NCBI GenBank assembly: GCA_035624455.1
Contig: DASPRM010000028.1
Span: 1 to 58,074, forward strand
Length of the DNA: 58,074 nt
Source: Terriglobales bacterium
GTDB taxonomy: Bacteria; Acidobacteriota; Terriglobia; Terriglobales; Acidobacteriaceae
Reading direction: 5' to 3'
Under the pieces are notes generated by a model, which had not been told where the DNA came from, ran no database searches, and saw only the letters and a program-made list of their open reading frames with translations. Each line of letters starts with the position of its first letter. Positions within the stretch are counted from its first letter, which is position 1. The translations under genes were made by a program, and so were the position numbers. Below are positions 1 through 58,074 of this stretch, in pieces.

Positions 1-682
1 GGGTTTCCATCCCTCCAAAGCCAGCGCCGGGCTCTGCTTCCATTTCGCGGGCGCGCCCCAGGCGATCGACGAGCATGTTGGCGTGATGTACCACTCGCTT
101 ATCACCGGGACGGATTTCGACCGCTTTGACCCAGCGAGTGCGGTCTATGGGGATGGGCAAGACAAAATTCCAATATGTATCTCCTCCTGCGGCAGGCAAG
201 CGAAACGGCTTCTGCGCACGAAGAACCAGGTCGGGCTTACCGAGCTGCCATCCCTCGACAAACCGAGGCTGCGAGGGCAGTTCACCCCGAGGCCCTTCGA
301 GCACACCACCCTCGACCCACTTCTGGAGGAGCGTGATCTGTTCATCTGACAATCTTCGCTCGCCATCAAATTTCAGCTTGCCTGGCTCGGGTTGCCACGG
401 CGGCATGAATCGAGACCGCGTGACTTCAGCGATCTGCCGCGCGTGGCTCCTGACATCCTGATAGCTGAGCAAGGGAAAGGGGCCTGCTCCGCCCGGATGA
501 TGGCATCCTGCGCAGTTGTGGAAGATGATGGGAGCGATGTCGTGGGTGAATGTGACGTTTGGCTGGTCCGACTGGGGTGGCGATCCCGCGAGACTTGTAA
601 GCTGCGCCAGGGTGGCAGCCGCAGCCAGGGCCAAAGCCGCAGCGGCGAGGCCTGCAGCGATCCTGGGGCCAATGGAGTTCAT
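1..682 (-). CDS. Secreted cytochrome c / copper monooxygenase-like protein, cut at left edge
   Basis: The frame is open from an ATG at 682 to the window edge, so only the first 227 residues are seen. Residues 1-30 form a hydrophobic alanine-rich signal peptide, so the protein is exported. A haem c site CAGCH lies at residues 57-61, followed by PGGAGPFPLLSYQDV and MPPW (about residue 93), as in acidobacterial cytochrome-like proteins that continue into a copper type II ascorbate-dependent monooxygenase-like domain. The motif VVHHANMLVDR (His199-His200) fits the start of that second domain, but the rest is missing. Its ATG overlaps the stop of the upstream redoxin gene (ATGA, 679-682), so the two are probably co-translated. 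The export and haem site are seen; the enzymatic role is inferred from family resemblance. Confidence 0.8.
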   Translation of the reverse strand, partial: MNSIGPRIAAGLAAAALALAAAATLAQLTSLAGSPPQSDQPNVTFTHDIAPIIFHNCAGCHHPGGAGPFPLLSYQDVRSHARQIAEVTRSRFMPPWQPEPGKLKFDGERRLSDEQITLLQKWVEGGVLEGPRGELPSQPRFVEGWQLGKPDLVLRAQKPFRLPAAGGDTYWNFVLPIPIDRTRWVKAVEIRPGDKRVVHHANMLVDRLGRAREMEAEPGAGFGGMET

Positions 683-1296
683 TGAAGATCGGAGATGTAG
701 CAACCCACAGCGGGGGTGGAGGTCACCGCCGGCCGCTTGCCATTCATGGCGGCGGAAATCGCGTCTGCCAGATCGTGCGTGGTTGGAGCTTGCCGGGAGT
801 GGCCGAAATCTTGGTACCAATTGTCGATGCGACCGTGATAGACGAGTTCCCCGGTTACATTGAAGACGGCTGCTTCGGGCGTCACTTCCACATGGCTCAG
901 CTTCACGAGCGCATGCTGCGGATCTTGCAGGGCGGAGAGCCGGTACCCATACTGCTGCAGATGTTGCCGAATCGAAGCCGGGCTTTCCGATTTCGCAGGA
1001 TAGACCAGCCAAAATGTGCTTTTTGCGGCGTATTGCGAGCTGAGTTTTTGGATCGCGGGGGCGTAACGATTGGAGATAGGGCAGTCCGTGCGCACAAAAA
1101 TCAAGACCGCAATTTTCCCCCCGCTTGCCTGCAGGGGATCGACTGGCTCGCCTGCGAGGTTGATGGCACTCGCCGGCCTTGAGTCCGCGGCTTCAGCGCA
1201 AATTTCGTAGGCAAAGGAGGACGCAATGACCGCGGCGACAACTGCCGCGAGAAGCTCGCAACGTCTAAGGTTGAGATGCGTGACAGAGCGGCCCAT
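679..1296 (-). CDS. Redoxin / thioredoxin-fold exported protein
   Basis: This 205-residue protein has an N-terminal hydrophobic segment (about residues 14-35) that looks like a signal peptide or anchor, then a thioredoxin-like fold of the AhpC/TSA-redoxin type. The active-site region is TDCPISNRYAP with a single cysteine (Cys72) and no second cysteine of a CxxC pair, so it is unlikely to be a classical disulfide reductase. Such redoxin proteins often sit beside haem or copper proteins in Acidobacteriota, and here it overlaps the downstream cytochrome gene by four bases. A role in redox protection or metal/haem handling of the partner is inference. The ATG at 1296 is the first start in frame. 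Confidence 0.78.
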   Translation of the reverse strand: MGRSVTHLNLRRCELLAAVVAAVIASSFAYEICAEAADSRPASAINLAGEPVDPLQASGGKIAVLIFVRTDCPISNRYAPAIQKLSSQYAAKSTFWLVYPAKSESPASIRQHLQQYGYRLSALQDPQHALVKLSHVEVTPEAAVFNVTGELVYHGRIDNWYQDFGHSRQAPTTHDLADAISAAMNGKRPAVTSTPAVGCYISDLQ

Positions 1297-1546
1297 AGAG
1301 AGTCAGCCGGTTCAGTATCGTTTCTATCGATTGTCTGTTGCGCAGCTATTCTAGCGCTATCCTCACGCCATTCGGATGTGAATCCGAAGCCGATGGCGGG
1401 GAAACGGGTGCGGCCTTGCCAAACCCGGTGGGAAGCCGTGCGGAGCAACCTCTTTCTGGTTCGCGAGGGCGAGAACCTCCGCCGACTTCTTCCCAGAGCT
1501 ACCACACAACTCCCAGAGGGAAATTGGAATCATAAAGAGGTTTTTC

Positions 1547-2464
1547 TTGCTGTGGGGGCGGGTGAGGATTTCCGGGCTATTGGCGATAATCGCAATCGTC
1601 GCAGAGCTGGCGGCTTGCGGAGGATCGGCTGGAACGCACAGCAGTCCCGGTCCGACGACGACCACGAGTGCCAGCGTTCCTGCCACCGGTCATGTATTCC
1701 TGGTCGTTGAAGAGAACCAAAGCTATTCGGACGTGATCGGGAATGCGGCGATGCCATACATAAATTCGCTTGCTGCGAAGTACTCACTGGCCACGCAATA
1801 TTTCGCTGATATACATCCCTCGATCGGAAATTACTTCATGCTCACCACCGGCCAGATCATCACCAATGATGACACCCTGGCGACGAATGTGGATGTAGAC
1901 AATCTTGCGCACGAATTAACCGCGGCAGGGAAGAGCTGGAGGTCGTACGCGGAGAGCCTCCCGCAACGTGGTTATGCCGGCGGCGACACTGGGTTGTACG
2001 TGAAGCGTCACAATCCATTTGCGTATTTCACCGATGTAGCCACCGATCCTTCGCAAGCGGCCAATCTGGTGCCGTTTTCGCAATTCGCGGCTGACCTGGC
2101 GAACAATACACTGCCGAACTTCTCCTTTATCGTGCCGAACGTTAACGACGATTCTCACAATGGCTCACAGGCGGCCTCCGATGACTGGCTGCGGAACAAC
2201 ATCGCACCGCTGCTAGCCAGCCCGGTGTTCCAGCAGGACGGATTGCTCATTATCGTGTACGACGAGAGCGAGATACTTGATGTGGAGCACGGCGGAGGAC
2301 ACATCGCCGCGATCCTGGTGGGACCGAAGGTTAAGCAAGGCTTCCAGTCGACGACCGTTTATCAGCATGAGAGTACGTTGCGTCTGATTCTGCAGGCGCT
2401 GGGGGTGAATTCGTTTCCAGGAAATTCAGCGAGTGCGCCGTCGATGCCGGAGTTCTTCAATTGA
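1547..2464 (+). CDS. Phosphoesterase-family lipoprotein (acid phosphatase / phospholipase C type)
   Basis: The 305-residue product starts at a TTG, with AAAGAGG six bases upstream. Its N-terminus is a lipoprotein signal ending in the lipobox LAAC (Cys24), so it is probably anchored in the outer membrane or periplasm. From about residue 48 it follows the phosphoesterase family (PF04185): VFLVVEENQSYSDV near the start, SFIVPNVNDDSHNG in the middle and LLIIVYDESE near the end, which supply metal-binding Asp, Glu and His residues. Family members cleave phosphate monoesters or phospholipids. The substrate cannot be told from sequence. The gene appears monocistronic and is divergent from the redoxin gene. 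Confidence 0.8.
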   Translation: MLWGRVRISGLLAIIAIVAELAACGGSAGTHSSPGPTTTTSASVPATGHVFLVVEENQSYSDVIGNAAMPYINSLAAKYSLATQYFADIHPSIGNYFMLTTGQIITNDDTLATNVDVDNLAHELTAAGKSWRSYAESLPQRGYAGGDTGLYVKRHNPFAYFTDVATDPSQAANLVPFSQFAADLANNTLPNFSFIVPNVNDDSHNGSQAASDDWLRNNIAPLLASPVFQQDGLLIIVYDESEILDVEHGGGHIAAILVGPKVKQGFQSTTVYQHESTLRLILQALGVNSFPGNSASAPSMPEFFN

Positions 2465-2726
2465 TAGCAGTCAGTAATCAGTATTCAGCTAATCAGTATT
2501 CAGCTAATCAGTTTAAAAGCTCAGAGAGAAAAACTGCAGATCCAGCGGCGTGTCGAGTCGAGCTGCGCTCGACCTGAACGGACGAGGACGTCCGTTCCCA
2601 CGTAGTCTTCTGGCAAGACAAGATCAACTACGCCACCCTAGCCAAAGAACCGGCTGGGATGAGGCACCCTCAAGTTGCTTAGCTGCCCAAAGCTCCTACC
2701 CGCATCATTACGCATGCGCGCAGAAA
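2465..2726. repeat. Intergenic cluster of short dispersed repeats
   Basis: No gene is seen. Directly after the stop codon the 15-mer AATCAGTATTCAGCT is repeated in tandem (about 2477-2512). It is followed by a copy of a GTCGAG...CGACCTGAACGGACGAG element (about 2551-2602, related copies at 4982-5010 and 17300-17350). A further element, CCTAGCCAAAG...GGCACCC (about 2636-2670), recurs at 18447-18481. These look like decayed, non-coding repeats rather than a mobile element. Confidence 0.6.
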
Positions 2727-3080
2727 TCAGTCCCAGGTGGCGCCGCGGATGCCTAAGAGGGTGTCCCACTCCTGCTGGGTAAGTTCGACGTTGAAGCTGT
2801 CGTGGAGTTCCAGCCAAGCTCTCACCAGATCCTTGCGGCTGCTGTAGACCATGGGCGGGTCGAACGTATCGAGTTCAACGATGGCGCCTTGAATTTCCGC
2901 CAACCGGGTACGCTCCGAGCGCAGCAGAATATGCTTGCGGGCCTCGATGCGGGGGACGATGGAATTGATGCTTTCGTCCAGGTAGGCCCAGACTCGGCCA
3001 TCGGCAGTGGTGAACTGGAAATCCGGCCAGTGGTGGGCGATTTCACGCAAGTATCGGCACAGTGGGAAGCTCAGAGGCAT
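2727..3080 (-). CDS. Conserved-looking hypothetical protein, 117 aa
   Basis: I do not recognise this family. The protein is soluble, with no signal peptide or membrane segment, and begins MPLSFPLCRYLREIAHHW. It contains charged helices (for example ARKHILLRSERTRLAEIQ) and ends with GIRGATWD. Its ATG lies three bases after the TGA stop of the upstream small membrane protein gene (TGACCCATG), which argues for translational coupling and supports both being genes. No function can be assigned. Confidence 0.55.
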   Translation of the reverse strand: MPLSFPLCRYLREIAHHWPDFQFTTADGRVWAYLDESINSIVPRIEARKHILLRSERTRLAEIQGAIVELDTFDPPMVYSSRKDLVRAWLELHDSFNVELTQQEWDTLLGIRGATWD

Positions 3081-3083
3081 GGG

Positions 3084-3272
3084 TCACCGGTATATCAGAC
3101 GAAGCAGGGTTGTGTGATGCTCGATGGATTGGGATCGAAAGTGGCTACGTTTATGACGCGAGACGCGGGGCCGGCGATTCCGGGAGTGAATTTGATCAAG
3201 CGCCAGCAGCCAGGCTAGGCAGAAGAATGAAAGCACCGACGCCAGAAGGACGCTGATGAAGAGCCAAGACAT
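3084..3272 (-). CDS. Small single-pass membrane protein, 62 aa
   Basis: The chosen ATG at 3272 is preceded by GAGGGG six bases upstream, a good ribosome-binding site. Residues 1-27 (MSWLFISVLLASVLSFFCLA and following) form one transmembrane helix, and the tail is strongly basic and His/Arg-rich (SRNRRPRVSRHKRSHFR), so the C-terminus is probably cytoplasmic. The gene ends three bases before the ATG of the 117-residue hypothetical protein and the pair is probably co-translated. It has no recognised family. The assignment rests on the ribosome-binding site, the hydrophobic segment and the coupling. Confidence 0.5.
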   Translation of the reverse strand: MSWLFISVLLASVLSFFCLAWLLALDQIHSRNRRPRVSRHKRSHFRSQSIEHHTTLLRLIYR

Positions 3273-3448
3273 TTGTATCCCCTCGGACCGCTCGACTGCC
3301 GCAATCTGGGGGAGCGACGTTGGTGCAGGGTGCACGTGTGTGACCAAAAATCACGCTGAAAATACGAGGTTTGACCTACGCGGCTGTGCAATCTCTTGCA
3401 CATGGAGAGGGCAAGCGGGAAAGTCCCGGGATTTCTGCTTTTGGGGCG

Positions 3449-4045
3449 CTAGCGCTCCCGATTCAGCGAATAGCCGATAGAAACGCCGAAGCGTTCTTCA
3501 TGGCTGCTGCTGAACTCGATGTTGTTGTGGACCAGATAGACGTGGGCCTCAGGCCGCACGAAGAGATTGCCATGCACGTAGAAACGGATCCCCCCACCAA
3601 AGTGACCCATGAAGTGGTTACTGCTGGTGTAGTTGGTACAGCCCGCAAAGCCGCATAGGAAGTCAGAATTGTAGAAGCGAACGCTTTGGGCGCCGATGCC
3701 GCCCTCAAGTTCTGCCGCGGCGCTGCGTCCCAGGGGTGGCGCCCATACACCGTTGAAGTCCCAGAGAATGGGACGAAACGGCTGGAATCCCTGATAGATG
3801 CTTTGGCTGGCTCTCCAATAGAGCTCGCCGCCAACACCAAAAGCATGCCGGAGGAGGAAATCACCGCTGAACCCGGGATAAGCTCCGCCACTGATGGTTT
3901 GGGCGGCGTGATCTCCGGATGCACTGGAGGAAGATGGGGCGACGAGGGTGCTGACACCGAAAGCGGCATCGATCTGCTGTGCATAGAGAGGCAAGCGCAA
4001 CAGAGAGTACACACCGAAAGCGGCGACCATGAGCAGCTTGCGCAC
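3449..4045 (-). CDS. Outer-membrane beta-barrel protein (OmpA/OmpW-like fold)
   Basis: I place the start at GTG 4045 because AAGGAGA lies five bases upstream; a longer frame reaches 4105 but has no such site. The 198-residue product has a signal peptide (VRKLLMVAAFGVYSLLRLPLYAQQ), then alternating, Gly- and aromatic-rich strands such as FGVGGELYWR, GGIGAQSVRFY and FGGGIRFYVHGNLFVRPEAH, ending VSIGYSLNRER. This is the pattern of a small eight-stranded barrel of the 'outer membrane protein beta-barrel' class. Its ligand or role is not visible. It is monocistronic and faces away from the downstream cupin-like gene. Confidence 0.7.
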   Translation of the reverse strand: MRKLLMVAAFGVYSLLRLPLYAQQIDAAFGVSTLVAPSSSSASGDHAAQTISGGAYPGFSGDFLLRHAFGVGGELYWRASQSIYQGFQPFRPILWDFNGVWAPPLGRSAAAELEGGIGAQSVRFYNSDFLCGFAGCTNYTSSNHFMGHFGGGIRFYVHGNLFVRPEAHVYLVHNNIEFSSSHEERFGVSIGYSLNRER

Positions 4046-4224
4046 GACAGTCTCCTTTAGGAACGCGAGATCCGGCTGATTCACGTTCTGAGTGCGGATC
4101 AGCACACCATCTAAACCATCTTAGATTCGGCCGCAGAATACAAAGGTTGCAGATGGACTCGCGAGCGAAAACCGGAAGGACAACACCTGCGGTAATAGAA
4201 TCCAGACAACTCACGGCTGTTCCC

Positions 4225-4926
4225 ATGCGAAGGCGCTTCGGCATCCTTCTTTTTGCGATTGCCTGGACCGGGTTTGCGCAGACAACGGCCGAGTTGCCCT
4301 ATCAGGTGGCTCGGTACGAGCCGGTACTGGAGAACAACTACGTTGACGTTTACCGGTTGAGACTGGCTCCCCACTTCCGCACTCCGCTATTTCAGAATGT
4401 GCACGACGTGGTCTGGGTGGCGCTGGAAGACTCGACACCGAGGTTCGTTATGTCCTCCGGACAGAAGGTGCGCCAGGAACTCACCGCGGGGGACGCGCGC
4501 TTCTTTCATAGCTTTTCGGTGCGATCGGTTGTGAACGATTCTTCGCTGACAGTGGAAGCTGTGGTGATCACGCTGAAGCCGCGGGGAGGGGCCACGAGCC
4601 GATGCGAGTGTGGTGGCGATGCCGAGAGCGCGCTGTGCGGATGCGCGAATGCAAAACCTATGCCGCCGCTGTGGGCGGTGAGCATGGGCAGGATCACGCT
4701 GGCGGGAACGACGCTGGACCCGCAGCAGTCTTTTCAAAGAGCAAGCGTCCGTAACGACACGCTGATCGTTGCAATCACGCCGTTGGAGCTCGTGGACGTC
4801 GCAACACCGGGCGAGGCGCGCAGAATCGCGGTTCCTGCTGGAGGAGTGACGTGGTTGGAGGCGGGGCGGCACCGGCTGAAGAACAGTGGTGGAAGGGAAG
4901 AGAGATTTCTTTCGATCGAGTTCTAG
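4225..4926 (+). CDS. Exported cupin-like protein with a CxC...CxC loop
   Basis: Starting at ATG 4225, the protein has 233 residues; a longer frame begins at 4147 but the signal peptide MRRRFGILLFAIAWTGFAQ fits the internal start. The body is beta-rich and repeats the pattern of a double cupin: a first barrel with PHFRTPLFQNVHDVVWVALE and a second ending in ITPLELVDVA...VTWLEAGRHRLKNSG. Between them lies a cysteine-rich loop with Cys127, 129, 138 and 140 arranged CxC-x8-CxC, which could bind a metal. No family name can be given with certainty. It is likely periplasmic and monocistronic. Confidence 0.6.
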   Translation: MRRRFGILLFAIAWTGFAQTTAELPYQVARYEPVLENNYVDVYRLRLAPHFRTPLFQNVHDVVWVALEDSTPRFVMSSGQKVRQELTAGDARFFHSFSVRSVVNDSSLTVEAVVITLKPRGGATSRCECGGDAESALCGCANAKPMPPLWAVSMGRITLAGTTLDPQQSFQRASVRNDTLIVAITPLELVDVATPGEARRIAVPAGGVTWLEAGRHRLKNSGGREERFLSIEF

Positions 4927-5244
4927 TATCGGAGGAAGTTAGGATCGGGTGATCGGGTGAAGTGAGAAGGAGCTAGGCCAAGCTGAACCGACGAGACATC
5001 CGTTCCTACCCAGCCGCCCTCCAATGCAACCGCCATGGAGAGACTTGGCCACAGAATCGACTGACTCTCATTGCTAGCAACTGCCACGTCCTTCGACTCG
5101 GACGGGGGCTGATATCCGGCGGATGGCAGGAACACGAGGATCTGGACCAGGCCGCGCTTGGGCCGGTGGGCTGCCGAAGTGCACGGTTTCTCATTACTGA
5201 AAGTCGGTCGGGCAGGTTAAGCTCAGCAGGGAGTTAATCCAGGC
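4927..5244 (+). repeat. Leader region of the threonine operon with dispersed repeats
   Basis: This gap has no gene. At 4943-4970 there is a partly duplicated copy of the element GATCGGGTGAAGTGAGAAG, and at 4982-5010 a fragment of the CTGAACGGACGAG repeat. GGGAG at 5231-5235 is the likely ribosome-binding site for lysC. I looked for a lysine or threonine leader (regulatory peptide, riboswitch) and saw nothing convincing. Confidence 0.5.
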
Positions 5245-6675
5245 ATGAGCCTGATTGTCATGAAATTCGGCGGCACCTCAGTCGGCGATGCCGAGAGGAT
5301 ACGGGAGTCTGCGCGTAGGGTTGCAGAATGCGTGCCGAAGTCCGAGGTGGTCACTGTGGTATCGGCCCTGGCGGGGGTTACGGATCACATTCTGAAGACG
5401 GTCACCGCGGCGAGGCAAGGGGAACAAGCTACTGTCGAAGCTCAGTTGCGAGCCTTGGAAGAGCGGCATGAGGGAGTGATACGAGAGCTGTTTGTAGGAA
5501 AAGAACGCGAGCAGGTGGAGTCACGGGTGGGCGCAGTGTTGCGTCAGCTACACGATTTTTGTTCTGCGCTGCTGATGCTGCGCTCTTCTACGGCGCAAAT
5601 TCTGGATGTCGCCGCTCCCATGGGCGAAAAGATGTCGGCGCAGATATTCGTAGCTGTGCTGCGCCAGATGGGCCTGAACGCGGAGTATGTGGATTCGACG
5701 CAGGTATTGGTGACTGATGATCATTTCGGTGATGCCAGCGCCGATATGGCGGGGACCGAGCAGAAGTCGCAAGCCATGCTGCTGCCTCTGGTGCAGTCAG
5801 GGAAACAGCCAGTGGTCACGGGTTACGCCGGGGCCACGGCGAAGGGTCAGCCCACCACCCTGGGGCGTGGAGGATCGGATTCCTCCGCAACAATCCTCGG
5901 AGCGGCGATTGGTTGCGACGAGGTCTGGATCTGGACCGATGTGGATGGAGTTCTCACCGCTGATCCACGCGTGTGTCCCGATGCCAGCACGCTGCCGGAG
6001 ATCACTTTTGCGGAAGCCGTAGAGCTTTCTTATTACGGAGCCAAGGTGATTCACCATAAGGCGATCCGGCCGGTGATGGACCGCGGCATCCCGGTGTGGA
6101 TCAAGAATTCATTCCGCCCGGAGGTGAAAGGGACCAAGATCACCTCCAAGGTTGCGGGCGACGGCTCTCCGGTGAAGGCGGTCACGGTAGTCAAGCAGGC
6201 GAGCCTGATCAACTTGAGGGCGCGCCAGGATACGCCGTTTGCGGAGCTTTTCGGCCGCCTGTTCCTGCGGCTGGGCCATGAGCACGTGGATGTGCTGTTC
6301 TCGACGCAATCTTCTTCCGAGAACGCCCTGGGGTTGGTGCTGCGCGACGCGGATACGGAGAATGTGGTGAAGCTGATTGAGCGGCTGTTCCGGGTGGAGC
6401 TGCAACACGGCGTGATCCATCCCATCTTCGTCCAGAGAGAGGTTGCGGTGATCTGTGTGCTGGGCGAGGCGATGCGAGGGACACCAGGCATCCTGAGCCG
6501 GCTGTTTACAGCGGTGGCGGCGCGCAACCAGAGCGTGATTTCTGTGGCGCAGGGGGCGAGCGAACTGAACATCTGTTTTGCCGTGAATTCCTCCGGAGCC
6601 GACGAGGTGGTGAAGGCTGTGCATGACGAATTCCTCTCAAGCGCCAGGGTGCCGGCGGTCGAGAAGACTGTGTGA
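5245..6675 (+). CDS. lysC: Aspartate kinase
   Basis: This 476-residue enzyme phosphorylates aspartate, the first step towards lysine, threonine and methionine. It starts with the kinase signature MKFGGTSVGDAERI and carries VVSALAGVTD, GRGGSDSSATI and WTDVDGVLTADPR of the amino-acid kinase fold (residues 1-300). Two C-terminal ACT-type regulatory regions follow (about 325-470), with VISVAQGASELNICFAV in the last one. The length and the long middle segment resemble the kinase half of ThrA/MetL-type bifunctional enzymes, but no homoserine dehydrogenase domain is attached. It is the first gene of an operon; its TGA overlaps the GTG of the threonine synthase frame (GTGA, 6672-6675). Confidence 0.96.
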   Translation: MSLIVMKFGGTSVGDAERIRESARRVAECVPKSEVVTVVSALAGVTDHILKTVTAARQGEQATVEAQLRALEERHEGVIRELFVGKEREQVESRVGAVLRQLHDFCSALLMLRSSTAQILDVAAPMGEKMSAQIFVAVLRQMGLNAEYVDSTQVLVTDDHFGDASADMAGTEQKSQAMLLPLVQSGKQPVVTGYAGATAKGQPTTLGRGGSDSSATILGAAIGCDEVWIWTDVDGVLTADPRVCPDASTLPEITFAEAVELSYYGAKVIHHKAIRPVMDRGIPVWIKNSFRPEVKGTKITSKVAGDGSPVKAVTVVKQASLINLRARQDTPFAELFGRLFLRLGHEHVDVLFSTQSSSENALGLVLRDADTENVVKLIERLFRVELQHGVIHPIFVQREVAVICVLGEAMRGTPGILSRLFTAVAARNQSVISVAQGASELNICFAVNSSGADEVVKAVHDEFLSSARVPAVEKTV

Positions 6676-8063
6676 CCTTAGACGGGGCGCGAATGAAACT
6701 GGCCAGAGCTGCAAATGCGAGCATGACTGAAACCGCGCGTCTGGTATGCATTGGCTGCGGTCAGGAACAGTCTGAGCTGGCTGCGGACTTCCGCTGCACC
6801 AACTGCCGGGATCTGCTGGAGGTCAATTGCAGGGTCTTTGACGATCGGCGGGATCTGGAATCGGGCGGCAACCTCAAAGCGCTATGGGTTCGGCGCAGGA
6901 CATCGCTGGCGCCCGCCGACCTGAGTGGAGTCTGGCGCTTTCGTGAGTTGCTGCCCATCGTGGCGCGCATCGACGAGGTGGTTACACTACACGAGGGTAA
7001 TACGCCCATCTACGAATTGCCGCGCTCGGCCCGCAGTGCCGGTGTGAACGGTCTGCTGGCGAAGCATCAGGGAATGAATCCCACGGGATCGTTCAAAGAT
7101 ACGGGCATGACGGCGGCACTGTCGGTGGCGCGGGAAAAAGGTTTTCGCTGGGTGGCATGCGCGTCCACAGGAAATACATCGGCCTCCATGGCGGCCTACG
7201 CCGCGCGGGCCGGTATGCGCAGCCTGGTGCTGATCCCGGAAGGGAAGATAGCCTGGGGAAAGCTGGCGCAGTCGCTGGAATACGGAGCGCTGACCTGCCA
7301 ATTGCGCGCCGATTTTGATGGCTGCATGCGGGTGCTGGGCGAGGTGATCCATCGCTACCCGATATATCTGCTGAATTCCGTAAATCCGTACCGGATCGAA
7401 GGACAGAAAACCGCCGCCGTGGAGCTGATGGAACAGCTGGAGTGGCGCGTGCCGGATCACATCGTGGCGCCCGGCGGAAACCTGGGAAACTCCTCGGCGC
7501 TGGGAAAGGGCCTGCTCGAGATGGTGAAGCTCGGGCTGATCGAACGTCTGCCGCGGCTGCACGTGATCCAGGCAGAAGGCGCGAATGCGCTGGTGCGAAC
7601 GGTGAGGGAGACCGGAGGAAAGCGGCTGATCTCCGTTGCCGCGGAAACGATGGCTACGGCAATCCGTATCGGTAATCCTGCTTCCTGGAAGAAGGCGGTC
7701 CGAGTGCTGGAAGCGACGTGCGGGATGGTGGAGCAGGTTTCGGAGGCGGAAATTGCGATTGCCAAGGCGGAAATTGGCGAGGATGGCATCGGTTGCGAAC
7801 CGGCCTCCGCGGCGACGCTTGCGGGATTAAAAAAACTGGTCGCGCAGGGGCACGTTAAGCCGGACGAGAAGACGGTTTTGATTTTGACCGGACATGTGCT
7901 GAAGGATCCGGAGTACACCTTCAAGTTTCATCAGGGATCGCTGCTGGAAGGCGAGGATTCTGGCAGGAAGCTGGAGCGGGAACTGCGGCAGCATCAAAGG
8001 GCACCAGTGGTTTTGGATGCGAAGGCGGATGAGGTTCTGCGAGTGTTGGAGAGTAATAGTTGA
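6672..8063 (+). CDS. thrC: Threonine synthase
   Basis: The product (463 residues from GTG 6672; ATG 6693 and 6723 are alternatives) converts O-phosphohomoserine to threonine using pyridoxal phosphate. The N-terminus has a four-cysteine zinc-ribbon (CIGC at 26-29, CTNC at 42-45) typical of the archaeal/deep-branching type. The PLP-binding lysine is in NPTGSFKDTG (Lys142), followed by CASTGNTSASMAAYAARAG, and the phosphate-binding glycine loop is PGGNLGNSSALGKG. It overlaps both neighbours (GTGA with lysC, TTGA with the homoserine kinase), so the three are co-translated. The C-terminal 40 residues past the fold are charged and probably helical. Confidence 0.95.
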   Translation: MTLDGARMKLARAANASMTETARLVCIGCGQEQSELAADFRCTNCRDLLEVNCRVFDDRRDLESGGNLKALWVRRRTSLAPADLSGVWRFRELLPIVARIDEVVTLHEGNTPIYELPRSARSAGVNGLLAKHQGMNPTGSFKDTGMTAALSVAREKGFRWVACASTGNTSASMAAYAARAGMRSLVLIPEGKIAWGKLAQSLEYGALTCQLRADFDGCMRVLGEVIHRYPIYLLNSVNPYRIEGQKTAAVELMEQLEWRVPDHIVAPGGNLGNSSALGKGLLEMVKLGLIERLPRLHVIQAEGANALVRTVRETGGKRLISVAAETMATAIRIGNPASWKKAVRVLEATCGMVEQVSEAEIAIAKAEIGEDGIGCEPASAATLAGLKKLVAQGHVKPDEKTVLILTGHVLKDPEYTFKFHQGSLLEGEDSGRKLERELRQHQRAPVVLDAKADEVLRVLESNS

Positions 8064-9007
8064 TAGTGAGTGATTTGGTCACAATGCGGCTGCCGGCGAC
8101 CTCGGCGAATCTGGGGCCGGCGTTTGATGCTGTGGCGGTCGCACTCAATCTTCATCTGGAGATTGAAGCGAGGCCGGCGGGAGTGTTTGCGGTTTCGGCC
8201 GAGGGCCGCGATCGAGAGCTGTGCGGAAACCTGCGCCGGCATCTGATTTTGGAAACCTATACCGAGATTCTCTCCGCGAATCGCAAGGAGGTAGTGCCGC
8301 TCTCGTTGCACATACGTAATCAGATTCCATTGGGGAAGGGATTGGGGTCGTCGGCTGCGGCGCGGCTTGCAGCCATCGCTCTGGCCAATCACTTTGGGAA
8401 ACTGGGCTGGCAGGAGAGCCGGATTCTTGATGAGGCAGCGGTACGCGAAGGCCATCCCGATAACGTAGCCGCCTGCTGGCTTGGCGGGCTGGTGGCAGCG
8501 GCAATGCCCTCGTGCAGGGAAACGGAAGAATCGGCGGTGCAGGCGGTGAGATTTTCGACGCCAGTCAAGTGGCCGATCCTGGCTGTGCTTCCGCCCAATC
8601 CGCTCTCTACGGAAGCTGCGCGCAACGTGCTTCCGGAGGTGTATCCGCGCAGCGATGTGGTGAGCAATCTGCAGCGGTCGTTGCTCCTGGTGGGAGCGTG
8701 GGAGCAGGGAAATGCGGGGATGATGGGTGCGGCTTTGCGCGATCGCCTGCACGAGCCTTATCGGGAAAAGCTATGTCCGCTGCTTCCCGCGATGCGCGAA
8801 TTGGCAGGCCAGGATGGGATTCTGGGAGTGGTACTGAGTGGCGCTGGACCAGCTGTGCTGATGATCCTGGAGACGGGCTCCGACGAGGAACTTGTTCTGA
8901 TGCGGGTCAAGCATACCGCCATGGAGCAGGGTTCAGAAGTGGAAGCTATCGTTACCGAGGTGGAAGAGCGAGGGGCGCGGGAGAGCGCAGAAATGGTAAG
9001 CGGGTAA
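8060..9007 (+). CDS. thrB: Homoserine kinase (GHMP family)
   Basis: This 315-residue GHMP kinase phosphorylates homoserine, making the substrate of the preceding threonine synthase. Motif 1 is LPATSANLGPAFD (residues 11-23), the ATP loop is IPLGKGLGSSAAARLAA (about 89-105), and motif 3 is VLSGAGPAVLMI near the C-terminus. The start is uncertain: TTG 8060 overlaps the thrC stop, GTG 8066 and ATG 8084 are also in frame, and GGAGAG at 8049-8054 would serve the first two. It ends the lysC-thrC-thrB operon. Homoserine dehydrogenase, the missing link between kinase and ThrB, is not in this window. Confidence 0.94.
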   Translation: MIVSDLVTMRLPATSANLGPAFDAVAVALNLHLEIEARPAGVFAVSAEGRDRELCGNLRRHLILETYTEILSANRKEVVPLSLHIRNQIPLGKGLGSSAAARLAAIALANHFGKLGWQESRILDEAAVREGHPDNVAACWLGGLVAAAMPSCRETEESAVQAVRFSTPVKWPILAVLPPNPLSTEAARNVLPEVYPRSDVVSNLQRSLLLVGAWEQGNAGMMGAALRDRLHEPYREKLCPLLPAMRELAGQDGILGVVLSGAGPAVLMILETGSDEELVLMRVKHTAMEQGSEVEAIVTEVEERGARESAEMVSG

Positions 9008-9057
9008 ATTGTAGTTGGGCAATTTGAAACGCCAGATCACACCCTAGCACGAAGCGG

Positions 9058-10056
9058 CTACAGCACCTGGATCGTTTCCATCTGGCCGCTTTGCATGCTG
9101 CGATAGGCGGCATCGAGGACGAGTTGGTTTTGCCAGCCATCTTCTCCGGTAGCGGGGAAGGGAATGCGCTCTTCGAGGGAAGCGGCGAAGGCATCGACTT
9201 GTCGAGTATAGGAGAAGTGGTTGGAAAGTTCCTCGCAGGCGATCACCTGATCATTGCTACTCAGCTCGACTCTGACCGGATGCTCGACGCTTAGTGCATC
9301 ATCGGCGAAAATCTCGCCTTCTTCGCCAATGAATTCCATAGGAGTGCGATATTGGGTTCGAGTGGAGACCATCACCGTCGCGAGCGTGCCTTTGCGGAAG
9401 AGCAAGCTCAGTATCGCCGCGGACTCCACATCACCTGATTCCGCGTCCGAAACACCACGGGTGTGCACCCGGACGGCTTCGTCCAGCAATACAAAGCGAA
9501 GAGCATCGATACAATGGACGCCCACGTCGGCAACGGGACCGCCGCCGGCAATGGATTTATCCGTAAGCCAGGTTCGAGGGTGACTGCGACCAGGATAGAA
9601 AAATTCCGAGCGCGCGAATACAGGTTTGCCAATCTCGCTGGCGGCGATTCGAGCCCGCATCCAGGCGAGAGTCTCGTGGAAGCGAAACACCTGGGCCACA
9701 CCGAGCAGCAGGCGGGCACGATGGGCACCTTCAACCATCTCGCGGCATTGGTCGGCATCGATGGCCATCGGTTTTTCGCAGAGCACAGGTTTGCCGCAGC
9801 GCAGGGCGAGGAGAACGTCATCACGATGGCAGGCGTTGGGAGTGGTGACGAAGACCGCGTCCACTTCGGGACAGCGACACAATTCTTCAGCGGAAGAAAA
9901 AGCGTACGGGATGTCAAATTGTGTGGCCGAAGCCCGGGCTTTCTCCGGATCGCGGCGGGAGAGAGCGGTGACGCGGCAGCGCTTAGCCGCACGGAAGCCG
10001 GGAATCAGGCGTTTTACAGCGTGCAGACCGAAGCCGAGGATGCCGAAGCGGATCAT
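9058..10056 (-). CDS. Gfo/Idh/MocA-family NAD(P)-dependent oxidoreductase
   Basis: The 332-residue protein opens with a Rossmann NAD(P) motif, FGILGFGLHAVKRL, and has VTTPNACHRDDVLLALRCGK followed by CEKPMAID (EKP at 94-96), the catalytic-lysine signature of the Gfo/Idh/MocA family. GGGPVADVGVHCIDALRF lies in the C-terminal sheet domain and gives the usual Asp/His pair near the substrate. Members oxidise or reduce sugars, inositols and related compounds; the substrate here is not readable. It converges on thrB from the opposite strand and shows no operon partner. Confidence 0.85.
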   Translation of the reverse strand: MIRFGILGFGLHAVKRLIPGFRAAKRCRVTALSRRDPEKARASATQFDIPYAFSSAEELCRCPEVDAVFVTTPNACHRDDVLLALRCGKPVLCEKPMAIDADQCREMVEGAHRARLLLGVAQVFRFHETLAWMRARIAASEIGKPVFARSEFFYPGRSHPRTWLTDKSIAGGGPVADVGVHCIDALRFVLLDEAVRVHTRGVSDAESGDVESAAILSLLFRKGTLATVMVSTRTQYRTPMEFIGEEGEIFADDALSVEHPVRVELSSNDQVIACEELSNHFSYTRQVDAFAASLEERIPFPATGEDGWQNQLVLDAAYRSMQSGQMETIQVL

Positions 10057-10295
10057 GAGATCGGGTGAAGTAGGAACTGAGACCGGGTGAACTCACAAAG
10101 TTTAATAAGGCGCTGGTCGCTAGTTCAAATGCATAGATCCTTCGCCCGCTTCTCGGGTTCAGGATGACACCCCAGATGGAAGTGAGAAGTATGACTGGAT
10201 GAGATGTGAAGGAGAGAGCTGGCGTCACCTCAGCCGGTGACCCGCATCACCGATTTTAGTGTGCTGCGGCAGCAGACTCGCCGTGGTGGTGGTTT
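10057..10295. repeat. Intergenic repeats: GATCGGGTGAAGT element and ATCCTTCG hairpin
   Basis: A GATCGGGTGAAGTAGGA element (10059-10075) and a decayed second copy (10081-10096) are followed by a hairpin-type element at 10134-10179 that reads AGATCCTTCGCCCGCT, a short loop, then CGGGTTCAGGATGACA. Related hairpins occur at 19282-19327, 23549-23594 and 42353-42388. No coding sequence is seen before the small gene at 10296. Confidence 0.6.
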
Positions 10296-10451
10296 ATGCC
10301 AATCCTCTTTATGGGGCTGGTCGCGCTGACCGTGTTTGTGGGTATGGGGCTGATGCTGTTCTACGCCGCTTACAAAGAATCGAAGGAGAAGCACCCCACG
10401 GACGTGGAAACGGCTGAGCAGGAGAAGACAGCTTGCCACGTGGCGCGCTAA
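10296..10451 (+). CDS. Possible small membrane protein, 51 aa
   Basis: The ATG at 10296 opens a 51-codon frame ending in TAA. Residues 1-26 (MPILFMGLVALTVFVGMGLM and onward) form one transmembrane helix with several glycines; the tail is charged (YKESKEKHPTDVETAEQEK). There is a stop upstream (TAG 10257) and no other in-frame ATG. The ribosome-binding site is weak (GGTGGTGG). The membrane helix with a charged tail is what supports it as a gene; its function is unknown. Confidence 0.42.
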   Translation: MPILFMGLVALTVFVGMGLMLFYAAYKESKEKHPTDVETAEQEKTACHVAR

Positions 10452-10567
10452 CCAATCAGCGGAACCCCAGATCAGCGCCGAAAAGCGCGGTGTGAACCTG
10501 CGGCACGGCACCGGCACGCTCGACCTGGAATCAACCGCAGAGTCCTTCAACTCGGGCCTCCAGCCAT

Positions 10568-10596
10568 CCCAGCAAACCAAAGGCGGGTTTGCTGGG
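10568..10596. terminator. Strong hairpin between converging genes
   Basis: CCCAGCAAACC (10568-10578) and GGTTTGCTGGG (10586-10596) are a perfect 11-base inverted repeat with a seven-base loop. It lies between a plus-strand small gene ending at 10451 and a minus-strand regulator ending at 10652, so it could stop transcription in both directions. No run of T follows on either strand, so it is not a textbook intrinsic terminator. Confidence 0.5.
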
Positions 10597-10651
10597 GACG
10601 TCGGATTTGGCCGTTGTTCAGCATGACATTGCAATATTTGGCAGGGCCAGG

Positions 10652-12043
10652 CTAGTTGACCGATGAACCCACGCGCTGGATGTCGTATTGGCGGATTTTG
10701 TAGAGCAGAGCTTTGTAGCTGATCTTCAGCAGCAGGGCGGCCTTTTTGCGATTCCAGTTGGTTTGTTCCAGGGCCTTGGTGATAGCTTCGATTTCCGCTT
10801 CGTCCTTTACTCCGCGGACGATTCCCTTCAGGCCGTCCCGTGAAGAGGAACCGACCTCGCCCATGCTGGACTTGTCGACAGCACTCGCCATTTGTAGCTC
10901 TGCGATGGCCATCTCTTCGTCGGCAAGAATCAGGTAGCGCTTCACGAAATTGCCCAGCTCGCGCAAGTTACCCGGCCAGTGATATTGCTCGCAGGCTTCG
11001 AGTAGATGGGGTGTGACCGGCAGCGGCGCGCGTCCATAATGCTCCGCCACCTGGCTGATGAAGTGTTTCAACAGCAGGCCGATTTCCTCCCGGCGATTGC
11101 GGAGCGGCGGAAGATTGATGGTGAAGCCGTTGAGACGGTAGAAAAGATCTTCGCGCAGTTTCTTGTCGGCAATGGCCGTCGGGATATCGATGTTAGTGGC
11201 AGCGAGAATGCGCACATCTACCTTGATCACCGTGCGGCTGCCCAGCCGCGAGAACTGCTGGTCCTGCAGAACGTGCAGGAGTTTGGCCTGGAGTTGGGGA
11301 GGCATCTCTCCGATTTCGTCCAACAGGATCGTGCCTTTGTTGCAGAGCTCGAATTTGCCCGGCTTTGAGTGAGTGGCGCCGGTGAAAGCCCCGGGTTCGT
11401 AACCGAACAGTTCGCTCTCCAGCAGGTCGGCGGGAACGGCGGCGCAGTTGACCTTCAGGAATGTGCGATGCGCCCGCGGGGAGTATTTATGGATCAGGCG
11501 GGCGACAACTTCCTTGCCCGTGCCGCTTTCGCCCAGCAACAACACGGGGATATCCACGTTGGCTACGAGTTTCGCCTGCGAGCGAATCTTCCTCATGGCC
11601 GGACTGGCGGCGACGAAAAAGACATCGTCGCCCAAATCCTCAATCTCACCGTGGAGGTGGGGGACCTTGTCGCGATTGCCCAGGCATTGCTCGATTACCG
11701 CGTCCAGGTCTGCTTTTTGAAATGGCTTGGTGAGATAATCCTGGGCTCCTAGCCGGATAGCCTGAACCACCTTGCGGGTATCGCTCACGCAAGAGAGCAT
11801 GACCACCTTGAGCTGGGGATGCATGGAGCGCAATTGTTCCAGTGTCTGCAGACCATCCAACACGGGCATGAGGACATCGAGCAGAACGAGATCGGGAACC
11901 GTACCGGCCTGCAAACGCTGCACAGCTTCCGAGCCATCGGTGGCCGTCTCCACGCGATAGCCCTCGACTTCGAGCAGGGTACGCAAGTAGCGGAGCATCG
12001 TCGGCTCGTCGTCAACCACCATGATAGAGGGGGACTTCGCCAT
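10652..12043 (-). CDS. NtrC-type sigma-54 response regulator
   Basis: This 463-residue protein has the classic three-part layout. The receiver (residues 6-120) has acidic pair Asp11-Asp12, phospho-acceptor Asp56 (LVLLDVLMP) and Lys106 (YLTKPF). The AAA+ domain has Walker A GESGTGKE (171-178) and the sigma-54 contact motif GAFTGA (218-223). The Fis-type DNA-binding helices are near 425-460 (NWNRKKAALLLKISYKALLYK). It lies 15 bases downstream of a histidine kinase gene and is its likely partner. Its targets are not proven, but sigma-54-type promoters lie a few kilobases away at 13254, 15196 and 16394. Confidence 0.93.
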   Translation of the reverse strand: MAKSPSIMVVDDEPTMLRYLRTLLEVEGYRVETATDGSEAVQRLQAGTVPDLVLLDVLMPVLDGLQTLEQLRSMHPQLKVVMLSCVSDTRKVVQAIRLGAQDYLTKPFQKADLDAVIEQCLGNRDKVPHLHGEIEDLGDDVFFVAASPAMRKIRSQAKLVANVDIPVLLLGESGTGKEVVARLIHKYSPRAHRTFLKVNCAAVPADLLESELFGYEPGAFTGATHSKPGKFELCNKGTILLDEIGEMPPQLQAKLLHVLQDQQFSRLGSRTVIKVDVRILAATNIDIPTAIADKKLREDLFYRLNGFTINLPPLRNRREEIGLLLKHFISQVAEHYGRAPLPVTPHLLEACEQYHWPGNLRELGNFVKRYLILADEEMAIAELQMASAVDKSSMGEVGSSSRDGLKGIVRGVKDEAEIEAITKALEQTNWNRKKAALLLKISYKALLYKIRQYDIQRVGSSVN

Positions 12044-12058
12044 CTCGATTAGGCCTCT

Positions 12059-12979
12059 CTAGTCGCGCTTCAAGGGGAGAAGAAAGGAAAATTTGCAGCC
12101 GCAATTGGGCTCGCTCTCCACCCAGATTTTTCCACCATGGGCCTGCACCAGGCGGCGCGCAATAGCTAACCCGAGACCCATACCGAGATCATCGGCGCCT
12201 GAAGCCGGCACTTGAAAGAACTCGCCAAAGATTTCCTGGTGATATTCCGGGGAAATACCCGGGCCAGTATCGGATACGCTCACGCGCACGGCATTGGCGG
12301 TGAGGACGGTGCGCTTGCGGCGCTCCTGAAAATCGGGGTGCGGTTTGTGACTGCTGCGCCGTTCCCAGAGTTGTGGCTCGGCGTGCAGCCAGACGGTCCC
12401 GCCGGTTTGCGTGAACTTGAGGGCATTTTCGAGAAGATTGGACACCACGCGCTGAATCTTGTCGTAGTCGAAAGGGAAGGGCTCGATGATGGGATTGGAA
12501 AGAAAATAGAAGGCCACTCCCTTTTCTTGAAAGCGGGGCAGCCAGAATCCGCTGAGTTCCTGCAGGCAGGCGTTGATGTCCTGGGGTTCGAGGCGGAGGT
12601 TTACGGCGCCGGTCTGCAAGGAAGCGAAGGTGAGAAAGTCAGTCACCAGGCGCTGCAAACGTATGCCACTGACCTGCATGTCCTCCAGCACGCGCTGTTG
12701 TTTCTCATTGAGCGAGCCGAGCTTGCCGCTGATGAGCAGTTCGATGTATCCGGAAACCACAGCCAAGGGGGTGCGCAGATCGTGAGCAGCAGTGGCCAGA
12801 GCCGCGGAGCAACGCTGGTATTGCACTCGCAATTCTTCATAGGCTTGGCGCAAGTCCAGGGGAGGAGTATCGGTTGCGGAGATCTCAGGATCAGGCAATG
12901 ACGGGCAAACAGAAGGAGAAACCTCGAGCCCGGGAGTGGTCTCTACACGCACTGCGGCATTTGGTTGAGCGTTCGCCAT
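12059..12979 (-). CDS. Soluble sensor histidine kinase
   Basis: The ATG at 12979 gives 306 residues. There is no membrane segment and no recognisable input domain: about 40 loose Pro/Ala-rich residues lead into a short coiled coil and then the HisKA dimerisation helix with the phosphorylated histidine (AAHDLRTPLAVV, His66). The HATPase domain follows, with the N box LLENALKF, the G1 box VSDTGPGISPEY and the G2 box GMGLGLAIARRLV. It must sense a cytoplasmic cue or another protein. It is the first gene of a two-gene operon with the NtrC-type regulator. Confidence 0.9.
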   Translation of the reverse strand: MANAQPNAAVRVETTPGLEVSPSVCPSLPDPEISATDTPPLDLRQAYEELRVQYQRCSAALATAAHDLRTPLAVVSGYIELLISGKLGSLNEKQQRVLEDMQVSGIRLQRLVTDFLTFASLQTGAVNLRLEPQDINACLQELSGFWLPRFQEKGVAFYFLSNPIIEPFPFDYDKIQRVVSNLLENALKFTQTGGTVWLHAEPQLWERRSSHKPHPDFQERRKRTVLTANAVRVSVSDTGPGISPEYHQEIFGEFFQVPASGADDLGMGLGLAIARRLVQAHGGKIWVESEPNCGCKFSFLLPLKRD

Positions 12980-13253
12980 CAAAGTCTCGCTTGCTTGGGA
13001 ACTAAAGGGGAGGAAAGGAACCCGCCGCTAGCCGAGCTTAGCCATTCGAGCTATGCGATGTTATGTAACCTGCCGATCAGTGTCAAGAAAACAAATTGCA
13101 ACGTAGTTCCTATGGGAACGCAAAAGATTGCTGCATTTACTAGGCAGATGCAAGTACAGAATAGCTGTTTACAGGCAGGAAAATTGAAGGTAAATCTAAG
13201 CCAGCCAAAAAGTTGGACGAGATTTCCACGAGGCTGGTGCGGATTAGGATATT
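12980..13253. promoter_or_regulatory. Divergent control region with a small dyad
   Basis: This AT-richer gap separates the divergent histidine kinase operon and the PilZ gene. It holds a dyad GTTCC-TATG-GGAAC (13106-13119) that could be an operator. No open frame here looks coding. A sigma-54-type promoter lies at its right border. Confidence 0.35.
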
Positions 13254-13268
13254 TGGCCCATTGTGTGC
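13254..13268 (+). promoter_or_regulatory. Candidate sigma-54 promoter of the PilZ gene
   Basis: TGGCCCATTGTGTGC has GG and GC of the -24/-12 elements separated by ten bases, the spacing required by sigma-54, and matches TGGC and TGC of the consensus TGGCACN5TTGC. The predicted transcript start (about 13280) lies 13 bases before the ATG at 13293, so the leader would be very short. Confidence 0.45.
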
Positions 13269-13292
13269 GCCCAGGCAAGATTGAGACAGCGC

Positions 13293-13625
13293 ATGTCAAG
13301 CCCTGCTAAAGGTGTCGAAAGACGCAAGTACCAGCGTCTGCCCTTGTCAATCCCGGTCTTCGTCCGCGGCACCGACGAGAACGGCAAGGAATTCCTTGAG
13401 TTCGCTACGGCGCTGAATATAAGCGCTGGAGGAATACTGCTAGCGACTCGCCGAAGTCTTCCAAAATCAGCGAGTTTATCGCTGGAGATTCCGGTGGCGC
13501 CGCTGCCTGCCGATAGCTTTTCCGCCCAATCCATCCGCAGCCTCAAGGCGCGGTTGGTGCGCATAACCCACGGTGAGCGATACCACCTGATGGGGCTGAA
13601 ATTTAATCGGGCCATCCCCTCTTAA
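13293..13625 (+). CDS. Single-domain PilZ protein (cyclic di-GMP receptor)
   Basis: From ATG 13293 the protein has 110 residues; the frame opens at GTG 13263 but that start would lie inside the candidate promoter. It is essentially one PilZ domain, with both halves of the cyclic di-GMP binding signature: RRKYQR (RxxxR) at residues 10-15 and NISAGG ([D/N]xSxxG) about 30 residues later. Stand-alone PilZ proteins relay cyclic di-GMP levels to motility, polysaccharide or transcription machinery. Its position between a two-component operon and a sigma-54 activator suggests a role in the same circuit; that is inference. Confidence 0.85.
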   Translation: MSSPAKGVERRKYQRLPLSIPVFVRGTDENGKEFLEFATALNISAGGILLATRRSLPKSASLSLEIPVAPLPADSFSAQSIRSLKARLVRITHGERYHLMGLKFNRAIPS

Positions 13626-13660
13626 GCTAAAGCATTACCTTAGGAAAGTTACTTCCCAAA

Positions 13661-13678
13661 TGTGAAATTGTTTTCACA
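13661..13678. promoter_or_regulatory. Perfect dyad upstream of the orphan activator
   Basis: TGTGAAA-TTGT-TTTCACA is a perfect seven-base inverted repeat. It resembles a CRP/FNR-type operator in its half sites, but the TGTGA and TCACA halves are eight bases apart instead of six, so canonical CRP binding is unlikely. It lies about 130 bases before the activator gene at 13812. Confidence 0.4.
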
Positions 13679-13811
13679 GGCGTTCCGTGCCATCTTAGTT
13701 TGCGAGCGGCGGGTGTGCTGCAGCTTGCTGCACGTAAGTCCTTGTATCAGCAGTACAAGAGACCTAAGAGGGTGTGGCTGAGACGATTGTCTTTACAGCC
13801 TCTCATAGGGT

Positions 13812-14948
13812 GTGCAATCTTTGGTGCTTCGGATGCAACGAACTCCAGCGTTTCCCCCGAAATCCAGTCTCCTGGGAAATCTAGGAATGGCAGCACCAGC
13901 CGCAGCCAATTCGAGCCTGAGCCGTGCGCTAGGCTCGCTCCCGCCAGAATTAGTGATCTTCGGCCGCTCTCACCCGATGCAGGCCGTGCGTCAACGCATT
14001 GAAAAGATCGCCACCGCCAACGTTCCAGTGCTGATCCAGGGAGAAAGCGGTACGGGCAAGGACATCATTGCCCGCCTGGTCCATAAACTGTCACCCTGGG
14101 AGTCAGGACCTTTTGTCAAGGTGAACTGTCCGGCTATCCCGGGTACGCTTCTGGAAAGCGAGCTGTTCGGTTATGAAAAGGGGGCATTCACCGGGGCTAT
14201 CGGTTCCAAGCCGGGCCGGGTGGAGCTGGCACATCGCGGCACTCTATTTCTCGATGAAATTTCCGAACTGGACTCCAGCTTGCAATCCAAGTTGCTGCAG
14301 TTGTTGCAGGACGGCCAGTTCTGTCGGATCGGTGCGCAGGATGACAAGCGGGTGGAAGCACGGGTGGTGTGCGCCACCAACCGTCACCTGGAACACGAGA
14401 TCGAAGCGGGGAATTTCCGCCAGGATCTTTTCTATCGCATCAACGTAGTGAACATTCAGGTGCCGCCATTGCGGGAGCGGGCGGCGGACGTGCCGATCCT
14501 GGTCAATTACTTCCTGGAAATCTACAACGAAAAATACAACTGCCGCGCCAAACCAATTTCGCCCGGTTTAGTGGAAGAGATGCAGCGTTACCACTGGCCG
14601 GGAAATATTCGTGAGTTGGAGAATCTGATTCGGCGATACGTGATTCTCGGAAGCGAGGACGCGATCACCGGCGAGATGATGGCCCGCAAGCAGGAGACCT
14701 GGGATGCGGACATCCCCATCGATGGTCCGGTTTCGCTGAAGAAAATTACGCGCAAGGCAACGCGGGAACTCGAGCGCAAGGTGATCCTGCGCGTGCTGGA
14801 GGCGAACAACTGGAATCGCAAGAAAGCGGCGCGCGGCCTGGGTATCAGCTATCGGGCGCTGCTGTACAAGATCCGGGAATGCGGGTTGCCGAGTTCGCGG
14901 CCGAAGAGCGTAACGCGGATGAGCCCGCGAGATGGAAAACCGGAATAA
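13812..14948 (+). CDS. Orphan sigma-54 activator without receiver domain
   Basis: The frame begins at GTG 13812 (378 residues); ATG 13833 and ATG 13887 are other possible starts. The first 45 residues are low-complexity and no receiver or sensor domain is present. The AAA+ domain has Walker A GESGTGKD (77-84), GAFTGA (124-129), the Walker B LFLDEIS and the R-finger region LFYRINVV. A Fis-type DNA-binding region follows (NWNRKKAARGLGISYRALLYK). It is clearly a paralogue of the NtrC-type regulator at 10652. Without a receiver it would be active by default or controlled by a partner. It lies 248 bases upstream of a sigma-54-type promoter. Confidence 0.92.
   Translation: MQSLVLRMQRTPAFPPKSSLLGNLGMAAPAAANSSLSRALGSLPPELVIFGRSHPMQAVRQRIEKIATANVPVLIQGESGTGKDIIARLVHKLSPWESGPFVKVNCPAIPGTLLESELFGYEKGAFTGAIGSKPGRVELAHRGTLFLDEISELDSSLQSKLLQLLQDGQFCRIGAQDDKRVEARVVCATNRHLEHEIEAGNFRQDLFYRINVVNIQVPPLRERAADVPILVNYFLEIYNEKYNCRAKPISPGLVEEMQRYHWPGNIRELENLIRRYVILGSEDAITGEMMARKQETWDADIPIDGPVSLKKITRKATRELERKVILRVLEANNWNRKKAARGLGISYRALLYKIRECGLPSSRPKSVTRMSPRDGKPE
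14890..14938 (+). repeat. 49-base direct repeat, copy 1 (inside activator 3' end)
   Basis: These 49 bases encode part of the activator C-terminus. The same sequence with a single G-to-A change recurs at 16022-16070, after the first PEP-CTERM gene. The two copies flank the 15.3-16.0 kb segment. Confidence 0.85.
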
Positions 14949-15195
14949 GGAGGACCTGATCTAAACCGGAGTCAACCCGGCATTTCCCTCACTTGCATAC
15001 TCCCCTCAAGTTTACGTTGCCGAGTAATTCTGCCTTACCGACTCAACGATCACGAGCATGGGCCCTAAAGAGTGCGTCCCGAGGTGCCCAAACGGTTCCC
15101 TCCGATGTGCAATTTTCTGCGCTCCTGGGCGTAGTGTTTTACGAGCACCAATAGCCAACTTGTTGACTCACAAGCGGGGTTATTTCCAAGCAAGC
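14949..15195 (+). promoter_or_regulatory. Upstream region of first PEP-CTERM gene
   Basis: No gene is seen in this gap. The dyad CTTGT-TGACTC-ACAAG (15159-15174) lies 22 bases upstream of the -24 element and is a possible activator or repressor site. Activator sites for sigma-54 usually lie 80-200 bases upstream, so this position is close. Confidence 0.3.
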
Positions 15196-15210
15196 TGGCC
15201 CGTCACTTGC
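15196..15210 (+). promoter_or_regulatory. Candidate sigma-54 promoter of first PEP-CTERM gene
   Basis: TGGCCCGTCACTTGC matches 14 of 15 positions of TGGCACN5TTGC, counting the five free positions, with exact GG-N10-GC spacing. The expected start of transcription is near 15222, leaving a leader of about 70 bases before the ATG at 15294, which has a strong GGAGG ribosome-binding site. Confidence 0.65.
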
Positions 15211-15293
15211 TCAACTGTTCAACACGATATGTACGCCCCTATCCACAGAAGTTAACCCACAACCCCCAACAAATGAAAGAGGAGGCGTAAGTG

Positions 15294-15956
15294 ATGTACC
15301 GCAAGATGTTGGTTTTTATCGGCCTAGCCGTACTGGCTACTTTGAGTGCCGTTCCAGCCGCTGCAGATGGAATTTCGCTATCACTCTCCACAAGCGGAAC
15401 AATCAATTTCGCATCAGATGGATCTGGCGGCCTGAACATCACAAGCGATACCCTGGCAGGCGCTGGGTTCCTTGTCGTTGGCGCCACCAGCACCGCATTG
15501 ACCTATCAGTTCTCGGTTGCTGGAACGCCCCACCTGACATCCATCGGGGGTGGGAATTTCACGATGCCGTTTGTGCCGGGAAACCAACTCAACACCACAT
15601 TCACGCTGGGAGCGTCAACCCTGACAGGCTGGTGGGCGTTTCCCATCGTTAAGGACAACACCTCGACCCCGCAATTTGATGGCCCGGGAGTTTTCCACGT
15701 AACCGGCGAAACTGGCATTGCATTTGCCGCGTTGTTTAAGGTTGGTGGCGATTACAGCCCGGCCGATTTCACACCAGACCTGACGGGCCCTACACTTGAT
15801 GCGACTGCAACTTGCTCGCCCGCCGTGGCTGTCTGCACCACCAGCGGCACGTTATCCTCTGGAGAAATCAAAGCTGTGCCCGAGCCTGCAACGATGCTTC
15901 TCCTTGGAACTGGTCTTCTCGGCCTGGCAGGCGGTCTTCGCCGCAGAATGAGATAA
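15294..15956 (+). CDS. PEP-CTERM sorting-domain surface protein
   Basis: ATG 15294 follows GGAGG (15281-15285) at eight bases and gives 220 residues; GTG 15291 is less likely. Residues 1-25 are a signal peptide (ending AVPAAADG). The body is Thr/Ser/Gly-rich beta structure without a recognised domain. The C-terminus is a PEP-CTERM signal: VPEPATMLLLGTGLLG, a hydrophobic stretch, then the basic tail GGLRRRMR. Such proteins are cut and processed by an exosortase and placed on the outer surface or into the extracellular matrix. No exosortase is in this window. An intrinsic terminator follows at 15979. Confidence 0.9.
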   Translation: MYRKMLVFIGLAVLATLSAVPAAADGISLSLSTSGTINFASDGSGGLNITSDTLAGAGFLVVGATSTALTYQFSVAGTPHLTSIGGGNFTMPFVPGNQLNTTFTLGASTLTGWWAFPIVKDNTSTPQFDGPGVFHVTGETGIAFAALFKVGGDYSPADFTPDLTGPTLDATATCSPAVAVCTTSGTLSSGEIKAVPEPATMLLLGTGLLGLAGGLRRRMR

Positions 15957-15978
15957 GGCCAAAGATCCAAACCTTTCA

Positions 15979-16013
15979 AAAAGGGGTCCCGTATGGGGCT
16001 CCTTTTTTCTTTG
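15979..16013 (+). terminator. Intrinsic terminator after first PEP-CTERM gene
   Basis: AAGGGGTCCC-GTAT-GGGGCTCCTT forms a ten-pair stem with two G-T pairs and a four-base loop, followed by TTTTCTTT. Its place 22 bases after the stop codon makes it the expected end of this transcript. Confidence 0.8.
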
Positions 16014-16021
16014 CACTGTTT

Positions 16022-16070
16022 CGAGTTCGCGGCCGAAGAGCGTAACGCGGATGAGCCCACGAGATGGAAA
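16022..16070 (+). repeat. 49-base direct repeat, copy 2 (non-coding)
   Basis: This copy matches 14890-14938 at 48 of 49 positions but here is not in a gene. It lies nine bases after the terminator of the first PEP-CTERM gene. Confidence 0.85.
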
Positions 16071-16393
16071 GTGTAAGCTGGTAAGTTGTAAGTCGTAATT
16101 TGAAAACCGCGTCATTGGCCCACGTCGCAAACAAGGCAGCCCGGAACCTTCCACTTCCAATTCGAGGTTAAGCTCGAAACCAGAAATGGGGGGCGGCTTC
16201 CTTTTGGATGCTGGCAGTTTGCCCACTCCCGGGTGCACGCAATCTCCACTTTACTAGCCTAAATTAACTAGTTCCCCAGAAGTAGTAATCCGTTGGCTCC
16301 ACAGTGAAATATATTGCACCGCCGCGGAGATTTGCTGTATGAAAAAATCATTTAACTAATTTATTTACAATGACTTAATGCTTTCCAAACACT
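16071..16393 (+). promoter_or_regulatory. AT-rich gap upstream of second PEP-CTERM gene
   Basis: No gene is visible. The first 50 bases carry decayed GTAAGCTGGTAAGTTGTAAG-type repeat. From about 16255 to 16390 the sequence is clearly richer in A and T than its surroundings, as expected for a bendable activator-binding region ahead of a sigma-54 promoter. Confidence 0.3.
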
Positions 16394-16408
16394 TGGGCAT
16401 TAGATTGC
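16394..16408 (+). promoter_or_regulatory. Candidate sigma-54 promoter of second PEP-CTERM gene
   Basis: TGGGCATTAGATTGC has TGG and TTGC at exact -24/-12 spacing (GG 16395-16396, GC 16407-16408). Transcription would start near 16420, about 84 bases before the ATG at 16504. Confidence 0.6.
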
Positions 16409-16503
16409 TCTAGTTGATCTCGAACTGGACCTCAGCCTCCCCCGGGTATGGGAGTCCGCCAGAACTATCACCCATTTTCGGGAAAACACGGAGGTTGAGA
16501 ACT

Positions 16504-17235
16504 ATGGTTCGCATTGCAAGTGTGCTTGCCTGCATGCTCCTGCTTGTTGCAATTGGGGCCCAGGCCGATACATTCGTTAACTTCACACCACCCAGCAACG
16601 GTTCGCTGGGCAGCTCCACCACCACAATTGGCGGAATCGTCATCGATGGCTTCGCCAACGGTGCAATCCCTCTCACTACCTCTGCGCTTCTGTGGGGGCG
16701 GAACGACAATCCTGCTGACCATGGTTTGGGCGTTTGCAGCGAAGGGGTTCCTGCCTGCACTACCGGCGGAGGCGATGTCAATGAGTTAAACCAAAATGGA
16801 AATGCAGTGTCTGAGGTTATTAGGTTGACGCTGCCGACGGGCTCGAGTTGGGTGTCTGTGGGAGTGTCTTCACTCGACAAGAACAACCAGACAGACCCTC
16901 TACTCTATGAGCAGGGCATACTGTACGCCGGTAATAGCGCTGACGGCACGGGCGCAGTTCAAATCTGTTCATTCGCCACGGGACTCGTAGGCCCCGGCTC
17001 TTTTTGCACCATGTCTGGGGCTGCCTTTGAGCCGGATTTGACGCTTACCGGCTTCAATAATGACAAATACCTGTTTTTCATAGCGCAGGCTTGGGAGGCC
17101 GGATCGACAAATACGAACAACGACTATCTGGTCCGCTCGGCGACCATCACGGTTCCGGAGCCTTCGTCGATGCTGCTTCTGGGTTCCGGCCTGGTCAGCC
17201 TGGCTGGTCTTGTTCGCCGCAAAATTAACCGCTAA
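16504..17235 (+). CDS. PEP-CTERM sorting-domain surface protein
   Basis: ATG 16504 is preceded by GGAGG at 16491-16495; the frame is open further upstream but those starts precede the promoter's expected transcript start. The 243-residue product has a signal peptide (ending AIGAQADT), a Thr/Ser/Asn/Gly-rich body with several cysteines, and a PEP-CTERM tail: VPEPSSMLLLGSGLVSLAGL followed by VRRKINR. It differs in its body from the first PEP-CTERM protein, so it is not a recent duplicate. A stem-loop follows at 17245. It is monocistronic. Confidence 0.9.
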   Translation: MVRIASVLACMLLLVAIGAQADTFVNFTPPSNGSLGSSTTTIGGIVIDGFANGAIPLTTSALLWGRNDNPADHGLGVCSEGVPACTTGGGDVNELNQNGNAVSEVIRLTLPTGSSWVSVGVSSLDKNNQTDPLLYEQGILYAGNSADGTGAVQICSFATGLVGPGSFCTMSGAAFEPDLTLTGFNNDKYLFFIAQAWEAGSTNTNNDYLVRSATITVPEPSSMLLLGSGLVSLAGLVRRKINR

Positions 17236-17244
17236 TTTGACTGC

Positions 17245-17272
17245 GAGGCCCCTCTGGCGGACGAGGGGCCTC
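17245..17272 (+). terminator. Stem-loop after second PEP-CTERM gene
   Basis: GAGGCCCCTC (17245-17254) and GAGGGGCCTC (17263-17272) form a perfect ten-base GC-rich stem with an eight-base loop, ten bases after the stop codon. No T-run follows, so it may protect the transcript end or act with Rho. Confidence 0.6.
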
Positions 17273-17299
17273 CGCCTTCAATTCTGACGACCGGTCATC

Positions 17300-17350
17300 C
17301 GGCTGTCGAGCTGCGTTCAACCTGAACGGACGAGACGTGCGCTCCTACCT
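17300..17350. repeat. Copy of GTCGAG...CTGAACGGACGAG repeat
   Basis: TGTCGAGCTGCGTTCAACCT followed by GAACGGACGAGACGTGCG repeats the element seen at 2551-2602 and, shorter, at 4982-5010. It is non-coding. Confidence 0.55.
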
Positions 17351-17461
17351 CGTGCTGCCGATTCGCCGAGGACCGGGGAGATCGCCTATCCTGCGCATTC
17401 CCTCGAAATTTGCGCCAAGCATGGACATGGACCTCCAGCACTCCTGACTGCGGTTGCACCT

Positions 17462-18415
17462 ATGATAGAACTAGCCGCAGGCATGGCGTTTTATTTGGGG
17501 ATCGATGGCGGCGGGACCACGACCACTTGTGTCGTGGGTGATGAGATGTCTGTGTTGGCCCGGGCGAGTGCTGGGGGAAGCAACGCGATCCGGCTGGGCG
17601 AGACGGAAGCTGCGAACAATTTGCAAGAGGTGATCTCGGAAGCGTGCACGCAAGCCGGGGTGAGCCCTCTCAAAATCACTGCGGCATGCCTGGGAGTAGC
17701 GGGAGCAGTCCATCCAGATGTGAACGCGATGGTGCGGCGCGTGGCCAGTACCGCGCTTCCACGGGCTGAAATTCAAGTGGTCGGCGACATGGTGATTGCC
17801 ATGCAAGCGGCGTTACGGGGCGCGCCCGGCGTCGTGGTGATTGCTGGTACTGGCTCGATCGGGTACGGGCGCAATTCGCGGGGAGAGACGGCGCGGGCGG
17901 GCGGTTGGGGTTTCGCCATCTCAGATGAGGGATCGGGTCATTGGATCGGCCGCCAGGCGGTAGCGGGTGTGGTGAGAGCGCTCGACGCCGGCCACAGCAC
18001 CACACTTTTGGATCATCTGCTGCAGACTTGGAGACTTCCCGATGCAGTTGAATTGGTCAGGTTTGGCAACCAAGTCCCGCCGCCGAATTTTGCTGAGCTT
18101 TTTCCTCACGTGGTGCAGGCTGGGGAGCAAAACGATCCGGTCGCGGCGGAAATTCTAAGCCGAGCTGGCGGCGAGCTGGCGCAACTGGCTTTGGTTGTGA
18201 TGGGCCGTTTGTGGAGTTCAGTCCAGCCGGTCGATGTGGGAATGGTTGGCGGCGTGTTTGAGCATTCACCACAGGTGAGGCGCGCGTTTAAGCAGGGTCT
18301 GTTGCTGGAGTGGCCGCAGGCGGCGGTGGGCGATACAGTTGCCGACGCGGTGCTGGGCGCCCTGGAGATGGCGAGGATGATGACACGAGAAGCGCTGATC
18401 TCTCATAAGCGGTAA
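17462..18415 (+). CDS. N-acetylglucosamine-kinase-type sugar kinase (BadF/BadG family)
   Basis: The 317-residue protein (ATG 17462; ATG 17483 is an alternative directly before the fold) belongs to the ASKHA kinase superfamily. The phosphate-1 loop is YLGIDGGGTTTTCVV, the middle holds VVVIAGTGSIGYG and GWGFAISDEGSGHWIG, and the adenosine motif is VGMVGGVFEHSP. These are the features of N-acetylglucosamine kinases of the BadF/BadG/BcrA/BcrD family. It probably phosphorylates GlcNAc or a similar sugar from cell wall or chitin recycling. It is followed 75 bases later by a gene of unknown function. Confidence 0.82.
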   Translation: MIELAAGMAFYLGIDGGGTTTTCVVGDEMSVLARASAGGSNAIRLGETEAANNLQEVISEACTQAGVSPLKITAACLGVAGAVHPDVNAMVRRVASTALPRAEIQVVGDMVIAMQAALRGAPGVVVIAGTGSIGYGRNSRGETARAGGWGFAISDEGSGHWIGRQAVAGVVRALDAGHSTTLLDHLLQTWRLPDAVELVRFGNQVPPPNFAELFPHVVQAGEQNDPVAAEILSRAGGELAQLALVVMGRLWSSVQPVDVGMVGGVFEHSPQVRRAFKQGLLLEWPQAAVGDTVADAVLGALEMARMMTREALISHKR

Positions 18416-18422
18416 GGATCTC

Positions 18423-18481
18423 GTCGAGGCTGCGCCTCGACCTCCTACCCTAGCCAAAGGATGGCTAGGATTGGGCACCCT
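18423..18481. repeat. Two adjacent hairpins of a dispersed repeat
   Basis: GTCGAGG-CTGCG-CCTCGAC (18423-18441) and CTAGCC-AAAGGAT-GGCTAG (18450-18468) are perfect inverted repeats. The second is part of the CTAGCCAAAG...GGCACCC element also seen at 2636-2670. An ATG inside it (18461) is therefore unlikely to be a gene start. Confidence 0.6.
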
Positions 18482-18490
18482 GATGATTCG

Positions 18491-19222
18491 ATGATGGAAG
18501 AGCTTCCCAACCTGGAGCAGCTGATTCACAGCCAGTCCGAGCAGGACCTGAGGTGGGCGGCTGCAAGTCCTGGCTTGACCGAAGATCTGGCGGTGGCGCT
18601 GCTCGCGCGGCGTGACCTGCCCGGCGGCGTGCTGCAGGACCTTTCCCGCAACAGCAACGTGGCCAAGCTGCGGAAGGTGGTAGTGGGGCTGGTGTCGCAT
18701 CCGCGGACTCCGCGACATGTTTCTATTCCGATCATCCGCTCGCTCTACACCTTCGAACTGATGCATGTTGCGCTGACGCCACTCGCACCGCAGGATATCA
18801 AGATGGCGGTGGAAGACGCGCTCATCGCGCGCCTGGAGACTGTGACTTCCGGGGAGCGGATTACGCTGGCGCGCCGTGGATCGACACGCATAGCGGCTGC
18901 GTTGCTGAGCGATAAGGATCCGCGGATTTCGGAAGCTGCGCTAACCAATCCTTACCTGACCGAGGTCGGAGTGGTTCGCGCGCTGATGCGAAGTGATGTG
19001 AGCGCGCAATTTGTCAACGCCGTGGGCAAGCATCCGAAGTGGTCGCTGCGTACCGAGGTACGGATAGCGTTGCTCAAAAATGTCAGGACGCCTGCAGCGC
19101 TGGCGCTGGAGATCGCGCAGAGCCTGCCGGCGTCGGTAGCCCGCGAGGCGCTGATGAATTCGAGCCTCCCAGCGAGCGTGAAAACGCATCTGATGTCGCA
19201 GATTCAGCAGAGAAAGCGGTAA
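18491..19222 (+). CDS. Alpha-helical repeat protein of unknown function
   Basis: With the start at ATG 18491 the protein has 243 residues; the longer frame begins in a repeat element. It is all-helical, with repeated units of the type 'ISEAALTNPYLTEVGVVRAL' and 'VSAQFVNAVGKHPKWSLR', resembling leucine-rich-repeat-variant or HEAT-like scaffolds (compare DUF2336). There is no signal peptide or membrane segment, so it is cytoplasmic. It may act as a binding platform; no function is known from sequence. Confidence 0.65.
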   Translation: MMEELPNLEQLIHSQSEQDLRWAAASPGLTEDLAVALLARRDLPGGVLQDLSRNSNVAKLRKVVVGLVSHPRTPRHVSIPIIRSLYTFELMHVALTPLAPQDIKMAVEDALIARLETVTSGERITLARRGSTRIAAALLSDKDPRISEAALTNPYLTEVGVVRALMRSDVSAQFVNAVGKHPKWSLRTEVRIALLKNVRTPAALALEIAQSLPASVAREALMNSSLPASVKTHLMSQIQQRKR

Positions 19223-19233
19223 GTAAGAAGCAC

Positions 19234-19327
19234 GATCGGGTGAAGTTCAGACTGGCGACTCGACATTCACTGCTAATCCAGAGATCCTTCGCCCGCTCTG
19301 CGGGCTCAAGGTGACACCTCCCAGAGA
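19234..19327. repeat. GATCGGGTGAAGT element and ATCCTTCG hairpin
   Basis: A GATCGGGTGAAGTT element begins at 19234. From 19282 AGATCCTTCGCCCGC, a short loop and GCGGGCTCAAGGTGACA form a hairpin between the converging helical-repeat gene and uvrC, so it may also serve as a bidirectional terminator. Confidence 0.6.
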
Positions 19328-19334
19328 CGTCTGA

Positions 19335-21164
19335 TCAGCCGATCTGCTTCTCTTGGCCCCGGAAGTAGTTCAGGATGGCTTCGGCCTGGTTTTTGTTCAC
19401 TACCGCGGAGAGCGCGGCGGCGTCGGCCTGTTTCACGGCACGAACGCTGCCGAAGTGTTCGAGCAGCCGCTTGCGGGTAGTGTGTCCGATGCCGGGGATG
19501 GCTTCCAATTCGTTCTCGCGGTCGCGAATCTGCCGGCGTTTGCGATGGAAGGTCACAGCGAAGCGATGAGCCTCGTCGCGGATCTGTTGGATGAGGTGCA
19601 GCACGGGGGAATGGTGATCGAGGGCGAGTGGCTCGTCCTCCTGCCCGTAAATGTAGAGAATCTCCTCGCGCTTGGCGATTGCCGCTAGCGGCTGGCTGGT
19701 AATCTGGAGTGACTCCAGCGCGTGCGCGGCCGCGTGCAACTGGCCGATGCCGCCATCGATCAGCACCAGGCTGGGCATGGTCTGCTTCTCGTCCTGCACG
19801 CGCTTGTAGCGGCGGGTTACGACCTCGCGCATAGAGGCGAAGTCATCCACCCCGTCAACGCTGCGAATGATGAATTTGCGATAGTCGCTCTTCTTCATCT
19901 GGCCGTCTTCCCAGACCACCATCGAAGCTACGGTTTCCGCCCCCTGGATGTGCGAGATGTCAAAACACTCGATGCGGCGGGGCAGTTCGGGGAGGGTCAT
20001 CGCATCCTGTAACGCCTGCTGGATCACCTTGGCCTGTGGCTTCATGACGCGGAAACGCTGGTCGTAGGACTGCTTGGCATTATTTCCAGCCAGGTCGATC
20101 AAGGAGCGCTTTTCTCCGCGCTGCGGGATTTGAATTTCGATCTTGTGACCATAAGTCTCGCTCAACAGCTCCTGAAGGACCTCGCGGTCTTCGAAGTCCA
20201 CCGGCAGGTAGATATTTCGAGGCACGTATTTCTGATCGATGTAGAGCTGGGTGAGCAGAGTGGAGAAGAACTCGCCAGGGTCAAATTCGCCGGTCTCCAT
20301 GCCGGGCACTTTGTCCCAAAAGAATTCGCGGCGGTCGAGAACACGGCCGACGCGCATATGAAACAAGTTTACGGCCAGCATGCCGTTTTCGTAGTGATAT
20401 CCGAAGACGTCGGCGTCTTCTCCTTCGACGGCGGCCATGCGCTGCTTTTCCTGCAGTTGCTCAACCGTGGAAATCAGGTCGCGGTACTTGGCGGCGAGCT
20501 CGTACTGCTCGGCTTCGGCGGCGGCATTCATGCGATGGCGGAGCGAGCGCGAGAGCTCGGTCTGCTTGCCTTCGAGCAAGAGCTTCACGTCGCGGACGGC
20601 TTCCTGATAGCGCGCGTCGGTGGTGAGACCTTGCACACATGGACCCAGACAACGTCCGATGTAAAACTGCAAACAAGGGCGCGGGTGATAGCGGCTGAGA
20701 TCGATGTTGCAGGACGGAATCAGGAAGTGGCGGTGGATCAGGTCCACAATACGGTACGCCAGATTGGCAGGGAAGTAGGGACCGTAGTATTCACTCCCAT
20801 CTTTCTTAAGGCGGCGGGTAACATAGACCCTGGGGTAGCGCTCGGCGAGCGTGAATTTGATGTAGGGGAAGGTTTTGTCGTCACGCAGAAGGATGTTGTA
20901 ACGAGGTTTCTTCTGCTTGATGAGATTGTTCTCAAGAGCGAGCGCTTCCTTGTTGTTGGCGACGACGATGTACTCGATGTCAACGGCGTCGCGCATGAGG
21001 CTGCCGGTTTTGGAGTCGGCAACAGCTTCGTCGGTAAAGTAGTTGCGCACCCGGGCCCGCAGGCTTTTGGCCTTGCCCACGTAGATCACTTCACCGGCGG
21101 CATTTTTGTATAGGTACACGCCGGGAGCGGTAGGCAGGGTGCGAATTTTGGCGAAGAGATCCAT
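19335..21164 (-). CDS. uvrC: UvrABC nuclease subunit C
   Basis: ATG 21164 gives 609 residues, the normal UvrC length; the frame is open to 21230 but the extension is not part of the family. UvrC makes both incisions in nucleotide excision repair. The GIY-YIG domain is at the N-terminus (GVYLYKNAAGEVIYVGKAKS), the UVR helix pair that binds UvrB is near residues 205-240, the RNase H-like endonuclease has ECFDISHIQG and VLIDGGIGQL, and a helix-hairpin-helix tail (IPGIGHTTRKRLLEHFGS) ends the protein. No uvrA or uvrB is here. Confidence 0.97.
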   Translation of the reverse strand: MDLFAKIRTLPTAPGVYLYKNAAGEVIYVGKAKSLRARVRNYFTDEAVADSKTGSLMRDAVDIEYIVVANNKEALALENNLIKQKKPRYNILLRDDKTFPYIKFTLAERYPRVYVTRRLKKDGSEYYGPYFPANLAYRIVDLIHRHFLIPSCNIDLSRYHPRPCLQFYIGRCLGPCVQGLTTDARYQEAVRDVKLLLEGKQTELSRSLRHRMNAAAEAEQYELAAKYRDLISTVEQLQEKQRMAAVEGEDADVFGYHYENGMLAVNLFHMRVGRVLDRREFFWDKVPGMETGEFDPGEFFSTLLTQLYIDQKYVPRNIYLPVDFEDREVLQELLSETYGHKIEIQIPQRGEKRSLIDLAGNNAKQSYDQRFRVMKPQAKVIQQALQDAMTLPELPRRIECFDISHIQGAETVASMVVWEDGQMKKSDYRKFIIRSVDGVDDFASMREVVTRRYKRVQDEKQTMPSLVLIDGGIGQLHAAAHALESLQITSQPLAAIAKREEILYIYGQEDEPLALDHHSPVLHLIQQIRDEAHRFAVTFHRKRRQIRDRENELEAIPGIGHTTRKRLLEHFGSVRAVKQADAAALSAVVNKNQAEAILNYFRGQEKQIG

Positions 21165-21521
21165 GCAGCGAATTATGGAAAACTGCCTTCTGGGGCTTCC
21201 AGCGGCAGGCCAGAACGGCAGATGGAGCATCCGGATATGTTCATGTTAGCAAAACACTTGCTGCGTAAAAATTTTACGCTCAAGTTACAGATGTGCCTGG
21301 CCGAAACAATGCCAGAGGAGGGAGGCGAATCGTTGCTGGCTTCTAAGTCGCTGATTTATGGTCGGTTGTGAAGGGATACGTGAACGAGTGCAGCTGGCAG
21401 ATGGCGTGCTATTTGCTAGGAGGGGTACTTGGTAGTCATCAAGCAACCTAAAGGGCCCGGGATTTACAACTAAAGGAATCGAGAATAACCGTTGGCAAGA
21501 GAACTGAAGGAGTTTGCGCCC
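21165..21521. promoter_or_regulatory. Divergent region of uvrC and the OmpA-type gene, with a perfect dyad
   Basis: The gap holds GCGTAAAA-A-TTTTACGC (21263-21279), a perfect eight-base palindrome about 100 bases upstream of uvrC and 240 upstream of the lipoprotein gene. It is a candidate operator, or a hairpin with A/T content. GAAGGAG (21506-21512) is the ribosome-binding site of the downstream gene. No other gene is seen. Confidence 0.4.
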
Positions 21522-22235
21522 ATGAACCGAGTTTCTGTGATAGCAGTCGTAGCCGCGCTGAGCGTCAGCGCGACGGTAGGCTGCACGAGTAAGAAGTATG
21601 TGCGGCAGGAAGTGCAGCCCACGATCAACAAGGTCAACGAGCTGGATGACCTGACGGCTAAGAATACGAATGCGATAAAGGATGTTGATGCGCGTTCCCA
21701 GGCAGGCATCAAGGACGTGCAGACGCGAGCGGCGGCGGCCGATCAGAAGGCGCTGGCAGCTGGGCAAGCTGCGGATCAGGCACAGACGGCAGCGAATCAA
21801 GCCTCAAACCGCGTGAATTCGCTGGCCAACACGGTGGCGAATCTGGACAACTACCGCCCCGTGGCAGAGACGGCGGTGCACTTCGGGTTCGACAAGTCGA
21901 ACTTGACGTCGAAGGCGAAGGAAGCGCTAGATCAGCTGGCCGGCGAGATGGGAAGTGCGAAGAATTACATTCTGGTAATTGACGGCAATACCGATTCGGT
22001 CGGGCCGGCAGACTACAATTATCAGCTCAGCCAGCGGCGTGCGGATGCGGTGGTGCAGTACATGGCCTCCAAGTACGACGTTCCTGCTCATAAGATCTTT
22101 CTGATTGGCTTGGGTGAGGATAAGCCCGCGAGCGACAATAAGACCGCAAAAGGACGGGCGGAGAACCGCCGCGTCGATGTACGGCTGATGACCAACATAA
22201 GTGACCAGCCGCCGACGCAAGCCAAGAACGAATAG
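21522..22235 (+). CDS. OmpA-family peptidoglycan-binding lipoprotein
   Basis: ATG 21522, nine bases after GAAGGAG, gives 237 residues. The signal ends with a lipobox (SATVGC), so the protein is lipid-anchored. Residues 30-115 are an Ala/Gln/Asp-rich coiled coil (QKALAAGQAADQAQTAANQA), reminiscent of Lpp-like spacers. The C-terminal OmpA domain starts with AVHFGFDKSNLTSKAKEALD and includes GNTDSVGPADYNYQLSQRRA and KGRAENRRVDV, which bind peptidoglycan. It tethers the outer membrane to the cell wall. An intrinsic terminator follows. Confidence 0.9.
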   Translation: MNRVSVIAVVAALSVSATVGCTSKKYVRQEVQPTINKVNELDDLTAKNTNAIKDVDARSQAGIKDVQTRAAAADQKALAAGQAADQAQTAANQASNRVNSLANTVANLDNYRPVAETAVHFGFDKSNLTSKAKEALDQLAGEMGSAKNYILVIDGNTDSVGPADYNYQLSQRRADAVVQYMASKYDVPAHKIFLIGLGEDKPASDNKTAKGRAENRRVDVRLMTNISDQPPTQAKNE

Positions 22236-22259
22236 TTTCGTCGGTTTAGGCCCCCATGG

Positions 22260-22297
22260 AAGAGGCCATCATCCCTGAGATGGCCTCTTTATCTTTT
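22260..22297 (+). terminator. Intrinsic terminator after the OmpA-type gene
   Basis: AAGAGGCCAT (22260-22269) and ATGGCCTCTT (22280-22289) form a perfect ten-base stem with a ten-base loop, followed by TATCTTTT. Confidence 0.8.
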
Positions 22298-22398
22298 AAT
22301 GACCAGCGATCCACCCTATTGATTACAAACGTAATTTGCTGATTCCAGGAAGCGGCGGTTACTCTCGTGTCTGAGGATTAAAGAAAAGTCAGAAGTGT

Positions 22399-22419
22399 GA
22401 TCGGGTGAAGTGAGAAGGA
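22399..22419. repeat. GATCGGGTGAAGTGAGAAG element
   Basis: A full copy of the dispersed element lies upstream of the double PilZ gene; the same 19 bases occur near 4951 and 42279. Confidence 0.6.
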
Positions 22420-22494
22420 AGGAGCGGAAGTTTTACGCCTTTCGCTCTCAGTCCCGCGATCGGACTTCGTGCTTTCGAGAGGAGCCTTGTTTTT

Positions 22495-23487
22495 ATGGGC
22501 CGACGCTACGCGCCGCGTGTTCCCGTTTCTATCCCTGTGTGGGTGTTTGGAGTGGAAGCTAGTGGTCTGCCGTTCGCACAAGCAGCGCAAACGGTCGAAA
22601 TCAGCAAGTCGGGCGCGATGCTTGAAGGCATGCGATACGCGCCGCGGTCTGGCGGGATTGTGACCGTGCAGTGTGGCCAGAAGAAGGGCCGATTCAAAGT
22701 TATCTGGGTGGGAGAGAAGAACACGCCGAAAGCAGGCAGGCTGGCGATCCGCGCGCTGGAGCCGGCTAAGTTCGGTTGGAGCGTATCGGTGCCGGAGGCG
22801 TCCACTGATTTCTTCCGGACGGCGGAAGATGGTTCTCTGGAGACTAGCCAGCTACCGAGCCGCGGAGAAGCTGACTCGAAGAGTGGCAAGAAACTGCGTC
22901 GGCGGCACGATCGTTTCAGTTGCGAAGTGGTTGTCCAGGTCTGCCGCGAAGGCGGTGGCAGTCCCATGTATTGCCAGATGAACGACGTGAGCACGAGCGG
23001 CTGCTACGTGGTCACGCGGACGCCGCTGGTGGTCGATTCGCGGGTGGAGTTTATTTTTCGCGACCGCGGCTCCGATGTGAAGGGGCGCGGGGTTGTGCGT
23101 ACTTCGCATGCGTGTCTAGGGATGGGGATAGAGTTCACGAGCATGCAGCCAGAGCACAGGCAGGCACTCGACAAATTCTTGGCTCGTCTCGCAAATCAGT
23201 CACTGAAGCCCAATGTCGATCAGGATGTCGAAATACTGAAGCCTATAGTGGCGGTGGCACCAGCCAAGCCTGTTAACGGAGATACCAGCTATTACATGCC
23301 GGGGGCGGAGAATTTCCGCGCAGCTCAGGTGCTGGAGCGTCTGCTGCAAGTGTTTCGCGAGTCGGGCGCGCTGAGCCGGGAAGACTTCATGAAGATTCTG
23401 CTGGACTCACAGTCGAATCAGAGGAAGCAGGCCGACGCCATCGACTACGCCTTTTCGGCTGCTCCGGCGACGCCGCAGATCGTCTGA
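22495..23487 (+). CDS. Double PilZ-domain protein
   Basis: The 330-residue product starts at ATG 22495, ten bases after AGAGGAG. The first PilZ-like domain (residues 1-90) has the arginine motif RYAPR but an altered second motif (EISKSG), so it may not bind cyclic di-GMP. The second (about 130-235) has RRRHDR and DVSTSG, a complete binding signature. A helical tail of about 80 residues (ENFRAAQVLERLLQVFRESG) completes it. It has no membrane segment. It probably reads cyclic di-GMP through the second domain while the first has a structural role. It is the only gene in its unit. Confidence 0.85.
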   Translation: MGRRYAPRVPVSIPVWVFGVEASGLPFAQAAQTVEISKSGAMLEGMRYAPRSGGIVTVQCGQKKGRFKVIWVGEKNTPKAGRLAIRALEPAKFGWSVSVPEASTDFFRTAEDGSLETSQLPSRGEADSKSGKKLRRRHDRFSCEVVVQVCREGGGSPMYCQMNDVSTSGCYVVTRTPLVVDSRVEFIFRDRGSDVKGRGVVRTSHACLGMGIEFTSMQPEHRQALDKFLARLANQSLKPNVDQDVEILKPIVAVAPAKPVNGDTSYYMPGAENFRAAQVLERLLQVFRESGALSREDFMKILLDSQSNQRKQADAIDYAFSAAPATPQIV

Positions 23488-23594
23488 GAGGTTGTAAGCG
23501 AGCAATCAGCTGTCAGCAGAAACAATCAGGCGATACACACCCCGCTGCAGATCCTTCGGCGGCTTCGCCGCCTCGTGATGACAGCCCAGATGGC
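23488..23594. repeat. Repeat cluster after double PilZ gene
   Basis: GCAATCAGCTGTCAGCAGAA belongs to the AATCAG/CAGCT repeat seen at 2477 and 26887. AGATCCTTCGGCGG-CTT-CGCCGCCTCGTGATGACA (23549-23583) is a hairpin-type element of the ATCCTTCG family. No gene is seen. Confidence 0.6.
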
Positions 23595-23644
23595 GGCTTG
23601 TGATCACAACCCGGACAGCCATAATCGGATAGAATTAGCTGAGT

Positions 23645-24493
23645 ATGTGCCGCCCCTCGTGGCCGTTGTGTCTAATGGTGTTCCTGGTTCTTAGCGCGCC
23701 GGTTTCATTGGTTGCGCAACAGCAGGGAAGTGACCTGCCCGACGCGCCCCAGCCTAGCAGTCCTCCTCCTGCAGCGAACACCCAGCAACAGAATCCTCCC
23801 GCTGCACCGGCTGACGACCAGCAGGATTCCGACCAAAAGCCGGGCGCCATGAAGCGGGCGAAGCGGCATCTGCACGACCAGATGTCGAGCGGCTGCATCA
23901 ATGCGGTGATCAAGCAGGGATGCTGGGGAAAGGACAAGGAAGGTCAGCAGGACGGTGCGGGTGGTGATCAGGGTGGGAGCAATCAGGGCCAAGCACAGAA
24001 GCAGACACAGCCTCCACTGCCGGAGGGGCAGAAGGTTCCGCGATCCAGTCCACAGAATGGTCCGAATGAAAGCTCCAGCAAGGATGGTGAGGGCGATCTG
24101 GGTCCCATACCCGACCGCTACAGCAGCCCCGGTGCGGATGACGTCAAGGAGATGCAGAAGTGGGATCCGCATCGCGCCGCGAAGGATATTGAGGTAGGCG
24201 ATTACTACTATAAAGAGAAGAATTATCACGCCGCGGAAAGCCGCTACCGGGAGGCGCTGGAGTGGAAGCCGAACGATGCGCTAGCTACGTTCCGACTGGC
24301 CCAGGCGCTGGAGAAGCTCGGCAAAAACGAAGAAGCACGAAAGAATTATCAGACCTACTTGAAGATCCTCCCCAGCGGGGAACTCGCGCCAAAGGCCAAG
24401 GAGGCGCTGAAGAGGCTGCCGGCTCCGCCTGTCAATTCCAGCGAATTGAATCAGCCTTCGTCTACTTCTCCGCTCGCAGGAACTCCCCGGTAG
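23645..24493 (+). CDS. Exported TPR protein
   Basis: The 282-residue protein has a signal peptide (MCRPSWPLCLMVFLVLSAPV...AQQ), a long Pro/Gln/Ser-rich low-complexity stretch (about 30-150) broken by a cysteine pair in CINAVIKQGCW, and C-terminal tetratricopeptide repeats (about 182-255: AAKDIEVGDYYYKEKNYHAA, ALEWKPNDALATFRLAQALE). It is likely periplasmic and binds partner proteins through the repeats. Its 3' end overlaps the 3' end of the converging lipoprotein gene by 32 bases. Confidence 0.75.
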   Translation: MCRPSWPLCLMVFLVLSAPVSLVAQQQGSDLPDAPQPSSPPPAANTQQQNPPAAPADDQQDSDQKPGAMKRAKRHLHDQMSSGCINAVIKQGCWGKDKEGQQDGAGGDQGGSNQGQAQKQTQPPLPEGQKVPRSSPQNGPNESSSKDGEGDLGPIPDRYSSPGADDVKEMQKWDPHRAAKDIEVGDYYYKEKNYHAAESRYREALEWKPNDALATFRLAQALEKLGKNEEARKNYQTYLKILPSGELAPKAKEALKRLPAPPVNSSELNQPSSTSPLAGTPR

Positions 24494-25094
24494 AGGCGTC
24501 CACCGCAATCTTCAGTTTGGGTTCATTCCTGTTGGGACCGTAAATCACGTGCCATAGAAGCTTGTTCTCGGCGTGGTTCCAATCCACCACATAATTCACG
24601 TTGGAGGTGGGTTCTTTCTTTAGCAGCTTGTCTCCGCCGTGCTGGTCAGCAGTCTTAGCTACCGCATCGGAGTCGGTCTTGAGGAACGCGATATCGAAGA
24701 TCTGTGTGGAAGCGTTGGAAGGATTGTAGCTGTCTTCGCTGCTGAAGGTGATTCCTGGTTCGGGAGCATCTTCCGATTTGATGCCTGACCAAACGAAGGT
24801 TTTCAGGGCGCGACGGTTGGCGGAAGCAAAGCCCGCGCGCCAGATGCCGGATTTGCCGTCCTGTCCATTGGCTTCTTTGGTGGGCTGGGATTCCAGGCGA
24901 AACGGCTTGCAGTCAGGCGCCCAGTTACGCGCCGCGATATACATCTTGGTGATGGCTTCACGGCCGCTGTAGAGCGTTGGCTGCGCAGGAGCTTTAGGCG
25001 CCGCAGGATGCTCGGCAGGCTTGCTGGGCTCGGAAGTGCACGCTGGCAGAAGTGCCAGCAATAACAGCAGGAAGGCAATCAGGAACTTGGGCAC
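24462..25094 (-). CDS. Lipoprotein of unknown function
   Basis: I choose GTG 25094 because the sequence from there is a clean lipoprotein signal, VPKFLIAFLLLLLALLPAC, whereas the frame further up to 25193 is not signal-like. The 210-residue product has a Pro/Ala linker after the lipid-attachment cysteine, then a mixed alpha/beta body with AITKMYIAARNWAPDCKPF and a last strand KLKIAVDASTGEFLRAEK that resembles the end of PepSY-like domains. That resemblance is weak. It converges on the TPR gene with an overlap of 32 bases. Confidence 0.65.
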   Translation of the reverse strand: MPKFLIAFLLLLLALLPACTSEPSKPAEHPAAPKAPAQPTLYSGREAITKMYIAARNWAPDCKPFRLESQPTKEANGQDGKSGIWRAGFASANRRALKTFVWSGIKSEDAPEPGITFSSEDSYNPSNASTQIFDIAFLKTDSDAVAKTADQHGGDKLLKKEPTSNVNYVVDWNHAENKLLWHVIYGPNRNEPKLKIAVDASTGEFLRAEK

Positions 25095-25260
25095 CGTGCT
25101 ACCCCCGTGGCAAATTGTAATCGAGCGTGCGGAATTGTAAGCGGGCAAAGGCTGGTCGCTCAAATGAGGATTTGAACGGACTCGGTTTGGCACGCAAGAT
25201 CATGTACCGCCGTGATCCCGGGAGCGTTGGCAGGCATAATGAAGCCGCCAATAACCGACA

Positions 25261-25266
25261 TATAAT
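25261..25266 (+). promoter_or_regulatory. Possible -10 element of prepilin peptidase gene
   Basis: TATAAT lies 34 bases before the ATG at 25301. No good TTGACA sits at 16-18 bases upstream, so only the -10 is supported. Confidence 0.3.
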
Positions 25267-25300
25267 TCTGGGGTCTCCAGAGAAACCAGGATAGGCAGGA

Positions 25301-26221
25301 ATGGGTGTGTTCTTCGGGCTAGCGATCTTTCTCTTTGGATTGGCGTTCGGAAGTTTTCTGAACGTCTGTATTCACCGGATCCCGCGGCGGGAGTCGATCG
25401 TATTTCCGGGGTCAGCCTGTCCGAAATGCAAGAGCGCGATCCGAGCCTATGACAACATCCCGCTGGCCAGCTGGCTGATATTGCGAGGCCGCTGCCGGCA
25501 GTGCCGCACGCCCATTTCGCCACGCTATCCAGCCGTGGAACTGCTGCTGGGCTTGCTGTGGCTGGCTTGCTACGCGCAATTTGGTTTGAGCCTGGGAACG
25601 CTGAAGTACTGCGTGTTTTCTTTTTTGGTTGTTGCGCTGATCTTCATCGATGCGGAATGGAAGCTGCTGCCGGATGCGCTGACCCTGCCGGGGCTGTTGC
25701 TTGGGATTCTGTTCAGCCTGATAGTGCCGGTCCATGATTTGCTGATGAGATTCGTTCCCAGCATGCTGAGGCTGTCGCAGGGATGGCATGCACCATGGCG
25801 GCTGTTGTCGTTAGCGGATTCGCTGTTAGGGGCGGCGGTGGGAGCATCGTTTATCTATGGTGTAGGTGTCATCTACCTGCATGCCCGAGGCGTGGAAGGT
25901 ATGGGGCTGGGCGATGTAAAGCTGATGGCCATGGTGGGTGCGTTTCTGGGTGTCAAGCTCACAGTGGCTACGATCTTTGCGGCATCACTGGTGGGATCGC
26001 TTTTTGGACTGTGGACGATCCTTTTTGTGTGGTTGAAACGCACTCGGCGGCGCATGGAACGCAATCATGAACAGGCGGCGGTAGCGCGGCGGCGGGCCTG
26101 GCAATCGGCGCGCATGATTTATCGCTATTATCAGATCCCATTTGGAGTATTTCTGGGAAGCATGGCCATTGCGTCGTTATTTTTTGGCAACTCGGTTTGG
26201 CATTGGTACTTTGAACTTTAG
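25301..26221 (+). CDS. pilD: Prepilin leader peptidase / N-methyltransferase
   Basis: This 306-residue integral membrane enzyme cleaves the leader of type IV pilins and related pseudopilins and methylates the new N-terminus. FGSFLNVCIHRIPRRES near the start and the two CxxC pairs CPKC and CRQC (about residues 43-70) are the zinc-binding, methyltransferase-type region; FIDAEWKLLPDALTLPG and GLGDVKLMAMVGAFLG carry the two catalytic aspartates of the peptidase (type 24 aspartic protease). Several membrane helices follow. No pilus genes are adjacent, so it serves a system encoded elsewhere. Confidence 0.94.
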   Translation: MGVFFGLAIFLFGLAFGSFLNVCIHRIPRRESIVFPGSACPKCKSAIRAYDNIPLASWLILRGRCRQCRTPISPRYPAVELLLGLLWLACYAQFGLSLGTLKYCVFSFLVVALIFIDAEWKLLPDALTLPGLLLGILFSLIVPVHDLLMRFVPSMLRLSQGWHAPWRLLSLADSLLGAAVGASFIYGVGVIYLHARGVEGMGLGDVKLMAMVGAFLGVKLTVATIFAASLVGSLFGLWTILFVWLKRTRRRMERNHEQAAVARRRAWQSARMIYRYYQIPFGVFLGSMAIASLFFGNSVWHWYFEL

Positions 26222-26296
26222 ACTTCTGATTCGTGGACTCTTGGTGAGTTCGAAAGCGGAGTAGAATTCGTCCTGGATCAAGGTCGAGGAATGATT

Positions 26297-26878
26297 ATGA
26301 GAAGAAAAATTCAGCTCGTCATTGCAGCCCTGGTGGTATTCGGTTTGTGGAGCATGGCGGCAGCGCAGTCGCTAGGTGATGTCGCCAGGGAAACACGCAA
26401 GCAGAAGAAACCGGCCACAGGCAAGGTGGTTACGAACGACGACATCCCAACGCAGGACAATATCTCGACTGTACCTTCGGTAGCGACGGCGGCGGCGAGT
26501 GGCGACCAGTCGTCAGACAGCAACGCAGACGCCCAGGCTACCGGCGACAAGGCTGCTGGCAAACAGGAGAAGGAAGAGAACAAAGACCAGAAGGAATGGG
26601 CGGCCTGGAAAGACAAGGTAGAGGCGCAGAAGAAGTCGGTCGCCGACCTGGAGAAAGAGCTAGACCTGATGGAGCGCGAGCACTCACTGCGCGTAGCGTC
26701 GTACTATGCCGATGCCGGACAGCAACTGCGCGACTCCAAGAAGTGGTTCGAGGATGAGCGTGCATACCAGGCGGATCTGGAAAAGAAGAAGAAGGATCTC
26801 GCGGACACCAAGCAGAAGCTCGACGACATGCGCGAGGAGGCGCGTAAGGCCGGGGTACCTGGGTCGTACACGGACTAG
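26297..26878 (+). CDS. Exported coiled-coil protein
   Basis: ATG 26297 lies six bases after GAGGA; ATG 26291 is the alternative. The 193-residue protein has a signal peptide (ending SMAAAQS), a Ser/Ala/Asp-rich linker, then a highly charged coiled coil (about 95-185: WKDKVEAQKKSVADLEKELD, ADLEKKKKDLADTKQKLDDM). It is periplasmic, probably a structural or adaptor protein. No family is recognised. Similar exported coiled-coil proteins are common in Acidobacteriota. Confidence 0.72.
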   Translation: MRRKIQLVIAALVVFGLWSMAAAQSLGDVARETRKQKKPATGKVVTNDDIPTQDNISTVPSVATAAASGDQSSDSNADAQATGDKAAGKQEKEENKDQKEWAAWKDKVEAQKKSVADLEKELDLMEREHSLRVASYYADAGQQLRDSKKWFEDERAYQADLEKKKKDLADTKQKLDDMREEARKAGVPGSYTD

Positions 26879-27223
26879 GGCTGAAGCAATCAGCCGTCAG
26901 CAATCAGTCTTCTCTTAGGTGCCAGCGGGCACTTCCTCCAATCCGTCATTGGGCTCACACCGGGGGGCACGGCCTTTGGTGCCTGCGGGCTGGTGCCAGG
27001 AGATCCAGCGGAATAAGCATAGCGCGCAAGCGATGATTTCCTGGTGGGCCGGCTGGGACAGCTTGCTGTGATGCAAATGCCGTCCCTCCCGGATCAAGGC
27101 TAAGTACTTCCGTAACAATCAGAAGCCGGAAAGCATGCCACCCTCCCCGAGACTTCGGGATAAAATCGCGCAATCTGCTCCCCTGCGTCTACGCAGTTCC
27201 CCGGGAGCGGGCAAGGACAGAAA
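26879..27223. other. Gap with repeats, no clear gene
   Basis: The first 30 bases are a decayed AATCAG/CAGCAATCAG repeat. A small hairpin, CCCGA-GACT-TCGGG, lies at about 27147-27160, followed by ATAAAAT. Short open frames on the minus strand here have no ribosome-binding site and unlikely composition. I looked for a signal-recognition-particle RNA and did not find its conserved loop. Confidence 0.35.
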
Positions 27224-29062
27224 TTGGACGCTCCTTCGAGGGGACAACAGACGCTGGCCAGCCGGCTGGCGACAGTTCGCATACCGATTCTCTACCTGAT
27301 CGTAGGCGTGCTGATCGCAATCAGCGTGGTGCCGATGTACTTCTATTCCCACGAAGTGGTTGGCATTAACCGGGAACGGCTTATCTCCAATGAAAGGCTG
27401 CTGCAGACCCGGATTACCCTGTCCCTGGGCAATGAAATCGCTCAAAAGCTCAACAGCCAGGATGCCATGTTGAGCAATCTGTCCTCCGCGATCCAGATCA
27501 CCAGTGGAGGCAATGTCGGCGGGGAGAGCGTGAATGCCCCCGAACTGCGAGCCTTGCTGGAGCGATTCGTTTCCTCTTCCAGTGATCTGGCTTATGTCAC
27601 TCTGCTGAACAGCGACGCCAAAGGGCAGGCGGTTGGGCGTATTTCTCCCGACGAATTTCTGCAGCATGAGATGGAGCGCGCCTTTACGGCCGCGCGCGAT
27701 GGGCGCGCGTACAAGGGGCAAGCGCTTTCATTGGGGTCGGGGAAGAACCGGCATGTGGTGGTGCTGGTGAGCACGCCTCTGGTCGCGGACGGGCGCTTCA
27801 ACGGGATGCTGGGAGCGGCAGTGGATCTGGGATTTGCGATTCGCAACCTGAACGATGTCAGCACCGCCAACATGCTGACCTACGTGGTGGACCAGCAGGG
27901 ACGGTTGGTGGCCGCGCCGGATTCAACTCATTTTGCCACCGGACAGGATATGACCCGCTTCGACATCGTGAAGAGTTTCGTGGACTCGGCGGGCAAGGCA
28001 CGCTGGTCAGCTAACTATCATTTCGCCATCAACGAGAACGGCCACAGCACCGAGATGCTGGGGACATACAGTCCCGTGCCCACGATGGAATGGGCGGTGA
28101 TCGCGCAGAAACCCCAGGATGATGCTTATCGTGGAGTGTACGAAATGCAGCGCACGGCGCGCTGGCTGGCGCTGGCGTCGGTGCTATTGGCTTGCCTGGT
28201 AGGCATCGTGGCGACGCGGCGGCTGACCACTCCATTGCGAGTGCTGACGGAATCGAGCCGGGCGATTGCTCGCGGCGACTTCAGCCAGCGCGTCAATCTG
28301 ATGAGCCGCACCGAGATTGGGGAATTGGCTCAGACCTTCAACAGCATGAGCGATGATCTGGAGCGGCTGATCCGAGATCTGAAGAAAGCCGCCGAGGAAA
28401 ACCGTGAGCTGTTTCTGGGCTCCATTCAGATGCTGGCGGGCGCGGTCGACGAAAAGGATCCGTACACGCGCGGCCACTCTGACCGGGTCACACGCTTCTC
28501 GGTGCTGATTGCCAAAGAGCTGGGGCTTTCGGCTGAGGAAATCGAGAAGGTACGCATCGCCGCCCAGCTGCACGATGTGGGAAAGATTGGAATCGAAGAT
28601 CGTATTCTGAAGAAACCGGGTGCACTGACTCCGGAAGAATACGATGTGATGAAATCGCACACGGTGCGGGGAGCCAACATCCTGCGGCCGGTGAAGCTGC
28701 TGGCAGAGATGATCCCCGGAATCGAGCTGCACCACGAGTCGCTGGACGGCAAGGGCTATCCGTACGGCCTGAAAGGGGAGCAGATTCCATTGGCGGCGCG
28801 CATTATCGCGGTGGCTGACACCTTCGATGCCATGACTACCAACCGTCCCTATCAAGCGGCATTTGATCCAGAGTATGCGGTGCGTATCATCAAGACGCTT
28901 TCCAAGACGCGCTTTGATGTGTCCTGTGTGGAAGCATTGGCCAAGCTGTTTGAACGTGGCGAAGTGCGCGTCCGGCGTGCGGCAACAGTCTCCCAAGAAC
29001 TTCCGCAACCCTTAGCACCAGCAGTGGCAGAAGGAGCCGCGGCGGGCGCGAGCGTGGTGTAG
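27224..29062 (+). CDS. Membrane HD-GYP phosphodiesterase (cyclic di-GMP)
   Basis: The 612-residue protein begins at TTG 27224, with AAGGA just upstream. A membrane helix (about 22-42) is followed by a periplasmic sensor domain of the dCache type (to about 300), a second helix (ARWLALASVLLACLVGIVAT), a HAMP domain and the HD-GYP domain (about 395-580). All catalytic motifs are intact: RGHSDRV, QLHDVGKIGI, HHESLDGKGYP and DTFDAMTTNRPYQ. It should hydrolyse cyclic di-GMP in response to an external signal. With four PilZ proteins nearby it is the only turnover enzyme for this messenger in the window. Confidence 0.93.
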   Translation: MDAPSRGQQTLASRLATVRIPILYLIVGVLIAISVVPMYFYSHEVVGINRERLISNERLLQTRITLSLGNEIAQKLNSQDAMLSNLSSAIQITSGGNVGGESVNAPELRALLERFVSSSSDLAYVTLLNSDAKGQAVGRISPDEFLQHEMERAFTAARDGRAYKGQALSLGSGKNRHVVVLVSTPLVADGRFNGMLGAAVDLGFAIRNLNDVSTANMLTYVVDQQGRLVAAPDSTHFATGQDMTRFDIVKSFVDSAGKARWSANYHFAINENGHSTEMLGTYSPVPTMEWAVIAQKPQDDAYRGVYEMQRTARWLALASVLLACLVGIVATRRLTTPLRVLTESSRAIARGDFSQRVNLMSRTEIGELAQTFNSMSDDLERLIRDLKKAAEENRELFLGSIQMLAGAVDEKDPYTRGHSDRVTRFSVLIAKELGLSAEEIEKVRIAAQLHDVGKIGIEDRILKKPGALTPEEYDVMKSHTVRGANILRPVKLLAEMIPGIELHHESLDGKGYPYGLKGEQIPLAARIIAVADTFDAMTTNRPYQAAFDPEYAVRIIKTLSKTRFDVSCVEALAKLFERGEVRVRRAATVSQELPQPLAPAVAEGAAAGASVV

Positions 29063-29120
29063 CAGACTGCTTTCACCTCCAACCATTGTGACGCTTCCTC
29101 TGGTCTGACCGCCCTCCCGA

Positions 29121-29126
29121 TATAAT
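29121..29126 (+). promoter_or_regulatory. Possible -10 element upstream of ftsY
   Basis: GATATAAT at 29119-29126 fits a -10 box; the transcript would have a leader of about 150 bases. No matching -35 is seen. Confidence 0.3.
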
Positions 29127-29281
29127 TGATTTTTGCCATCACGAGCTGGCGCTCGTCGTTGTTGCCGGCTTCGCACGGCTGTTGAGGACTAGAGGGGTTG
29201 GCTTAGAGAGCGGCTGGAAGCCACACCCGTTCAAGACAATTCCGCATTAACACTTTGCAGTTTGTGGGCCAGGTTGGCTTT

Positions 29282-30241
29282 ATGATCCAGACCCTTTTTG
29301 GCAGTACGGAAGAGGCGCCCAAGAAACCCGGTTTATTCGAGCGCATGAAGCAGGCGGTCTCGCGAACCCGGGAGAACCTGAGCGAGCGCATTGAAGAAGT
29401 GGTCACGGTTGGCAAGGAGATCGACCGCGACACGCTGGACGACCTGGAAGCGACGCTGATCGGGGCCGATCTCGGCCACAAAACCACAGCTCAGCTCATT
29501 GCGAATCTGCGGGAGAAGGCGGACCGCAAACAGATTGCAGATGCGGCCGAGCTGAAACGTTTGTTGAAAACCGAAGTTCTGAATGTATTGCAGCGAGCGC
29601 ACGTCGATCCGGTAGCGGCTGTGGATGGCGAACCCGAGGTGATCCTGGTGGTGGGTGTAAATGGCACGGGAAAAACCACGACGATCGGGAAGCTGGCGCA
29701 TGTGTTTCGTGGGGACGGGAAAACTGTGTTGCTGTGTGCGGCAGATACATTCCGTGCCGCTGCTATTGAACAATTGGAAGTCTGGGGCGATCGCACGGGA
29801 AATGAAGTGATCAAAACGAAAGCCGGTGGCGATCCGGCGGCGGTGCTATTTGACGCTCTCCAAGCCGCTAAAGCACGCCATATTGACTACGTGATCGTGG
29901 ATACGGCGGGCCGGTTACACACCAAATCGAGTCTCATGACGGAACTGGAAAAGATGCGGCGGACTGCCCAGCGGATTATCACAGGCGCGCCTCATGAGGT
30001 CCTGCTGGTAGTGGATGCGACGACTGGTCAGAATGGACTGCAACAGGCCAAGCTATTCACGGAGTCTGCCGGGGTTACTGGGATTGTGCTAACAAAACTC
30101 GACGGAACCGCGAAAGGCGGCATCTGCGTGGCCATTTCGAATGAATTGGGATTGCCCGTCCGTTACGTGGGAGTGGGGGAGAAAGCCGCCGACCTGCTTC
30201 CTTTCGATGCTGAGGAATTTGTAGATTCGCTGTTCGAGTGA
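29282..30241 (+). CDS. ftsY: Signal recognition particle receptor
   Basis: ATG 29282 gives 319 residues. FtsY receives the signal-recognition-particle/ribosome complex at the membrane. The helical N domain (about 10-95) is followed by the GTPase G domain: G1 GVNGTGKTTTIGKL, the insertion-box region DTFRAAAIEQLEVW, G3 DTAGRLHTK, G4 TKLDGTAKGG and closing motif GVGEKAADLLPFD. The acidic A domain of E. coli FtsY is absent, as in many bacteria. No other secretion gene is close by. Confidence 0.96.
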   Translation: MIQTLFGSTEEAPKKPGLFERMKQAVSRTRENLSERIEEVVTVGKEIDRDTLDDLEATLIGADLGHKTTAQLIANLREKADRKQIADAAELKRLLKTEVLNVLQRAHVDPVAAVDGEPEVILVVGVNGTGKTTTIGKLAHVFRGDGKTVLLCAADTFRAAAIEQLEVWGDRTGNEVIKTKAGGDPAAVLFDALQAAKARHIDYVIVDTAGRLHTKSSLMTELEKMRRTAQRIITGAPHEVLLVVDATTGQNGLQQAKLFTESAGVTGIVLTKLDGTAKGGICVAISNELGLPVRYVGVGEKAADLLPFDAEEFVDSLFE

Positions 30242-30400
30242 GACGTATTGGCCGGACTCGATTTACGCAGAACGGCGGAGAAGCAGGTCCCTCGACTGCG
30301 AAAGCCGTTCGCATCCCAAACGATCTTCTTCGCTCGGGATGACAATTGGGATGACAATTGGATAGTAGAGTCTGGCACTGGCAACGTTTGACCCTATTGA
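30242..30400. repeat. Short gap with GGATGACAATT duplication
   Basis: CGATCTTCTTCGCTCGGGAT is a degenerate ATCCTTCG-type element, and GGGATGACAATT occurs twice in tandem at about 30337-30361. No riboswitch for flavin mononucleotide was seen before ribD. Confidence 0.45.
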
Positions 30401-30463
30401 ATGCCAGATCGAAATTGTACGTTTGAAACGGTAGCGGCCACCTCCAAAAAGCAGCAAGGGATG

Positions 30464-31663
30464 ATGAGCAAGACTGAGATTGAAGTGCGGGACGTGAGCT
30501 TCACGCAACAGGACCTGTATTTCATGCAGCGGGCCCTGGCATTGGCTCGCCAGGGAATCGCTTTGACCTCGCCGAACCCGTGTGTTGGGGCTGTGATAGT
30601 GAGTTCCGCGGGAGATGTCGTAGGCAGGGGTTCCCACACCTACGACGGAACAAAGCACGCCGAGGTGCTGGCGATTGAGCAGGCGGGCGCGCAGGCGCGC
30701 GGGGCGTCGCTTTATGTCAACTTCGAGCCCTGCAGCCATGTGGGGCGCACTCGCCCGTGTGTGGAAGCAATTATCCACGCCGGAATCATTCGCGTAGTAG
30801 CCGCCATGCAGGATCCCAACCCTGAAGTCAGTGGCCGTGGTTTCGAAGGGCTGCGCGCAGCCGGGATTGCGGTTGAAGTCGGTTTGTGCGAGACGGAGGC
30901 GCGCGCGCTGAATGAGTGGTTCGCGAAATATATCCGAACTGGCACGCCACTGGTGACGCTCAAGGCAGGCATGACTCTGGATGGGAAAATCGCGCCACCA
31001 CCGGGAGAATCAGGGGTGGTTTCCGCTTTGGGAGCAGCGGGAGCGGCTAGCGGCTGGATTACCAGCGAAGAAGCCCGCGCTCACGTGCAAGAACTGCGTC
31101 ATGCCAGCGACGCCATTCTATCTGGGGTTGGCACGGTGGTGGCCGACGATCCATTGCTCACCGATCGCACGGGACGTCCGCGGCGACGGCCGCTGTTACG
31201 GATTGTGCTCGACTCGCGGCTGCGGCTGCCTGTAGAGTCGCGAATCGTAAAGACGGCGGCGGAAGGCAGAGATGTTTTGGTCTTTTGTTCCTTCGTCGAT
31301 GAAAAGCGGCGCGAGGAACTGCTGGCACGCGGTGTGCGGGTGGAGCAAACGCCGCTGGGCATTCGCGATGGACGGCCAGATCTGCGCGTGATCCTGAAGC
31401 GGCTGGGCGAGATGGAGATCACCAGCCTGCTAGTCGAGGGGGGCTCGCTGGTGAACTGGTCGGCGCTGGAATCGGGGATTGTGGACAAGGTGTTTTTGTA
31501 CTACGCACCGAAGATCCTGGGGGGAATGGGAGCGCTGCCGTTCGCTTCGAGCAGCGGCTTTCGGCGCGTGAGCGAGGCGGCCACTATAAGGCACATACAA
31601 TTGCATCGTTTCGGGGAAGATTTTGCAGTCGAGGGCTATCTTAAAGATCCTTATCGCGAATGA
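30464..31663 (+). CDS. ribD: Bifunctional riboflavin deaminase/reductase
   Basis: I choose ATG 30464 (399 residues); ATG 30461 and 30401 are alternatives, the last adding 21 unrelated residues. RibD carries out the second and third steps of riboflavin synthesis. The deaminase domain has the zinc site HAEVLAIEQ (His/Glu) and PCSHVGRTRPC (two cysteines), the reductase domain has TLKAGMTLDGKIA, WITSEEARAHVQELR and LLVEGGSLVNW. It is followed nine bases later by ribE. The genes for the other two enzymes, ribBA and ribH, are not here. Confidence 0.95.
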   Translation: MSKTEIEVRDVSFTQQDLYFMQRALALARQGIALTSPNPCVGAVIVSSAGDVVGRGSHTYDGTKHAEVLAIEQAGAQARGASLYVNFEPCSHVGRTRPCVEAIIHAGIIRVVAAMQDPNPEVSGRGFEGLRAAGIAVEVGLCETEARALNEWFAKYIRTGTPLVTLKAGMTLDGKIAPPPGESGVVSALGAAGAASGWITSEEARAHVQELRHASDAILSGVGTVVADDPLLTDRTGRPRRRPLLRIVLDSRLRLPVESRIVKTAAEGRDVLVFCSFVDEKRREELLARGVRVEQTPLGIRDGRPDLRVILKRLGEMEITSLLVEGGSLVNWSALESGIVDKVFLYYAPKILGGMGALPFASSSGFRRVSEAATIRHIQLHRFGEDFAVEGYLKDPYRE

Positions 31664-31672
31664 GGTGAGCCT

Positions 31673-32317
31673 ATGTTTACCGGACTAGTCGAAGAAGTAG
31701 GCAAGATTGTGGAGATCGCCAAGGTCGAAGGAAAGCGCCGTCTTACCGTCGCTGCGCGGAACGTTACCCGCGAACTCCAGACGGGCAACAGCATCGCCGT
31801 GAATGGGGTTTGCCTGACGGCAGTGGAGGTCGCTCCCGATTGCTTTGGCTGCGACTTGGCGGAAGAGACGTGGATCAGGACAGCATTCTCGCGCATCCGC
31901 GAAGGGGCGCTGGTGAATCTGGAGTTGCCGATGAAGGCCGATGGCCGCATGGGCGGACACATTGTCCAGGGGCACGTGGACGGCACCGGAAAATTTCTGG
32001 GGCTGGAGAAAATTCCGGGCGCCGAGGATTACTGGCTGCATATAGAGGTGCCTGCGGAACTGGAGAAGTACATTGTCTTTAAGGGATCAGTATCGATCGA
32101 GGGCATCAGCCTGACGGTAGCGCGGATCGAAGGCAACAGCCTGACCGTGGCGATCATTCCCCATACCTGGGAGATGACCAACCTGCGCTCGCTTGAGCCG
32201 GGAGATCCGGTCAATATCGAAACCGACATCATTGCCAAGTACGTGGAAAAGCTGATTGGCGGGGACCGCGCCCAGGGCGCAATTTCTCTGGAGCGTCTGG
32301 TAGCCCAGGGCTTCTAA
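31673..32317 (+). CDS. ribE: Riboflavin synthase alpha chain
   Basis: The 214-residue protein makes riboflavin from two lumazine molecules. It shows the internal repeat of two similar barrels: MFTGLVEEVGKI...GNSIAVNGVCLTAVEV and GHIVQGHVDGTGKF...SVSIEGISLTVARI, with GHVDG and NLELP typical of the family. It starts nine bases after ribD and the two form an operon. The 20-base gap to the next gene has a strong AAGGAGG site, so the PPOX gene may be co-transcribed. Confidence 0.95.
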   Translation: MFTGLVEEVGKIVEIAKVEGKRRLTVAARNVTRELQTGNSIAVNGVCLTAVEVAPDCFGCDLAEETWIRTAFSRIREGALVNLELPMKADGRMGGHIVQGHVDGTGKFLGLEKIPGAEDYWLHIEVPAELEKYIVFKGSVSIEGISLTVARIEGNSLTVAIIPHTWEMTNLRSLEPGDPVNIETDIIAKYVEKLIGGDRAQGAISLERLVAQGF

Positions 32318-32337
32318 TCCGAAGGAGGTCTGGATTC

Positions 32338-32757
32338 ATGGCGCAGAAGGTGACCGTGGTAGCTCAGAGAATCCCTGAAAAGTATGCCGACCTGTTCAGC
32401 AAAAGGGCTTTCGCAAGCCTGGGCACGCTAATGCCGGATGGGTCGCCCCAGGTAACACCGGTTTGGATCGACTATGACGGTTCGTACGTAATCTTCAATT
32501 CAGCCAAGGGCCGGCAGAAGGATCGCAATGTGCGTCGTGATCCACGGGTGGCGATCGCCGTGATCGATCCGGAGAATCCGTATCGCTACATCGAAATTCG
32601 TGGGCGAGTGGCGGAGATCACGGAAGAGGGCGCGGACGACCACATTAATAAGATGGCCAAGAAGTATCTGGGCGAAGACATCTATCCGTTCCGCCAGCCG
32701 GGGGAAGTGCGAGTGATCTATAAGATCGAGCCGCTGCACATTCATGGGAATGGGTAG
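32338..32757 (+). CDS. PPOX-class flavin/F420-type split-barrel protein
   Basis: The 139-residue protein has AAGGAGG well placed before ATG 32338. It is one split beta-barrel of the pyridoxamine-phosphate-oxidase superfamily: FASLGTLMPDGSPQVTPVWI, VIFNSAKGRQKDRNVRRDPR and ENPYRYIEIRGRVAEI fit the PPOX-class F420-dependent group (TIGR03618-like). It binds flavin or F420 and reduces an unknown substrate. Its place 20 bases after two riboflavin genes suits a flavin-linked role. Confidence 0.85.
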   Translation: MAQKVTVVAQRIPEKYADLFSKRAFASLGTLMPDGSPQVTPVWIDYDGSYVIFNSAKGRQKDRNVRRDPRVAIAVIDPENPYRYIEIRGRVAEITEEGADDHINKMAKKYLGEDIYPFRQPGEVRVIYKIEPLHIHGNG

Positions 32758-32882
32758 GGGAGTCGTAAGCTGGTAAATTGGAAGCGGGTAAGCTGAATGC
32801 AGGACACTCAAGATCCAGGTAGTTGATGCACCGCCTTTTCTCTGCAAGAACAACACCAAGTGTGGATTCACCCGATGATTGT

Positions 32883-32925
32883 CATCACGAGCGGCCGTAG
32901 GCCGCGAGAGATCTGCAGTTCAAGT
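32883..32925. repeat. Hairpin element between convergent genes
   Basis: GCGGCC-GTA-GGCCGC (32891-32905) is a perfect palindromic hairpin inside TCATCACGA...GCGAGAGATCTGCAG, the reverse orientation of the ATCCTTCG-type family. It sits between the converging PPOX and MlaF-like genes. Confidence 0.55.
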
Positions 32926-32960
32926 CTCTTCTCCCTTGGTGCCCTTCATGGTGGAAAAGC

Positions 32961-33767
32961 TTATGGTGCGGAGGGCGCAGCAGCGCCTGGTTTTGGCGGT
33001 TCCATGCGGAAGTGAGAGAGATCGAATTCATCAAGACGCAGGAATTCCTGCACGATCTCGACGTTTGATTTCTTCATCTCGGAGACGGTGCCAAAGAACA
33101 CCACACGCGCTTCGTGCAGGAAGACGATGCGGTCGGCGAGCTTTTCTGCGAGCCGCATATCATGCGTGACCACGACGCTGGTCAACTTCAACTGAAACTT
33201 TAATTTTTTTATCAAATCGCCTAATAATTGAGCCATTAGAGGATCGACATTGGTCGTGGGTTCGTCGTAGAGAACGGCTTCTGGCTGGGCGGCGAGGGCC
33301 CGCGCGATGGCGACCGATCGTTTCATTCCGGTGGAGAGATCGGAAGGCAACAGCTCGCGCATGTGCTTGACGCCGGTCATGTCGAGCAGTCCATCCACGA
33401 TCTGATAGATCTGTTCTTCTTCCAGGTCGCCGCGCTCACGCAGCGGGAAGGCGACGTTTTCGCCGACACTGAGGGAATCGAACAGCGCCCCGTTCTGGAA
33501 GACCATGGTGACCTTTTTGCGAATTCGCTCAAGCTCGACTTCGCTGTAGGCGGTGATGTCCTCGTAAGCGATGATGACTTGGCCGGAATCAGGCTTCAGG
33601 AACCCCATAATCTGGTGCAGCGAAACTGATTTGCCAACGCCGCTGCGGCCGAGGATGCAGAGGGTCTCCCCGGGAATGACCTGGAAGCTCACGTCGCGCA
33701 GGACGTGATTGTCGCCGAAAGCCTTGGAGACGTGCTTGAACTCGATATAGGGTTGCTGGTCCGCCAT
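32961..33767 (-). CDS. MlaF-like ABC transporter ATPase
   Basis: This 268-residue ATPase has Walker A GRSGVGKS, a Q-loop (VTMVFQNGALFDSLSV), Walker B AVLYDEPTTNVDP and H-loop VVVTHDMRL. The GALFDSLSVGENVAFPLRE stretch is characteristic of the Mla/Mce phospholipid and lipid transporters of Gram-negative bacteria. The ABC signature reads LSTGMKR instead of the usual LSGGM. The partner permease (MlaE) and substrate-binding protein (MlaD) are not adjacent. Its ATG is 15 bases upstream of nothing else, and mobA lies upstream with a 14-base gap, so mobA and this gene may share a transcript. Confidence 0.85.
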   Translation of the reverse strand: MADQQPYIEFKHVSKAFGDNHVLRDVSFQVIPGETLCILGRSGVGKSVSLHQIMGFLKPDSGQVIIAYEDITAYSEVELERIRKKVTMVFQNGALFDSLSVGENVAFPLRERGDLEEEQIYQIVDGLLDMTGVKHMRELLPSDLSTGMKRSVAIARALAAQPEAVLYDEPTTNVDPLMAQLLGDLIKKLKFQLKLTSVVVTHDMRLAEKLADRIVFLHEARVVFFGTVSEMKKSNVEIVQEFLRLDEFDLSHFRMEPPKPGAAAPSAP

Positions 33768-33781
33768 CGCTCCCCAGCCTA

Positions 33782-34375
33782 CTATAACCCGAAATTGCGG
33801 CAGGCGCGCTCCCAGTCTGCTGGGGTGTTCAGGTTGTCGAAAATCGCTGGGGACAAGCTTAGTCGCTGCAGCTCGGCATCGCCAATAATGCAGGCGGGCA
33901 CGGATTCGAGCAGCGGCTCGATTTTATACCTCCCAGCCTGCAATGCGGCTTCCGCGGTGAGCAAAAACGGCTTGCGATACACTGCGCACAGCGGCTGATA
34001 CTGGTCGGAGGTACGGGGATAGGTGACCACGGCGGACAAGGCAGCGCGCGCGTGGTCGATTTCGTAGGCAAGGAACTTCGGAGGGACAAAGGGAGTATCG
34101 AGGGCGAGGATGAGGTTCAGGTCGGTTTGGGTACAACTCAGAGCGGCATGAATTCCGCCCAGCGGTCCGCAGCCGGGAAAGATGTCTTGCGTCACCACGC
34201 CATAAGGATCGAGCTTCGCCCTCTGGCCAATCAGCACAACGTCTTCCGCAACTGCTTTAGCCAGCGCAATGGCGTGCTCCAGCAAAGTGCGGCCGTTGAA
34301 GGGCAGAAAGGCCTTGTCGCGGCCCATGCGCGAGCTTTGTCCGCCCGCGAGGATGAATGCGGTCAGGTCAGCCAT
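33782..34375 (-). CDS. mobA: Molybdenum cofactor guanylyltransferase
   Basis: ATG 34375 gives 197 residues, the usual length; the frame runs on to 34504 but the extra residues overlap a different gene. MobA attaches GMP to molybdopterin. The nucleotide-binding motif LAGGQSSRMGRDK is at the start, followed by GCGPLGGIHAAL and ALDTPFVPP. No good ribosome-binding site is visible before the ATG. It is upstream of the MlaF-like gene by 14 bases and downstream of a small membrane protein gene. Confidence 0.92.
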   Translation of the reverse strand: MADLTAFILAGGQSSRMGRDKAFLPFNGRTLLEHAIALAKAVAEDVVLIGQRAKLDPYGVVTQDIFPGCGPLGGIHAALSCTQTDLNLILALDTPFVPPKFLAYEIDHARAALSAVVTYPRTSDQYQPLCAVYRKPFLLTAEAALQAGRYKIEPLLESVPACIIGDAELQRLSLSPAIFDNLNTPADWERACRNFGL

Positions 34376-34442
34376 GGAAAGGAATTTGTGATCGGGTAGA
34401 TTGTAATCGGCAAATCGACATTCGAGATTATTGTTGAGGGCA

Positions 34443-34652
34443 TCAGCGGGCGGGTGCGGGGATGTCCTGCTTGGAAGCCCAGACGAGCGCGACAACCCAT
34501 CCAATCATGGTCCAACCGAGAAAGAGGTTGAGCAGGAAGATGCCGAACGTATCTCGCTTGCTGCGCACCACAGCTATGATCGTGGGGACAAAATAAAAGA
34601 AGACACCAAACCCGAAGAAGGGAAAGAAGAAATGTAAGGCGAAAAGAGTCAT
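34443..34652 (-). CDS. Small membrane protein of the superinfection-immunity family
   Basis: This 69-residue protein has two membrane helices with the family pattern FYFVPTIIAVVRSKRDTFGI and FLLNLFLGWTMIGWVVALVWA, as in the superinfection-immunity protein family (Pfam Imm_superinfect). These are widespread small proteins, usually not phage linked, and their role outside phages is unknown. No phage gene is here. It ends 67 bases before mobA on the same strand. Confidence 0.8.
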   Translation of the reverse strand: MTLFALHFFFPFFGFGVFFYFVPTIIAVVRSKRDTFGIFLLNLFLGWTMIGWVVALVWASKQDIPAPAR

Positions 34653-34772
34653 GGCTGAGCCCTCTCGCTCCGAATTCAGTCTAGCACCGGGTTGCAGCGC
34701 GATGATTGCGCGAGCTAAGAGGATTCGGGCGAGTGCTGATTCGGGACCGCTTAGCGAGTCTGAGTTGGACGG

Positions 34773-35246
34773 CTACGGTGCAGGAGCGCCGGGGGCTGAC
34801 ATACCTGCGACGATCTGCCAGCCGCCACTGGTTCGAATCCAGGTATGAGTAATCCTGAGTGTTTGTGGCTCGCCGTGGCCGAGGTTGTCCGCCCAAAGAG
34901 AGGTCAGCCAATAGTGAGTAATAATTAGGTTTTCGACGGCCTGGCTGGCTGCGGGTGTCAGGGTGAAGGACTTCAGCCGCAGTCCTTTGGCTGTGTACAA
35001 CGAGATCCAATCTGTAATGTGATCCTTTTTCACGGGCTTGGAACTACTCAAAGGCCAGCCCAGGAAATTCGGGTGCCACAAGTTGCGGTAGCTATCGAGG
35101 TCGAGGGCCTTGACGTAGTTCCAATATGCCTGCTCAAGTTTCCAAACGGCTTGCTCGTCAGGCGACTGCTGCTGGGCGGAGGCAAGAGAAGCGTGCAGCG
35201 CGAAGAATATTGTGGCTACCGCGATGACGAAACTCCGCGGCTTCAT
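34773..35246 (-). CDS. Exported SnoaL/NTF2-like protein
   Basis: The 157-residue protein has a signal peptide (ending ASLASAQQ) and then a small alpha+beta barrel of the SnoaL/DUF4440 type: AVWKLEQAYWNYVKALDLDS, LWHPNFLGWPLSSSKPVKKD and HTWIRTSGGWQIVAGMSA. Such folds bind small hydrophobic ligands or act as ketosteroid-isomerase-like enzymes. No catalytic residue can be identified. It precedes the small membrane protein by 120 bases. Confidence 0.75.
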   Translation of the reverse strand: MKPRSFVIAVATIFFALHASLASAQQQSPDEQAVWKLEQAYWNYVKALDLDSYRNLWHPNFLGWPLSSSKPVKKDHITDWISLYTAKGLRLKSFTLTPAASQAVENLIITHYWLTSLWADNLGHGEPQTLRITHTWIRTSGGWQIVAGMSAPGAPAP

Positions 35247-35288
35247 AGATCACCTCATGCGATGGGGCCAGGGTTCACCTGAACTGAT

Positions 35289-36128
35289 TCACTTCACGTA
35301 CTGAATGCCATATTCCCTGAGCTTATCGTCCAAGTCTTTCTCCCACACGATACGTCCGGGAACGAAGATATTGGCGCCACCAGGAGTAAAAGGAACTGCG
35401 ATCTCTACCCACTGCTCCACGGGATATCGCTTGGAAGTGCGGAAGCGCACGCCGCCGCGAGAGATATCCGCAACCGTGACCACATCCTCCACCCCAAGGG
35501 GCTGCCGCACGCAGGCCGCCAGCCGCATCCGAGTGCGAGGCTGGCGTCGGCGATCGCGGCTGGGCAGCGGGACGTGAATTTCAGGCGGAGCCGTCTCTTC
35601 TGGCGATGTTTCTTTGGTCTGTTCGGCGCTGGTCTCGTCGGCTTCCACCATCTTCCAGATGGTGAGGCCGCCACACTTAGGGCAGGAACGCGAGATACGA
35701 TGGTTAGCTTCGAAGATCTCGAACTCGAATTCATCCAGGTTGCTCACTTGCCGTGTGCCGCAGGCGCAGCAGCCCAGCAAAATGCGCACCAGAGCCTTGT
35801 CCGCCTCGGAGCGAGGAGGAAAATGAATCCCCCAGAAAGAGGTGCTGGGATTGAGCAGGGCGACTCCGTAGACGTGCCCTTCGCTTTGGATTCCGACTTG
35901 GCCGATGACGCGGGAAGGAGCCTCCTGCTTGTGGCCGACACGCCGGATCACGATCTCCTGGCCTGGCCCGAGGGTTCGGCGAATGAGGATGCTGGCACCA
36001 TCGATGTTCACGAATTCAGTTCGGGCGGGTTCGACGAACTCCTGACCTGTGAGATCAATGCCGGATACTTCAATCGCAATGGCGATGGAGATTCGATCGC
36101 TGCGCCGACGCTGGACTTGCGTGGAAAT
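35289..36128 (-). CDS. PilZ - zinc ribbon-like - PilZ protein, non-standard start
   Basis: The first GTG in frame is at 36011, but the frame stays open to 36143 and encodes a clear continuation, RRRSDRISIAIAIEVSG...VEPARTEFVNIDGASILIRR, which is the start of an N-terminal PilZ domain. No ATG, GTG or TTG exists in this extension. ATT at 36128 has AAGGGA eight bases upstream, so I place the start there (279 residues). The first PilZ domain has RRSDR but NIDGAS in place of the Ser motif. The middle has CCACG...CPKCGG, which may bind zinc. The last domain (RRRQPR, DISRGG) has the complete cyclic di-GMP signature. An assembly error is the alternative to a rare start. Confidence 0.72.
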   Translation of the reverse strand: MSTQVQRRRSDRISIAIAIEVSGIDLTGQEFVEPARTEFVNIDGASILIRRTLGPGQEIVIRRVGHKQEAPSRVIGQVGIQSEGHVYGVALLNPSTSFWGIHFPPRSEADKALVRILLGCCACGTRQVSNLDEFEFEIFEANHRISRSCPKCGGLTIWKMVEADETSAEQTKETSPEETAPPEIHVPLPSRDRRRQPRTRMRLAACVRQPLGVEDVVTVADISRGGVRFRTSKRYPVEQWVEIAVPFTPGGANIFVPGRIVWEKDLDDKLREYGIQYVK

Positions 36129-36274
36129 CTTTCTTGTCCCTTCTTACTGACAAGACCTGAACACCAACTAGGGCCTGCCCTCAGATCAAGAATTGCTAGC
36201 TTCGACCAATGGAGCGAAACTCAAAAAGCCGAATTCTATTTTGGCGTTCACCACAACGTGCAATCCATCGCGCA

Positions 36275-37309
36275 TCAGGTAACGTAGAGCGCCACTTCAC
36301 TGGTGGCACGCCGAGTCATGAGCTCGCGAATGGCTTCTCGCGGCTCGCGGCCGTCATGGAGAATGGCGTGCATCTGCTCGGTGATGGGCATTTCTACGCC
36401 CATCTTTTTGGCCAAGCCCATGGCGGCGTTGGTGGTGAGCACTCCTTCGGCCACCATGCCGTGCATGCCGGCAATAATTTGCTTGAGCTGGTGCCCTTGA
36501 CCGAGCTCTACACCGACGGATCGGTTGCGGGAGAGCCCGCCGGTACACGTCAAAACCAGATCTCCAAGCCCAGCCAGGCCCGACATGGTTTCCGGACGCG
36601 CGCCACATGCCACCGCCAGTCGCGAGATCTCGGCCAAGCCGCGAGTAATGAGCGCGGCAATCGTATTATGCCCCAGTCCGAGGCCATCGCAGATCCCAGC
36701 GGCAATGGCAATGATGTTCTTCAGCGCACCACCAAGCTCCACGCCGATGACATCATCGCTAGTGTAAATCCGGAAACTGGGATCGCTGAACTCGGATTGC
36801 ACCCGCGATGCCAATTCGGGACTTCGCGAAGCCACCGTGATTGCAGTGGGGTCGCCGCGCGCCACCTCGCGCGCAAACGATGGACCCGAGAGGGCGCCGA
36901 TGCGGGGCGCGCTCGGCCAGCCTTGAGTGCAAATGATCTGACTGATCACTTCCGTCATCCGCAGCAAGGTATCGTTTTCGACGCCCTTGGTAGCGCTGAC
37001 GAACATCATCTCAGGCTTCAAGTAGGGTGCCATCTGTTGGAAGAGGCGGCGGCAGTGATGCGAAGGCATCACGCTCACCACAATTTCGGCGTAGGTGAGT
37101 GCTTCTTCCAGGCTGTTAGTTGGTATGACCGACAGAGGGATGGGGAGGTCAGACAGGAACAGGCGATTGACAGCGGTCTGGGTAATTGAATCGCAAACTT
37201 CCTTCTCGAAGGCCCACAGGCGAACATTGTGCTTGCCATGCTGCCGCCCCATCACAATGGCGAGGGCGGTGCCCCAGGCGCCTGCACCGATAACCGCTAT
37301 GTCGCTCAC
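36275..37309 (-). CDS. gpsA: NAD(P)-dependent glycerol-3-phosphate dehydrogenase
   Basis: This 344-residue enzyme reduces dihydroxyacetone phosphate to sn-glycerol-3-phosphate for phospholipids. It begins at GTG 37309 with AAAGGA upstream. The NAD motif IAVIGAGAWGTALA and catalytic VELGGALKNIIAIAAGICDG, GLAEISRLAVACGA and GLAGLGDLVLTCTGGLSRNR are all present. It lies 13 bases after plsY, which uses its product, so the two form a functional pair. Confidence 0.97.
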   Translation of the reverse strand: MSDIAVIGAGAWGTALAIVMGRQHGKHNVRLWAFEKEVCDSITQTAVNRLFLSDLPIPLSVIPTNSLEEALTYAEIVVSVMPSHHCRRLFQQMAPYLKPEMMFVSATKGVENDTLLRMTEVISQIICTQGWPSAPRIGALSGPSFAREVARGDPTAITVASRSPELASRVQSEFSDPSFRIYTSDDVIGVELGGALKNIIAIAAGICDGLGLGHNTIAALITRGLAEISRLAVACGARPETMSGLAGLGDLVLTCTGGLSRNRSVGVELGQGHQLKQIIAGMHGMVAEGVLTTNAAMGLAKKMGVEMPITEQMHAILHDGREPREAIRELMTRRATSEVALYVT

Positions 37310-37322
37310 GGCTGTCCTTTCA

Positions 37323-38024
37323 TCATCGTTGCTTTAACTCGAAGCGGTGTTCGGTGCCGGCTAGAAGTCTCCGAATATTCTGGTGATGCCTGGCAATTAT
37401 GAGCGCTGCCGCGACGAACATCGCCGCCAACACAGCCGGAGTAGCACTACCGCGGTAAAGCAGCCATGCAAACACAGGAAAGCTGGCAGTGGCGATGATG
37501 GAGGCGAGCGAAACATAGCGCGAGGCGACAACCACAGCCAGAAAAATCATTATCACTACCCCGACGGCCTTGGGCGCGATCGCCAGAAACGTTCCTAATC
37601 CGGTGGCGACGCCCTTCCCGCCCTTGAATTTTAGCCATATCGGGAACATGTGGCCCAGGATGGCAAAGACGGCCGCCACAGTGGCGATCAGATATCCGAA
37701 ATGCGCATTGTGGGCGACGATTTGCCCGAGGACCTGATTGGTTTCGATTTGTTCGGGCGTGGCGAGAATTGAACCATGTGGTGTCAGCTGCCACGCGAGC
37801 CAGAGGGAAAGCATGACGGCTGCGTACCCTTTGGCAGCGTCCAGCAACAATGTGATCACACCCAGCCACTTCGCTCCCGAGCGGATCACGTTAGTAGCGC
37901 CAATGTTTCCGCTGCCGGTCTGGCGAATATCTTGGCCGCGAAACATGCGGACGAGGATGAAGCCAAAAGGAATGGAACCGAGCAGGTAGGAGACGATGGC
38001 GACGATGAGGTAGATACGTATCAC
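37323..38024 (-). CDS. plsY: Glycerol-3-phosphate acyltransferase
   Basis: The 233-residue membrane protein transfers an acyl group from acyl phosphate to glycerol-3-phosphate. It has the PlsY signatures SYLLGSIPFG near the N-terminus, GSGNIGATNVIRSGAKW and KFKGGKGVATGLGTFL, and five predicted membrane helices. Its start is GTG 38024. It precedes gpsA by 13 bases in the same operon; together they convert dihydroxyacetone phosphate to lysophosphatidic acid. Confidence 0.96.
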   Translation of the reverse strand: MIRIYLIVAIVSYLLGSIPFGFILVRMFRGQDIRQTGSGNIGATNVIRSGAKWLGVITLLLDAAKGYAAVMLSLWLAWQLTPHGSILATPEQIETNQVLGQIVAHNAHFGYLIATVAAVFAILGHMFPIWLKFKGGKGVATGLGTFLAIAPKAVGVVIMIFLAVVVASRYVSLASIIATASFPVFAWLLYRGSATPAVLAAMFVAAALIIARHHQNIRRLLAGTEHRFELKQR

Positions 38025-38098
38025 GGCGCTGTGGCCAGATAGGCCCAGCCGCAGATTATAGGGCTTTCTCCCGGGCGCGGAACTACCAAACGAGATGC

Positions 38099-38686
38099 TC
38101 AGCCGAGTGTGAACTTCTCGAGCTTCGTGTACCTGGCTCCGCCGGGCGAGAGCTGGCTGAGATAAAGATAAAATTCCCGCGCCGTCATTGTGCCGAATTC
38201 AGGGCTGGGGAACGACGCCAGCTTGTCCACCAGCCGCTTCAGCCTGGGATTGGCGCGCTCTCCTGGCTTGGGGCGTGGAGATCCTGAACCCGCGCGGGCG
38301 AGGGTGAGGTGAGGATGAAAGGCATGCTCCTCGCGAGGGATTCTGAGAGAGGCAGCAGCTTCGTCGATGGCGCGGGCCAGGGAAGTGAGATGTTCGTCTC
38401 CGTGGATTCCTACCCAGAAAACGCGTGGCGACGTCGGACTGGGAAAGAAGCCAAAACCTTGAAACTCCACTGTGGTCGGCTGCCCTCGAACTGCGTGAAG
38501 CGCTGACTTCAGTTTTTCGACTTCCGCCTCCGGTTTCTCGCCCACGAACTTCAGGGTGAGGTGGAATGATTCCGGCCGCACCCAGTTAGCGTCGGGTGCG
38601 AAGGCACGCAGTCCTTCGCAGAATCGCATAATGCGCTGGCGAATCTCCTCGGGAATATCCAAAGCTATGAAGATACGCATACGCAA
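38099..38686 (-). CDS. thpR: RNA 2',3'-cyclic phosphodiesterase
   Basis: The 195-residue protein belongs to the 2H phosphoesterase (LigT/ThpR) family that opens 2',3'-cyclic RNA ends. Both HxTx motifs are present, SFHLTLKFVGE (about residue 42) and AFHPHLTLAR (about residue 130), and the spacing is typical. It starts at ATG 38686 or 38680. cinA lies 22 bases upstream on the same strand, so these are co-transcribed. Confidence 0.93.
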   Translation of the reverse strand: MRMRIFIALDIPEEIRQRIMRFCEGLRAFAPDANWVRPESFHLTLKFVGEKPEAEVEKLKSALHAVRGQPTTVEFQGFGFFPSPTSPRVFWVGIHGDEHLTSLARAIDEAAASLRIPREEHAFHPHLTLARAGSGSPRPKPGERANPRLKRLVDKLASFPSPEFGTMTAREFYLYLSQLSPGGARYTKLEKFTLG

Positions 38687-38708
38687 ATGGCAGCTTGAAG
38701 TGGAGACA

Positions 38709-39956
38709 TCATGTTTTCATCAGCCGCCGACGAATCATGTCGAGGGCCTGCTGGGTAGCAAAACGGCGAATGCGCTCGCGGTCACCGGGGAAACGCCGTT
38801 CCACGACTTCTGTCCCCTGATCATCTGCGACAGCATGAAAGACCAGGCCCACAGGCTTTTCTGGGGTGCCCCCGGTTGGGCCGGCGATGCCTGTGATTCC
38901 CACACCGATGGTCGCCCCCGTCTCGTCACGCACACCTTCGGCGAGTGCCCCAGCGACCTCCTCGGAAACTGCCCCATGCTGCGCGATTAACAGGGGGGGG
39001 ACATTAGCAAACAGCGTCTTGAGATCATCAGAATAAACAATGGCGCCGCCGAGGAAATATCGCGAACTCCCAGGGGGAGAGGTCAGGCGCGCGCCCAGCA
39101 ATCCGCCGGTACAGGATTCAGAGACGGCGATAGTGGCATTTTTGAGTTGCAGATAATAGCCAACAATCTGCTCCAGGCTTTCTCCGCGCGAGAAGACGTG
39201 ATCGCCTAATTCATCCTCTAGCTTGACCGCCAAGTCCTCGACGCGGCTTTCAGCTTCATCCTGCGAACTCGCCCGTGTGCTGAGATGCAGAGAGATTTCG
39301 CCGCCGGAGGAAAGAATAGTCGTGTCCACGCCCTCGGCGGCTTTATAGATGGGGGCCACTCGGGCATCCACGTCCGACTCACCGATCATGGCGATACGCA
39401 GCACGCGGCGGGCGATGTATTGGGACGGAATTCTTTCGCGCAGGCGCGGCAAGCACTGCTCGTCGAACATGGGCCGGATCTCATAAGGCGGGCCGGGCAG
39501 CAGCATCACATAGCGGTTGCGGCCCTCGACTGCGGCCTCCAGCCATTGGCCCGGCGCCGTGCCAAGTTGGTTGCGCAAAGCTACCGCGCCCTCGATCAGA
39601 TCTGCCTGCTTTTCGTTATTGGGAGGCATGCGGCGACGGCGCGCCGCGAACATGGTGTACAGTTCGGTAATCAATTGCGGATCGCGATTGAGTTCGCGGC
39701 CGAGCGCATCGGCCACAGCTTCGCGAGTGAGATCGTCTTCGGTTGGACCCAGACCGCCCATGAAGATAACGATGTCGGCGCGCCGCAGGGCCGCGCGTGC
39801 CACGTCGGCAATTTGCTGGCGATGATCGCCGACTACGGTCTTGAATGCCACCTGCACACCAATCGAGTTGAGCTTGTCGGTGAGATAGAGCGAATTGGTG
39901 TCCTGAAAGTTCGGCGTGAGCAGCTCCGAACCGATGGCGACAATCTCGGCGAACAC
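38709..39956 (-). CDS. cinA: CinA: NMN amidohydrolase / ADP-ribose pyrophosphatase
   Basis: This 415-residue protein starts at GTG 39956. The N-terminal molybdopterin-binding-like (COG1058) domain has GSELLTPNFQDTNSLYL and FMGGLGPTEDDLTREAVADA; the C-terminal nicotinamide-mononucleotide deamidase domain has VSESCTGGLLGARLTSPPGS and GVGITGIAGPTGG. The protein recycles pyridine nucleotides. It is the first of a run of minus-strand genes (cinA, thpR, then plsY and gpsA). Confidence 0.95.
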   Translation of the reverse strand: MFAEIVAIGSELLTPNFQDTNSLYLTDKLNSIGVQVAFKTVVGDHRQQIADVARAALRRADIVIFMGGLGPTEDDLTREAVADALGRELNRDPQLITELYTMFAARRRRMPPNNEKQADLIEGAVALRNQLGTAPGQWLEAAVEGRNRYVMLLPGPPYEIRPMFDEQCLPRLRERIPSQYIARRVLRIAMIGESDVDARVAPIYKAAEGVDTTILSSGGEISLHLSTRASSQDEAESRVEDLAVKLEDELGDHVFSRGESLEQIVGYYLQLKNATIAVSESCTGGLLGARLTSPPGSSRYFLGGAIVYSDDLKTLFANVPPLLIAQHGAVSEEVAGALAEGVRDETGATIGVGITGIAGPTGGTPEKPVGLVFHAVADDQGTEVVERRFPGDRERIRRFATQQALDMIRRRLMKT

Positions 39957-40055
39957 GGTGCCAGTGTAAATGAGGGAGCGAGCCGCACAAAGTTCAGGCG
40001 GCTCGCGGGTTTCGCATAGCTAAAGAGGCTGATCCGGCGTCTGGCAGCCTTGAGA

Positions 40056-40421
40056 TCAGCGTCCCGCCTGGGTCTGTTCTCCTTCCAAGATCAGTTGCCG
40101 TTTGGGGAGTTGGATTGAGGTCAGGACCTTCGAACCATTCTCTTGCTTAACGATGACGGCGGTCCTGCCGTAAGAGTTGGTTTGATCGGTGATCGTCGCG
40201 GGCGCGGTAACCGAGGTTTTCCCACGAGTAAAGGTGACTTGCACCTCGGGACCAGCACCTTCCCAGCTCAGTTTGTAATCGCCAGGAGCAAGCTGCGAAC
40301 TGCCAACCGTGACCGCGTCAGAGATGGTGACATTAGCCGTATTCTTATCCGCAGCCAATACGCTCATCGCCACCAGAAGAAGGGAAGCCATGAGCGTACA
40401 GGTGATCTGAACTCTCCTCAT
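40056..40421 (-). CDS. Small exported protein, 121 aa
   Basis: ATG 40421 follows AGGAGGAAT directly upstream, an excellent ribosome-binding site; a longer frame up to 40595 has none. The product has a signal peptide (ending AMSVLAAD) and a compact beta-sandwich-like body (TISDAVTVGSSQLAPGDYKL, TAVIVKQENGSKVLTSIQLP) ending in ILEGEQTQAGR. Proteins like this, small and export-only with one domain of about 100 residues, are frequent in Acidobacteriota; the function is unknown. Confidence 0.72.
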   Translation of the reverse strand: MRRVQITCTLMASLLLVAMSVLAADKNTANVTISDAVTVGSSQLAPGDYKLSWEGAGPEVQVTFTRGKTSVTAPATITDQTNSYGRTAVIVKQENGSKVLTSIQLPKRQLILEGEQTQAGR

Positions 40422-40633
40422 ATTCCTCCTGCGTGAGAGATTTCTCTGTTCCACAGACGCGCTGCGCTTCGAGAAGTTAGCTGTGACTTGAAGGCAGCTA
40501 GAAAGAGTTGGGACGAGCTCCGAAACACGACAGAGCTTTTGGTTCAATGCAACTGAGATTGCGACGGCATGCACCTTCGGAACCACCACTTCCATTGACT
40601 CTACGGCTCGGGGTAGTTAGTCTCTAAGTGCCT

Positions 40634-40861
40634 ATGGCAGTCAAAGCAATTCAGTTGGGACAGGTTTGGCGCAACCAGGCTGACTCCCGAACCTATCTCG
40701 TCACCAAGGTCTACAACGAAGTCTTCACACAATATGTCATTCTGCGTAACGCCGACGCTACTGCAGCCTCGGGAGACACCATTCGCATTAAAGTGGAGAA
40801 GACCGGTGAGGGTGTAACCTTGCCCGGTTATAGCTTCACGCAGGATTCTGAGGACTTCTGA
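40634..40861 (+). CDS. Small conserved-looking protein, 75 aa
   Basis: ATG 40634 (GTG 40628 is an alternative) opens a 75-residue soluble protein with the pattern IQLGQVWRNQADSRTYLVTK, YNEVFTQYVILRNADATAAS and KTGEGVTLPGYSF, a small barrel-like sequence. No family is recognised. It precedes the DedA gene by 22 bases on the same strand, and may be co-transcribed with it. Confidence 0.6.
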   Translation: MAVKAIQLGQVWRNQADSRTYLVTKVYNEVFTQYVILRNADATAASGDTIRIKVEKTGEGVTLPGYSFTQDSEDF

Positions 40862-40883
40862 ATACCGCCTGCCTCACTTTTTC

Positions 40884-41558
40884 ATGATTGAACAGATCAT
40901 TGCCGCACTGAGCGGCTTCATCATCGCGGTCATCTCCGGAAGCGGATATCTCGGCATCATGCTGCTGATGGCTATTGAGTCGGCCTGCATCCCCCTGCCC
41001 TCCGAAGTGATCATGCCGTTCTCCGGTTACCTGGTGTATGTCGGGCGCTTCAAGCTGCTGTGGGTGGCGACGTTTGGCGCTCTGGGATGTAATCTCGGGT
41101 CCGCCGTAGCTTACTGGGTGGGCTACCACGGCGGACGTCCACTGGTGGAGAAGTATGGCGCGTATGTGCTCATCAGCGAAAGCGAACTGGCGTGGGCCGA
41201 CCGCTTCTTTGCGCGCTACGGCAATAGCGCGGTGTTCATCAGCCGCCTGCTGCCGGTGATTCGCACGTTTATCGCGCTGCCTGCGGGAGTTGCGCGCATG
41301 CCGCAGCTGAGATTTCACATCTACACCTTTGTGGGATCCTGGCCGTGGTGCCTGGGATTGGCCTGGATCGGATTGAAGCTGGGAGAGCGGTGGAACACCG
41401 ATCCGCGGCTGAAAGCCTGGTTTCATCGTTTCGATGCAGTGATTGTGGTTGTGTTGGTCGCGGGACTGCTGTGGTTCGTGTGGTCGCGCTGGCAGCACAG
41501 GATGCGGACAGCGGAAGTAAGATCGGAGGAAGTGGGATCGGGTGATCGGGCGAAGTGA
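40884..41558 (+). CDS. DedA-family membrane protein
   Basis: The 224-residue protein has DedA/SNARE-associated features: ESACIPLPSEVIMPFSGYLV, GCNLGSAVAYWVGYHGGR, FFARYGNSAVFISRLLPVIR and PAGVARMPQLRFHIYTFVGS. DedA proteins recycle or flip lipid carriers such as undecaprenyl phosphate across the inner membrane. The last 12 residues (about SEEVGSGDRAK) come from a dispersed repeat, GATCGGGTGATCGGGCGAAG, so the tail is probably not part of the fold. Confidence 0.9.
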   Translation: MIEQIIAALSGFIIAVISGSGYLGIMLLMAIESACIPLPSEVIMPFSGYLVYVGRFKLLWVATFGALGCNLGSAVAYWVGYHGGRPLVEKYGAYVLISESELAWADRFFARYGNSAVFISRLLPVIRTFIALPAGVARMPQLRFHIYTFVGSWPWCLGLAWIGLKLGERWNTDPRLKAWFHRFDAVIVVVLVAGLLWFVWSRWQHRMRTAEVRSEEVGSGDRAK

Positions 41559-41579
41559 GATCGCGAGAAGCGAGATCGT
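41536..41579. repeat. GATCGGGTGA repeat running through the dedA stop
   Basis: GATCGGGTGATCGGGCGAAG (41536-41555) and the following AGTGAGATCGCGAGAAGCGA form a partly tandem copy of the dispersed element. It begins inside the dedA coding region and ends after the stop at 41556-41558. Confidence 0.6.
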
Positions 41580-41582
41580 ACT

Positions 41583-42209
41583 TCACAGGATGCCGACGGC
41601 GCGTGCGGCCAGCAGAACGACGATGATGAGCGAGATGGTTGCTTGCAACATCATGCCCAGTTTGGCGCCGCGGGAGAGCACGGCAGTGTCAGTGGGCGAG
41701 AAGGCCGTGCTGGTGTTGAAGGCGAGAAATAGATAGTCCACAAAATGCGGCGACCAGGAAGAGTCTGGGTCCCGCAACATCTGCGGGAAGAGGAACGAGC
41801 TTCTCGTGGCGCCATCCCTGCGTTCTCGCCGGCTAGGACCACCGGCATCGAGTTTCCAGTACCAGAGCGCGAACACCAGAACATTAGTGATCCAGAGTGC
41901 GATTGCCGAGCGTAAGAGGGTGCCCGGCGGATCACGATGTTGCGGCAGGCCTGAAATCAGCAGAGCTAAAGACGTGATCAGGGCCGCTGTAATCACCGCA
42001 TTGGCGACGAAGGTAAGAGTCCGGGTCACATCGTAGCGGCCGAGGTGGTAGGAAGACACTATGGGAATCAGCAAGAGGAAGATAATTGCCAACAGCAGCC
42101 AATCCGGACCAACGGAGAGTCGCGGCGGCATGGCGAGATACACGAGGGCATCGGCCAACATGGCGATGAATGCGGGCCAGCGCGGTTCACGGACAATTTG
42201 AGTGGTCAT
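41583..42209 (-). CDS. DUF1345-family membrane protein
   Basis: This 208-residue membrane protein has about five membrane helices (for example LADALVYLAMPPRL, WLLLAIIFLLLIPIVSS, LWITNVLVFALWYW) and a C-terminal segment HFVDYLFLAFNTSTAFSPTD that carries the YLFLAFNTS...FSPTDT motif of the DUF1345 family. Its function is unknown. It converges on dedA with a 24-base gap that is taken up by a repeat. Confidence 0.78.
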   Translation of the reverse strand: MTTQIVREPRWPAFIAMLADALVYLAMPPRLSVGPDWLLLAIIFLLLIPIVSSYHLGRYDVTRTLTFVANAVITAALITSLALLISGLPQHRDPPGTLLRSAIALWITNVLVFALWYWKLDAGGPSRRERRDGATRSSFLFPQMLRDPDSSWSPHFVDYLFLAFNTSTAFSPTDTAVLSRGAKLGMMLQATISLIIVVLLAARAVGIL

Positions 42210-42423
42210 AGAAATCCGAAGCGAGTAAATGGTAATCGGGCAATCTGGACGGCGGCAATGAGGACAGGAAAGAAGTTAGATCGGGTGAAGTGAGAAGTGC
42301 GATCAAGTGATCAGGTGAAGTGGGATCGAATGGGACGCCCGGCCTGCTGACACAGATGCTTCGCCCGCTAGGCGGGCTCAGCATGCCCCCGCCAACTTCT
42401 AAGTTCTGACTTCAAACTTCGCA
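42210..42423. repeat. Dense repeat gap between two genes
   Basis: GATCGGGTGAAGTGAGAAG (42279-42297), a degenerate second unit (42301-42327) and the hairpin AGATGCTTCGCCCGC-TAG-GCGGGCTCAGCATG (42353-42385) fill this gap between two minus-strand genes. No gene is seen. Confidence 0.65.
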
Positions 42424-44865
42424 TTAGTTCATTCCTGCTTGTGCGCCGGACGGACCGGCTTTGGCGAGGGTGCGCGTGCGCTGGACGTTGTTGGCAATGC
42501 CGGTGTAGAGGGCTTCGGCAATTTTTTCCCGATAGCTATCGGTCATCAGATTGACGGCATCGGTCTTGCTGGTCATGAAGGCTATTTCCGCCAACACGGC
42601 GGGCATCTGTGCTTCGCGCAAAACCACAAAGGGGGCGGTTTTGATGCCGCGGTCACGCATCGGGTTCCCCTTGCGCGAGAGAGCGCGGAGCAGAGACTTC
42701 TGAACATCAGTCGCGAAGCGGCGGGCTGCGGCCTTACTGCTCGAATTGGCCGCGCTCACGCCGGTGGGCAAGGGCGAGACCTTGACGCTTTCCATGGCTT
42801 CAGAAGAAGAGTTGAAGTAGAAGGTCTCGACTCCGTTGACAGTTTTGTATTGGCTGCTGTTGGCGTGAATGGAAATAAAGAAGTCGGCGTGAGCATCGTT
42901 AGCGGTGGCTACACGCGAATCGAGCGCCACAAAGCGATCGTCGGTGCGCGTGTAGATCACCTCAGCGCCCAGTTCCTTCTCCAACAGGTGGCCAAGTTTC
43001 TGGGCTACGTCTAAGGTCAGATCCTTTTCCATCAGCCCAGCGCTGGAAACCGAGCCGGTGTCGTGCCCGCCGTGGCCGGGATCAACCACGATTTTGATGC
43101 GACCGGGATGTTCCGCCGGATCGGAAATGGACTGCGCAGAAGCTTGCCATTGCGCCACTTCCTGGGCGGGCGAAGTTACCTGCGCCGGCGTCTTCCTGGA
43201 GTGTGCTTCTTTCTCAAAAAATTCGATGATCAGACGAGGGGGATTGTCGGCCAGCGATGCAGTGTAAGAGCCAGCAACCTTCAAATCAAAGACAATGCGG
43301 GTCATGCCGGGCTTGTATTCGCCCATGCGAATGCTGCGGATTAGGCTGTCGTCCACCGCGAACTGTTTTTCATGCACGTCCAGAAGCCGGGTGTCCAGAT
43401 CGAAATAGACTCTCTCCGGGTCGTGAACCCGGTTGGACGAATACTTGATGGATTTTTCCAGCTGGATCGTCATCCGCGAATAGCCCGGCCCGGCCCAGTA
43501 TTGCACATGCTCGAGCAGTTGCCGGCTGTCCTTGGCGGTGAGCTCCTCAGGATTGAGCGCGGCCGCGGTTTGCATAGGCCTGGGCGCGGCGGCGTCGGGC
43601 TTGGCACCTTCAGCTTCGGTCTTGGTGCTCGCATTGACAGTCGGCTTCTTTGCGTGCAGAGCGAAATGCGATTGCATCCAGTCGACCATCGGCAAGCGCC
43701 ACATCCAGGCGCCAGCAAACATCACCGCCACCAGAGCGCTCAGCAGAAACGCCAGGCCGCCTAGTTGGCGGTCGCTGGCATCCGGGAGCGGCTTGGGTGT
43801 CCAGTAGGGAACTGGAGCTGTGGCAGGCTCGGCTTCTCCTACGGTATGGGCATGGCGCACCACGCAGCTAACGTCATCCAGGTCCTCTTGCCAATTTGCC
43901 TGGGGTTCAGGATCGGAAAGGATTTCCTCCGCGTGCTCGAGAATGGGCGATGCCGCAGCAGACGCAGGCGGTGACGGCGGTTTCTCCGCTGGCTCCGGCA
44001 TCTCTACTCTTGCCAGCGACTCCAGTGGCGAGCGGCCATCTTCCAGCGTCCCGGCCACGGGCTTGTTGATGAATACTCCGCTGGTAATTGGGGGCGCGGT
44101 GTTGGGTGGCAGCTCCAATACCGGCCCAAGGTCGAGTTCTGACGTCTTGAGGCTCTGCGGGACGTGAACAAACGCAGCTTTGGGGTCGGCTGCAGTGGCG
44201 GAGGGGCCGTGAGAAAGTGCGAAATCTGTGTCTTCGGGATTCTGATTCAGCGCGTCGATAACCAGCGCTTCGGCAAAGCGCAGGGCCCGCACGTCGCGAT
44301 ATTGGAACTGATAGGCTCTCTCGGAAAAAACACCCAGCAGGCCCATCAACTCCGACCGCCAGCGCAGCGGGTAGTACACCATGGATCCAATGCCCAGCTT
44401 GCGGGCACTGACGGGGTCGACGCGAGTGTCGGTGGATGTGTTTACACAGATCCGAGGCTCGCCTGAACGTGCACATTCGCCGGCAAGGCCACGAGTTGCA
44501 TCGAGGTAGGAGCCAACCTCGGGCGCATGCGAACCGCTGCGCGCAATGCAGATCATGGAATCGGTGCGGCCGAGCGCGATTGCGGCACCGGAGGCTCCAG
44601 TTAAATTCTGAACGCTGGCGGCGATACGGTGCAGCACGCTCTCAATGTCGCCGTGGACGATGGGCGGAACGGGAAGCAACTGGGCGGCGCGGAGAGGAGC
44701 ATCAGTCCGCCGTTGCGGAACAATGCGAAGCTCTTCTTGTTGAATGGTATAAGCGAAGGCGAGAAGGACCTGCAGGGCGTCCCAGTCGGGAGCTGGGGCG
44801 CCGGAGGCGCGCACACGTATGCGGTGCAGGCCGCGACTACTGCTCGGCTTGTCATTCGATATCAA
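42424..44865 (-). CDS. GAF - membrane - AMIN - N-acetylmuramoyl-L-alanine amidase
   Basis: The 813-residue product starts at TTG 44865; this start is uncertain since no ribosome-binding site is seen. Residues 70-210 form a GAF sensor domain (VLHRIAASVQNLTGASGAAI, GLAGECARSGEPRICVNTS), about 210-360 is a disordered Pro/Glu-rich linker, and one membrane helix follows (GGLAFLLSALVAVMFAGAW). Beyond it an AMIN domain (VQYWAGPGYSRMTIQLEKSI) and the zinc amidase_3 domain (VVDPGHGGHDTGS with zinc His; SIHANSS; AEIAFMTSKTDA with the catalytic Glu) lie outside. It cleaves peptidoglycan side chains in cell division. A GAF domain facing the cytoplasm on a cell wall amidase is unusual. Confidence 0.9.
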   Translation of the reverse strand: MISNDKPSSSRGLHRIRVRASGAPAPDWDALQVLLAFAYTIQQEELRIVPQRRTDAPLRAAQLLPVPPIVHGDIESVLHRIAASVQNLTGASGAAIALGRTDSMICIARSGSHAPEVGSYLDATRGLAGECARSGEPRICVNTSTDTRVDPVSARKLGIGSMVYYPLRWRSELMGLLGVFSERAYQFQYRDVRALRFAEALVIDALNQNPEDTDFALSHGPSATAADPKAAFVHVPQSLKTSELDLGPVLELPPNTAPPITSGVFINKPVAGTLEDGRSPLESLARVEMPEPAEKPPSPPASAAASPILEHAEEILSDPEPQANWQEDLDDVSCVVRHAHTVGEAEPATAPVPYWTPKPLPDASDRQLGGLAFLLSALVAVMFAGAWMWRLPMVDWMQSHFALHAKKPTVNASTKTEAEGAKPDAAAPRPMQTAAALNPEELTAKDSRQLLEHVQYWAGPGYSRMTIQLEKSIKYSSNRVHDPERVYFDLDTRLLDVHEKQFAVDDSLIRSIRMGEYKPGMTRIVFDLKVAGSYTASLADNPPRLIIEFFEKEAHSRKTPAQVTSPAQEVAQWQASAQSISDPAEHPGRIKIVVDPGHGGHDTGSVSSAGLMEKDLTLDVAQKLGHLLEKELGAEVIYTRTDDRFVALDSRVATANDAHADFFISIHANSSQYKTVNGVETFYFNSSSEAMESVKVSPLPTGVSAANSSSKAAARRFATDVQKSLLRALSRKGNPMRDRGIKTAPFVVLREAQMPAVLAEIAFMTSKTDAVNLMTDSYREKIAEALYTGIANNVQRTRTLAKAGPSGAQAGMN

Positions 44866-45089
44866 GATTCGGGACCCTGATAGCCGTCCAAGTGACTGTG
44901 GCTTATCAGGTTGTGGCCCATGGCATTATTTTGCACGATGCCCTGTGATTGCAAGCTCCGTTCGTGCTATCTTTCGTGCGAACCTAAACCGGCACGCCCC
45001 GGGGCTAGAAGATCATCTGGTGACAATGTACCTTTCTCCGGCGATCCTGGCCAAAATTGACATTAGTTCCCGTATCAAAGAGGTAAACC

Positions 45090-45380
45090 ATGAAGACTGT
45101 GTATGAGGCCTTGCGCGAGGTCCTGCGGATCAAGGAGTTGGAAATTAAGCGCCTGGAGAAGGAAATTGAGGCGCTGCGTGTAGTACTGCCCATCGTGGCC
45201 GACATCAAACAGCCGCTTGATGAGGAGGCCTTCCGCAATCCATCCAACGGCCAACCGGTGCTCGATCCCAGCAAGCCTTTTAACCCCGCGGACTTAAACA
45301 CCGTCTTCGCACAAGCTTCGGGAGGTTCGAATCCAGGTTCGCAAATCGCTCCCGAGAAGAAGCGCTCCAGCTGGCCATAA
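45090..45380 (+). CDS. Small coiled-coil protein, 96 aa
   Basis: ATG 45090, seven bases after AAAGAGG, opens a 96-residue soluble protein. Residues 1-35 form a short charged coiled coil (YEALREVLRIKELEIKRLEK), and the remainder is a Pro/Asn/Ser-rich loose tail. It is divergent from the amidase gene. No family is recognised. Confidence 0.6.
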   Translation: MKTVYEALREVLRIKELEIKRLEKEIEALRVVLPIVADIKQPLDEEAFRNPSNGQPVLDPSKPFNPADLNTVFAQASGGSNPGSQIAPEKKRSSWP

Positions 45381-45434
45381 AGACCGCTGTTGATTCCCAG
45401 TAGATCCCAGGGAAAAGCAGCCGGGGTGGCCCAC

Positions 45435-45459
45435 CCTTCCGCCCGCGCTTGGCGGAAGG
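45435..45459 (+). terminator. Hairpin after the coiled-coil gene
   Basis: CCTTCCGCC (45435-45443) and GGCGGAAGG (45451-45459) form a perfect nine-base stem with a seven-base loop, 55 bases after the stop codon. There is no T-run. The surrounding GTGGCCCACCC...GGTGG is typical of acidobacterial dispersed hairpins. Confidence 0.45.
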
Positions 45460-45598
45460 TGGAGAATTGCGATCTTCTCCCTCCTGCGCTCTCTACAGGT
45501 CGCTGCCGCGGAGTCTCTTCCTACGATTAACGCCGGCTTCCGCTAGTTTACTTAGGTGTTACGTCAGTAATTTGGCGTACGGTGACCTCCGTTCTACG

Positions 45599-46597
45599 AT
45601 GGTTGCGATAATGGGCCACCGTCACGAAGAACGCACACCGCTGCGTCTGACCACCCTTGTCTGGGGTATCGATGGGGATGGTCACGTCTTTATGGAGCAG
45701 GTGCAGACGCTGGACATCTCTTCCCGAGGCGCCCGTCTAAGAGGGCTGCAACATCCGGTTACGGTGGGCGCCATTCTGGGAGTGCAGAACGGTGATAACC
45801 AAGGCCGGTTTCGCGTGGTCTGGATCGGTGAGCCTGGAACGGCCCGCGAGGGCCAGATTGGACTGCATTGCATTCAGATTGGCCGCAGCATCAAGAAATC
45901 ATTGCTCTACATCGATGACCAGGAGCATGAACTGGAACGCCGGCGCTCGCTGCTGGAAGCGTTTGGGTATCGCGTTCATACGACGCCGCGCGGGCAGCAA
46001 GGGCTGGAGGTCCTGGAATCGATTCCCATCGACGCTGCCATTATCGATCACCCGGTATTGGATCTCGATGTTGTAACCGTGATCGAGCGAATTAAGGCGC
46101 TGCAGCCGCAGGCGCGAGTCATTGTGCTGTCGGCATTTCCGGCGACGGTTCCAGAGCGGGCACTGGAACTTGCGGACGCTTTCGTCCACAAAGGAGAGAA
46201 CCACAACCGCCTGACCACTACGATTGAGCAGCTGGTTGGCCCGGGTAACAACCTGAAGTGGCCAATCACGCGTTGCCTGCAGCGCTATGCGATCTCGGTG
46301 CCAATTCTGGTGAATGTTCTTCGCTCGGGCGTTAACACGATCATGCGTGGGCGTTCCACTGACTTAAGCGAGGGTGGAGGTGCGGTCGAGATTGATGCCG
46401 GGGAACTGATACCGGGAGAGATCATCTCAGTGGAGTTTTCACTTCCCACCGCCAAAAAGCCGCTGCGCATGTACTGCACCGTGCGTCACCGGAAAGAGAA
46501 CCGCTACGGCGTAGAATTCGTGACGATCACGCCGGAACAGCGCCAAGCCATCGCGCAGCTATGTGAGGTGCTGGTGCCGATGGATCAGCCACAGTAA
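45599..46597 (+). CDS. PilZ - receiver - PilZ protein
   Basis: The frame begins at 45449, but the domain content starts at ATG 45599 (332 residues; ATG 45611 is also possible). The first PilZ domain (about 5-95) has RHEER and DISSRG. A receiver-like domain (about 98-215) has the acidic pair in LLYIDDQE, a likely phosphorylated Asp in AAIIDHPVLD and the conserved Lys in AFVHKGEN. The last PilZ domain (about 220-325) has RCLQR and DLSEGG. Both PilZ domains keep the binding signature. It would join phosphorylation and cyclic di-GMP in one molecule. No histidine kinase is adjacent. Confidence 0.85.
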   Translation: MVAIMGHRHEERTPLRLTTLVWGIDGDGHVFMEQVQTLDISSRGARLRGLQHPVTVGAILGVQNGDNQGRFRVVWIGEPGTAREGQIGLHCIQIGRSIKKSLLYIDDQEHELERRRSLLEAFGYRVHTTPRGQQGLEVLESIPIDAAIIDHPVLDLDVVTVIERIKALQPQARVIVLSAFPATVPERALELADAFVHKGENHNRLTTTIEQLVGPGNNLKWPITRCLQRYAISVPILVNVLRSGVNTIMRGRSTDLSEGGGAVEIDAGELIPGEIISVEFSLPTAKKPLRMYCTVRHRKENRYGVEFVTITPEQRQAIAQLCEVLVPMDQPQ

Positions 46598-46778
46598 TCG
46601 CAGTCAGCATTCAGCTAACAAACAGCGAGTCTAAGCTATATTCACGTGGTCTTAAACGGGCCCGCTAGCTTGGCGAAGAACAAAACACCAGGTCTTTCGA
46701 CTCGGACGGGTTGGTATGCCCGTCCTTGCTCAAGATGACAGTTCTTAACTGACTGCTGAGTGCTGATGGCTGTGCCGC
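46598..46778. repeat. Repeat gap between convergent genes
   Basis: CAGTCAGCATTCAGCT follows the PilZ-receiver-PilZ stop; CAGGTCTTTCGACTCGGACG...GGATGACAGTT-type sequence (about 46690-46745) and ACTGACTGCTGAGTGCTGAT follow. No gene is seen. Confidence 0.5.
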
Positions 46779-47630
46779 TCAGTCGATCTTCACCGCTTTC
46801 GCCACCATTTTTTCGTAGCGCCGCCAGGGCACCAGCGAGCGGAACCACCATTGGATTTTGGCGTCTTTGCCAATCATGTATCGGAGCCGAGGATTGGGGT
46901 CCTCGGCGATATCGGCAATCAGCCTGGCAACGCAGTCAGCCGAAGGCCGGCTTCCGCCCTGGCTCTTAATGAATTCGCTAAAGCGGCGGCCACGTTCGCG
47001 ATTGGGGGAATCGGGATGGGTGGCTTGCTCGGCGACTTTCGTGTTGCGGGTCCATATGTCGGTCTCGAAAGAACCGGGCTCGACCAGAGCCACGCGAATG
47101 CCGAGTGAGTGGGTTTCGATGCGCAGCGATTCGCTCCAGCCCTCCAGCGCAAACTTGGATGCGCAATAGCTGCTGATCACCGGCTGGCCCACCCGTCCGA
47201 CAATAGAGCTAACCATGATGATGTGCCCGGATTGCTGTGCACGCATGGTGTGCAGCACGGCTTTAGTGGTGGCTACATGGCCGAAAAAATTGGTCTCAAA
47301 CTGCTGCCGCAGCTCTTCCAGCTGAATGTCTTCGGCAAATCCACCCAGGGCAAAGCCGGCGTTGTTGACCAGCACGTCAATGCGGCCATGGTCGCGCACG
47401 ATAGCGGCAATAACTTCGGGAATGGAATCAAATTCGGTGATGTCGAGACGCCGCACATCAATGCGGGGTGTCAGGCCGTTCTTGGCCGCCTCGTCCAGGC
47501 GTGAGCGGCGATCGGGATCACGCATCGTCGCCACGACCTGATAGCCGCGGCGAGCCAACTCCAGTGCCGACAGTAAGCCGATGCCGCTGGATGATCCGGT
47601 AACTACCCCAACTTTGTTTGTCGCAGCCAC
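46779..47630 (-). CDS. Short-chain dehydrogenase/reductase
   Basis: This 283-residue protein starts at GTG 47630 after GGAGG. The NAD(P) motif is VVTGSSSGIGLLSALELARR, followed by NNAGFALGG, and the active-site triad has Ser in MVSSIVGRVG and Tyr-x3-Lys in SSYCASKFALEGWSESLR. It is a classical SDR. The C-terminus is extended by about 25 residues. The substrate is unknown. A VOC-family gene lies 15 bases upstream on the same strand and is probably co-transcribed. Confidence 0.9.
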   Translation of the reverse strand: MAATNKVGVVTGSSSGIGLLSALELARRGYQVVATMRDPDRRSRLDEAAKNGLTPRIDVRRLDITEFDSIPEVIAAIVRDHGRIDVLVNNAGFALGGFAEDIQLEELRQQFETNFFGHVATTKAVLHTMRAQQSGHIIMVSSIVGRVGQPVISSYCASKFALEGWSESLRIETHSLGIRVALVEPGSFETDIWTRNTKVAEQATHPDSPNRERGRRFSEFIKSQGGSRPSADCVARLIADIAEDPNPRLRYMIGKDAKIQWWFRSLVPWRRYEKMVAKAVKID

Positions 47631-47645
47631 AAGACCTCCATAGCC

Positions 47646-48011
47646 TTACTCCCATTTTCCGATGGCGGTGGGATGCCTGGGCTGGTAAAGACCAAGCTCG
47701 CCGCCGGGAATCTCAATCGACGTAACCAAACCGAATCCTGCTTCCGTGACCGGCTTGCATTTCACTCCCTTGCGTTTCAGATCGGCGATCGTCGCCTGGA
47801 GGTCGTCGCACATCAGGTAGAGCTCGTGATGCGGATCACTTTTGGCTGCTTGACCCTCGGTTGGATGAATGCCCAACTCGGCTGGTGGCAGGGAAAAGAT
47901 CAACCAGCCATGGCCGGCATCGACGAAAGGGAATTTGAGCACGTCACGAAAGAAAATGCGGACCTTCTCCGCTTCGGGGGAGTAGATGAGCGCGTGGAGG
48001 CCGGTAATCAT
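47646..48011 (-). CDS. VOC-superfamily (glyoxalase-like) protein
   Basis: The 121-residue protein has the paired beta-alpha-beta-beta-beta units of the vicinal-oxygen-chelate fold: MITGLHALIYSPEAEKVRIF with a metal-binding His, GHGWLIFSLPPAELGIHPTE, HHELYLMCDDLQATIADLKR and FGLVTSIEIPGGELGLYQPR. Functions include glyoxalase, dioxygenase and resistance proteins; which applies here is unknown. The gene starts the two-gene unit with the SDR. Confidence 0.85.
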   Translation of the reverse strand: MITGLHALIYSPEAEKVRIFFRDVLKFPFVDAGHGWLIFSLPPAELGIHPTEGQAAKSDPHHELYLMCDDLQATIADLKRKGVKCKPVTEAGFGLVTSIEIPGGELGLYQPRHPTAIGKWE

Positions 48012-48153
48012 CGCTTCACCTCGGGGGAATGGTAGTTCTCACAACCAGCGGTCGGCAACCGCTTTAAAAGGTTCACATTTCGAGGATGAATCGTGTCGAG
48101 TACTTGACCAACTATGAGAGTATTACCGGAAAAACAATCGAGGCGGCCCAGCC

Positions 48154-48375
48154 ATGTTAGTGATTAAGCTGACAGCTCTCACCTGCATATTTTCGTTTGC
48201 TCTTTCTTTCCTGCTAGAAGTTTACTTTTGGCTTACGACAAGGCCATATCTCTTTGGATTTCCCCACAGCAAATGGCCTCTCCTTACAGTTTTGGGGATC
48301 ATATGGGGAATCTCCTTCAGGTGCGCTTACTACTTCGTGTTTCAAAAATGGACTTTTTATGGTCCTGCAAATTGA
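48154..48375 (+). CDS. Possible small membrane protein, 73 aa
   Basis: ATG 48154, nine bases after GAGGCGG, opens 73 residues with two hydrophobic stretches (LVIKLTALTCIFSFALSFLL and LLTVLGIIWGISFRCAYYFV). No family is known. It lies between divergent genes and upstream of inositol-phosphate synthase with a 92-base gap. Confidence 0.45.
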   Translation: MLVIKLTALTCIFSFALSFLLEVYFWLTTRPYLFGFPHSKWPLLTVLGIIWGISFRCAYYFVFQKWTFYGPAN

Positions 48376-48467
48376 TCAGAGTGATTTCCTGGTCGCGTTG
48401 CAAATCTCCTGCAGATACGCGAAGATAATTGGTTTGTTCCTCACCTTGGCACTCATAAGGATGTTCG

Positions 48468-49850
48468 ATGGCAATGAAGCACGTGTCTGCTGCGCGCAGC
48501 GGCCGCAAGACTCTTTCCTCTGCGACTAGTACCAACTCCTCCGAGATCGCGCCCGCGAAGGGCAAGCTGGGAATCATGATTCCCGGCATGGGGGCGGTAG
48601 CCACGACGTTTGTGGCGGGTGTCGAAGCGGTGCGCAAGAAGCTCTCCGAACCCATTGGCTCACTGACGCAGATGGGCACAATACGCCTGGGCAAACGAAC
48701 CGAAGGCAAGTCGCCCAAAATCAAGGAATTTGTTCAACTGGCTGCGCTTCCCGACCTGGTTTTTACCGGCTGGGACATCTTCGAGGACGACATGTACTCG
48801 GCCGCAGTCAAAGCCGGCGTCCTCGAGCGCACGCTGCTTGATCAGATCAAGCCTTTTCTGGAGTCGATCAAGCCGCATACCGCGGTCTTCGACCATAACT
48901 ACATTCGCAACATCGATGGTCCCAACAAGAAGAGGGGAAAGTCGAAGATGGACCTGGCGGAGCAGGTGCGTGACGATATCCGCAGGTTTCGCAAGACCAG
49001 CAAGGCGGAGCGGTTGGTGATGGTCTGGTGCGGGTCGACGGAAGCCTTCCTGCAGCCGAGCGAAGTTCACAGTTCGCTGGCGAAATTTGAGAAGGGCCTG
49101 GAAAAGAACGATTCGAACATCGCACCCTCGATGATCTACGCGTACGCAGCCCTGCAGGAAGGCGTGCCGTTTGCAAATGGGGCTCCCAATCTGACCGTGG
49201 ACATTCCCGCGCTGTACGAGCTCTCGCGTGAGCAGCACGCGCCTATCTGCGGCAAGGATTACAAGACCGGTCAGACGCTGATGAAAACGATCCTGGCCCC
49301 GGGATTCAAGGCTCGGCTGCTGGGGATGAGCGGCTGGTTCTCCACCAATATTCTGGGCAACCGCGATGGCGAGGTGCTGGACGATCCAGCTTCTTTCAAG
49401 ACCAAGGAAGAGTCCAAGCTGTCGGTGCTAGAGTACATTCTGCAGCCGGACTTGTATCCGCAGCTGTACGGGAACATCTGCCACAAGGTGAAGATTAACT
49501 ATTATCCGCCGCGGGGGGATAACAAAGAAGGCTGGGACAACATCGATATCTTCGGATGGCTGGGCTATCCGATGCAGATCAAGGTGGATTTCTTGTGCCG
49601 CGACTCCATCCTCGCAGCCCCCATCGTTCTTGATTTGGTGCTCTTCCTCGATCTGGCGCAGCGCAGCGCGGAGCTGCGGGGGCGGGGAATTCAGGAGTGG
49701 CTCAGCTTCTACTTCAAGTCACCCATGACCGCGCCGGGGCTTTACCCCGAACACGATCTGTTTATCCAGCTTATGAAACTGAAGAATACGTTACGCCACT
49801 TGAAAGGCGAGGAACTGATTACGCATCTTGGGCTGGAATACTACGACTGA
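48468..49850 (+). CDS. ino1: Myo-inositol-1-phosphate synthase
   Basis: The 460-residue enzyme turns glucose 6-phosphate into myo-inositol 1-phosphate using NAD. After a 30-residue Ser/Thr-rich leader, LGIMIPGMGAVATTFVAGVE gives the NAD-binding loop; GWDIFEDDMYSAAVKAGVL, VFDHNYIRNIDGP, GKDYKTGQTLMKTILAPGFK and GMSGWFSTNILGNRDGEVLD are family motifs. Inositol is uncommon in bacteria and here may serve phosphatidylinositol or compatible solutes. It has a good ribosome-binding site and is monocistronic. Confidence 0.93.
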   Translation: MAMKHVSAARSGRKTLSSATSTNSSEIAPAKGKLGIMIPGMGAVATTFVAGVEAVRKKLSEPIGSLTQMGTIRLGKRTEGKSPKIKEFVQLAALPDLVFTGWDIFEDDMYSAAVKAGVLERTLLDQIKPFLESIKPHTAVFDHNYIRNIDGPNKKRGKSKMDLAEQVRDDIRRFRKTSKAERLVMVWCGSTEAFLQPSEVHSSLAKFEKGLEKNDSNIAPSMIYAYAALQEGVPFANGAPNLTVDIPALYELSREQHAPICGKDYKTGQTLMKTILAPGFKARLLGMSGWFSTNILGNRDGEVLDDPASFKTKEESKLSVLEYILQPDLYPQLYGNICHKVKINYYPPRGDNKEGWDNIDIFGWLGYPMQIKVDFLCRDSILAAPIVLDLVLFLDLAQRSAELRGRGIQEWLSFYFKSPMTAPGLYPEHDLFIQLMKLKNTLRHLKGEELITHLGLEYYD

Positions 49851-49950
49851 AGTAGGAAGTCAGATCGGGTGAAGTGTGATCGGGTGAAGTACCCGATCGA
49901 ATTTCCTACTCATCTTACTTCCTACTTCACCCGAGCCTACTTCCTACTTC
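49849..49950 (+). repeat. Large imperfect inverted repeat after ino1
   Basis: The left arm (49849-49875) and the right arm (49924-49950) pair over 27 bases, with mismatches only in the central five. Inside lies a perfect hairpin GATCGGGT-GAAGT-ACCCGATC (49878-49898). It is built from inverted copies of the GATCGGGTGAAGT element and begins in the ino1 stop codon. It could act as a transcription end or protect the mRNA. Confidence 0.65.
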
Positions 49951-50048
49951 TCTCTCGGTCACCACGGTGATCAAACCAGCGGGCTTGGAGCGCCGCGGCC
50001 GCTGGAATATCATCGAGTCCTCTCCCCATCATTCCTTTTGGAGGCCGG

Positions 50049-50999
50049 ATGAATCGTCGCGACCTGCTGCTTGGCGGTCTGAGCCTAGCCCTCGCATCGG
50101 CTCTGCCCGATGATGCCTGGAGCCAGAAACCGCCAGGGAAAGCGAAGCAGCCGAGAAAGAAACGCGTCTTGCTGTTCACCAAGTCGTCAGGCTACGAACA
50201 CTCCGTGGTCAAACCGGACGCGAAGGGCACTAGCCTGGTCGAGCGCACATTCACTGACCTTGCCACCAAGGGGGAGTTCGAACTTACCGCCTCCAAGGAT
50301 GGCAGCATCTTCACGCCAGAGCGGATTTCGAGTTTTGACGGGTTTGTGTTTTTCACCAGCGGCGACCTTACGCAGGCTGGCACGGACAAAAATCCGCCCA
50401 TGACTGCCGAGGGCAAGCAAGTCTTTCTGGACGCGGTCCGCAATGGGAAGGGGTTTATTGGAATTCACTCGGCGGCTGATACGTTCCACACGCAGCCCGA
50501 TCCGCCCGATCTTTCCGAACGCTATGAGAATCACGGGATCCATGCCGATGCCTACATACAGATGCTGGGGGGCGAGTTTCTTGGTCATGGCGAGCAACAA
50601 AAGGCTAAGCTCATTGTCCCCGACAAAGATTTTCCCGGCATGAAGGACTTTCCCGACAAGTGGGAGCTGACCGAAGAATGGTACTCGATGAAGGAGTTTC
50701 CTCCTGATCTTCATGTTCTGCTGGTCCAGGATACGGCTGGGATGAAAGGCTCGTTCTATGAGCGACGGCCTTATCCCTCGACTTGGGCAAAGCAATACTC
50801 GCGCGGCAAGGTTTTCTATACGTCCCTCGGGCACCGCGAAGAGACCTGGGCCGATCCGCTCTTTTTGGCGATGCTTGGAGGCGCGTTCCAGTGGGTGCTA
50901 GGTGATCCGAGAGTTTTCTTTACCGACATCACGCCCAACCTGAAGGATGTTGCTCCTGGGTACGCTGATTTTCCGCCTAAGCCGGCGAAGATGGGGTAG
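50049..50999 (+). CDS. ThuA-domain exported protein (Tat signal)
   Basis: ATG 50049 follows GGAGG. The N-terminus MNRRDLLLGGLSLALASALP is a twin-arginine signal with the two arginines in NRRDLL, so the 316-residue protein is exported folded. The rest is a ThuA (trehalose-utilisation-like) domain with a class I glutamine-amidotransferase fold: VLLFTKSSGYEHSVV, GFVFFTSGDLTQAG, GFIGIHSAADTFH and YSRGKVFYTSLGHREETWAD. The substrate of ThuA domains is generally sugar derived but not known here. Confidence 0.88.
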   Translation: MNRRDLLLGGLSLALASALPDDAWSQKPPGKAKQPRKKRVLLFTKSSGYEHSVVKPDAKGTSLVERTFTDLATKGEFELTASKDGSIFTPERISSFDGFVFFTSGDLTQAGTDKNPPMTAEGKQVFLDAVRNGKGFIGIHSAADTFHTQPDPPDLSERYENHGIHADAYIQMLGGEFLGHGEQQKAKLIVPDKDFPGMKDFPDKWELTEEWYSMKEFPPDLHVLLVQDTAGMKGSFYERRPYPSTWAKQYSRGKVFYTSLGHREETWADPLFLAMLGGAFQWVLGDPRVFFTDITPNLKDVAPGYADFPPKPAKMG

Positions 51000-51230
51000 G
51001 GCGGGAGGAATCTCCGCGGTACTGAAGGCCGGTTTCCTCGAGGCATTGCAGGGTGTGGAAACGTCAGCGCGGCAACCGCCGCCCTGATCAAATCTTGAGG
51101 GGTCATTCTGAGCGACCGCGACGGGCTCTTCTCGCGGGCACAGCCCGGGGTCGCGCGTAGCGAAGAATCTCTGTATTTCAATAGTTCACTGCGGGGCGCC
51201 TTCACCCGCTCATGATGACAAGCAAAGCGA
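51000..51230. repeat. Gap with GAATCT-type hairpin repeats
   Basis: CATTCTGAGCG...GCGAAGAATCTCTG (51104-51174) is the dispersed 'GTCATTCTGAGCG' type element with internal inverted repeats (CGGGCTCTTCTCGCGGGCAC, CCCGGGGTCGCG), and a second short hairpin CGGGGCGCCTTCACCCGC runs to about 51212. No gene is seen between the converging ThuA and lipoprotein genes. Confidence 0.5.
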
Positions 51231-53504
51231 TCATCTTGACTGAGGCAGGCGGATAGGCAAGTTCTGCTTCTGCGTTTGCTCGTCCTGGATGTGTACAGTG
51301 GTGGTGGCCCGAGCCGTGCTGGCGGCGCTCACGGTAACGCTTTGCGTGATCGAGCCGGGCGCGCCGAATTCATTGATGACCTGCTCGGTCACCGAAAACG
51401 TTCCTGAAGTGGGGAACGTGTGAACCACGCCAGGGACGAATGCGGGCGAGTTGCCATCTGAGAACGTCCAGCGATAAGCATTGACGAAACGATTGGGAGC
51501 TTGCCAGTTCGCGCCGCACAGCAGCACGGTATTGGCCCCGACCTGCGGCAGCGGTGTTACCTGGATTGCAGGCACAGGCGCAGGATCTCCTGGCTCGGCG
51601 CTAGCGTCGGCCGCATTCGAAGCTGTGGCGCCCGTCGCGTCAACCGCCTGTATTTCAACATGCTGGTTGCCAGAGTAGATCTTTAGCGGCGTATTCAGTA
51701 CGTCCATGTCGCTGGCATAGATCTGCGTGCCGGAGACCAGGACATTCATTTGCTTGATGGGGTTTGCCATATCGGCCGATCCCACGAAATTGGGAGTGGG
51801 CCAGTTCACAACACTTCCGGAAGTGGGGGAGAAGATCGTTACTCCAGCCGCGGTGCCTTTGGCGGAAACGCGTTGAATGGCTACCGAGGATGCTCCAGCG
51901 TTATCGACGACAGTGGCAGTGATGTCGTAAGTGCCCACGCTCTGGTAGGTATGGGTCGCGCTAGGACCCGCGGCTGCAGCGGTGCCATCTCCGAAATCGA
52001 TCGTGGAGCTTGCGAGTGAGCCGTCAGGATCGGTGGATCCGGCAGTTGAGACCGTGATGGTGAGCGGCTGCGGCTGCGAGACCGCGATGTTAACCACCGG
52101 CGGCTGATCACCGGCGCGGAACGCGATTGCGGGCGACATTTTGTTCTGAATACTTGGACGGCCTACAGCCTTTATGAACAACGTCGTGGATGTAAGGTTG
52201 AAAGAACTGAGGTCGAGCGAGTGCGTGCCGACCGGTACATCCGCGAGCTTGGCGAGGTTCTGCCCGTCGGCACTGGAAAAGACAGTGTAGTGATCGATGG
52301 TGCTTTCAGGCCCGCCGCCAACACTCCAGCTGAGTTGATTTCCGGAGATGCTGGGCTGAAGGAAGACACAATTATCAATGCCGGTCTCGATGGCTGTGCC
52401 TTCGTCATAGTCATTCCAGGTCACGATCTGAAGCGCTGGCAACTGCGAACTGCTGGAATAGAACTTCCCAATCTCGCCGAAGGTGTCGAGCCAGGTCTGG
52501 CCGCAGCGCGAATGCACGAATCGGTCGATTCCCCAGGGAGCCAGCGAGTCGTTAAAGCCTCGATAGACGGAACCAACCACGAAGCGGCCGGCTGCACTTG
52601 TCTTATAGAAGGCGTCCTGCGCCCCGAGCGCGGGATCGAATGGGTTGGGTGATGCGGGATGGAACGGGTCGGCGTTGGTATCTTCCCATTGAAATGCGCC
52701 GTCGCTGATGGGCCGAGTGAGGCCATCAACGCCGCGAAACAGCAACATGGGGTCATTGGCGACCTTGGAGCGAACCTGATTCCAATCGACGTAGTAGGCG
52801 TCTACGCCAAACATGAAGATCACTGGGCGGCCGTTGACGCGCAGATATGCCGAGGAAGGGACAAACTGCGTATTGATGTAATTCAGATCGTCGAGAAGCT
52901 GAGCCGTGACATCGCAGCCATTGGCCTTGGCGGCATCGAACAGGGCGCCGGCATCTTCCGTGACGGCGAACTGGAATCCGGAATGCGCTTCGGCTTCGGT
53001 GCGCAGAGCCATAGCGGTACCGTTGACGACGCTCTCATTGGGACCGAACCAATCGAGGATGGCGCCCTGGATCCCGCGACTTACCATGTCTTCGACCTGC
53101 CGGTGCACCTGGGCCTGATCGTTGGACTTATAGCCAACATCCATGTGTCCGGATTCGCCGAACCAACCCAACAGGTGTGCGTAGATCTGGGTGGTTGATC
53201 CGCTGTAGAGCAGCGAGTGCGAGTCCACTTTGCTGACGTTGGTGGGCTTCGGCAGTCCGTTTAGCGGCGGGGCAAATGTATCGCTGGCGCTGGAGTTGTT
53301 GGCGGTTTCTGCCTGCAAAGTTGTGGTAGAGGCCGGACCGCTTGCGGGCGGTGGATTCGATGGGGTCGAGGGGCCAGCATTGTCGGCGGGCTCTAGCGTT
53401 CCGTGACTACTGCCGCAGGCGGTGAGAAGGGCGAGAAATATTAACAGCAGGAGCAAATATAAGAGCACGAGCAGACAGCGTACGTAGTCGCGAGTCAGGC
53501 GCAA
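51231..53504 (-). CDS. GH71/GH99-like lipoprotein with PKD domains
   Basis: The 757-residue product is a lipoprotein (lipobox LLTAC, Cys31) with a Ser/Pro-rich linker (about 35-95). Residues 100-390 form a barrel with AILDWFGPNESVVNGTA, NGRPVIFMFG and ALQIVTWNDYDEGTAIETG, as in the catalytic domains of glycoside-hydrolase families 71 and 99 (alpha-glucanase, endo-alpha-mannosidase types). Then come a fibronectin-like segment, a PKD domain (STDPDGSLASSTIDFGDGTA), an Ig-like domain and a second PKD-like domain (AYRWTFSDGNSPAF). It probably digests a polysaccharide at the outer surface. The substrate is uncertain. Confidence 0.72.
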   Translation of the reverse strand: MRLTRDYVRCLLVLLYLLLLLIFLALLTACGSSHGTLEPADNAGPSTPSNPPPASGPASTTTLQAETANNSSASDTFAPPLNGLPKPTNVSKVDSHSLLYSGSTTQIYAHLLGWFGESGHMDVGYKSNDQAQVHRQVEDMVSRGIQGAILDWFGPNESVVNGTAMALRTEAEAHSGFQFAVTEDAGALFDAAKANGCDVTAQLLDDLNYINTQFVPSSAYLRVNGRPVIFMFGVDAYYVDWNQVRSKVANDPMLLFRGVDGLTRPISDGAFQWEDTNADPFHPASPNPFDPALGAQDAFYKTSAAGRFVVGSVYRGFNDSLAPWGIDRFVHSRCGQTWLDTFGEIGKFYSSSSQLPALQIVTWNDYDEGTAIETGIDNCVFLQPSISGNQLSWSVGGGPESTIDHYTVFSSADGQNLAKLADVPVGTHSLDLSSFNLTSTTLFIKAVGRPSIQNKMSPAIAFRAGDQPPVVNIAVSQPQPLTITVSTAGSTDPDGSLASSTIDFGDGTAAAAGPSATHTYQSVGTYDITATVVDNAGASSVAIQRVSAKGTAAGVTIFSPTSGSVVNWPTPNFVGSADMANPIKQMNVLVSGTQIYASDMDVLNTPLKIYSGNQHVEIQAVDATGATASNAADASAEPGDPAPVPAIQVTPLPQVGANTVLLCGANWQAPNRFVNAYRWTFSDGNSPAFVPGVVHTFPTSGTFSVTEQVINEFGAPGSITQSVTVSAASTARATTTVHIQDEQTQKQNLPIRLPQSR

Positions 53505-53794
53505 AATATCCTTCGACCTAATAACCGGGCCTGGTCCCGGAAATTCCTTTCGCCAGTGGGCATAAAGATGCGAAGCGTGACTTTGAGTTGTCCGCCTAAG
53601 GGTAGATTATTACTGGCCTAAGACCTGATGCTGAGTGGCATGGCGCCGGACAGAACAGCAGATTCTCGTCGAACTATGTGCTCCTCGTGATGACAACGGA
53701 GGTCGAGAAAAAACACCGGGCGCGTGGCTCAGGATCACAGCCTCTACGCTCAGGGGTTTTAAACTCTAACCTCCAAATTCCAAGGCCCAACTTG
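53505..53794. other. Gap between lipoprotein and transglycosylase genes
   Basis: No gene is visible. CTTCGACCTAATAACCGGGCC and AGATTCTCGTCGAAC...CTCCTCGTGATGACAACGG (about 53654-53700) are degenerate members of the GAATCT/GGATGACA repeat. The upstream part is expected to hold the promoter of the GH71/99-like gene, but I cannot define it. Confidence 0.35.
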
Positions 53795-56068
53795 TTAGGG
53801 GGTTTTGTACAGCTTGCGGTAGACGGTTACGTTGCGCAGGATGGCTTGCACGTATTCGCGGGTTTCGGTGAAGGGAATGGACTCGACGAACTCCTGCGGG
53901 TCGCGATAGTGGCCGTCGGCGAGCCAGGATTCTACGCGATCGGTGCCTGCGTTATAAGCGGCGAGAGCGTACTCGAGGCGGCCTCCGAATTTATCCACCA
54001 GGTCTTTGAAGTAGCGCGTGCCCATCTGCAGGTTGGTTTGTGGCACCAGCAATTGTTCCGCGCGAAAATGCCGAATCTTCATCGACCTCGCCATGCTACG
54101 CCCGGTTCCCGGCAACAATTGCATCAGGCCGATAGCGTTGGCGTGTGAGACTGCGCCAGGATTGAATTCCGATTCCTGCCTGACGAGCGAAGCTACCAAA
54201 AAGGGATCGAGGCCGTTTTGCACCGAATAGCGCTTCAGGTCGGTCCAGTAAGGACGTGGAAACAAGATCTCCCAGTAGGGCCGCGGCAGCTGGTCAAATT
54301 GCATGGCGAAATAAGTGGGGATCTGCCGCTTCATATAATTGAGTGAGCGATGGTAAGCTCCGCTGTCCTGATAGATCTCGGCGATCTTACCAATCGCCCA
54401 GGTCTGGCCGCCGCTAGCGGCTGCCTGCAATTCGCGAACGGCGAAGTCCACCATGCCGCCATTCTCCAGCAACTTGGCTTTCTCGACGCGGAGATCGTCG
54501 GCCGGTGGCGAATCGAAATAGTTCGTGCTCACCCGCAGCGGGGGGATCTGGACGAGGGTGACATCGGGGGTGGGATCACCATCACCGAGAATGCGCAGGC
54601 GATCGCGCGAGCAGTCGGCGTAATAGTAGTTGGGAAAGCGCTCTACCAGCTTGGCGTAGTAAGCGCGGGCTACGGGTGCGTTCTGTTGCTCCTCCGCCAT
54701 ACGAGCGCGCCAGTAGAGAGCGGCGGGTACCTCGGCGGAGTCCGGGTAGTTGGCAAGCTGCTGCTCGAAGGCATGGCTGGCTTCATCATTCCGTCCCTGG
54801 CGAAGATTCAGCCAGGCGGATTTCCAGTGGGCGTAATGCGCGACCTTGCCCTTAGGGAAGCGCTCATCCAGTTCGCGGTAATAGTCGATGGCGTGGTCGT
54901 AATCACGTTTCAGGAGAAACATGTTGCCGGCGGTCAGCAGAGCTTGTTCCAGCCACGGACTCGTGGGCCCTGCCTGCCGCAGTTGACCGAGGTATTGCAG
55001 GAATCCATCATCGTCTCCAGAGTTGTGGGCGATATCGCCGATCAAGTACAGGCGTTGAGCATTCCATTCGCCCGGCGGAAGATTCAAGCTCTCCAGATAC
55101 GAGCGAGCCTGCTGAGTATCGATATGGCGCAATACTGATCCCAGCGCTACCTGGGTAGCATATTGCAAATCGGGAGTAGTGGCGTCGGACTGCAGGCTGC
55201 GATATTCGGCGGCTGCGTCGCGATAGCGCTTTCCCTGGGCGAGCAGATCTGCTCGCGTCTTGCGGTCTGCGATGCTGGCGGCGGGAGCAGCGGAAGATTG
55301 CAACTCAGTTCCGGCCGCGTCCGCTTCTGCTGCTATGGGCATGGTGTAGTAAACCAGGCGCAGCGATTCCCATCCCTTTTCTGGATTCCCGGCCTTGAGG
55401 TATGCGCGACCCAGAGCCAGTTCGACGTCGGCGCGCGGCGGAGAGCGGTGTTGCAGAAGGACTGCCACCGCTTCGTCCGGGCGTTGCTCGACCACAAGCG
55501 CACTGGAGTAGATCACAGAAGCGTCGCGGGAAAAGATGGAGTTGGGATATTTCTGATCAAAATCCTGCAGTGACGAGATGACGCCGGTAGCATCACCCTG
55601 CGCGCCCTTTGACATGGCCGTGAAATAGGCTACGTAGTCGGCGAGCTCATCGGCTCGTGGTTGGGACTTTTTGAGGGCGGGAAGGGCCTTGGCATAATCG
55701 CGATCCAGAATATGGGCGTAGCCGAGAACGAGATTGGCCAGCATGCCGGCATCATCGGCGGCGTGGTTTCTGGCGTATGCTTCCACTCCGGCGTAGGCAG
55801 CGGGGCTGCGGTTTTCGAGCAGCTGGCGAGCCATGGGTTTCAGCGAGGCGGAGGCGACAAAGGCTCTGTTAACGCGATGGAGCCTTCTTGCCAGAGCCTG
55901 CTGTTGCTTTTTCTTAGCGGCAGGCGACTGGGATTTGGCGGAATGTGAGCTGGAATGGGTGGACGTTTTGCTTGTTCCGGCGGAAGAGGAGGACTGCTGG
56001 GCGAAACCTCGCGGAGATCCCAGAGATATCAGAAGAATGAATGCAATCAGCAGGGACCGAATACTCAC
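53795..56068 (-). CDS. Soluble lytic murein transglycosylase with TPR domain
   Basis: The 757-residue protein has a signal peptide (ending PRGFAQQSS), a Ser/Lys-rich linker, about 500 residues of helical TPR-like repeats (for example DHAIDYYRELDERFPKGKVA, APVARAYYAKLVERFPNYYY), and a C-terminal lytic transglycosylase domain with the catalytic glutamate in LVRQESEFNPGAVS and motifs AIGLMQLLPGTG and ALAAYNAGTDRVESWL. It cleaves the glycan strand of peptidoglycan, as Slt70 does. It starts nine bases after the GAF gene and is co-transcribed with it. Confidence 0.93.
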   Translation of the reverse strand: MSIRSLLIAFILLISLGSPRGFAQQSSSSAGTSKTSTHSSSHSAKSQSPAAKKKQQQALARRLHRVNRAFVASASLKPMARQLLENRSPAAYAGVEAYARNHAADDAGMLANLVLGYAHILDRDYAKALPALKKSQPRADELADYVAYFTAMSKGAQGDATGVISSLQDFDQKYPNSIFSRDASVIYSSALVVEQRPDEAVAVLLQHRSPPRADVELALGRAYLKAGNPEKGWESLRLVYYTMPIAAEADAAGTELQSSAAPAASIADRKTRADLLAQGKRYRDAAAEYRSLQSDATTPDLQYATQVALGSVLRHIDTQQARSYLESLNLPPGEWNAQRLYLIGDIAHNSGDDDGFLQYLGQLRQAGPTSPWLEQALLTAGNMFLLKRDYDHAIDYYRELDERFPKGKVAHYAHWKSAWLNLRQGRNDEASHAFEQQLANYPDSAEVPAALYWRARMAEEQQNAPVARAYYAKLVERFPNYYYADCSRDRLRILGDGDPTPDVTLVQIPPLRVSTNYFDSPPADDLRVEKAKLLENGGMVDFAVRELQAAASGGQTWAIGKIAEIYQDSGAYHRSLNYMKRQIPTYFAMQFDQLPRPYWEILFPRPYWTDLKRYSVQNGLDPFLVASLVRQESEFNPGAVSHANAIGLMQLLPGTGRSMARSMKIRHFRAEQLLVPQTNLQMGTRYFKDLVDKFGGRLEYALAAYNAGTDRVESWLADGHYRDPQEFVESIPFTETREYVQAILRNVTVYRKLYKTP

Positions 56069-56077
56069 CCCAGTAGT

Positions 56078-57103
56078 TTAGCGCGGAAAACTGTTCCCCA
56101 GCAGTGATGGATCGTTATCAGCCAGGATACGCACTAGTTCTTCATTGAAATAATTTCCAGTCGCGGCAGAGGTATTGCCGTAGCGGCGGTCATAACTGGC
56201 GCGGCTCTTCTCGATGTCGTCTTTCAGGCGATCGTAGAGGTCGCGGTTTTGGCGGCCCTCGTTCACCCTTCCTTGATTGTAGAGCTTGATTTCGTCCACC
56301 AGCAGCTTAGCAAAGCGGCGGGCTTTTTTGTGCACCTCCTCTTCGGAGAGGGGGGCGGCAGCTGGTGCCTGGTTTCCGCCGTCGGAACTTTGCTGAGGCT
56401 GGAAAGTGTCACTCGCCCGCATGGTGCTGGGCTTTTCAGCTGAGGCTTCAGGAAGGGCCGAAGGGGCTTCCGATGTCTCTGTTTGGGAAGCTTCGGCTGC
56501 GGGAGCTGCCTTCCGGGCAGCCGTGATCTCCAGCCACAGCCCGGTTGTACGGACTAGGGCCTCGATTGCAGCGCGGTCCATGAAAGAGTTTCCCTGGGAA
56601 TCCGCGTAAATTAGGGCTACGGGTTTGTCGCGAACGATAAGCGGAACAACCAACGCCTTATCGTCCTCAGGAGACCCGAAGCGGGTAGCAAAATTGAGGT
56701 CGAATTCCGCGGCATCGCCAAATACCGGCGATCGGGATTGAATGGCTCTGCCTGCTAACCCAGTACCCAAGCTCACCGGAACAGTGCGAATTGCGTCATT
56801 GTCGTCCAGGCCGTGAGCTCGCCATCCAATGGCGTTGTTAGCGCGCAGCACCCAAATGGCGCATCGTCCCGAGAAGAGGGAAACACCCCGGATGAGGCAA
56901 TCCAGTATTTCGACCTGGGTATGGGCCTGTTGGACGGCGGCCATCGCGCCGTTAAGGGTTTCGGAATTGCTGGGCTGCTGAGGGGAGGACATCGATTTCA
57001 GAACGCGCTGGACAACCTCTTCGCGGAGGGAGGTGGCATGGGTCTTGAGGACCTCGCCCAGGACGCGCTCGACAATTGGCTGAATTTCCTTAGGATCGGC
57101 CAT
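56078..57103 (-). CDS. GAF-domain protein
   Basis: The 341-residue cytoplasmic protein has an N-terminal helical region (about 1-55), a GAF domain (about 58-190: AHTQVEILDCLIRGVSLFSG, RTVPVSLGTGLAGRAIQSRS, LVVPLIVRDKPVALIYADSQ), a disordered Ala/Ser/Glu-rich linker and a helical C-terminal domain (EEEVHKKARRFAKLLVDEIK). GAF domains bind small ligands or nucleotides. The gene leads into the transglycosylase gene (nine bases apart), suggesting that it controls or monitors cell wall turnover; that is inference. Confidence 0.8.
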   Translation of the reverse strand: MADPKEIQPIVERVLGEVLKTHATSLREEVVQRVLKSMSSPQQPSNSETLNGAMAAVQQAHTQVEILDCLIRGVSLFSGRCAIWVLRANNAIGWRAHGLDDNDAIRTVPVSLGTGLAGRAIQSRSPVFGDAAEFDLNFATRFGSPEDDKALVVPLIVRDKPVALIYADSQGNSFMDRAAIEALVRTTGLWLEITAARKAAPAAEASQTETSEAPSALPEASAEKPSTMRASDTFQPQQSSDGGNQAPAAAPLSEEEVHKKARRFAKLLVDEIKLYNQGRVNEGRQNRDLYDRLKDDIEKSRASYDRRYGNTSAATGNYFNEELVRILADNDPSLLGNSFPR

Positions 57104-57343
57104 GAAATAATTGCCTAAATACCGGTTTTTCCGCGCTAATGGTGGGGATTATATGCCAAGGACCCGGCCAGTGGGCTGACTCTGCAGGTGCCCTAAGATG
57201 CCCAAGAGGAGTAAAACTAAAGTACCAATTTGCCGTCTAAGGGTCGTCACCAGTATGCTAGCAGGTAGCGCTCTCCGGCAGGCCGAGTCCAATAGTCACC
57301 TTAGATCAGCACGAGAAGTCAAACTTCTTGAATCGGGAGCTTG

Positions 57344-57976
57344 ATGGCAACCATCGAAAAGTTGAACGCCCCTGAGCCACTTACTGAGGAGCTGCAGCTT
57401 GTCAATGCAGCCAAGGCAGGTGACATCAGTGCGTTCGAAGAACTCGTAAGACGATATGATCGTAATGTCTTCCGGATTGCGCAGCACATTACGCAAAATC
57501 GGGAAGATGCGGAAGATGTAGTACAAGACGCCTTCATGAAGGCGTACGAAAATCTGGGCCAGTTCCAGGGGCAGTCGAAGTTCTATACCTGGCTGGTTCG
57601 GATAGCCGTAAATGAGGCGTTGATGAAGCTCCGGCGTCGTCGCCCGGAGCGTATGGTTTCGCTGGATGAGGAAGTAAGAACAGAAGAGGATTCCATGCCG
57701 CGAGAGATCGCGGACTGGTCTCCCAACCCCGAGCAGCTTTACAACCAGAGCGAGCTTCGGGACATACTGGGCAAGACGATCCAGGGTCTTCCCCCCAGCT
57801 TTCGGACGGTTTTTGTCCTGCGGGATGTAGAAGGTCTCTCTACAGAAGAGACTGCTGAAGCCTTGGATTTGAGCATACCTGCGGTAAAGTCGCGTTTGCT
57901 CCGGGCTCGCCTGCAATTACGAGAAAGGTTGAACAAGTACTTCAAGGCCAGAAAGAGTGGAGACGGGAACAAGTGA
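57344..57976 (+). CDS. ECF-type RNA polymerase sigma factor
   Basis: ATG 57344, just after CGGGAG, gives 210 residues. Region 2 (LVNAAKAGDISAFEELVRRY, DRNVFRIAQHITQNREDAED, GQFQGQSKFYTWLVRIAVNE) binds the core polymerase and the -10 element, and region 4 (LPPSFRTVFVLRDVEGLSTE, EALDLSIPAVKSRLLRARLQ) reads the -35. It resembles the RpoE/SigW group. Its TGA overlaps the GTG of the next gene (GTGA, 57973-57976), so it is paired with a zinc-finger anti-sigma factor. The GAF/transglycosylase unit diverges from it. Confidence 0.93.
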   Translation: MATIEKLNAPEPLTEELQLVNAAKAGDISAFEELVRRYDRNVFRIAQHITQNREDAEDVVQDAFMKAYENLGQFQGQSKFYTWLVRIAVNEALMKLRRRRPERMVSLDEEVRTEEDSMPREIADWSPNPEQLYNQSELRDILGKTIQGLPPSFRTVFVLRDVEGLSTEETAEALDLSIPAVKSRLLRARLQLRERLNKYFKARKSGDGNK

Positions 57977-58074
57977 CCTGCCGCGACTTCCTTAAAGAGC
58001 TAACCGATTACTTGGATGACGCCCTGGATCAGAACACAAGGGCAGAGCTAGAAGATCACCTGCAGTGGTGCCAC
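57973..58074 (+). CDS. Zinc-finger anti-sigma factor, cut at right edge
   Basis: GTG 57973 overlaps the sigma-factor stop codon. The 34 visible codons read VTCRDFLKELTDYLDDALDQ and end EDHLQWCH, with Cys3, His29 and Cys33 arranged like the HC2-type zinc-finger of anti-sigma factors (typically Hx3CxxC; the last Cys is just beyond the edge). It should bind and hold the preceding sigma factor. The rest, usually a membrane segment and a periplasmic sensor, is outside the window. Confidence 0.85.
   Translation, partial: MTCRDFLKELTDYLDDALDQNTRAELEDHLQWCH

Follow-up and report, generated by a model that had tools for sequence, protein, structure and literature searches.

Can an enzyme that cuts the cell wall be ruled from the cytoplasm by a domain carried on its own polypeptide chain? 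This question is raised by a gene on the minus strand of the stretch of DNA analysed here, which comes from a Terriglobales bacterium, is 58,074 nucleotides long and is called the window below. At 42424-44865 the window encodes a single chain of 813 residues, with open reading frame, coordinates and length as an earlier note on this DNA had given them, and the Pfam and hydropathy analyses confirmed the order that the note had read in it: GAF_2, a long linker, one membrane helix, AMIN and Amidase_3. The features of the gene are as follows.

42424-44865, minus strand: complete gene for the 813-aa chain, start codon TTG; domains in the order GAF, linker, membrane helix, AMIN, Amidase_3
44731-44790, minus strand: helix-like conserved motif preceding the GAF domain, residues 26-45, from alignment conservation
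44275-44649, minus strand: GAF domain, residues 73-197, predicted cytoplasmic (Pfam GAF_2, 48.5 bits against a cut-off of 28.6, E 1.3e-12)
44446-44550, minus strand: conserved GAF cysteines C106, C131 and C140, from the alignment
43765-44229, minus strand: long low-complexity linker, residues 213-367
43708-43764, minus strand: the one membrane helix, residues 368-386 (hydropathy 2.21 on average)
43255-43506, minus strand: AMIN domain, residues 454-537, predicted periplasmic (Pfam, 41.7 bits against a cut-off of 20.5, E 1.3e-10)
42490-43092, minus strand: Amidase_3 domain, residues 592-792, with zinc/catalytic residues H598, E613, H667 and E760 (Pfam, 183.6 bits against a cut-off of 27, E 4.2e-54)
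42733-42813, minus strand: residues 685-711, the place of the blocking and interaction helices in AmiA/B/C-type amidases, here with neither the REN triplet nor the interaction-helix motif

The Pfam GAF model also matches the protein (36.6 bits, cut-off 22.4). A chance or assembly fusion is ruled out, because the full domain order from GAF to amidase recurs in 72 genes, checked by sequence, that belong to 71 of the 300 genomes sampled from the window genome's family, the counts of 71 genomes and 25 genera being lower bounds. By its marker genes the window genome is probably acidobacterial: 17 of its proteins match the NCBIfam model acidobact_VWFA above the cut-off, which none of 14 control genomes reached, and a second marker, ADOP, gave 23 matches that all fell below the cut-off. 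Amidase relatives as such are far more widespread: a first search among 100 relatives gave matches in 98, and a profile built from 16 AMIN-amidase halves matched at least 296 of the 300 genomes. Among the 95 amidase frames that were read, with the GAF domain called by a profile built from 16 of the 72 GAF-carrying frames, 72 carry the GAF and 23 do not; by profile it is absent from the frames L042, L045, L054 and L079. In the amidase tree, all 72 GAF-amidases and four broken or contig-end copies form one clade (SH-like support 0.978), and the support is 0.97 in a tree of 71 distinct sequences calculated without the regulatory segment. The four copies belong to the 23 GAF-less frames: L142 and L145, in which the GAF sits in a separate open stretch adjoining the amidase frame, and the contig-end fragments L167 and L168. 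L142 (G242:C391) is a second GAF-amidase copy with an in-frame stop between the GAF and the helix-AMIN-amidase part. The architecture is thus recurrent within the family, in 72 genes and 25 genera, but none of 14 loci (L172-L185) outside family f1, among the 20 from a class search of 299 genomes, has a GAF by profile; rare cases may exist among the weaker matches of that search. In viral contigs a protein search gave no GAF relatives and a pattern search one match, plasmid records gave 159 with a match and 0 covering 80%, and a contig-wide genome scan matched the amidase half alone, in 24 cyanobacterial records.

The earlier note had allowed that a downstream start might remove the GAF domain. 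The first ATG, GTG or TTG of the open frame is TTG 44865, upstream of which no clear ribosome-binding site was found, and its exact position is therefore not proven. The next possible start of the frame lies at residue 18. An ATG or GTG stands one alignment column from the window TTG in 15 of 15 relatives examined, and the BLAST alignment with the syntenic protein of genome G015 takes in the window protein from residue 5 on, before the residue-18 start; a start that removes the GAF is unlikely on both grounds and in view of the selection on that domain. The GAF is under purifying selection and has been retained as a working part, with looser constraint in genus g28. Among 16 hand-picked pairs, several of them with dS >1, dN/dS was 0.03-0.33 for the GAF (16 of 16 pairs computable), 0.06-0.17 for the amidase and 0.16-0.43 for the linker (14 of 16 pairs in either case), the pair of the window and genome G117 being computable for the GAF only. 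Three pairs of genus g28 gave GAF values of 0.24-0.33, exceeding those of the amidase by a factor of two to three. The range of 0.03-0.33 bears out the view that the GAF is a translated and selected part of the chain.

In none of the 72 proteins, three of them truncated on the 5' side by the contig end, was a hydrophobic segment found ahead of the GAF; the window protein has no signal-peptide-like segment for export, unlike the LytM-regulated AmiA/B/C. In 67 of the 72, the region from GAF to AMIN contains exactly one hydrophobic segment; four of the remaining five have an added weak segment in the linker, and the segment of L034 falls just below the threshold. Stretches above the hydrophobicity threshold inside some GAF domains (five rows) and amidase domains (seven rows) were taken for core strands. 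Peptidoglycan, the substrate of the amidase, is extracellular; PilZ is a cytoplasmic c-di-GMP-binding domain, and TonB_C acts in the periplasm. The GAF is therefore likely to be cytoplasmic and the amidase half periplasmic: a signal peptide is missing, the substrate is extracellular, and there are relatives in which PilZ precedes the GAF and TonB_C (L063) or Sel1 (L074, L077) forms the C-terminal end. The placement of the GAF inside the cell, as proposed earlier, is favoured by these relatives and by the absence of a preceding hydrophobic segment, but the charges flanking the helix lean the other way: across the 72 genes, the GAF side has K+R 1.8 and D+E 1.3 and the amidase side K+R 2.2 and D+E 0.4, a net charge of +1.8 on the amidase side versus +0.5 on the GAF side, opposite to the positive-inside rule, which was dropped as a proof of topology. 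The greater frequency of positive charges on the amidase side would suit a reverse topology, with the amidase inside and the GAF outside. However, such a protein would have to export about 370 N-terminal residues with no signal-peptide-like segment and would keep its amidase away from a substrate that lies outside; moreover, several paralogues of the amidase half that carry no GAF (for example, L059, L048, L052 and L042) have a hydrophobic N-terminal segment, and a PilZ-GAF-TonB_C relative exists. We regard the reverse orientation as extremely improbable.

Zinc amidases of the Amidase_3 type cleave the MurNAc-L-Ala bond, and the zinc ligands and catalytic glutamate (H598, E613, H667 and E760) are kept in 72 of 72 GAF-amidases. 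According to PMC10268282, a glutamate of the blocking helix occupies the zinc in AmiA/B/C, this zinc-binding residue being Glu167 in AmiA, and EnvC grips the adjoining interaction helix of AmiB, pulling the blocking helix off the zinc. An interaction-helix motif was composed after the sequences were seen. None of the 72 GAF-type frames contains it, and 19 of the other 23 frames do, all but L142, L145, L167 and L168; it is present in 19 of 19 amidases outside the GAF clade, including the window genome's own paralogue. This paralogue, a TPR-AMIN-Amidase_3 protein (L002/L059, G000:C164), is 36% identical to the window protein over query residues 408-557 and 51% over 591-797. It has a TPR_6 match and a hydrophobic N-terminal segment where the window protein has the GAF. 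Its interaction-helix place is occupied by HELQDLVKKIALKEK, and in the alignment the glutamate of its REN triplet coincides with Glu167 of AmiA (position 134 of the chain, offset 33 from His65); the paralogue thus retains both elements, whereas segment 685-711 of the window protein contains neither. Since the window genome encodes two M23 (LytM-type) proteins, candidate activators for the TPR paralogue exist.

An earlier, stricter cut delimited the regulatory segments of 66 GAF-type and 19 other frames. The REN triplet persists in 8 of these 66 GAF-type segments and in L033, and partial autoinhibition may therefore persist there; the GAF-amidases may also contain a diverged interaction helix. 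The closest solved relatives of the window amidase include 4rn7, 5emi and CwlV 1jwq. Short-loop amidases of the CwlV type have no regulatory insert, but in the window amidase an insert of intermediate length remains. An AlphaFold model of residues 440-813 calculated with 19 cyanobacterial rows had a mean pLDDT of 55, with 130 of 374 residues at >=70 and the AMIN domain at <50; a blocking helix was not modelled in it, which is weak evidence, the insert 687-708 having a pLDDT of <50. With the motif of the LytM-binding helix missing in 72 of 72, the GAF-amidases differ from EnvC-controlled ones more sharply than the earlier note had stated. The absence of this motif from the GAF-amidases is a new observation, and we infer that autoinhibition has been lost in this lineage.

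The earlier note went on to propose that a small molecule bound by the GAF directly controls the cutting, which would require that the ligand alter the amidase active site through the helix. One chain with one helix and a GAF under purifying selection are what such transmembrane allostery would call for, and another switch would be useful where the LytM switch is no longer recognisable. However, the linkers on both sides of the helix are long and variable in the 67 genes with a single segment (43-244 residues, median 103, from GAF to helix and 40-100 residues from helix to AMIN), and neither HAMP nor another relay domain was found in the Pfam results. Direct conformational control is doubtful because of this long and length-variable connection, and we consider it improbable; a linker of 43-244 residues fits a tether.

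The GAF itself is of a recognisable type, which was found in 24 other domains among the loci read. Among the amidase GAFs and these others, C140 is found in 72 of 72 and 24 of 24, C131 in 66 of 72 and 21 of 24, and C106 in 50 of 72 and 24 of 24, respectively; the other domains have a further cysteine at position 154 in 22 of 24. The pre-GAF motif L34 L35 A36 F37 is kept in 65-67 of the 72 GAF-amidases, and its columns are gaps in 22-23 of the 24 other domains, which were cut by profile and possibly trimmed there. The conserved cysteines suggest thiol or metal chemistry. Solved GAF structures resemble the window GAF in general terms only, NCBIfam gave no match within the GAF region of the window protein, and a weak profile match (E 0.00099) was obtained with YebR 1vhm, a free Met-R-sulfoxide reductase of GAF fold. 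The single-sequence AlphaFold model of the GAF was unusable (pLDDT 35.5). In the GAF tree, the domains of the window, G117 and G015 form a clade of their own (support 1.0), 69 other amidase GAFs form another (support 0.61), and L039 belongs to neither; GAFs may therefore have been swapped or have diverged beyond resolution.

The same GAF type, followed by a linker and a helix, precedes several other outputs, identified by Pfam as TonB_C (L061, L063 and L072), Sel1 (L066, L074 and L077) and AMIN alone (L065); a second gene of L066 has an untyped end. PilZ stands ahead of the GAF in L063 (PilZ-GAF-TonB_C) and in L074 and L077 (PilZ-GAF-Sel1). Three TonB-like GAF genes lie in the window's own genome, two of them recognised by Pfam (L061, L063) and one by eye (L062). 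GAF or PilZ-GAF proteins with TonB_C or Sel1 ends were noted at L061, L062, L063, L071, L072, L074 and L077, and some genomes have more than one. These proteins share with the window protein the GAF type, the cysteine motif, the linker and usually one helix, and differ from it in the C-terminal output.

A GAF that binds no ligand could serve as an anchor or dimerisation platform, the tethered amidase being constitutive and kept harmless by other means. The merely general similarity of solved GAFs would agree with such a role, as would the several outputs behind one GAF type and the G015 protein, which has no amidase domain. Selection on the GAF argues against it, and so does C140, invariant in 72 of 72 and 24 of 24 domains at a position where profile alignments place L, I and I in the three closest solved GAFs; C131 weighs less, the same structures having V in two and C in 3oov. 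On this evidence a ligand-free platform appears unlikely, though far from negligible. A bolder proposal, which we hold tentatively and consider less likely than not, is a one-chain switch from inside to outside: the cysteine-rich GAF would read a metabolite or the thiol/redox state and license LytM-independent cutting by the tethered amidase, as one member of a modular family whose common GAF-linker-helix unit would drive several periplasmic outputs (amidase, AMIN, TonB_C and Sel1).

Two genes upstream of the GAF-amidase gene are conserved as its neighbours.

45090-45380, plus strand: divergent gene of 96 aa to which Pfam assigns no domain; its place beside the gene is conserved in G117 and G015
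45449-46597, plus strand: response regulator and PilZ protein (PilZ 1.3e-17), conserved neighbour in G117 and G015 (65% and 60% identity)

G117 has a full GAF-amidase, and its locus matches the window in DedA (75%), the PilZ-response regulator (65%), SDR (62%) and inositol-phosphate synthase (87%). G015 has the same neighbours, and its orthologue is a GAF-helix-AMIN protein only, a frame of 522 residues without the amidase domain (L065 1668-3233), which suggests that the front half may act apart from the amidase. The SDR gene of G015 begins 37 bases past the stop of this gene; in the window and G117 it lies on the opposite side of the GAF-amidase gene, and the loss of the amidase in G015 was therefore accompanied by a local rearrangement. 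Another amidase candidate of G015 is a 759-residue frame on C37. At 16 loci of other genera the gene lies elsewhere, with a small membrane-protein gene adjoining in 11, PilZ nearby in several and, within the stretch, lon in 6 and an EngB-like GTPase gene in 7 (both identified by Pfam on L084 alone). A small protein with the pattern RGCWH..MSWP...YQVC..CG.KRLFD is a divergent neighbour in other genera, at L084 8322-8639 and ten other loci; the L084 copy has no Pfam match. A common partner gene was not found, the small divergent neighbours of the two locus types being unrelated.

The earlier note saw the same theme, in separate genes, at 53795-57103. These genes, one for a GAF protein (56078-57103) and one for a transglycosylase (53795-56068), are conserved as a pair, standing together on one strand at 22 of the 24 loci read. 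Inspected by eye, however, the GAF protein lacks the cysteine motif and shows no evident membrane helix, and the pair is therefore a loose analogue. By eye, the transglycosylase has a hydrophobic N-terminus. The C-terminal part of the GAF protein (~200-341) is 51-62% identical in several relatives, much more alike than the rest, and has no Pfam match. The window also encodes a PKD-domain protein at 51231-53504, with a weak Glyco_hydro_71 match below the cut-off.

With the GAF predicted inside and part of the safety catch missing, cutting may be controlled from within. Based on these results, we favour, with a probability of roughly 0.55, an amidase that is anchored in the membrane, lacks the LytM switch and has the place or time of its action set by the cytoplasmic GAF. 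The anchor would lie in the inner membrane; AMIN (wall binding) and Amidase_3 (the putative cutting activity) would face the periplasm, and the GAF half would be cytoplasmic. The interaction helix that LytM factors grip is not recognisable in the lineage, and control has probably moved inside. The GAF would sense a small molecule or a change of thiol state, its ligand being hypothetical, and would pair with itself or with an equally hypothetical cytoplasmic partner. Its effect on cutting would then come about by deciding where or when the tethered amidase gathers, not by leverage on the active site across the membrane.

In the open-licence literature we found no paper on a GAF fused to an AMIN/Amidase_3 amidase, the hits for GAF domains with peptidoglycan hydrolases and with TonB being unrelated, as listed, and that for PilZ-GAF-TonB dealing with another protein. 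Among the matches listed, papers on amidases with cytoplasmic, AMIN or transmembrane-helix parts described no such fusion by title and abstract start, and those on Acidobacteria amidases none on a GAF-amidase by title; the main text of the review PMC6403190 does not contain the term GAF. Amidases can lyse cells; in AmiA/B/C a helix keeps the enzyme locked until a LytM activator releases it. The rule of a wall-cutting enzyme from the cytoplasm becomes directly testable here, and the locked-type paralogue kept by the window genome is a natural control for the GAF-amidase. If the module family does serve signalling, several envelope processes of these bacteria may take their input from a single GAF type.

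The window protein shares with AmiA, AmiB and AmiC the four zinc/catalytic residues and the order of AMIN and Amidase_3, AMIN being carried by AmiB and AmiC (a point partly covered in PMC10268282). It differs from them in the added GAF and membrane anchor and in the absence of the interaction-helix motif and the blocking-helix REN. A second arrangement is found in family f7 of the class, where L177, L178, L181, L182 and L183 combine an N-terminal ATPase-type module, a hydrophobic stretch recognised by eye and an AMIN-amidase in one frame. There, AAA_22 (typed by Pfam on L177 only), a module that we take to be ExeA-like, stands in the place of the GAF, and the LytM-type regulatory segment is kept. 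The control of AmiA/B by FtsEX-EnvC, as described in PMC10268282, has the same purpose as that proposed here, namely that a cytoplasmic state governs periplasmic cutting; FtsEX-EnvC achieves it with several proteins and a LytM activator, whereas the window protein would do so with one chain that has no recognisable activator-binding helix.
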